Source of the DNA: a virus | Direction: 5' to 3' (one strand) | IMG/VR virus record: IMGVR_UViG_3300048587_000067 | Coordinates: 1 to 24,873 of that record | Length of the DNA: 24,873 nucleotides | In this document: one piece after another, positions 1 to 24,873 of the stretch | Layout: the number at the start of each line of letters is the position of its first letter | Numbering within the stretch: position 1 is the stretch's first letter | Made by a program: the position numbers and the translations under genes | Notes under the pieces: model-generated | The model's input: the letters and a program-made list of their open reading frames with translations, nothing else | Database searches by the model: none | What the model was told of the DNA's origin: nothing

Positions 1-376
1 CTGTCCCGCCAGAGGTCGAAACCGAAATAGATTCACCTGCGCCACCCCCACCTGAGCCGCCGTTCAGACCGCTGACTGACGATGCACCTTGGCCGCGTCC
101 TCCTCCACCGCCACCGGTTGAAGTGATGGTAGCAAATACGGAGTCACCGCCATTCGTGCCCGAGACAGCACCAGAGCCACCAGCGCCGCCTCCGCCAACC
201 GTGACCGTGTAACCAGTCCCAGAAATGACATCGAAACCGGTCGCGGTGCGCAGACCACCAGCGCCACCGCCACCGCCGGCAGAAGCGCCGCCACCACCGC
301 CGCCGCCAGCGACGACGAGGTATTCAACCGGATAGGGGCTTTCAAATATCTTCGGCGCCGGGAATGGAAACGTCAT
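1..376 (-). CDS. Glycine-rich tail tip/adhesin protein (partial, C-terminus outside window)
   Basis: The ORF starts at the ATG at 376 and is open for 125 codons to the window edge, so the C-terminus is missing. After a short non-glycine start (MTFPFPAPKIFESPYPVEYL) it becomes glycine-rich, with runs such as VVAGGGGGGGASAGGGGGAG and later Gly/Ser/Thr stretches. This resembles the glycine-rich domain found on phage tail fibres and adhesins, where polyglycine helices form a receptor-binding tip. Its ATG overlaps the TGA of the upstream fibre gene (ATGA), so the two are probably translationally coupled. It is the last gene of the visible tail-fibre cluster and may be the host-specificity tip. The family call is by composition and position; the exact receptor role is inference. 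Confidence 0.75.
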   Translation of the reverse strand, partial: MTFPFPAPKIFESPYPVEYLVVAGGGGGGGASAGGGGGAGGLRTATGFDVISGTGYTVTVGGGGAGGSGAVSGTNGGDSVFATITSTGGGGGGRGQGASSVSGLNGGSGGGGAGESISVSTSGGT

Positions 377-1953
377 TGCAGGCGCGTGATATTGAGGTGT
401 GAGAAGCCGTTGATCTTCGTCAACGTGCAAATGAAGTCGTGGCCGTCAGTTGTGGTGAAAGAGCCGTCTACCTTTGTGAAACCCGAAGTTGTGATCGCGC
501 CGGCCGATGCGTTGTTGGTGTACTGGACGAGGATCGTGCAATCGCTGGATTGGGGCGCGAGCGTGTGCGCCCCGCCATTCACGGCATACTGAAGATTCCC
601 GTTTGCAGGGTCCGGCGTATAAGTGCCGGTCGATTTCGTCCCTGCGCTAAAGGATGTGGCCGTATATCCAACAGTCAGGTTATCGGAGGTATCGGCCTTC
701 AGCGTGTCGGCGTCGAAACCCTGAACCGATGTTCCAATGTCCGAGGACACAAGAACGTCAGCCGCCGCGACTCCGCTATCGGCAATAGATTTTCCGTCCG
801 TATCATCGAAGCTAGCAAGGTTGCCGCTCACAGAAGAGGCAGGCCCGACAACATCGCCAACGCCAGCGCCGTCAGTGCCCTTGTTGCCGACGATGTGGGG
901 GGTGAAATAGAGAGCATCGCCAGCAGTCAGATCAATGTCGCCCGACACATAGGTTACGTCGAGTTGCAGCCACGTTGTATTGTCCGTGACGGTCGTAAGC
1001 TGATAGACCGCAGAACTCCCTGCCTCCTCCCGGATTTCAACATATGCCTTTGGGGTCGAGGTGCTGTCGTCCCACTTGATGATGTAATCGGATTGATCGG
1101 GGTTGCCGTTGTCCGCTGTCTCGGCATTGACGGCAATGGCCGTGACGCTTGCCAAAACCGCATTGTTGAACCGCATTCCACCCGTGGCAGGTGCGGCCAT
1201 GGAAGTGGATGCTTCATACGCCCACTTGAAGCTTGCGTCCGCACCGCGCGGAACACCGAAGTCCAACACAAGATCGGTTGAGGTGCCAGAGTTCGTTACT
1301 GTGGCTGCGGAGCCGGCCGGAAGGGTTGTCGTGTCGCCAACCTCAACAGTCGGCGTGTCGCCCGACATTGTGAAGTTGATAGCGAAGCGGTTCCCGGCTG
1401 TGAACGTCCCATTGGAAACGCCATCCTGAAGGGTCAGCTTCCTATAGCCCGTCCCGTCAACCACGCTTCCAGTGACATTGAATTCCGCCCAGACAGTCGG
1501 ATCGCTCGTTTTCTCGAAACGAAGTCGGCCTTTGATCGTGCTGGTTGAACTATCGAATTGATCGAGGATGCTTGTAATCGTTGCGCCGTCCGCGTCCTCA
1601 TTGTCCATATAGGCAGCGGTCGCACTTGCGACGGTGGCGTTATTGAACCGGAACTCTCCATCTCCCGGGTCCGCGTCCGTTGTTGCGCTGTCAAACGTCT
1701 GCTTGAAGCCCCCAGGTGGCCCATCAGGCAAATTGTCGATCAGGTATTGGACGGAGAGACGGGTGTATACATCCGTGTTTGCGTTCTTGATCCAAAGCTC
1801 GCGATCTTCGGGGTCGGCAATAGTAGTCTCAAGAACAAGCTGATCCCAGTCGGGAGATAACGTCCAAATTCCGTTCTCCTTCTCAACAGAAAGGCCGCCA
1901 GAGGCGGCCAGTGATGCAGGGAGTTTGGTTACGGTTCTAGCTCTAATTTTCAT
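373..1953 (-). CDS. Tail fibre protein with two internal repeats
   Basis: 526 residues, Thr/Ser/Asp/Gly-rich with no membrane segment. Two related blocks of about 110 residues are visible, near 86-195 and 246-355. Each has a GGxxRFNNA / GEFRFNNA-like start, a D-STST-K middle and a T(F/L)TAGNRF/DLTAGDAL-like end. They are joined by a linker with LDFGVPRGAD at 230-239, a motif type common at domain junctions of phage fibre proteins. The C-terminal 120 residues look like a separate beta-rich domain. The start ATG overlaps the preceding stop (ATGA), and the end overlaps the next gene in the same way. It most likely forms part of the tail fibre or spike that contacts the cell surface. The fibre call is from composition, repeats and context; no receptor can be named. 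Confidence 0.75.
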   Translation of the reverse strand: MKIRARTVTKLPASLAASGGLSVEKENGIWTLSPDWDQLVLETTIADPEDRELWIKNANTDVYTRLSVQYLIDNLPDGPPGGFKQTFDSATTDADPGDGEFRFNNATVASATAAYMDNEDADGATITSILDQFDSSTSTIKGRLRFEKTSDPTVWAEFNVTGSVVDGTGYRKLTLQDGVSNGTFTAGNRFAINFTMSGDTPTVEVGDTTTLPAGSAATVTNSGTSTDLVLDFGVPRGADASFKWAYEASTSMAAPATGGMRFNNAVLASVTAIAVNAETADNGNPDQSDYIIKWDDSTSTPKAYVEIREEAGSSAVYQLTTVTDNTTWLQLDVTYVSGDIDLTAGDALYFTPHIVGNKGTDGAGVGDVVGPASSVSGNLASFDDTDGKSIADSGVAAADVLVSSDIGTSVQGFDADTLKADTSDNLTVGYTATSFSAGTKSTGTYTPDPANGNLQYAVNGGAHTLAPQSSDCTILVQYTNNASAGAITTSGFTKVDGSFTTTDGHDFICTLTKINGFSHLNITRLQ

Positions 1954-2309
1954 CTAGAAACAATCCCGTCGAGGACCGGAAGCGTGCCGATCATGAATTG
2001 AACGGTCTCGCCGTCCTTTGTCAGCGTTCCGCCAACGTCATGGGTTCCGGCGCAGAGAGTTTTCATCTGCGTGGAGCTGAAGATGCATTCAAAGATGCCA
2101 AACTCTGGCTGGGTGATCTCGCTTGCGCTGAGGCGCGCGGAGAGAGATGATGTTCTGGTAAAAGACGAAACAGGGCGCGGCGTGATCTCAATCACAACCT
2201 CGGTTACGTCAGACACATCGATAAGTTCTTCCGCCTCTTCATCGTACAACTCAATTTGAAGTGTGAATGTCTCGCGGTTGGAAACCGGAGTGATGCCGCC
2301 GGAGATCAT
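1950..2309 (-). CDS. Small tail/baseplate-type beta-domain protein
   Basis: 119 residues from the ATG at 2309, which overlaps the TGA of the upstream fibre gene (ATGA); longer in-frame starts would lie deep inside that gene. The protein begins MISGGITPVSNRETFTLQI and alternates short beta strands (TLQIELYD, EVVIEIT, FECIFSS, QFMIGTLPVLDG). This recalls the N-terminal Ig-like domain of phage baseplate/upper fibre proteins, in which a bounded input is followed by 'T.DGETVQF.IG'. It sits between two fibre genes and is coupled to both, so a structural connector in the fibre complex is the best guess. The fold assignment is tentative. Confidence 0.6.
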   Translation of the reverse strand: MISGGITPVSNRETFTLQIELYDEEAEELIDVSDVTEVVIEITPRPVSSFTRTSSLSARLSASEITQPEFGIFECIFSSTQMKTLCAGTHDVGGTLTKDGETVQFMIGTLPVLDGIVSR

Positions 2310-3274
2310 AGTCGTTGATACCAAGTGCCGAGCATGAACGGAGGCATTTTGTCGAACGCCTCGCCGCTGCCGGCGCTGTTGGTGGCGGTGATGCCGGTGG
2401 TTGCTGATCCGGTATCGGTATTGCCCACCACGATGCCAGCACGCCACAGAAACACCACGCCGCCAGCCCCATCGGCTTGCGCGTTGACTTGTTCCGCTTG
2501 CGTGCCCTTATGGGTGTGCCCCGGATCGGTGATGCTGTGGGTGTGGCTCGGGATTTGTGCAGTTGTTAGTGTGAGACGGTCCGCCCCTCCCTTTGAAAGC
2601 GCAGTTGAGCCGTCCCCGGTTGTGATCACATTCGAGGTGATGATATTCTGCGCGCCATTCCCCATGCTGTCCAAGCCAGCGGCAACGCGGCCGGCGGCGT
2701 TGTACAGCGTCATGGTCTTTGCAGCCGCCCAATCGGCCGCAGCAGTAGCGCCGCGTCCACCCGTCACGGCGAAGTAGTCGTTGGAGTAGGTATTCCAGTT
2801 GTGCAGGTATAGAGACTCGCAATCAGCGTTCGCGCGTTCAGTCGCGCCGGATAGCGCAGAGCCAATCGTTCGACCATTCAGACGCACAAAGCCGGATCGA
2901 GAGCCAGTAACCGGCTGCCAGTTGAAGTCACCCGTCTTAATAAGCGCGTTCGCATCAACCGGGACTTCCGAGCCACCTCCGCCACCGGACGGGCCAATGA
3001 TCGGAAGCGTTACAAGGTCATCAAGGATGACGCCGCCCGAGGTTGTGATCCTCAGGCGATAGAACTCGTCATCCTCATCAAGAAAGATCGCAGGGAACAC
3101 ACCGAAGGCATTCGCAACAACTGGCTGAGGATGTGGCGTGCCGAGTCCGTAGTCCTGATAGGTGACCAGGGCCGTCAGGGTCGAGGCCTCATAGAAATAG
3201 GCCTTGGCCCCCGGATATGGTCTTCCATCGATCCCGCAGCGTTGCTGCAGGCTGATAGGTGCGTAACCCGCCAT
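2306..3274 (-). CDS. Tail fibre protein with tail-collar-like C-terminal domain
   Basis: 322 residues from the ATG at 3274, chosen because AGGA lies about 10 bases upstream and because a terminator hairpin covers the region of the longer start at 3370. The N-terminus (MAGYAPISLQQRCGIDGRPY) reads like a domain that anchors fibres to the tail. A Gly run (SGGGGG, about residue 128-132) then leads to a collar-like domain with FVRLNGRTIG, a Gly-rich middle, IPSHTHSITDPGHTHKG with paired HTH motifs (often metal-binding in fibre tips) and MPPFMLGTWYQRL at the end. This matches the usual plan of tail-collar/fibre proteins ending in '...MPP...'. It is the first gene of a four-gene ATGA-coupled tail-fibre operon. 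Confidence 0.75.
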   Translation of the reverse strand: MAGYAPISLQQRCGIDGRPYPGAKAYFYEASTLTALVTYQDYGLGTPHPQPVVANAFGVFPAIFLDEDDEFYRLRITTSGGVILDDLVTLPIIGPSGGGGGSEVPVDANALIKTGDFNWQPVTGSRSGFVRLNGRTIGSALSGATERANADCESLYLHNWNTYSNDYFAVTGGRGATAAADWAAAKTMTLYNAAGRVAAGLDSMGNGAQNIITSNVITTGDGSTALSKGGADRLTLTTAQIPSHTHSITDPGHTHKGTQAEQVNAQADGAGGVVFLWRAGIVVGNTDTGSATTGITATNSAGSGEAFDKMPPFMLGTWYQRL

Positions 3275-3293
3275 GTATTTGTCCTGAAAGCAG

Positions 3294-3318
3294 AAAAGCC
3301 GCCCTTGAGGGGACGGCT
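3294..3318 (-). terminator. Intrinsic terminator after the ejection-protein genes
   Basis: On the minus strand the sequence reads AGCCGTCCC, a short loop CTCAA, then GGGCGGCT and TTTT. The stem has 8 pairs including one G-U. It lies about 96 bases downstream of the large ejection protein stop and about 20 bases upstream of the first tail-fibre start. It would end or reduce transcription of the head/ejection operon before the fibre genes. Confidence 0.7.
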
Positions 3319-3413
3319 CTGGATGAGGTATGAAGGACGGGATGAATCTCCCCGCCCGAATTGCATTCACGCTCGGCCTTGCGGCCGTGTGGCTATTGGT
3401 TGATTACCCTTGG

Positions 3414-5426
3414 TCAGCGCTGCTGGTTATCTTCAGCGCGAGCGCCGCTCAGGGATTGAAGCGCTGGAACGCCCCCAGCCTGCTCCCCGCCAACGCTGGC
3501 GAGCCGCTTATCGAGAGACCGAAGGGAATTGAAGAGTTGTTTGTTGTTCGTGACAACCCTGACACCCTTGAGAATTACGTCTGGGTCACGCGAGACCAGC
3601 ATCTCCGCAACTCTCTTGGCGAGGCGTTCATTCACGGTGTTTCGACCCCTCGCCGCCCCGTAAACAAGCGCAGCGGTCATCACCGCTTGGGGGTCGGGAT
3701 TAAACGGATTGAAGCCTGACGATACGGTATAGGCACCGCCAGCGAGACCAAGTTCCTGAAGTTGCCGCGCCGTGGTCGAATTGCCCTGAACGGCGGTGCG
3801 CGCAAGGTCCATAACACCCTCTACACGTAGCTTCGCCTCTAGCTCCCTTGCCTTGTGCGGACCCATAGCAAGGTCAAGCTTCTGTCGCGCGGCGGGGCTA
3901 TCAGCAATCTGATTGAGAATGGATCGACGATCACCAGCGCGGTCAAGCGTCTCCATAAATCGAGACACAAATCCATCCTGGAAAAGCTTTTGCTCCGCTG
4001 ACGACATTTTGGCGAGAGCGGCGCGCGTCTCAGGAATTGCAAAGTTCGCCGTAACAAAGTTCTGCCCTGCCTCAAGCGCATTCTCCGCCTGAAAGAATTT
4101 TGCAGCGCCTGAACGAGCCGTATTGTAGCTCGGAACTAGCTCATCCAGTTTTTCACGTAGCGATTGTGAGAATGCGCGAGCCGTTGGCGTATCGATTTTA
4201 TCAAGCCCGCGCTTCACGTAATCCCAAAGCTGAAGACTAGGCAGAATTGTATTCCCCGCCTCCGTCTTCTTCAGAATCGTTCGACCATCAACAACGTCGA
4301 ATGCTCCCTTCGGGGGAGCCATTCCGTCTTTCACAGCCCAATTACGAAGCTGTGGTAGCGCTACGCGGATCGCCGCCTGCACCTCCGGTGCCTGCGCGAG
4401 TTGCCTCAGGTCGTCATCCCAAAGGACAACCTTGTTTCCATCCTTGTAGGCCGCTAGATAAGCGGGCCGATTAACAACCTTGCGAGTTGCCTCAAGAGCC
4501 TGCTGCTGAGCGAACGCATCTGGGTAATTGAAGGACGAGCGCAGAAAATCGTTTATGCGGGCCGCCTGCCCCTCAAAGCGCTCGTCAATTGCGCGGGTAA
4601 GTGCCCCGCGACCCTCTGGGGAGGTATTGGCCGATGATCTAGCCAGCGCGCGAGTGGTTTCGCCGCCGATGTCCATTATCCGAGCCGGGCCGCCAGCCGC
4701 AGAGCTTTGCGCAAATTCAGTTGGCGTAAGTCGATTCACTGCAGCCGGATCGGATTCAACATCGCGTTGCAGGGCCATAACGACACGGCGCGCGGCCTCG
4801 TCGTCGGTTTGCCTAACACCACGAACAGCATCAGTGATCGGCCGCGCAATAGCTCGTGTGCCGCGAACAACACTCTCGACAACCGCAGGGGCCGCCGCGC
4901 CAACAGTCGCGCCTAAGCCCGCGCCAACAATTCCCCGAGAAGCACTATCTACAAACCCCTGGCCCTCACCGGCACCATAGGCCGCGCCAGTGCCGGCGCC
5001 AACCGCTGCGCCTCGTGCAACGCGAGCGGGAGCGGTAGCGGCATTGAGGGCCGCGCCCAAGGGGAGCGCTACTGCGCCGACAACATTCCCGCCCAAGGTC
5101 GAGTAAGGACGCTGTTCTTGGTATGCTTCGTCAACCTTCCTCTCTCGACCGGCGGCCGTATTGTATTTTTCAACTGCCTCTGGATTGCCGGACCAATATT
5201 TTGCAGCCCCCGCGACAAGGGATGAAAGACTGGCGGGGTCTTTCGGATCAAGCCCGCCGGCCTCCATCAATCCGCGAAGCTCATCGTAGAAGTTGAATGT
5301 AGCGCCTTGCGCGGCACCCCGCGCCGCAGCCTCACCCATGCCAACTGAGGGCTGTTGTGGCTTCTGCTGAAAATCAGACCAAGGCCCAGCCGTCGCTGAC
5401 TGGAACGCAGTCCATGGTCCATCCAT
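3414..5426 (-). CDS. Large internal virion / DNA ejection protein
   Basis: 670 residues. The N-terminus has two tryptophan repeats (GPWTAF, GPWSDF) followed by GMGEAAARGAAQGATFNFYDEL. Two Gly/Ala-rich hydrophobic stretches lie near residues 108-155 and 165-188, the kind of membrane-active segment found in podovirus proteins that are ejected with the DNA and form the trans-envelope channel. The rest is long, charged and mostly helical. The start overlaps the upstream stop by one base (TAATG). It is the third gene in a run of three that occupy the place of the injection genes in P22-like phages. There is no lysozyme or transglycosylase motif that I can see. The function is inferred from composition and position. 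Confidence 0.65.
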   Translation of the reverse strand: MDGPWTAFQSATAGPWSDFQQKPQQPSVGMGEAAARGAAQGATFNFYDELRGLMEAGGLDPKDPASLSSLVAGAAKYWSGNPEAVEKYNTAAGRERKVDEAYQEQRPYSTLGGNVVGAVALPLGAALNAATAPARVARGAAVGAGTGAAYGAGEGQGFVDSASRGIVGAGLGATVGAAAPAVVESVVRGTRAIARPITDAVRGVRQTDDEAARRVVMALQRDVESDPAAVNRLTPTEFAQSSAAGGPARIMDIGGETTRALARSSANTSPEGRGALTRAIDERFEGQAARINDFLRSSFNYPDAFAQQQALEATRKVVNRPAYLAAYKDGNKVVLWDDDLRQLAQAPEVQAAIRVALPQLRNWAVKDGMAPPKGAFDVVDGRTILKKTEAGNTILPSLQLWDYVKRGLDKIDTPTARAFSQSLREKLDELVPSYNTARSGAAKFFQAENALEAGQNFVTANFAIPETRAALAKMSSAEQKLFQDGFVSRFMETLDRAGDRRSILNQIADSPAARQKLDLAMGPHKARELEAKLRVEGVMDLARTAVQGNSTTARQLQELGLAGGAYTVSSGFNPFNPDPQAVMTAALVYGAARGRNTVNERLAKRVAEMLVSRDPDVILKGVRVVTNNKQLFNSLRSLDKRLASVGGEQAGGVPALQSLSGARAEDNQQR

Positions 5427-6463
5427 TATTGCTTAATCCAATTTGCCTGATCAGCCGGGTCGCCGCCGTTAAAGCGGTAGCCCTGCCTGACTTCACCAAC
5501 CTGCGGCGCACCGGAAGGGTTCTGCGCTTGCGGCTGACCGCGCGGGACGATGTTGCCCTGTGCGTCAAAACTTGATTCCGGCCGATAACCGCGCCCCGCC
5601 CCCGCGCCGATGCCCTTGATAGCCTCCATACGGTTAGCGCGCTTTTGCTCAATCACATCTTGTGTATCGCCCGGCATTGGAAAGTATTGCTTGTTGGCGT
5701 TGTCAAACTCGGAATCAGAAATGACCGCGCCAGATTCACGACGAAGAGTAGCGTTGATGAAGTCGCGCTGCGCTTGGTCAAACTTCTGGAATTCAGGCCC
5801 GCGCATATTGTAGCCGGTCTTGTCCGACATTAGGCCTTTATGACGCTCCCACCAGCTAGTACCGGCCGCCTCAACGCCACGAAGAACCTTCTCTGACTTC
5901 AGCATCCGGTTTGTATAGAGAGCCGCCTTGGACTCTTCATCCTTCATGGGGCCGCCAGTGATGAAGGGATTGTTAGCCGCCCCGGTTGCCCCAGGCACAG
6001 GGGGCTGACTAATTGCCCCTGTCTTCCTATCAATGAGCATGGGCACCTTTTGACCGCTGGCATTTTCAACAATCTGAATATCTGGCCGATTGCCCTGCTC
6101 TTTCTGAAACTCGAATTGCTGGCGCTGAAGGTCGCGCATTGCGGCTGTATTGGCCGCAGACACACCTAGCTGCCTCTCCTGCAGCCCGTAAGATCGGTCA
6201 GCGTTCTGCTGCGCACGCTGCGCTTCAGTTTGACGGAATCCAAAGTCTCGCTCGTTGTTTCCGAGCTGCGCCAAGCTCATTCCTTCTTGAGCAAGTCCAG
6301 CAGCGAAAAGACGACGAGCCGCGTCCGAATAGTTGATGGGTCCGCCCTGCCCTAGCTCTGCTAAAGCGGCCTCACGCGTTGCGTGTTTGCGAGCGTCGCG
6401 ATAGGTTGCCGGCAAATCCCCGAGTGACGAAAAATCCAGACGAGGAACGGTTAGCTCCGCCAT
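5426..6463 (-). CDS. Internal virion / injection protein
   Basis: 345 residues from the ATG at 6463, directly after the upstream TAA with no spacer. The N-terminal half is a long charged helical region with many Gln, Ala and Arg (QTEAQRAQQNADRSYGLQER, then LQRQQFEFQKEQ), probably coiled coil. The C-terminal half holds QRDFINATLRRESGAVISDSE followed by FDNANKQYFPMPGD. That block recurs in phage internal/ejection proteins of alphaproteobacterial podophages as I remember them. The tail is Gly/Pro/Gln-rich. The gene is between two other predicted ejection proteins and is coupled to both. The exact role (pilot, channel or scaffold inside the head) cannot be told. Confidence 0.6.
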   Translation of the reverse strand: MAELTVPRLDFSSLGDLPATYRDARKHATREAALAELGQGGPINYSDAARRLFAAGLAQEGMSLAQLGNNERDFGFRQTEAQRAQQNADRSYGLQERQLGVSAANTAAMRDLQRQQFEFQKEQGNRPDIQIVENASGQKVPMLIDRKTGAISQPPVPGATGAANNPFITGGPMKDEESKAALYTNRMLKSEKVLRGVEAAGTSWWERHKGLMSDKTGYNMRGPEFQKFDQAQRDFINATLRRESGAVISDSEFDNANKQYFPMPGDTQDVIEQKRANRMEAIKGIGAGAGRGYRPESSFDAQGNIVPRGQPQAQNPSGAPQVGEVRQGYRFNGGDPADQANWIKQ

Positions 6464-7138
6464 TTATGCAGCCCTTCCCGCAGCGCCGCCAAGGAAGCCC
6501 GTACCAAGCTTCGCGAGATTAAGACCGAGATTCCAGATATTGCCCGAGCCCTGCATTTCAGCGTTTGCCGATTGAGTAGTCTGATTGTTCTGTCCGGTAG
6601 CCACGCCACTAGCGAGGCCGACGCGCTGAGCGGCATCATTCTGGAATACCCCTGCCCGCCCGGTCTCTACGCCTGCAATGCCACTCGCCGCCCCCATTTC
6701 AGGATTGATCAACCCTGCAAGGCGGCTCTGCCAGTTTCCATACTCCTGATTGGCGAGACCCGTAACGGTATTGAGTGTGTCAATCGTGTTATTGCCAGAG
6801 GCCAACATACCGCGTGAATTTGCGCGCCTATCAAGGGCATCCAGAGACTGATTAACCGCGAAATCATAGCCGGGACCTGTCTGGAATGAATCCACCGCGC
6901 GCTGATTGCCTTCGGAACCATTCACACCAAGGCTATCAAGATATAGGTCTGTCCCCGCGCCATACTTTGCAGCCAGTGGGTCGAACGCACCACGCGCAGC
7001 GTCCAGAGATGCCAATGCGCCAGTCTTACCGGCATTCAGATAGCCCATGCCCTCGGTCTTGAGTGCATCGAGACGGCCGATGTTTTGAGCGGCGGCGTTC
7101 TTTGCCGGCTTGCCAGTGAATACGTCGAATATCGAAAT
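6464..7138 (-). CDS. Injection/internal virion protein with probable ATT start codon
   Basis: The first ATG in frame is at 7048, but the frame is open 30 codons further and reads ISIFDVFTGKPAKNAAAQNI, a natural phage-protein N-terminus. The only workable start there is ATT at 7138-7136. It is preceded by a perfect AGGAGG (7149-7144) with a 5-base spacer, and an in-frame TAG overlaps that site, so translation cannot begin earlier. With ATT the protein has 224 residues. It is Gly/Ala/Asn-rich with helical stretches (SLDALDRRANSRGML) and a Gly-rich end (LGTGFLGGAAGRAA), fitting the first of three ejection-type proteins. The stop is immediately followed by the ATG of the next gene. The start call is from sequence; the function is from context. 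Confidence 0.65.
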   Translation of the reverse strand: MSIFDVFTGKPAKNAAAQNIGRLDALKTEGMGYLNAGKTGALASLDAARGAFDPLAAKYGAGTDLYLDSLGVNGSEGNQRAVDSFQTGPGYDFAVNQSLDALDRRANSRGMLASGNNTIDTLNTVTGLANQEYGNWQSRLAGLINPEMGAASGIAGVETGRAGVFQNDAAQRVGLASGVATGQNNQTTQSANAEMQGSGNIWNLGLNLAKLGTGFLGGAAGRAA

Positions 7139-7150
7139 AGCAGCCTCCTA

Positions 7151-7417
7151 TCAGGCTATGCGAGCAAACTCGCCATACGCATTCATTGCGGCGGCTTGTC
7201 TCGATTGAACTGCATCATCAAAGTTTTTGAAGCGGCCAATACGTCTGGACTTGCCAGAGATGCGAATGGTCGCGGCCCATGATTTATGGTGACCGTCCCA
7301 GCTCACGCCCTTGACGCCGCTTGTGTTGTCTCGCCGCAATTTTGAATTGGCAATATTTTGGCCGTTAGTTGCCAGTCTCAGGTTTGCCGAGGCTAACTTC
7401 TGGCAGCGCGCGAACAT
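7151..7417 (-). pseudogene. AP2-domain remnant of an HNH homing-type endonuclease
   Basis: 88 residues. The N-terminal part has NLRLATNGQNIANSK (12-26), the usual link after an HNH core, then DNTSGVKGVSW (30-40) and an AP2-like DNA-binding domain through SRRIGRFKNFDDAVQS (57-72). The catalytic HNH part (the His/Asn motif normally just before NLRLAT) is absent, because the frame upstream runs within about 35 bases into the end of the preceding structural gene. This looks like the C-terminal half of a phage HNH-AP2 free-standing endonuclease that lost its nuclease domain. It could still bind DNA. No good ribosome site precedes the ATG at 7417. The TGA stop directly abuts the AGGAGG of the next gene. 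Confidence 0.7.
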
Positions 7418-7452
7418 CAGACCGCATTCAAGATTCCCATATCGTTTAGTCC

Positions 7453-8061
7453 TTAAGGGCCGAATGAGGCCGCCAACAAAACCGGAAACGGAGTTGCTCC
7501 GCCGACCGCGCTAATCCCGTGCCCAACGGCACCGGTCGTGAATTCGCGATGGGCGAATGACATACTTCCTACCGAGCCGTTGATGATAGTGTTATCGATG
7601 TCCACGCCCGACCATACGGTGCCAGCCCCACTGTAAAATCGCGTGGACAGAACGACACCATTGTCTGGGACATTAAGGTTCACAACTGATGCTGCTGACT
7701 GCGCTGTGTCATGCGCAGCGGCGGCCTCATAAACCGCGTAGATGACTAGATGATACGAGCTAGATGTTCCGGCAATTGCTATTGTGCCAGTTGACCCGTT
7801 CGGCACGCTAGCAAAGCAGGCAAACCCAACGTTCAGAACATTGCCTTGAGAGGCAAGAAAGCTACCGGAGACGCCCCCAATCGTTGCGCCGGTAATCGTT
7901 CCGCCGTCTGTAGCATTCCCAATGAATGCAACGATCTTTCTGTTAAGATCGGCATTGCCGAACGGAACGTTCGTGTTATTTGTGCTACCGGTAGCGGTTG
8001 AGTAGACAAGCTCAGCCGAAACAGACGATCTTGTCAGAACCGGAACAATATTGAAGGTCAT
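7453..8061 (-). CDS. Phage virion-associated protein, beta-rich, function unknown
   Basis: 202 residues, rich in Thr, Ser, Gly, Ala and Val, with alternating hydrophobic strands (KIVAFIGNATDGGTITGATI, TIAIAGTSSSYHLVIYAVYE). It has no signal peptide or transmembrane segment. The composition resembles jelly-roll or Ig-like virion proteins such as decoration or tail proteins. The ATG overlaps the upstream TGA (ATGA). It lies between the gp10-like neck genes and the ejection genes, so a tail-needle, plug or head-surface role is possible. I do not recognise the family. Confidence 0.55.
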   Translation of the reverse strand: MTFNIVPVLTRSSVSAELVYSTATGSTNNTNVPFGNADLNRKIVAFIGNATDGGTITGATIGGVSGSFLASQGNVLNVGFACFASVPNGSTGTIAIAGTSSSYHLVIYAVYEAAAAHDTAQSAASVVNLNVPDNGVVLSTRFYSGAGTVWSGVDIDNTIINGSVGSMSFAHREFTTGAVGHGISAVGGATPFPVLLAASFGP

Positions 8062-8615
8062 TGCCGGCGAAAGATCGCGTAATCGGCCCCGCCCGAACCG
8101 AAAAAATAAATAACGATGTTGAACTGATCGGTGTCTGTAGTGGTCAGCGTTTCGCTCGGGTATTTCTTATTGAACGCCGAGAAGTCAGGAGAGCCCGCCG
8201 AACTTCCGTTGGTCACATGCAGAGACACAGACGAGTAGTTGGTGACGGTCGCCGGCTCAACGTCAAACGTTCCGTTGAACGTCACCTTCTGGTGCTGACC
8301 ATTGATCGGATCAATGGTCAGCGTTCCGGAGGTGATAGTCCCTAAATCATACGGCTCGTTATCAAACCCCGCATCAATCGTCTGCCCGGCCCGTTCAGTC
8401 AGAACCCGTGAGCCATCGTCATAAAGCTCCTCGGCATTGATTGTGCCGTCTCCAAGATCGCCGCCAGTTGGCGAACCGACAATGATCTTGGGAACCTCCA
8501 ATACCTTCGTAAGCTCATGCATGAACCGCTGGAGGGATTTCTTGAACTTGAAATCCGTCTCACTCGGCCTGCCGGCATTATCGACGGTCCTGACATCCTG
8601 GCTTGGAAGCCTCAT
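8058..8615 (-). CDS. Phage virion-associated protein, function unknown
   Basis: 185 residues. The first 45 residues are charged and likely helical (ETDFKFKKSLQRFMHELTKV). The rest is beta-rich (GTLTIDPINGQHQKVTFNGT, DQFNIVIYFFGSGGADYAIF). A short N-terminal helix before a beta domain is the plan of many trimeric tail-needle or fibre-adaptor proteins, and the position just after the gp10-like gene is where P22 carries its needle gene gp26. The similarity is only positional; no gp26 heptad pattern is clear. Both ends overlap neighbours by ATGA, so it is translated as part of a coupled set of structural proteins. Confidence 0.55.
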   Translation of the reverse strand: MRLPSQDVRTVDNAGRPSETDFKFKKSLQRFMHELTKVLEVPKIIVGSPTGGDLGDGTINAEELYDDGSRVLTERAGQTIDAGFDNEPYDLGTITSGTLTIDPINGQHQKVTFNGTFDVEPATVTNYSSVSLHVTNGSSAGSPDFSAFNKKYPSETLTTTDTDQFNIVIYFFGSGGADYAIFRRQ

Positions 8616-10030
8616 GTCACCTTGACCTCTGCCGACATATCCCCGGCCATCAATCCGAATGGGCGGGGATCACTCATTCTGATTTTGTAAATACGCCCCT
8701 GCGCGCCGGTCATGCCCTGCAAAAAGCAGGTTATCCGTTCAAGGAATCTACCTTGCCGGCCGCGCTTCCTGATGCGCGGATTGCTGAAGGTGTTTCCCCC
8801 ATCGTCGCTGTAGGAAATCTCAACAACGGGATCGGTCTCGTTCGGGTCAAGCCCGGTCTCAACACCTATTCCAGTCGAGAAATCGAAATCGACCCGAGGA
8901 ACGCGCATCCTTTGCGGGAACTTGTGAATAGGTGCAGACCATACTTCGGCAATAAGTGGCTCGCCCATCTCCGTATGAGTAGAAGCCGAGACCTCGTTTA
9001 CGTTCCCGGATTCGGTATCCCCAGCCAGCCATTTGCCGGACGCATAAAATGGCTGTGTGCCACGCCAGCGGGTTTCATTGTAGCTGACCCGCTCGTTCCA
9101 GCTCTCGGTGTTGACATCAAATTCCCAGGTCCAGTCGGCACAGGACAGAACCCACTTCGGATGGCCGCCAACGATATAAACGCCGGCCTCCAGAGTCGTC
9201 TTGTCAGACACCGCCTCAATCAGCCGGTCAAGATCGGGAGGCGAAATCTTCTCGGGCGTATATCCGACAAGCCGATGCACGGCATTGTCGTCACCGACAA
9301 AGCCAAGCATCTTTCCGAAGCCATCCTCGAAACCAGCAATCGCATGAGCATTCGCAATGCCACGCTGGATCACCGCCACACGATTAAACGGAAACCCCGT
9401 ATCGTTCGGGTTATCTCCGTCCCAGACTTCGATTGAGCCAGAGCCGCAGAGCAAAAGATTGCCATTCCAGCCTACGGGTCGGTAAAGGGCGTCTGACTTC
9501 GCCTCGGTCGTAATAAAATCGTTCGCGCCGAAAGTCGTGGCATTCAGGCCAGAGGCGTAACATCTGCCGTCCGCAGAAGTCAGGAAGAAGTATCCATCAA
9601 GAAAAAGCCCCGCATTGATCGCAGGGAGATCAGTGTCATTCAGGTCCGCAATGGCGCCGCCCGACAACGTGAACACGCCGGCAGAGCAGACAATCAGAAT
9701 GTCAGCAGTTGGCCGCTTGTTGTTCTTGAGCCAGAAAACCTTGTCCGTTCCATCCAAGGCGTCAACGGTTGACGCCGCCCCGCCGCTTGAGCTGAACGAA
9801 ACAACAGTCCCATCAAAGGCGGCATACACAGTCCCGGCAACGACAAGCGCACCCCGGAACGTCGCCTCATCGGAGGTTCCCCAAGATTTTAAACCGGGGA
9901 CACGATGATAGACCGCCCGCGCCCGCGCATTCTCACCCAATGCCTCAGCAAAGACATTGATGAGCCTGCCCGCTCCTTCCGATGGAGTAGACCCCGGAAA
10001 GGTGGACAGCGGCAGCGGTATCGCCGTCAT
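8612..10030 (-). CDS. Packaged DNA stabilisation protein, P22 gp10-like tail accessory factor
   Basis: 472 residues, which is close to the length of P22 gp10. The opening MTAIPLPLSTFPGSTPSEGA with GRLINVFAE after it is the usual start of this family, in which the protein plugs the portal/adaptor after packaging and forms the hub for the tailspikes. The body is a repetitive beta structure with YVAAF/VYAAFDG, LLLCGSGSIEVWD, FGKMLGFVGDDNAVHRL and CADWTWEFDVNTESW, as in beta-propeller-like repeats. It follows the putative gp4-like adaptor with a one-base stop/start overlap (TAATG), the same gene order as P22 head-completion genes. The call is from both sequence features and synteny. Confidence 0.8.
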   Translation of the reverse strand: MTAIPLPLSTFPGSTPSEGAGRLINVFAEALGENARARAVYHRVPGLKSWGTSDEATFRGALVVAGTVYAAFDGTVVSFSSSGGAASTVDALDGTDKVFWLKNNKRPTADILIVCSAGVFTLSGGAIADLNDTDLPAINAGLFLDGYFFLTSADGRCYASGLNATTFGANDFITTEAKSDALYRPVGWNGNLLLCGSGSIEVWDGDNPNDTGFPFNRVAVIQRGIANAHAIAGFEDGFGKMLGFVGDDNAVHRLVGYTPEKISPPDLDRLIEAVSDKTTLEAGVYIVGGHPKWVLSCADWTWEFDVNTESWNERVSYNETRWRGTQPFYASGKWLAGDTESGNVNEVSASTHTEMGEPLIAEVWSAPIHKFPQRMRVPRVDFDFSTGIGVETGLDPNETDPVVEISYSDDGGNTFSNPRIRKRGRQGRFLERITCFLQGMTGAQGRIYKIRMSDPRPFGLMAGDMSAEVKVT

Positions 10031-10368
10031 TAGAAATATTCAGCCTGCAAAGGCTCATAAGTTACGGTCGCGGCCGTCAGCCGGCGCAAAACCATCTCGT
10101 CAACCTGCTTGGCCTCTTCATTCATTGGAGAACCGAAGCGTGGGCCGGCGACGTTCGCCAGAAGCCTCGCGAGAGGCAAAAACCACTCGTCCGGTATTTC
10201 TTCCTCGTCCTGAACAAAGCAAATACCGTCAACCCTTAGCTGCTCAAGGAGCGGCTCCAGATAATTTCCAACAGCCGTAATCTCTTCGATCTCCGGCTCC
10301 TGGTTGGGGTCCATGCCTGTGAGAATGGATAGAGCCTCAACCTTCAACTCTGCGGATGTCTTGGACAT
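10030..10368 (-). CDS. Putative head-tail adaptor (P22 gp4-like position)
   Basis: 112 residues, mostly helical and acidic. It begins MSKTSAELKVEALSILTGM and has an all-helical core (YLEPLLEQLRVDGICF, DEWFLPLARLLANVAGPRFG). The C-terminal segment PMNEEAKQVDEMVLRRLTAA recalls ring-forming connector proteins. In P22 the adaptor gp4 lies just before gp10, and this gene has the same place. The start has AAGG about 5 bases upstream and lies inside the 3' end of the glycosyltransferase gene (25-base overlap). The gp4-like role is inference from position and helical content. Confidence 0.55.
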   Translation of the reverse strand: MSKTSAELKVEALSILTGMDPNQEPEIEEITAVGNYLEPLLEQLRVDGICFVQDEEEIPDEWFLPLARLLANVAGPRFGSPMNEEAKQVDEMVLRRLTAATVTYEPLQAEYF

Positions 10369-10991
10369 TCCTTGAACCTGTCATAAAAATCGAAGGTGTA
10401 GACCAATTGCCCGACATGTCCGCACTGATTGGACAGATCGTGATCGATGAAGATTTTCTCTCCCGCTTCTCTTAGCTTGCGGCAGAAATACATATCCTCG
10501 CCGGAATAGATTTGCTTTTCATCGTTCCACCGAACCTCGAAGTGAGGCTTGGGAACGTTTTTCATCGCGTCAAGATCGAGCATGAACAGCGCAAGGCCGA
10601 CGCATTCGACCTCCTGCAAGCCTTCTTTGCCCTTTGACTGTACCCACTCTCCATCTAAGCCCTTGGCGGTGTAGTGAAGAGCGTCCGGGTTCTTCCTCAG
10701 CGAATTAACGCCAATGCACCGCTTGCCCTTTGCATAAAGTTGGTGAGCAAGAGTCGGAGGAAACACCATGTCATCGTCAAGGCAGAGCATGTGCGAGAAT
10801 TTCTCGGCCATGCACTCGTCAATGAAGCTCTGTCTTGCCACCGGGAGAAGCGATTGGTTCTTGGCGATCTTCAGCGTCACACTGTCAAAGATCGGCCTTA
10901 CCGCAAGATAGGACGACATATACGCAAGGCAACTGGTGAAATCAGGGACATGATCCCGGTTAGATGTCACGCAGATCGCCAGAGAAGCCAT
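10344..10991 (-). CDS. Glycosyltransferase, GT-A fold
   Basis: 215 residues. It has a GT2-like plan: a first strand with SNRDHVPDF, a nucleotide-binding region with VARQSFIDECMAEKFSHMLC, and the metal-binding LDDDMVFP at residues 71-78 (DDD as the DXD motif). An acceptor/catalytic region with NDEKQIYSGEDMYFCRKLRE contains GED, a common base motif in this fold. The C-terminus has a conserved-looking H-D-L-S-N-QCGHVG. The start is preceded by GGAGG with a 5-base spacer. It lies between the capsid genes and the neck genes, immediately after a terminator. It may modify capsid, host surface sugars or phage DNA; the sequence does not say which. Confidence 0.8.
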   Translation of the reverse strand: MASLAICVTSNRDHVPDFTSCLAYMSSYLAVRPIFDSVTLKIAKNQSLLPVARQSFIDECMAEKFSHMLCLDDDMVFPPTLAHQLYAKGKRCIGVNSLRKNPDALHYTAKGLDGEWVQSKGKEGLQEVECVGLALFMLDLDAMKNVPKPHFEVRWNDEKQIYSGEDMYFCRKLREAGEKIFIDHDLSNQCGHVGQLVYTFDFYDRFKECPRHPQS

Positions 10992-11002
10992 TCAGCCTCC
11001 AA

Positions 11003-11032
11003 AGAAAAGCGGGCGGCTGTTACACCGCCCGC
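11003..11032 (-). terminator. Intrinsic terminator after the small head protein gene
   Basis: On the minus strand a perfect 8-pair stem GCGGGCGG / CCGCCCGC with an 8-base loop is followed by TTTTCTTT. It begins 8 bases after the stop codon at 11040 and lies directly before the ribosome site of the glycosyltransferase gene, so it separates high-level capsid expression from the genes below. Confidence 0.85.
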
Positions 11033-11039
11033 AAGTTAC

Positions 11040-11612
11040 TTAGTCGTCTCCGAGGAACATGAACGAGACAGAGAACGTCCCGTTCACATCCAGCCAGCCG
11101 TCACCGTCTACTGTCGCAGCCGAGCCCGAAACGTTCAAGCAAAGGTCGCAAGCCGTGCCGGTGCCATTCACAGCAGACGGATTTGTTACCGCCGAGCCGG
11201 TCGTGGTGCCGGTTGAGAGCGTCTGGGACACAGCCTGACCAACATTCTCGCTGGTGCCGTTACCAAGAGTGCCATCAGCCGCCGCAGCAATTGCTACGGT
11301 GCCAATGCCGATCTCAAAGGCCGTGTCGTTCGGAACGCCGGTCCCGTCAGAGACATACGAGGTGTAGTCCTGACGGGAACCGAGGAACGAAATCGCCTGC
11401 TCGCCAAAGTCAAAGAACTTGTACGAGCCGAACGAACCGCTATCGGTTGCGTCCGTAATGGAAACGCGCGCACGGAGAAACTTGAAGTCAATCCGTGTCA
11501 CGCCACTCTTCGCGTCGTACTTGACATCAGTTACCTTGATCTGGCCCGAGGTGGGCTGGGTCAGGGTGCCAATATCAGCAAGACCGGACAGGGTGCGATT
11601 GGGAAGAGTCAT
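11040..11612 (-). CDS. Small head/decoration-type protein
   Basis: 190 residues from the ATG at 11612, chosen because GGGAG sits about 6 bases upstream; the longer in-frame start at 11669 would fall inside the capsid gene. The protein is Thr/Ser/Gly/Asp-rich and beta-like (TSGQIKVTDVKYDAKSGVTR, then IDFKFLRARVSITDA, GTFSVSFMFLGDD), with no helix-rich region. A gene of this size and composition directly after the major capsid gene often encodes a decoration or stabilising protein, but it could also be a minor head protein. It is followed at once by a strong terminator, suggesting co-expression with the coat protein at high level. Confidence 0.6.
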   Translation of the reverse strand: MTLPNRTLSGLADIGTLTQPTSGQIKVTDVKYDAKSGVTRIDFKFLRARVSITDATDSGSFGSYKFFDFGEQAISFLGSRQDYTSYVSDGTGVPNDTAFEIGIGTVAIAAAADGTLGNGTSENVGQAVSQTLSTGTTTGSAVTNPSAVNGTGTACDLCLNVSGSAATVDGDGWLDVNGTFSVSFMFLGDD

Positions 11613-11623
11613 GTTACTCTCCC

Positions 11624-12772
11624 TTACGCATCGGCTGCGGCGGAGAAGAAGCCCGAAACCATGCCCCACTGCTTCAGGTCAGTGCTCGACTTGAAGAAGG
11701 TCTTGGCAATGCCGTAACACATCTTCACACCAGCGCCCTTGATGAACTGATAGTCAGTCGAATCGCGGAACGTTGGAGTCGGCATCTTCGCCCAAGGCAT
11801 CGCCAGAGTGTTTTGACCGCAGAAGAACACCGGAGCAACGCGCTTGCTTTCCGCGCCGCCGGTCTTCAGGTTGCCGACAATGCCGGAATCCCAGACATCA
11901 TCAACGAACGAGTCAATCTCCGGGACTTCGCGGATAATCACGCCATCCCACATCAGATCACCATCCTGGAAGATGATGTTATCCGTGGAACGAGGACGAG
12001 CATCCGTGTTTGAGGTCTTCAGATCAGCCTTCAGATCGCGGAAGCAGGTCGTCGGGGCAAACGCAACGAAGTAGTCGTAACCGCTCTTGGTCTTGAACGG
12101 ACGAATACGCGGAGACGCCAGCTTGGCAACACGCTTCATGAGCGAGACAGACGAGGACACAAACTTGTCGTTGGTCACGTCAACCTTGGCAACGTCAGTC
12201 ACATGCGTTCCGGAGTAGTTCCCGACAGCATTACCGTACAGAACGCGATCAGAGTTCGACGCAGCCCATGCATTCAGGCCCGTCGCCGTCGCATCTTCAT
12301 ACAGAACGCCATTCACGCGCTGGCCGGCTGACGTGCCGAGATTGGCCGGAGCCGACTCGGACGGAAGCGACATAAACGCCTGAATGATTTCGTCGCGCTG
12401 GAGTTCCTTACCCCAGTCCGACAGCATCGGCTTGGCTTCACCGAAGATGTCAGCAGAATCCTTCTGCTCTTCGGCATCGTTGGTCGCGACGGCATGGCGG
12501 GCCCAATCAACCCAGACACGCATACCGTAGTTGGAAATCGCCTCTTCCTGATCGGTCAGGGTGCCGGTCGATTTCGCGGTGCCCGTCAGAGAACGGACCA
12601 GGGGAACGTTGACCTGCTCTCCGCCCTTCTTGGGATCGAAGAGGGTGCGGATGATCGAGGTCGGCGCATCGCCCATGTAGGGCGAGAACATGTTTTCGCG
12701 GACGAACTCTTTGATAAGTTCCTTCCGGTACTGAACCAACTTGTTGTTGGTTTGCGGGGTAGTGATTGCCAT
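11624..12772 (-). CDS. Major capsid protein, N4-gp56 family type
   Basis: 382 residues. The N-terminus MAITTPQTNNKLVQYRKELI with EFVRENMFSPYMG, the central VWVDWARHAVATNDAEEQKD and the distal IFQDGDLMWDGVIIREVPEI are the hallmarks I associate with N4-gp56 family capsid proteins. In these the HK97-like shell subunit carries a long N-arm, and 'FQDGDLMWDG' lies in the P-domain. The C-terminus (LKQWGMVSGFFSAAADA) is typical of the end of such proteins. The start is preceded by AAAGGA. The gene lies after the scaffold gene across a terminator, so it may be expressed by readthrough. Synteny with portal and scaffold supports the call. Confidence 0.85.
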   Translation of the reverse strand: MAITTPQTNNKLVQYRKELIKEFVRENMFSPYMGDAPTSIIRTLFDPKKGGEQVNVPLVRSLTGTAKSTGTLTDQEEAISNYGMRVWVDWARHAVATNDAEEQKDSADIFGEAKPMLSDWGKELQRDEIIQAFMSLPSESAPANLGTSAGQRVNGVLYEDATATGLNAWAASNSDRVLYGNAVGNYSGTHVTDVAKVDVTNDKFVSSSVSLMKRVAKLASPRIRPFKTKSGYDYFVAFAPTTCFRDLKADLKTSNTDARPRSTDNIIFQDGDLMWDGVIIREVPEIDSFVDDVWDSGIVGNLKTGGAESKRVAPVFFCGQNTLAMPWAKMPTPTFRDSTDYQFIKGAGVKMCYGIAKTFFKSSTDLKQWGMVSGFFSAAADA

Positions 12773-12802
12773 TGCGGCGTCCTTTCAGCGCGCCGCGACA
12801 AC

Positions 12803-12823
12803 AAAAAACCCGCCAGAGGCGGG
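12803..12823 (-). terminator. Intrinsic terminator between scaffold and capsid genes
   Basis: On the minus strand CCCGCC, a TCT loop and GGCGGG are followed by six T. The stem has six perfect pairs. It lies 20 bases after the scaffold stop and only about 30 bases before the capsid ATG, leaving no room for an obvious promoter. Capsid expression therefore probably depends on readthrough or RNA processing. Confidence 0.8.
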
Positions 12824-12843
12824 CTATCATCTCGTGTTGTCGT

Positions 12844-13698
12844 CTATCGGCGCAAAGCGGATTTCAGAAGCCCCGCGTCGCTGGTGTCTTCCCCGTCATC
12901 TTCATTGGATGCGGCAGAAGTCGCCTTATTGAGCGAAGGGGGCAGTTGCGTGACAGGACGTGGCTGTACGTTGCCGCGAATGCGTTCCATGAGCTTTGCC
13001 TGATGCGCCGGGTCTTTCAGGCGCTCTTCAAGCTGCTTTTCGAACCATGCACTCGGGTCAGAACCGATCTGGCTGAAGACGGTCGTTTTCTGATGCCATC
13101 TCACGATTTCCCCGTAGGGATCGAGAGACTGCATCGCCCGCTGATAGATTGCGGAAACCTCGGGATCGCGACGTTGCAACCCATCGGCTATCGCATCATA
13201 TGCAGCTTTGACTTTCTCAGCCCCAAACTCACGTTCAGCGTCTCGCTGTGAGTAAAACTCAGTGAGCTGGGATACCCTTTGATTAACAGGGTCAACAGCG
13301 GTCTTGACACCATGATCGACAAAGGCGTTTGGGTCCTCAAAAATATCAAGGACCTTTTCCGGCTGCTTGTTCTGTGCAATCTGTTGGCGCATGGCCTCCA
13401 GATCACGTTCATACTGACGTGCCCGATCTTCCGCCGCCCGTCTTGCGTCCGCTTCTTCCTTGAGCCTCCACGGAGGGATGCCCTGGTTTTCGCGTTGCTG
13501 TTCGGTTGGCTGTTCGGGTGCCTGCGCCACTTCAGGCTCAGGCTGTGATTGCGCTTCCGGCTCTTTGGCCTTTGGTGCGAAACGTCCGCTTTCATCACGG
13601 GGCTGTATTTCCGGTTCTTGCGCCTCTACTTGAGGGGCTTCGATTTCCGGTTCGTCAGTCAGCGCAGATTCAAACAGTTCCTTGTCGTCATCGGCCAT
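12844..13698 (-). CDS. Scaffolding protein
   Basis: 284 residues with a very acidic, Pro/Glu/Gln-rich N-terminus (EPEIEAPQVEAQEPEIQPRD). A helical charged centre, likely coiled coil (RRAAEDRARQYERDLEAMRQ), follows. The C-terminus is basic and short (GLLKSALRR). Scaffold proteins of tailed phages usually have this plan: disordered acidic N-terminus, coiled coil and a C-terminal coat-binding helix. The position between portal and major capsid matches P22 order. It is likely used to assemble the procapsid and then removed; no protease motif is visible in this protein or its neighbours. AAAGGA precedes the ATG by about 12 bases. Confidence 0.8.
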   Translation of the reverse strand: MADDDKELFESALTDEPEIEAPQVEAQEPEIQPRDESGRFAPKAKEPEAQSQPEPEVAQAPEQPTEQQRENQGIPPWRLKEEADARRAAEDRARQYERDLEAMRQQIAQNKQPEKVLDIFEDPNAFVDHGVKTAVDPVNQRVSQLTEFYSQRDAEREFGAEKVKAAYDAIADGLQRRDPEVSAIYQRAMQSLDPYGEIVRWHQKTTVFSQIGSDPSAWFEKQLEERLKDPAHQAKLMERIRGNVQPRPVTQLPPSLNKATSAASNEDDGEDTSDAGLLKSALRR

Positions 13699-13793
13699 AA
13701 GCCTGTACGTCCTTTCGCGTGTCGTGCGTATACGGTTTCACCCCTTGCGCCGGGCGCGGCGGCAGCCGTGACGTGGCTACTTACGATTGCCCT

Positions 13794-15785
13794 TTATCGT
13801 GCAGGCGAACGATTCATCTGCGAGCGCATCTTGCGATCCTGCTCGCGGTCGGTTGCCTCTTGCGCCATTTTCATGGGAGCAAGTTCGGCTTCCTGTATTG
13901 TCTTGTATGCAGTAGCGCGGCTTTGCTCTGCGCTGGCCTGCGTCTTGTCGATTTCCGCCATCACCTTTGCATCCTGCAGATGCGGTGGCGGCTCGTATTG
14001 CTGCGGCTGAATAGCCGGAGCTTGTGGAATTTCCTGCGGCTGCTGCGCCTCGATCAATGTTTTGACCGTCTGCGCTTTCTTCAGTCCTGCATTGGCCTGC
14101 GTTTCGGCAACCTTGGCTTGACCCGCCGCCATTTCGAGTTGCTGTGCGGGGCCGGGCTGCTGCGCCTGCTGGATCATCTCCAGCACTTTCTTCTTGGTGC
14201 GGCTGTCAATACCAGGAGACAGTTCAATCAGGACGGCAGGCGGAACCTGCGCGCCAGAGGACGCAAGGGCAAGTAATGCCTCATACGTGTCCGCCATCAT
14301 GTTGACGGTGTCCGGCCCCTCATCGATGATGATATCCACATCGAGAGAACCAAGCCCGTTTACAATCGTTGGCATTCCCGTGTTCGGATCGATGCCCATT
14401 CCGTTGATCTGAATAAATTGGGCAACGTTGTCGTCGTCGGTAACGCGAATCCACCGCTCCGCCGACCAATGCCTTTGAATGGCATTCCACACAGCGCGAT
14501 AAACGCGGACCTTCCAGCCTTTGTAAGCGGAGATATACGGGCCAAGCTCGGCTATGCCCGCCTGCTGGAGAAGCGAAATCGCTCTACCAGAGGAGTTCTC
14601 AACACCTTCTCCCAACACAGCGGGGTTAGGGCCGAAGTTCTCAATCTCGGTCTTGTCGTTCTGTAAGAGTTTGTCCCAGCCGGCAAAGTCGAATGACTGA
14701 TCATCGGCCTTTACCTCGCCACCCGGATTGACAAGAACCACACCATCGGGCCGCGCCCATTCGGCTCTGGCTTTCTCCACATCCATGACCGCAGCGTTGG
14801 TCATGATCAGCCGGCGAGATGCAAGGATATGGTTCAGTTTCGATTGCTTGAAATTCACCGAGTCCTGAACGGACCGCATATTGCGGACGAACCCGTAACG
14901 ATCTCCGTCATGATCGATGGACGCCGAATACATGATGTATTTGCATTCGGTCTTTTTCTTCTCATCGATCAGATACGAGCCGCCCTCCATAAGAATGGTC
15001 GAGCCCGTAAAAATCGTGTAACACCACTCCCCGCCGTGCTTGTACCAGCAATCAACCAGACGAATGTTCTTTCGTGTGGTGTCGAACCACTTGTTTTCAC
15101 GATCCGGGTTGGTCGTGAACTCGGTCCCGTCCTGAACGGAGGCGTCTAACTCCTCCTCCTTGTCGGGGAACATCTCCTTGGCGAGATCAAGATCAATCCA
15201 CTTCGCAACGCCCATGTATCGAGCATCGGAAAAATCAGCCCGATAAGACCTTGGATCATAAAAGAACGAATCCGGCTCAACGATATCGAGTTCAATCTCG
15301 GGGTCGCCGTGGTCGCCCTGTACAAGATTCAACTCAATCCCGGCGATGCCTTCAATTGCACCGTCCCTAGCAGCTTCTGCAGACTTCGCAGTCCACTCCT
15401 GCTGATCGAGAACATACCGGATGCAGGCGGTTGCTAGATCGGCCCCCTCTTCGTGTTGAGGTGTCCTTGGAAAGGCTTTCGGGTCTTGCCTCAGCCGCTC
15501 AAGAACACCAACAACGCCGTCAATCTTCCGGCCGATGCGGTTATAGGTCGTTATCGGCTGCTTGCGCTTCTTCAGCGCCTTGATTTGCGCCGCAGTCCAT
15601 TGCGAGCCGTGGTAATAGCGCCTTGCGTCCTTCTGCTCGTCAATCTCTTCGCGCTTGTTACCGAGATAATCGGTATAGGCGCGCTTTAGCTTGTCGTGCC
15701 CCCAATACTTCCCCGTCTTGTTGTTTGACTGTGTTGAGTTGTTCGTTGCGGCGGTTGGCGTGCCGGAACTGTAATCAGCTTGCAT
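13794..15785 (-). CDS. Portal protein, P22-like
   Basis: 663 residues, near the range of P22-like portals (about 700). The early region has KDARRYYHGSQWTAAQIKAL with KKRKQPITTYNRIGRKIDGV after it, the usual wing/clip start. The middle holds an acidic domain with VEPDSFFYDPRSYRADFSDA and KWFDTTRKNIRLVDCWYKHG, and a Q-rich helical barrel follows near the end (QAQQPGPAQQLEMAAGQAKV, then repeated AQ/TQ helices). These features match the dodecameric ring through which DNA is packaged and ejected. The start lies 5 bases after the terL stop with no strong ribosome site, so reinitiation is likely. Position between terL and scaffold fits the family. Confidence 0.85.
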   Translation of the reverse strand: MQADYSSGTPTAATNNSTQSNNKTGKYWGHDKLKRAYTDYLGNKREEIDEQKDARRYYHGSQWTAAQIKALKKRKQPITTYNRIGRKIDGVVGVLERLRQDPKAFPRTPQHEEGADLATACIRYVLDQQEWTAKSAEAARDGAIEGIAGIELNLVQGDHGDPEIELDIVEPDSFFYDPRSYRADFSDARYMGVAKWIDLDLAKEMFPDKEEELDASVQDGTEFTTNPDRENKWFDTTRKNIRLVDCWYKHGGEWCYTIFTGSTILMEGGSYLIDEKKKTECKYIMYSASIDHDGDRYGFVRNMRSVQDSVNFKQSKLNHILASRRLIMTNAAVMDVEKARAEWARPDGVVLVNPGGEVKADDQSFDFAGWDKLLQNDKTEIENFGPNPAVLGEGVENSSGRAISLLQQAGIAELGPYISAYKGWKVRVYRAVWNAIQRHWSAERWIRVTDDDNVAQFIQINGMGIDPNTGMPTIVNGLGSLDVDIIIDEGPDTVNMMADTYEALLALASSGAQVPPAVLIELSPGIDSRTKKKVLEMIQQAQQPGPAQQLEMAAGQAKVAETQANAGLKKAQTVKTLIEAQQPQEIPQAPAIQPQQYEPPPHLQDAKVMAEIDKTQASAEQSRATAYKTIQEAELAPMKMAQEATDREQDRKMRSQMNRSPAR

Positions 15786-15790
15786 CTAGG

Positions 15791-17272
15791 TCAAGCAACC
15801 ATCCAGAGGCCATCATCGTCTTCCGATTCCCGCTCGCTATATCCACTGTTGTCTTCTTTTGGCTCTGGCCTGCTTATCGGCTCGCCAGCAAGCATCTTGT
15901 CGAGTAGTTGGCCGACAAGGCCTAATGCATCGACCTGGTCGTCATGCTTCCCGGCTGGAAAAGATAGAAGTTCAGACCGGAAAGCCGGATACCAACCCTG
16001 TCCGTGAGGAACATGTAATCCATCAAGAGCCATTCTTCCTCGGATCGACTGCGCTCTGACAGCCTTGTCACCCCGAGTCGGGAAAGCGTCTCGCGCAACG
16101 AAAGCTCTCCGCTCGCGAGATCGTCGATCAAGATAAGGCCCCACACCGGCTCTGATCTGTCCTTGCTCTTCGGCCCAGCCAATGGGTTTCCATTTCAGGA
16201 CAAGATCGCAGAAAGCCTCCACCCAATCGTTTGATGCGGCCTGCTTGCGCCAAAGGTCGAGCAAATACATCTTGCCGTCAGGGTCGAGGCCAACGACAAC
16301 ATGCACTGTGTAATCGCCACCATCCGCCGTTACGGCATAATCACTCGCGCCATAGACGCGGAGTGTTTTAAGATCAGGCAGGTTGTCGTATGGCCTCAAC
16401 CATTCAGACTTGAAGTAATCGCCCTCTTCGGGGGCAGGCGCCTGCTGATACAGCGCAGACCACATCATCGGCGTTTCTTCGCGCTGACGTTGGCGAAGAT
16501 ACTTGCCGTAGTCGTAGCCCGTTGGATCGTCCCAGAGATATTCTCCGGGCTTGCGGCCTAATTGGTCATCTTCAGTTGCGATTGCTGGCAGACATAGAAT
16601 GCGGGCATTCAAGATGCCCTTACTGATCTGCTCAAGAACGCGGCCGGCAATGTCCTCTTCGTGCCAGCGCGTGTGCATGATGACGCGGCGGGCATTCGGC
16701 TTTAGGCGGGCTGAAAAGTCCGAGACGTACCATTCCCAGCGCTTTTCCCTGACTGTCTCCGACCAAGCATCCTCACGAGACCCGAACGGATCATCGATCA
16801 ATCCAAGATCAGCACGAAAGCCAGAAATACCAACGCCAGCACCGACGCCGTAATATTCTCCGCCTGAGTTTAGCGCCCATCTTGCGGCCGCCTGGTTTGT
16901 CTGGTCTGGCTCAACGCCAAGGATCAGCGCATTCTCTTGAATGTCATTCCTGACCCGCCTGCCCCATCTCTCCGCAAACTGGATCGAGTGAGTGGCTGCC
17001 AGAACGTTGTGTGTCGGATTGACCGACATGTACCAAGCCGGGAACAGATGCGAGACGTAGGTGCTTTTGGCCGAACCTGGGGGCGCAAAGATCAGTAGGT
17101 TCTCGGTCTCGCCCCGGGCAATGGCTTCCAGTTCTTTGATGATCAGGAGGTGATGAGCTGCTGGTTCAAAGCCCATCAGCCTCGCGTATTCAGTTAAGCT
17201 GCGACGGATCGAGCGCCGGTTCAGCAACTCCTTCGCTGCTTCCGACCGCGATATCTGCGAGTTCATCGTCAT
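15791..17272 (-). CDS. terL: Terminase large subunit (packaging ATPase/nuclease)
   Basis: 493 residues. Walker A is APPGSAKST (63-71), Walker B is LGLIDDP (156-162), and the coupling region carries MHTRWHEED (199-207). The RNase H-type nuclease domain supplies acidic residues at GASDYA (D311), WAEEQG (E368-369) and KHDDQVDA (D444, D445, D448). All the catalytic parts appear intact. The gene pumps phage DNA into procapsids and cuts the concatemer. The start was taken at 17272; another ATG lies two codons later. The 5' end overlaps the candidate small terminase gene by 83 bases, and the portal gene follows after 5 bases. Confidence 0.95.
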   Translation of the reverse strand: MTMNSQISRSEAAKELLNRRSIRRSLTEYARLMGFEPAAHHLLIIKELEAIARGETENLLIFAPPGSAKSTYVSHLFPAWYMSVNPTHNVLAATHSIQFAERWGRRVRNDIQENALILGVEPDQTNQAAARWALNSGGEYYGVGAGVGISGFRADLGLIDDPFGSREDAWSETVREKRWEWYVSDFSARLKPNARRVIMHTRWHEEDIAGRVLEQISKGILNARILCLPAIATEDDQLGRKPGEYLWDDPTGYDYGKYLRQRQREETPMMWSALYQQAPAPEEGDYFKSEWLRPYDNLPDLKTLRVYGASDYAVTADGGDYTVHVVVGLDPDGKMYLLDLWRKQAASNDWVEAFCDLVLKWKPIGWAEEQGQIRAGVGPYLDRRSRERRAFVARDAFPTRGDKAVRAQSIRGRMALDGLHVPHGQGWYPAFRSELLSFPAGKHDDQVDALGLVGQLLDKMLAGEPISRPEPKEDNSGYSERESEDDDGLWMVA

Positions 17273-17477
17273 TCAGGTCTTTGGCTATCGCCCTGCGAAC
17301 CGTTATGTCGGTCGTCTGATTTGGCTTGCCCCAGCCACGATCAAGCAGAGCAACAGCCGCACTGACACGAGCAGCGGCGTTGACCTCTACGCTCTCCATG
17401 ATTTCTTTAAGGGTCTTCAGGGCTTTCTCAGTATGAGACCGCGCCAAAGATCGGATTTCTACAGGGGCTTTAGCCAT
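17190..17477 (-). CDS. Putative small terminase subunit
   Basis: 95 residues, helical and basic in the first half: IRSLARSHTEKALKTLKEIM, then VNAAARVSAAVALLDRGWGK with a P-N-QTTD tail. The 'A(A)RVSAA..LLDRGWGKP' motif is common in small proteins directly upstream of terL in rhizobial phages and prophages, which are often annotated as hypothetical. Position next to terL suggests the DNA-recognition subunit that starts packaging. It is smaller than many small terminases (about 140-180). The last 83 bases overlap the terL start, which would help keep the ratio of the two subunits. The ribosome site is weak; coupling from the upstream small ORF 14 bases away is plausible. Confidence 0.55.
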   Translation of the reverse strand: MAKAPVEIRSLARSHTEKALKTLKEIMESVEVNAAARVSAAVALLDRGWGKPNQTTDITVRRAIAKDLNDDELADIAVGSSEGVAEPALDPSQLN

Positions 17478-17491
17478 TTAGGTGCTTCGTG

Positions 17492-17656
17492 CTATTCACG
17501 CAAAAGGCTTTCGGGGATTAGGCGCTGGCACCACTTGCAGACATCAAGTCTGTTCTCAGCAAGCCAATCTCGCCTTTGAGCGATCAATCCCTTCGCACCG
17601 GTTACCCCAATTCCTGGGTTTCTCTTTGCCAGTTCAAGCGCAACAAAATCGTCCAT
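17492..17656 (-). CDS. Small protein with a CxxC pair, function unknown
   Basis: 54 residues. It reads MDDFVALELAKRNPGIGVTG and continues through AQRRDWLAENRLDVCKWCQR. The CKWC pair at 40-43 could contribute to a metal site, but only two cysteines are present. The ATG overlaps the TAA of the upstream 48-residue ORF (TAATG), and the stop lies 14 bases before the small terminase candidate, so the three genes form a compact set read in the same direction as terL. I do not recognise the family. The codons and tight coupling argue that it is translated. Confidence 0.55.
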   Translation of the reverse strand: MDDFVALELAKRNPGIGVTGAKGLIAQRRDWLAENRLDVCKWCQRLIPESLLRE

Positions 17657-17802
17657 TATTTGCTCGTGGGTATTTGCTGCTGCGCTACGATCTTCGTCTC
17701 TGGGTAAACTTGCTTAATCAGACGAAGTAATCCGGGATCGGACAACTGTGCTTTGTTTAAAACCAGATACCCGCCTCCAGGCGGCGGTGATGGAAACAGC
17801 AT
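17656..17802 (-). CDS. Small hypothetical protein upstream of the terminase genes
   Basis: 48 residues, starting MLFPSPPPGGGYLVLNKAQL and ending in a charged helix (LLRLIKQVYPETKIVAQQQI). The N-terminal Pro/Gly stretch is unusual. AGAGG lies about 7 bases upstream of the ATG, and the stop overlaps the next ATG (TAATG). No motif gives a function. It is the first minus-strand ORF after the GC-rich structured gap, and probably the first gene of the packaging group if a promoter lies nearby. Confidence 0.45.
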   Translation of the reverse strand: MLFPSPPPGGGYLVLNKAQLSDPGLLRLIKQVYPETKIVAQQQIPTSK

Positions 17803-17860
17803 TCAGCCTCTTCTATTTCGGCTCTTCAGCCTTCTAGGCCTATCCCATTATTTAGGACCA

Positions 17861-18053
17861 GCGCGGCCGACTCGCGGCATCGTCTGGCGGCCCCGCGCGG
17901 AACGGGGGAATGTGCTTGATTGAATCTCGCGGGCCGGTCGCTACTCCGGCTTCCCGGCTCTACTCTCCTTGCGGAGCGCCCGCCGTTACCGGGACCATTA
18001 TTGGGCTAGTCAGGGTGTCTGCTTTCCACGCCGCCGCGAGAACTTGGAGCCCA
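17861..18053. other. GC-rich hairpin-rich noncoding block
   Basis: About 190 bases without a convincing ORF on the minus strand. Three nested or successive stems can be drawn. The first is GCGCGG (17861-17866) with CCGCGC (17893-17898), extended by CCG/CGG. The second is TCCCGG (17952-17957) with CCGGGA (17989-17994), enclosing CTCC-TTGC-GGAG (17965-17976). The third is TGGGCT (18002-18007) with AGCCCA (18048-18053). The block ends 15 bases before the ATG of the plus-strand 38-residue gene. It may be a structured leader, a packaging recognition site near the terminase genes or a small RNA; the sequence alone does not decide. Confidence 0.35.
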
Positions 18054-18068
18054 GAGCCGGAGAAGCTA

Positions 18069-18185
18069 ATGGCTACACGCAAAATTGGTCGAGACGCCAA
18101 GAACGGGCAATTTATCCCGGTCAAGGAAGCCCAAGATCGCAAGTCGACGGCTACTGTTGAGACCATCAAAACGAAAGGCCGATAG
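18069..18185 (+). CDS. Small conserved-type protein (MATRKIGRDAKNGQF family)
   Basis: 38 residues on the plus strand: MATRKIGRDAKNGQFIPVKE, then a basic tail with TATVETIKTKGR. From memory, small proteins with 'GRDAKTGQFI.VKEA...TTVVETIK' are widespread in proteobacteria and their prophages, often misnamed as multidrug transporters although they have no membrane segment. Function unknown. GGAG lies about 8 bases before the ATG, and longer in-frame starts back to 17910 would run through the hairpin block. It is the only plus-strand gene in the middle of a leftward genome, placed between the late operon and its candidate promoter, so it is probably expressed on its own, perhaps in the lysogen. 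Confidence 0.65.
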   Translation: MATRKIGRDAKNGQFIPVKEAQDRKSTATVETIKTKGR

Positions 18186-18277
18186 GCCCTAGTTTTAGGC
18201 GGGACCGGGCTCACCCCCTGCAGCCATCGACCACATGGCGAGCCTCTTTGACCTGCTGCACACCCGCACCAGCGAAA

Positions 18278-18454
18278 TCAACCGCGAGATTTCGGAATTT
18301 TACCACTCATTGCCCGAAACACTTCGCAAGCGACATCCCTAGCCATAGCCCCGGCGTAGCGCGTATGCGCCTCAATGAGGTCAGCCCCCGCAGATGCCAT
18401 CTCGGGGGTTATCTCAATCTCTTCATCTACGCCGGCCTGTCGTTTCTCATTCAT
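18278..18454 (-). CDS. Small protein, function unknown
   Basis: 58 residues: MNEKRQAGVDEEIEITPEMA, then a helical region with DLIEAHTRYAGAMARDVACE and VFRAMSGK. The 'ITPEM...AG...L' opening followed by 'VFRAM' near the end is a pattern I associate with small hypothetical proteins of rhizobial phages. It is acidic at the N-terminus and basic at the C-terminus, with no membrane segment. No clear Shine-Dalgarno lies upstream (TATTCCT precedes the ATG). A candidate promoter with a -10 at 18477-18482 would give a leader of only about 15 bases. A competing plus-strand ORF (18235-18342) lacks a ribosome site. Confidence 0.55.
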   Translation of the reverse strand: MNEKRQAGVDEEIEITPEMASAGADLIEAHTRYAGAMARDVACEVFRAMSGKIPKSRG

Positions 18455-18462
18455 AGGAATAT

Positions 18463-18505
18463 TCGCACATTTGTGAAGTATATAAGTGCGAGAATTTATT
18501 GCCGA
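18463..18505 (-). promoter_or_regulatory. Candidate leftward (late?) promoter with a dyad across the -10
   Basis: On the minus strand TCGGCA (18505-18500, 4/6 match to -35) and TATACT (18482-18477, 5/6 match to -10) are separated by 17 bases. An inverted repeat TCGCAC (18463-18468) / GTGCGA (18486-18491) encloses the -10, as expected for an operator or activator site. The site is between the 142-residue putative regulator gene and the first small gene before the packaging cluster. The role as late promoter is inference. Confidence 0.4.
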
Positions 18506-18934
18506 TCATAACGCACTCGCTAAAGCAGCCAAACCAATCTTTGCCGCCGAAGACGTGAACTCAAAATCACCCAGCTCTTCAGGCTCTTCGTAAACTACTA
18601 TCGCATTTACTGCGTGATAAACACGGTTTCCGTGGGCTTCCAGAATCTTTAAACCACGCCGGAATGCCTCTTGGGCTTGCTCGCATTGCTCATCCGTAAG
18701 CTCTTCAGGATGAGTTATGGAATCTTTCCACGCCTTATGGATTGTTCGCCACTTTACGCCGGCCTGGTATTCTTCCTCGGTGATCTTCTTGTTGACCCGG
18801 ATCCTTCCAAGTGGGCATTCAAGGCGGCTGTCCAATGGATCGGAAAAGTCTCGCCGGTTCGGATTCTGTGACGCCCTCTCAACGCGGTCAAAGTCTTCTC
18901 GGTTACGCTCACGCAATGCTGCGTTGAGTTCCAT
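18506..18934 (-). CDS. Hypothetical protein, possible late-gene regulator
   Basis: 142 residues from the ATG at 18934, which has GAGG five bases upstream; a GTG at 18955 and longer starts overlap the RHH gene or lack a ribosome site. The sequence has a basic N-terminus (ELNAALRERNREDFDRVERA), a proline-poor middle with PLGRIRVNKKITEEEYQAGV and KWRTIHKAW, and a helical C-terminus ending SSAAKIGLAALASAL. The 'EEYQAGVKWR' segment with a helical C-terminal half is seen in phage proteins near the early/late boundary, some thought to control late transcription. Its place as last early gene, next to a candidate promoter, fits such a role, but no DNA-binding motif is certain. Confidence 0.5.
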   Translation of the reverse strand: MELNAALRERNREDFDRVERASQNPNRRDFSDPLDSRLECPLGRIRVNKKITEEEYQAGVKWRTIHKAWKDSITHPEELTDEQCEQAQEAFRRGLKILEAHGNRVYHAVNAIVVYEEPEELGDFEFTSSAAKIGLAALASAL

Positions 18935-19013
18935 TTGACCTCGCTGGTAATTCACCTTTCTCGGTCTAACACGTGCTTTTTCTCGTGTGGTGCAAAGTGA
19001 ACCACGCGCCGTG

Positions 19014-19187
19014 TTATTTTCTTGAAAATTCTTCTTCGTCCGGCTTTTCAAGCCCTAGTTTGACCGACAGGGCGTAAATCGCTGACCTCACAGCCCCAGA
19101 TAACGAAACACCATGAGCTGCCCGGATCAATTCCAGCCGAGCACGGTCCTTGTCTCTAAGGCGGATATGAATCTTCTTGTTAGCCAT
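19014..19187 (-). CDS. Ribbon-helix-helix DNA-binding protein
   Basis: 57 residues from the ATG at 19187, which overlaps the TAA of the upstream gene (TAATG); the longer start at 19223 lies inside that gene. The sequence MANKKIHIRLRDKDRARLEL begins with a short basic beta strand (KKIHIRL) followed by two helices (DRARLELIRAAHG and SLSGAVRSAIYALSVKLGL). This is the CopG/Arc/MetJ plan, in which the strand pairs in a dimer and enters the DNA major groove. A helper or repressor of early or late phage promoters is likely. It has no toxin partner next to it. Confidence 0.7.
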   Translation of the reverse strand: MANKKIHIRLRDKDRARLELIRAAHGVSLSGAVRSAIYALSVKLGLEKPDEEEFSRK

Positions 19188-19375
19188 TAGGCTGCCTCGA
19201 TGGTTCGGTACTCGTACCGCCAATAGCTATCGCAGTAGCCGCTATAGACCGTGCCTTTTCGTTCAACGTATTCCAGCCAACGGCAATCCCGCGTGTAGAC
19301 TTGCACTGGATACCAGGCAAACCAGAGGTGCCATTGGGTCTTCCGCGCGTAGGACTTCCCACAATCGAATTTCAT
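19187..19375 (-). CDS. Small aromatic-rich phage protein, function unknown
   Basis: 62 residues rich in Trp, Tyr and Arg: KTQWHLWFAWYPVQVYTRDC, then WLEYVERKGTVYSGYCDSYW and RYEYRTIEA. Short proteins with 'HLWFAW.PV.......W.....R......WRY.Y' are common in phages and prophages as I remember them, without a known function. Several such proteins lie in early or replication regions. The start is the ATG at 19375, about 10 bases after the upstream stop. The stop overlaps the RHH gene's ATG, so it is read in the same message. Confidence 0.65.
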   Translation of the reverse strand: MKFDCGKSYARKTQWHLWFAWYPVQVYTRDCRWLEYVERKGTVYSGYCDSYWRYEYRTIEAA

Positions 19376-19384
19376 AAGTCGCCT

Positions 19385-19957
19385 CTATTTTGCGTCGGGG
19401 ATCGCGTCGAATTGCTCTTTTGAGATTCCATAGCCCTCGCAGAACGCCTCTGGCGCAATCGTCTTGATCGTTGACGACTTTGGACCGATAGCTAGGCCAA
19501 CCTCCGCACAGCGCCTTTGTAGTTCCTCGTATGTTGGCTTGGGGCGCCCATCGGTGATTGCAAGCGATTTTCTCTCGGCAATCTGCCTGCGCTCTGCAGA
19601 TTCCCTCTCCGTCGCTCGTCGCATCGGTCCAAAGTGGGCTTCGCAGGCGAGTTTTACGTCCGCAATATCCGGCAACCCGGTCCATATCTCACCAGTCTTT
19701 GGATTCCGCTTCGGATGGGCCGCCATTCCGGTCCTTGGGTCAGTCACGTACCGGATCGTATCGGGCGGATAATCAGCCAGAACCGCCGCAACACTGGCAA
19801 CGTAAGTGTCAGGATCATTAGCATCGCCCCGGCGATACTGGCCGAACAACAGCCTCGCCCTCTCCGCCGCATAAGTCGCTTGGAGCTGGTTCGTTGAATT
19901 TGGCGAGGTTTGCGACGAGCCGATCTGCGGCATCGATGACATTGCTAGTTTTTGCAT
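19385..19957 (-). CDS. Hypothetical replication-region protein
   Basis: 190 residues. After a Ser/Gln-rich start it has YAAERARLLFGQYRRGDAND and PDTYVASVAAVLADYPPDTI, then YVTDPRTGMAAHPKR and LPDIADVKLACEAHFGP. This region is familiar from proteins in alphaproteobacterial prophages next to DUF1376 genes, perhaps replisome helpers, though no enzymatic motif is seen. The first 140 bases overlap the 3' end of the DUF1376 gene in another frame, and both frames look protein-like. A start further inside (for example at 19942) would shorten but not remove the overlap. The ribosome site is weak (AAGAG), so coupling to the upstream gene is probable. Confidence 0.65.
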   Translation of the reverse strand: MQKLAMSSMPQIGSSQTSPNSTNQLQATYAAERARLLFGQYRRGDANDPDTYVASVAAVLADYPPDTIRYVTDPRTGMAAHPKRNPKTGEIWTGLPDIADVKLACEAHFGPMRRATERESAERRQIAERKSLAITDGRPKPTYEELQRRCAEVGLAIGPKSSTIKTIAPEAFCEGYGISKEQFDAIPDAK

Positions 19958-20573
19958 GTTTTTTCTCTTGGAGGGTTGCTGTGATCCAGGCTATTGGGTC
20001 CACGGGTGACTTCTCAAACGCACTCAAAATCAAATCACAGACGCGGGCATGGTCATCGCCGCACGTCTTTAGCCATCTCCCCACCATCGGCCTTGCTTGT
20101 TTTTCACCAACCCCAAGAGCTATCAGGGCTGGTAGTCCCTCTCCCCACAATCGATCGCGCGGTGACGCGAAAGCGTCCGAAGCGTTAGCTTCGGAACTAT
20201 GTGGTTGTGGTTGGTTCAGCTCGGCTGAAGCTGAGCTGAAGCTTTGCTTCGACTTTCGCTTGTTCCAACTGGCCCTACCTCCTTTCGATCCAGCTCGGGC
20301 GCGCTCCTCGTGTCTCTCACGGGCTGTGGCAAGCTCTGCGTCAATACGGAAGTGTTGCCAGTTCCCATCAAAGAAGTCGGCTATCGTGTCGCGAACGGTT
20401 GTCCATTCGGAGGCCGTCAGGCGAGCGATACGCGCAAGTTTGGATTCATCGGACGGCAAGCCGCCGTTGCACCAGTAGTGAAGTATCAGAAGAAAATACG
20501 CCCCATGCTCAAGGGTCGTTAGATGGCCTGTATCTGCCAGATAGTCCGCTGGGTAGAATGGCATCCATGGCAT
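19818..20573 (-). CDS. DUF1376 family protein, probable replisome organiser
   Basis: 251 residues from the ATG at 20573 (a TTG two codons earlier overlaps the preceding stop). The N-terminus MPWMPFYPADYLADTGHLTT followed by LEHGAYFLLILHYWCNGGLP and LARIARLTASEW is the hallmark of DUF1376, a winged-helix-like domain in phage replication initiators such as YdaU. The basic linker RAGSKGGRASWNKRK lies at about 93-107. The second half probably has a helicase- or DnaC-interacting role. The protein may bind the phage origin and recruit the host helicase, as no phage helicase is visible. The end overlaps the next gene by 140 bases. Confidence 0.85.
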   Translation of the reverse strand: MPWMPFYPADYLADTGHLTTLEHGAYFLLILHYWCNGGLPSDESKLARIARLTASEWTTVRDTIADFFDGNWQHFRIDAELATARERHEERARAGSKGGRASWNKRKSKQSFSSASAELNQPQPHSSEANASDAFASPRDRLWGEGLPALIALGVGEKQARPMVGRWLKTCGDDHARVCDLILSAFEKSPVDPIAWITATLQEKKHAKTSNVIDAADRLVANLAKFNEPAPSDLCGGEGEAVVRPVSPGRC

Positions 20574-20575
20574 GC

Positions 20576-20905
20576 TCAAGCGGCCACCTCGCTATTGTCC
20601 TTTGCGATGAGGTCCATTGCAGCGCCTACTGGCTCCATTGCATTGCCGCTGCTATCGCGCGGAAGAGCCAAGCGGCACGTCTCAAACGGAACACCAGCCT
20701 GCAATGCAAGGCTCAGCATCGTCGATGTTGCCCTGACCGTCGTATCTATCTCGGTCCCTGTTTTTTTGCAGGTCACGAATAGCTCGGCTATTCCGTCCCA
20801 TGCGCCATCACGCGGGAACGGCCCCTCGTGCGCGATGAACACAAGTCTTCCATAGCTATATTCAAAGCCGTAAGCCGGTCTTCGGTTGGGTAGTCTTTCC
20901 CTCAT
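20576..20905 (-). CDS. TSCPD-domain protein
   Basis: 109 residues: [20 protein letters not shown], then AELFVTCKKTGTEIDTTVRA and SLALQAGVPFETCRLALPRD with EPVGAAMDLI at the end. This follows the TSCPD fold found at the C-terminus of B12-dependent ribonucleotide reductase and in stand-alone phage proteins ('...AE.F....K.G...D...R......SLALQ.G.P.E..R.AL.RD..G......G...D'). No catalytic reductase residues are present, so a regulatory or structural role is likely. Its ATG overlaps the upstream TGA (ATGA) and its stop lies next to the DUF1376 start. Confidence 0.75.
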   Translation of the reverse strand: MRERLPNRRPAYGFEYSYGRLVFIAHEGPFPRDGAWDGIAELFVTCKKTGTEIDTTVRATSTMLSLALQAGVPFETCRLALPRDSSGNAMEPVGAAMDLIAKDNSEVAA

Positions 20906-21057
20906 GCAACGTCCTTGCTATCGAGATTCCGCTTTGCAAGTTCGAGGTAATAAAGCTCCCGGACCTCTTCCAATTTGACCGGCGTAAGTTCAATGGCTTC
21001 CCCGAATATCTGCTTGGCAATGCGCCTGAGCATTTCGTCTTCGGTCTCTTCGGTCAT
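20902..21057 (-). CDS. Small acidic helical protein
   Basis: 51 residues, [20 protein letters not shown], then [20 protein letters not shown] and RNLDSKDVA, almost wholly helical and acidic. Both ends overlap neighbours as ATGA (start in the HNH-like gene's stop, stop in the TSCPD gene's start), so it sits exactly in a 150-base gap of a coupled operon. No family recognised. The perfect coupling at both ends makes it a convincing gene although short. Confidence 0.6.
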
Positions 21058-21578
21058 TTGGCCCCGCCGTTGTCAGGTTTACTGCGTCGCATTTTTCTAT
21101 TTTTTGCTTGCGTACTTAGAGAGGCCCACCGGCAATTATTGGGCTCATAATTTCCATCTCCATCAATTCTATCGAGCGTGTAGCCAGCTGGACGCTCACC
21201 CATATCAATTAGAAAATTCGCAAACTCCCTCCACCTCTCGCATACTGAAATCCCGCGGCCACCATAATACTGGTAACCGCGGCTGCTTGGTTGTGTGCAT
21301 CTCGACCACATTGAGCGCCACGATGAATATTCCCGGGTGCGCCCGGATGAGCCACCGTGCTTATTAGGACGGAGTTTGGCCGATATGCTTGCCTGACAGC
21401 CGCAGCTTTTTGTGGCGCCGCGTCGCAGGTTGTTGCCAGTTACAATGGTTGTGTTTCCGCAGTCGCAAATACAGCGCCAAAGCGCCTGATTGTTTGGGTG
21501 CGTACCAGAGCGCTCCACGACCACAAGCCGGGCAAATCGCTGGCCCGTAACATCCTTCAGCGCATAATCTCTTCTCAT
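21054..21578 (-). CDS. HNH-like endonuclease with N-terminal Cys cluster
   Basis: 174 residues. The N-terminal part has [15 protein letters not shown], then WRCICDCGN (35-42) and TKSCGCQ (57-62), five cysteines (36, 38, 40, 59, 61) that could form a zinc site. The central part has [20 protein letters not shown] and [13 protein letters not shown]. The C-terminal part has [20 protein letters not shown] (133-152), matching the 'DRID..GNYEP.NCRWAT' core of phage HNH-like proteins. The usual first His of the HNH motif is not evident; the 'DRID' Asp may take that place. Such genes are often selfish insertions, but here both ends fit the operon's ATGA overlaps. Confidence 0.7.
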
Positions 21579-21886
21579 TCTATGACCGCGAGCTGTGCAA
21601 AGTCTTTCAGACGCAAAACGACCAGCGGCTCAGTCTTGTCATCGCGCACAACCAGCGCATAGTTAGTCCCGAGATATCCGTAGATCGTCCCGAAGGCCCT
21701 CTTCCGCCGCTTGCATTCAAACTTGCGGTCGATGCCTTGAACCGGGCATTCAACATCGGCCTCAAATGATCCGCCCTTGACGGCGCCAGAAAGAGGAACG
21801 CGCTCGGCTGACAAGCCGTGGTCCTGCAGGATGTTCACGACCTCACGCTCAAATGATGAGCCCTTGCGCTTGGAAGGATTAGCCAT
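21575..21886 (-). CDS. PDDEXK nuclease, Holliday junction resolvase-like
   Basis: 103 residues from the ATG at 21886, whose first base is the last base of the upstream TGA (TGATG). The protein reads [20 protein letters not shown], then [20 protein letters not shown] and [10 protein letters not shown] catalytic set E13, D44, E57-x-K59 is visible, the PD-(D/E)xK arrangement of archaeal Hjc-like and phage resolvases. A basic N-terminus and a C-terminal beta segment ([20 protein letters not shown]) fit that family. The probable role is resolution of recombination or replication junctions before packaging. It overlaps the HNH-like gene by ATGA. Confidence 0.75.
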
Positions 21887-22233
21887 CAGCGCCGCTCCAA
21901 TGCTGACCACCCGGGCAAGGGATCGTTGTGAATGATGGCCGTTGCATCCCCGCTTGCCATCCGTTGGGCGTAAGCCTTCGCTCTCTCAAACCATTGCCGT
22001 CTTGTGGATTCGGGGATTTCAAGTCTCGGCTCGTCATTGCCAAGCAGGTGTGGATTCCGCTTTGCGAGCCGATGATCCCTGACCTTCAGGCGGTGGACTT
22101 CTCTCCTCTCGGGATGGAGAGCGAATTGAACGGTTTTCTTCGCGCAGCCGATACGGTCTGCAATGGTCTGATCCGGAAGACCCCGCATCTTCATGTCGCG
22201 GGCGGCTTCTATGTGTGCCCCTGTGAGCCTCAT
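21886..22233 (-). CDS. Helix-turn-helix protein, basic
   Basis: 115 residues, starting MRLTGAHIEAARDMKMRGLP, then DQTIADRIGCAKKTVQFALH, which is a helix-turn-helix pattern (about 21-40) similar to homeodomain-like recombinase HTHs. The rest is basic and helical (RLKVRDHRLAKRNPHLLG) with a C-terminal TRRQWFERAKAYAQRMASGD. It probably binds DNA in the replication or recombination region. The start overlaps the DnaA-like gene's stop (ATGA). No enzymatic motif is visible. Confidence 0.65.
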   Translation of the reverse strand: MRLTGAHIEAARDMKMRGLPDQTIADRIGCAKKTVQFALHPERREVHRLKVRDHRLAKRNPHLLGNDEPRLEIPESTRRQWFERAKAYAQRMASGDATAIIHNDPLPGWSALERR

Positions 22234-22775
22234 GCGACACCCAAGATTTTTTGGCTGATCATGTCGACCTCTTGCGCAAGGTCCGGGTTTGACCCGATCT
22301 TTCGCTCGATCTTTCTCACTCCATGCAGAACTGTGGTATGATCCCGTCCAAGCTTGCTGCCGATGTAGGGGAGCGAGCGACCCGTCATCTTGCGGGACAG
22401 ATACATCGCCACTTGCCGAGGGGTCGCAATTGTTCTTGGTCGGCGCTCGGAAATAAGATCAGTCTGATCAACATTGTAGTGTTTGCAGACAGCCTTCAGA
22501 ATCTCCGCGATCTTGGGCTGGCGGCGCGCAAAGCTGATGTTTTGCCGGCACCAAAACGTCTGTCCGCCATACCTGGCTGTAATAGTCATGGAGACGGACG
22601 CTGATGGCAGAGAGTAAAGCGGCTTGGGTTCTGCCGGCTTCTCCAGCGCCTGTTCCTCTTCGGGATTTACATCAAGCTCGGGATGGAATCGCCGCAGACG
22701 TTCGAGCAGCAATGCGCTCGCCATCACAGCGTCACGCCGAGAAACCGGAATGTTTACGCCTTCCCTTACTGCCAT
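22230..22775 (-). CDS. DnaA domain IV-containing protein without ATPase domain
   Basis: 181 residues. The C-terminal half holds a complete DnaA domain IV: AEILKAVCKHYNVDQTDLIS (90-109), ERRPRTIATPRQVAMYLSRK (110-129) and the signature GRDHTTVLHGVRKI (143-156), which in DnaA contacts the DnaA box. There is no AAA+ ATPase and no helicase-loading domain; the first 85 residues are unlike DnaA domains I-III. The protein could bind DnaA boxes in the phage or host chromosome and organise a replication start, or compete with host DnaA. The start follows a GGGG stretch. It is coupled to the HTH gene downstream (ATGA). Confidence 0.85.
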   Translation of the reverse strand: MAVREGVNIPVSRRDAVMASALLLERLRRFHPELDVNPEEEQALEKPAEPKPLYSLPSASVSMTITARYGGQTFWCRQNISFARRQPKIAEILKAVCKHYNVDQTDLISERRPRTIATPRQVAMYLSRKMTGRSLPYIGSKLGRDHTTVLHGVRKIERKIGSNPDLAQEVDMISQKILGVA

Positions 22776-22793
22776 TTCAAAGCCCCATTTTGT

Positions 22794-22877
22794 TTATTGG
22801 AAAGAACACACACAGAAGAGAGTTAGAACTACGCCTACGCAAAACCACGCTAGGTTGATTGCGAGGGTGTTAGGCAT
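22794..22877 (-). CDS. Possible 27-residue single-pass membrane peptide
   Basis: MPNTLAINLAWFCVGVVLTL followed by FCVCSFQ, with one hydrophobic segment of about 18 residues and two closely spaced cysteines. It starts 7 bases after the upstream HTH gene's stop; GAAAGG lies about 10 bases upstream and AGGAG directly before the ATG. It fills the gap before the DnaA-like gene. Small hydrophobic ORFs of this kind are common in phages but can arise by chance. Confidence 0.3.
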   Translation of the reverse strand: MPNTLAINLAWFCVGVVLTLFCVCSFQ

Positions 22878-22884
22878 CTCCTAG

Positions 22885-23277
22885 TCACCTTTCTTCAGTC
22901 TTTTTTCCTCCAGCCACAGCAAGAGCTTGGCCCACAGAGCTTTCAGTAGCCGCATTGATTTGATCCTTAAGTGCCGCGATGCGCGCGGCGCGGTTGGCGT
23001 TATCTTGCTCAACGCGCTCACATAGAAGCTCGTACTGGCGTAGGATGTTGAACCCGGAAATTAATCCAGGTTCCTTTGCCTCATGCCCGTTCGCCAGATA
23101 CTTCCTGAGCCACGACGACGAAACGCCCACAGTCTGCGCGACTATCTCGTAAGCCGTCATCCGCGAACCGGTGCGATACGTCTCCCTCTCGACAAGCGCT
23201 GCCGCCGCCGATCTCGTTAATCCGTTCATAGTCTCCCCACTCACCATTGTCGTTTTCCGGTCAATGTTTGTCTGCAC
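22885..23277 (-). CDS. Helix-turn-helix protein of the early operon
   Basis: 130 residues. The start is GTG at 23277, with AGGAGG about 8 bases upstream; an ATG at 23229 with GGGGAG is a second option. The sequence has AYEIVAQTVGVSSSWLRKYL (helix-turn-helix, about 42-61), then a long helical tail rich in Asn, Arg and Ala with RQYELLCERVEQDNANRAAR. A DNA-binding early regulator or replication protein is likely. It follows a 117-base gap after the small membrane protein gene that shows no ORF and no clear promoter. Confidence 0.6.
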   Translation of the reverse strand: MQTNIDRKTTMVSGETMNGLTRSAAAALVERETYRTGSRMTAYEIVAQTVGVSSSWLRKYLANGHEAKEPGLISGFNILRQYELLCERVEQDNANRAARIAALKDQINAATESSVGQALAVAGGKKTEER

Positions 23278-23394
23278 CTGTCTGTCCTCCTGTCCTATGT
23301 TCCAGAACGATGGAGAACGAACTTCAACTAAGTACCTACGCTTTGAACTCTCGCCTGATGCAGCGTTGGCGCGCTGGCATCGGCAGCAACGTGA

Positions 23395-23577
23395 TTAGTC
23401 TTTCAGTTTTCCAAAGATGCGAAGATCGATCAGTATCCAGTAGGCGCCAGCAGCGCCCGCCAGCACGAATTGGTCGATGTAAAACCGACCACCAATCAGC
23501 TCATGCGCTACACGCGCAACCGTCATGAGGACGAAGAACACGAGGAGCGATGCAATCCATTTACCCAGCGTGTTCAT
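23395..23577 (-). CDS. Small two-helix membrane protein
   Basis: 60 residues from the ATG at 23577, with GAGG about 10 bases upstream; the longer frame to 23652 runs into hairpins. The sequence MNTLGKWIASLLVFFVLMTV has one membrane segment at about 7-22, followed by ARVAHELIGGRFYIDQF and a second hydrophobic stretch LAGAAGAYWILIDLRIFG. The C-terminus is charged. The protein may act at the membrane early in infection or in lysogeny (superinfection exclusion is one possibility, not shown). It is the first leftward gene after the two hairpins. Confidence 0.55.
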   Translation of the reverse strand: MNTLGKWIASLLVFFVLMTVARVAHELIGGRFYIDQFVLAGAAGAYWILIDLRIFGKLKD

Positions 23578-23601
23578 GTCGCTGTTGCCTCGCAGTGATG
23601 T

Positions 23602-23643
23602 GAAAAGATGCCGGCGGGAGGAGTTGCCTCGACTCCCGCCGGC
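23602..23643 (-). terminator. Strong hairpin, possible leader terminator
   Basis: An 11-pair perfect stem GCCGGCGGGAG (23610-23620) / CTCCCGCCGGC (23633-23643) with a 12-base loop. On the minus strand it is followed by AT then CTTTTC, a weak T-run. It lies just upstream of the small membrane gene, so it could be an early-leader terminator subject to antitermination. Confidence 0.45.
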
Positions 23644-23734
23644 CATGCGCACGTTTGGGGGAGGAGTAACGCGCGCAAGCTGGAATAAAAGGACCGCATT
23701 GGCGCGGTCAGTTTGCTTGCAGCCAGGGAGGAGT
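23616..23734 (+). repeat. Three copies of GGGAGGAGT
   Basis: Exact 9-mers at 23616-23624, 23659-23667 and 23726-23734, 43 and 67 bases apart, in a noncoding stretch. They look like ribosome sites on the plus strand, but none precedes a start codon at a good distance. They may be binding sites for a phage protein. Confidence 0.4.
23686..23709 (-). terminator. Intrinsic terminator-like hairpin
   Basis: On the minus strand GACCGC, GCCAAT loop, GCGGTC, then CTTTTATT. A six-pair perfect stem with a T-rich tail lies upstream of the stronger hairpin at 23610-23643. Together they could stop leftward transcription before the early operon. Confidence 0.5.
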
Positions 23735-23781
23735 GCGCGGACAGAGAAACGAAACCGCGCGAAGTTGCTGCAAGGGTTAAA

Positions 23782-23862
23782 ATGGATTTGCTGTTGATCG
23801 TCGCGTTATGTTGGTCAGCCGCACTGACCTGCTTTGTGCTCGGGAACGCAACGGATGGTTGA
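23782..23862 (+). CDS. Possible 26-residue membrane peptide, plus strand
   Basis: MDLLLIVALCWSAALTCFVL followed by GNATDG: one hydrophobic segment from residue 2 to 20 and a short polar tail. AAGGG lies about 6 bases upstream of the ATG. It has the size of small phage or toxin-like membrane peptides, but nothing else identifies it. The minus strand here has only an unlikely His/Arg-rich frame. Confidence 0.3.
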   Translation: MDLLLIVALCWSAALTCFVLGNATDG

Positions 23863-23885
23863 GTCGTTGGTTGTCGGCAGTCTGT

Positions 23886-23931
23886 CTCAAATTGAAACGC
23901 TGCGACAAAAAGACTTTCACGTGAATTTGAG
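23886..23931. promoter_or_regulatory. Inverted repeat and palindrome, candidate operator
   Basis: CTCAAATT (23886-23893) is matched by AATTTGAG (23924-23931). Inside the right half lies a perfect 10-base palindrome TTCACGTGAA (23916-23925). The sequence GTGAAT also recurs just beyond (23921-23926, 23931-23936). It is upstream of the candidate promoter for the 24003 gene. Confidence 0.4.
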
Positions 23932-23941
23932 TGAATCTCGA

Positions 23942-23971
23942 TTGAAGACCGATGGTTGTCTCCCTGATACT
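23942..23971 (+). promoter_or_regulatory. Candidate promoter for the 24003-24272 gene
   Basis: TTGAAG (23942-23947, 4/6 to -35) and GATACT (23966-23971, 4/6 to -10) are 18 bases apart. A start near 23979 would give a leader of about 24 bases containing GGGAGG before the ATG at 24003. Confidence 0.35.
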
Positions 23972-24002
23972 CTTTCCCGTTATGGGAATGGGAGGCTAAT
24001 CT

Positions 24003-24272
24003 ATGGGCGAGGCAATGCAGCCCGGCGCTCTCAAAATGTTGGACATGAGCGTACCGGAGTTTTTCTTTACATGCTTGGGACCAGCGGAGTCGGCGGGCCC
24101 CGGTCTGATCAAATATCCCTGTTGTCTTTCGGATGGCGGCGTCTTGATCCCGCAATTCCTTGCGGTCACGCCCATCATGAAGGTGGCGTACAATTGCAAG
24201 CTCGCAATTCACTACGCCGCCGAGTTCCACAACGAACACATTCTCTCTACGGCGATGCGTATGCAGTGCTGA
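24003..24272 (+). CDS. Hypothetical 89-residue protein, plus strand
   Basis: The sequence has MSVPEFFFTCLGPAESAGPG, then KYPCCLSDGGVLIPQFLAVT and NCKLAIHYAAEFHNEHILST. Five cysteines and a mildly hydrophobic centre are present, with no recognised family. GGGAGG lies about 8 bases before the ATG. Third codon positions are about 70% G/C, clearly above positions 1 and 2, whereas the competing minus-strand frame (23574-24278) has its highest G/C in position 1 and reads as a His/Arg-rich shadow. The stop is two bases from the Cro-like gene's stop, so the two genes converge. It may be an accessory (lysogeny) gene. Confidence 0.45.
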   Translation: MGEAMQPGALKMLDMSVPEFFFTCLGPAESAGPGLIKYPCCLSDGGVLIPQFLAVTPIMKVAYNCKLAIHYAAEFHNEHILSTAMRMQC

Positions 24273-24274
24273 GG

Positions 24275-24505
24275 TCATTGCGCGACCTCGTCAAAAACTT
24301 TTGCGAGATCGGGGCGGAGTTCGCGTGCTGGAATTTCCAGCTTGCGCGCAACGTCATGCACCTTCGCGTCGTCGATCTTCCGAGTTCCGGTTTCCCAACG
24401 GGACACGGTTACGTCCGTCACGCCTAAAGCGCCTGCCAGCGCCTTCTGAGTGAGGTTATTTCTGACCCGGTAATCCCGGATCGGCTTGCATGGCTTCCTG
24501 ACCAT
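24275..24505 (-). CDS. Cro-like HTH repressor
   Basis: 76 residues. A compact XRE-type helix-turn-helix: IRDYRVRNNLTQKALAGALG with VTDVTVSRWETGTRK (29-43), then a helical tail (VHDVARKLEIPARELRPD). The recognition helix DVTVSRWETG (31-40) is identical in the divergent CI-like protein. The size and leftward direction suit Cro. AGGA lies 7 bases before the ATG, inside a copy of the CCTACCA repeat, so binding there may block both transcription and the ribosome site. A TTGACG lies at 24541-24536, but the matching -10 is poor. Confidence 0.75.
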   Translation of the reverse strand: MVRKPCKPIRDYRVRNNLTQKALAGALGVTDVTVSRWETGTRKIDDAKVHDVARKLEIPARELRPDLAKVFDEVAQ

Positions 24506-24513
24506 GCGATTTT

Positions 24514-24591
24514 CCTACCATAGTGGCTAAGCCCTCGTCAAGGGGCTCCTACCATTGTGGCGGAGTGTCGCAGACCTCATTGGTTGGTAGG
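24514..24591. promoter_or_regulatory. Shared operator region of the CI/Cro-like switch
   Basis: Three copies of CCTACCA: CCTACCATAGTGG (24514-24526), CCTACCATTGTGG (24548-24560), and an inverted TGGTAGG (24585-24591). The first two share 12 of 13 bases and have an imperfect dyad ACCATWGT. The outer copies coincide with the ribosome sites (TGGTAGGA, 7 bases before ATG) of the two divergent genes, while the middle copy is away from any start. A 5-pair stem AGCCC/GGGCT lies between the first two. Confidence 0.6.
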
Positions 24592-24598
24592 ATTGCCC

Positions 24599-24873
24599 AT
24601 GCCCCCTCGTATCTACCCAAGGCGGCAGCCCAAGCTTTACATCGCCGAATGGCGGGATAGCCGTGGACTGACCCAGGAAGCCCTAGGACACCGCCTAGGC
24701 ACCTCAGACGTGACCGTTTCCCGCTGGGAGACCGGAAGTCGTCGGCCGGATAATAACGCACTGGCGGCCATCTGTGAGGCTCTGGGCATAGAAATAACGG
24801 ACATCTACCGGCATCCAGACGCCCCGTCCGCTGACCAGCTCCTCCGGGGTCAACCCGAGGAAGTCTGGGACCA
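24599..24873 (+). CDS. CI-like repressor, N-terminal part (cut by window end)
   Basis: 91 codons are visible from the ATG at 24599 (AGGA 7 bases upstream) to the window end, with no stop. The sequence YIAEWRDSRGLTQEALGHRL and GTSDVTVSRWETGSRRPDNN (34-53) is an XRE helix-turn-helix with the same recognition helix as the Cro-like protein. It continues into a linker (ICEALGIEITDIYRHPDAPS) that would lead to a further domain outside the window. It is divergent from the Cro-like gene with a 93-base gap full of shared repeats, the usual lambda-like arrangement. Whether it has an S24 protease C-terminus cannot be seen. Confidence 0.75.
   Translation, partial: MPPRIYPRRQPKLYIAEWRDSRGLTQEALGHRLGTSDVTVSRWETGSRRPDNNALAAICEALGIEITDIYRHPDAPSADQLLRGQPEEVWD

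Follow-up and report, generated by a model that had tools for sequence, protein, structure and literature searches.

Predicted AUH start codons recur in a phage ejection gene family and are associated with homing endonuclease insertion

Gene content of the ejection locus

The window, meaning the whole stretch of 24,873 nucleotides analysed here, is a complete viral contig from a soil phage. Its minus strand carries, in order, the terminase large subunit, the portal, the major head protein and head-closure genes, and, behind these, a pair of variable genes, an AP2-domain remnant and genes of 224, 345 and 670 codons (Table 1). The assignment of the 224-codon gene product as a DNA ejection-type protein, putatively a virion or injected protein, holds on its phrog_598 match, which the homologue L178 also gives (E 4e-8). 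The order of head closure, ejection gene and two larger genes is met in similar form in MW202785.1. A comparable small-medium-large set after the head-closure genes is formed by gp7, gp20 and gp16 of P22 (229, 471 and 609 aa; PMC8954989), although sequence similarity to the 224, 345 and 670 aa products of the window is weak (phrog_598). Structure prediction of the ejection protein gave a mean pLDDT of 40, too low for use.

Table 1. Positions of the predicted ejection gene, its start region and neighbouring features in the window
Feature	Position	Strand	Basis and remarks
DNA ejection-type virion gene (putative)	6464..7138	-	224 codons from ATT; phrog_598 'DNA ejection', E 9e-9; N-terminal 30 residues conserved in ATG-initiated homologues
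ATT start codon (predicted)	7136..7138	-	About ten distinct close homologues have ATG in this column; ATH there in 20 distinct protein-found homologues (28 with leader-pattern matches)
AGGAGG Shine-Dalgarno	7144..7149	-	Read from sequence; 5 nt before ATT
Tandem in-frame stops TGA TAG	7148..7153	-	Close the AP2 ORF and overlap the Shine-Dalgarno; stop-TAG-GAG-GCT arrangement also in most ATH leaders
AP2-domain remnant of an HNH-AP2 homing endonuclease, without HNH part	7151..7417	-	phrog_99, Pfam AP2; L239 and L200 have intact HNH_3+AP2 here
7-codon ORF ATGGGAATCTTGAATGCGGTC-TGA (MGILNAV), AAGGA site ahead	7417..7440	-	Possible relic of the original start
Gene without family match, upstream of the endonuclease remnant	7453..8061	-	ORF list and profile searches
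Second gene of putative ejection cluster, 345 aa, ATG start	5426..6463	-	Position only
Third gene of putative ejection cluster, 670 aa	3414..5426	-	phrog_5880, E 8e-80

An ATT codon in the start column

Read along the minus strand, the AP2 ORF ends with TGA (7153-7151) and is followed by an in-frame TAG (7150-7148), which overlaps a perfect AGGAGG (7149-7144); the spacer CTGCT (7143-7139) then leads to ATT (7138-7136), in exact agreement with the original prediction. The upstream ORF terminates 12 nt before ATT. This AGGAGG is the only full Shine-Dalgarno (SD) ahead of any gene start in the window, where the other listed genes have ATG, GTG or TTG starts and weaker SDs. An AGCCT/AGGCT inverted repeat surrounds it that, by eye, is not kept in other leaders. 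The first in-frame ATG (7048-7046) is codon 31 of the ejection gene, which stops at 6464, and no ATG, GTG or TTG lies in frame between the TAG and that ATG. The earlier claim that ATT is the only workable start needs a small correction, since ATA, the third codon and 11 nt away from the SD, is also near-cognate; homologues, however, carry their ATG in the column of ATT. T4 gene 26 provides a known internal AUU start in a phage structural gene, where it serves as an additional start within a gene that has an AUG as well. Unlike that case, the ejection gene has no in-frame start upstream of ATT before the stops; its AUU would be the primary start, and ATH (ATT, ATC or ATA) occupies this position in many phages.

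In protein searches of viral and genome contigs, homologues at 34-78% identity have ATG exactly in the column of the window's ATT, and about ten distinct close ATG-initiated homologues share the N-terminus M-G-x-F-D-x-F/L-T-G-x-P-A-K. The 30 codons open ahead of the first ATG had been taken to encode a natural N-terminus, and their residues are indeed conserved in these homologues; residues 2-30 of the predicted product include SIFDVFTGKPAK. The mechanical ORF list begins the gene at the 7048 ATG, dropping 30 residues, and this favors translation from that internal ATG, or another canonical codon, with the upstream 30 codons untranslated. When this was tested, the homologues were found to start at the ATT column, 30 codons earlier, and to conserve the next 30 residues, thereby refuting an internal-Met start.

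ATT is one base from ATG and adjoins an endonuclease remnant, and it might reflect faulty sequencing or assembly, or a start that no longer works because the gene is decaying. However, a near-identical second contig that differs by 9 SNPs over 12,663 bp retains ATT, and no other SD in the window is as strong as the intact one ahead of it. Many other phages carry ATC, ATA or ATT ahead of intact ORFs under purifying selection, and one ATC sequence recurs in several separate metagenome contigs (L243-L247). This explanation is largely refuted and appears highly unlikely. The alignment of the 30 residues with ATG-initiated N-termini, taken with the second ATT contig, indicates that ATT is more than chance.

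Start codons across homologues

The ATT start is not private to the window but recurs in the gene family, mostly as ATC and also as ATA and ATT, with a leader that is nearly fixed. Among 133 distinct homologues found by protein, pooled and de-duplicated, 113 have ATG, 20 have ATH (16 ATC, 3 ATT and 1 ATA) and none has GTG, TTG or CTG; the pool was partly seeded by ATH members and its members are related to one another, so these counts are not population frequencies. L104 and L106 (∼55% identity) have ATC behind the leader TRATAGGAGGCTnnn. A scan that required this leader, then ATH, then the N-terminal pattern returned 29 contigs, nearly all with ejection genes lacking an ATG, and contributed eight further homologues, for 28 distinct ATH cases. 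With GTG, TTG or CTG in place of ATH, this leader yielded no ejection homologue. A second scan by protein, in which the leader was not used, gave 45 ATG, 14 ATC, 2 ATT and 1 ATA, with 3 unresolved. ATH is also found in two prophage homologues in bacterial genomes, L330 (ATA) and L331 (ATC). A few distant homologues occur in annotated phages; none of the five checked has ATH, and L360 has a comparable N-terminus with ATG.

The head-closure gene of the same phages served as a control and has ATG in 78 cases, GTG in 21, TTG in 4 and CTG in 2 (27 GTG/TTG/CTG), with no ATH. The contrast between the two genes is strong (Fisher 1e-13, relatedness ignored), and ATH usage is specific to the ejection gene as compared with the closure gene. 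Apparent ATH starts in control genes were rejected because the alignment was off and the ATG lay two or three codons farther upstream. The open-access literature yielded no description of AUH starts in ejection genes of phages. Callers restricted to ATG, GTG and TTG would truncate the ejection protein, which amounts to a systematic annotation error.

Shine-Dalgarno strength and leader types

ATH is always paired with a strong SD, most commonly in the form TRATAGGAGGCTnnn-ATH. AGGAGG is present in 17 of the 20 protein-found ATH leaders and in 25 of the 28 distinct ATH homologues, eight of which were found by a pattern requiring AGGAGG. Median SD duplex energy is -10.2 kcal/mol for ATH as against -6.5 kcal/mol for ATG (p 4e-7), while local RNA folding is alike in the two kinds of leader, both in stability and in SD accessibility. 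Phage-encoded tRNAs able to read AUH as a start were absent from the window and 27 related loci. The exact leader pattern is absent from 392 genomes of the bacterial family that carries the prophage homologues; the homologues in these genomes have ATG or, in two, a second leader.

This second type, GGAGTRYGTGTC-ATH, precedes ejection genes without ATG in the prophages L330 and L331 and in L226, L268 and L275. In L268, L275 and L330 an in-frame GTG lies three codons before ATH, but it is an unlikely start because it overlaps the SD.

The association between leader and start raises the possibility that AUH is a real but poor start, hitch-hiking with a horizontally spread strong-SD leader and devoid of regulatory meaning. 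In favor of this explanation, distantly related proteins have almost the same leader even outside the SD, and ATH has a scattered distribution on the protein tree. Yet ATH also occurs with the GGAGTRYGTGTC leader, which argues that it is not simply carried along by one leader. Moreover, reversion to ATG takes one base, yet the common leader with ATG at the same 3-nt spacing is confined to one dissimilar group of 361-364-aa proteins (MGLFDIFTGDPVKKAA), besides unrelated genes. Hitch-hiking is a serious contender all the same, though somewhat short of probable.

A different arrangement is seen in L380-L383, L385 and L386, where an unrelated phage gene (VGLLDRLA..., ∼624 aa) begins with TTAGGAGGCTAGC-GTG and a conserved inverted repeat, CGTGTAGTCGTACACG, lies ahead.

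Codon-level selection at the ATH boundary

Pairs of ATH sequences have a pN/pS of 0.12 over codons 2-10 and 0.16 over codons 2-30, like ATG phages, as against 0.92 over codons -8 to -4 and 1.6 over codons -3 to -1. Because pN/pS is low after ATH and high before it, selection at the amino acid level begins directly after ATH, which places the predicted beginning of translation at this codon. L236 and L238 (both ATC) and L240 (ATG) encode an identical protein over the columns of the tree, and their first codons after the start differ synonymously only. Selection of this strength in codons 2-30 is a further argument against the internal ATG. Downstream of ATH, the median position of the next ATG, GTG or TTG is about codon 51 and the farthest is codon 200; in several phages (codons 94-200) starting there would delete much of the protein. 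An internal canonical start has next to no chance of being correct.

Every non-ATG codon in the start column is an isoleucine codon, and the ORF ahead frequently shares the frame of the ejection gene. Both facts would fit an internal Ile codon that ribosomes reach from the upstream gene by stop readthrough, frameshift or splicing, with only synonymous Ile codons tolerated in consequence. Against this stand the tandem stops (TGA/TAA-TAG), the differing families of the upstream genes, the lack of amino-acid-level selection just upstream and the alternation of ATG and ATH in the same column. Near the start, no RNA family or intron match to Rfam was obtained in the window or in L104, L106, L132, L150, L093 and L007. 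An internal Ile codon is thus a very improbable explanation, and a start codon at this position is preferred.

Probable homing endonuclease insertion at the start codon

The remnant upstream of the ejection gene matches the phrog_99 HNH endonuclease profile (E 6e-26) only over positions 192-265 of 383, the AP2 part, and Pfam AP2 with 21 bits, under the curated cut-off. Pfam detects no HNH nuclease domain in it, whereas this domain is present in L239 and L200; shortened remnants are found in L106, L202 and L243 as well as in the window. An HNH-AP2 gene or its C-terminal tail (HGxFARxA) lies directly upstream in 9 of 28 ATH cases but in 4 of 113 ATG cases (p 6e-5). For the remaining 19 ATH cases, which lack any such trace in that position, an endonuclease route is presumptive.

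One clean pair of occupied and empty sites was found. In L239 (occupied), an intact HNH_3+AP2 gene opens with the ATGGGC that belonged to the ejection gene; its left flank agrees with the ejection leader of L240 (empty) at 56 of 60 positions, with ATGGGC following in both, and the L239 ejection gene picks up again after TGATAGGAGGCTGTC-ATC. Mobile nuclease genes have apparently taken over the original ATG of the ejection gene. The suggestion that an insertion or deletion near the AP2 remnant cost the window's gene its ATG gains support from these relatives, which have an intact HNH-AP2 gene at the same place (L239 against L240).

The MGILNAV peptide of the 7-codon ORF is similar to the N-termini of ejection proteins, for example IGILDAL in L196, and this ORF may be a relic of the ejection gene's original start. 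Such a relic would imply insertion after codon 7 and not directly after the ATG, which counts against insertion at the start codon in the window. HNH-AP2 genes occupy the same place in L248, L149, L163 and L273, where their 3' end supplies a new ATG (e.g., AACTGATG) and not ATH.

Evolution of the ATG/ATH state

A tree of 140 proteins, a quick one with several long branches, requires 25 ATG/ATH changes, 20 of them forced by well-supported branches, which is no fewer than with shuffled labels. Start and leader differ even within pairs of near-identical proteins, and they appear to be exchanged as one block. Start switches from AUG to AUH rank with the rarest changes seen in prokaryotic genes. 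Across 36 genome groups, one AUU was counted among 61,358 ancestral AUG starts, compared with 363 GUG (PMC5622118); at this rate of AUG to AUU change, repeated point mutation is not credible as the source of ATH. One virion gene has thus made or inherited the predicted AUG-to-AUH switch at about 20 or more points of the tree, always with a strong SD and never with GTG or TTG. The wider finding is this recurrent switch in one phage gene family, associated, as sequence comparison indicates, with homing-endonuclease insertion at the start codon. Endonuclease genes are known at exchange boundaries (PMC10448857). As in free-standing HNH-AP2 homing endonucleases, HNH_3 and AP2 are combined here beside an essential gene; in contrast to those, the element appears to sit at the start codon, use the gene's ATG and leave an AUH start.

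Proposed origin and function of the AUH start

The best explanation of the whole, and one that is very probably correct, is that the ejection gene has an SD-compensated AUU start of the IF3 class, like infC, left behind by endonuclease insertion. AUU would be read by initiator fMet-tRNA, guided by the perfect AGGAGG five bases ahead, to give a product beginning fMet-Ser-Ile-Phe-Asp, perhaps aided by the upstream termination. The third base of AUU, AUC and AUA does not pair with the initiator anticodon, and these codons would be subject to discrimination by IF3, for which the strong SD would compensate. Such compensation has been described for GUG and UUG starts (PMC5622118) and would be of the same kind here, but for much weaker codons. 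Few copies of the protein are expected per virion, and SD and weak start together would probably set its synthesis at a modest, possibly IF3-responsive rate. In P22, the ejection proteins are injected in about 12, 12 and 30 copies (PMC8402733), and by analogy a low output of the ejection gene may suffice. To our knowledge, no AUH start is known in the P22 ejection genes.

The probable origin is recombination and not a lone point mutation. An HNH-AP2 gene would have entered at the ejection start codon and seized leader and ATG, and at the 3' border of the endonuclease the displaced ejection gene would have been left with a different ribosome site and with AUH as its start. In the window's own lineage, the endonuclease would later have decayed to its AP2 tail. 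A stronger version is tentative, and on balance doubtful. It holds that HNH-AP2 endonucleases specifically target the ejection start codon, take leader and AUG for their own expression and carry a 3' replacement ribosome site with AUH, and that selection then maintains the weak IF3-class start, so that many phages would have a virion gene under translational control of the infC kind.

Starts other than NUG are disfavored by IF3, and the infC gene, which starts with AUU in Escherichia coli and AUC in Streptomyces, is repressed by IF3 (PMC5472188). The ejection gene shares with genes of the infC type an AUU, AUC or AUA at a conserved start and a strong SD at normal spacing (AGGAGG, 5 nt). It differs in being a virion gene and not an initiation factor, so that no autoregulatory loop arises, and in a start that flips repeatedly with ATG in close relatives. 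The weakness of the GTC start of Streptomyces sigR sets the protein level via IF3 (PMC5472188); this start is likewise non-NUG, but codon, gene and purpose differ, and the ejection gene has the compensating SD. In the bacterial family carrying the prophage homologues, which is considered as background and not as a host assignment for the window, infC has a conserved ATT (GCC-ATT-CGC-CGC) at the expected start with GAGGAG-type sites ahead (L362, L364-L367, L369 and L379). In L366, ATT also stands in place of the alternative ATG found nearby in the others, which leaves no alternative ATG there. The ejection genes constitute a natural, replicated system for studying the purpose of weak starts, the relation of IF3 to phage late genes, and how a mobile endonuclease can enter a gene at its start codon and yet leave it functional.

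Other features of the window

Two minor features lie elsewhere on the minus strand. A 174-aa ORF at 21054-21578 has CxCDCG...SCGC cysteines and by eye resembles small phage HNH/AP2-type proteins, with no Pfam match. The alphaproteobacterial sRNA ar14 of Rfam matches positions 23602-23720 over its full length, but weakly (31 bits against a gathering threshold of 59).
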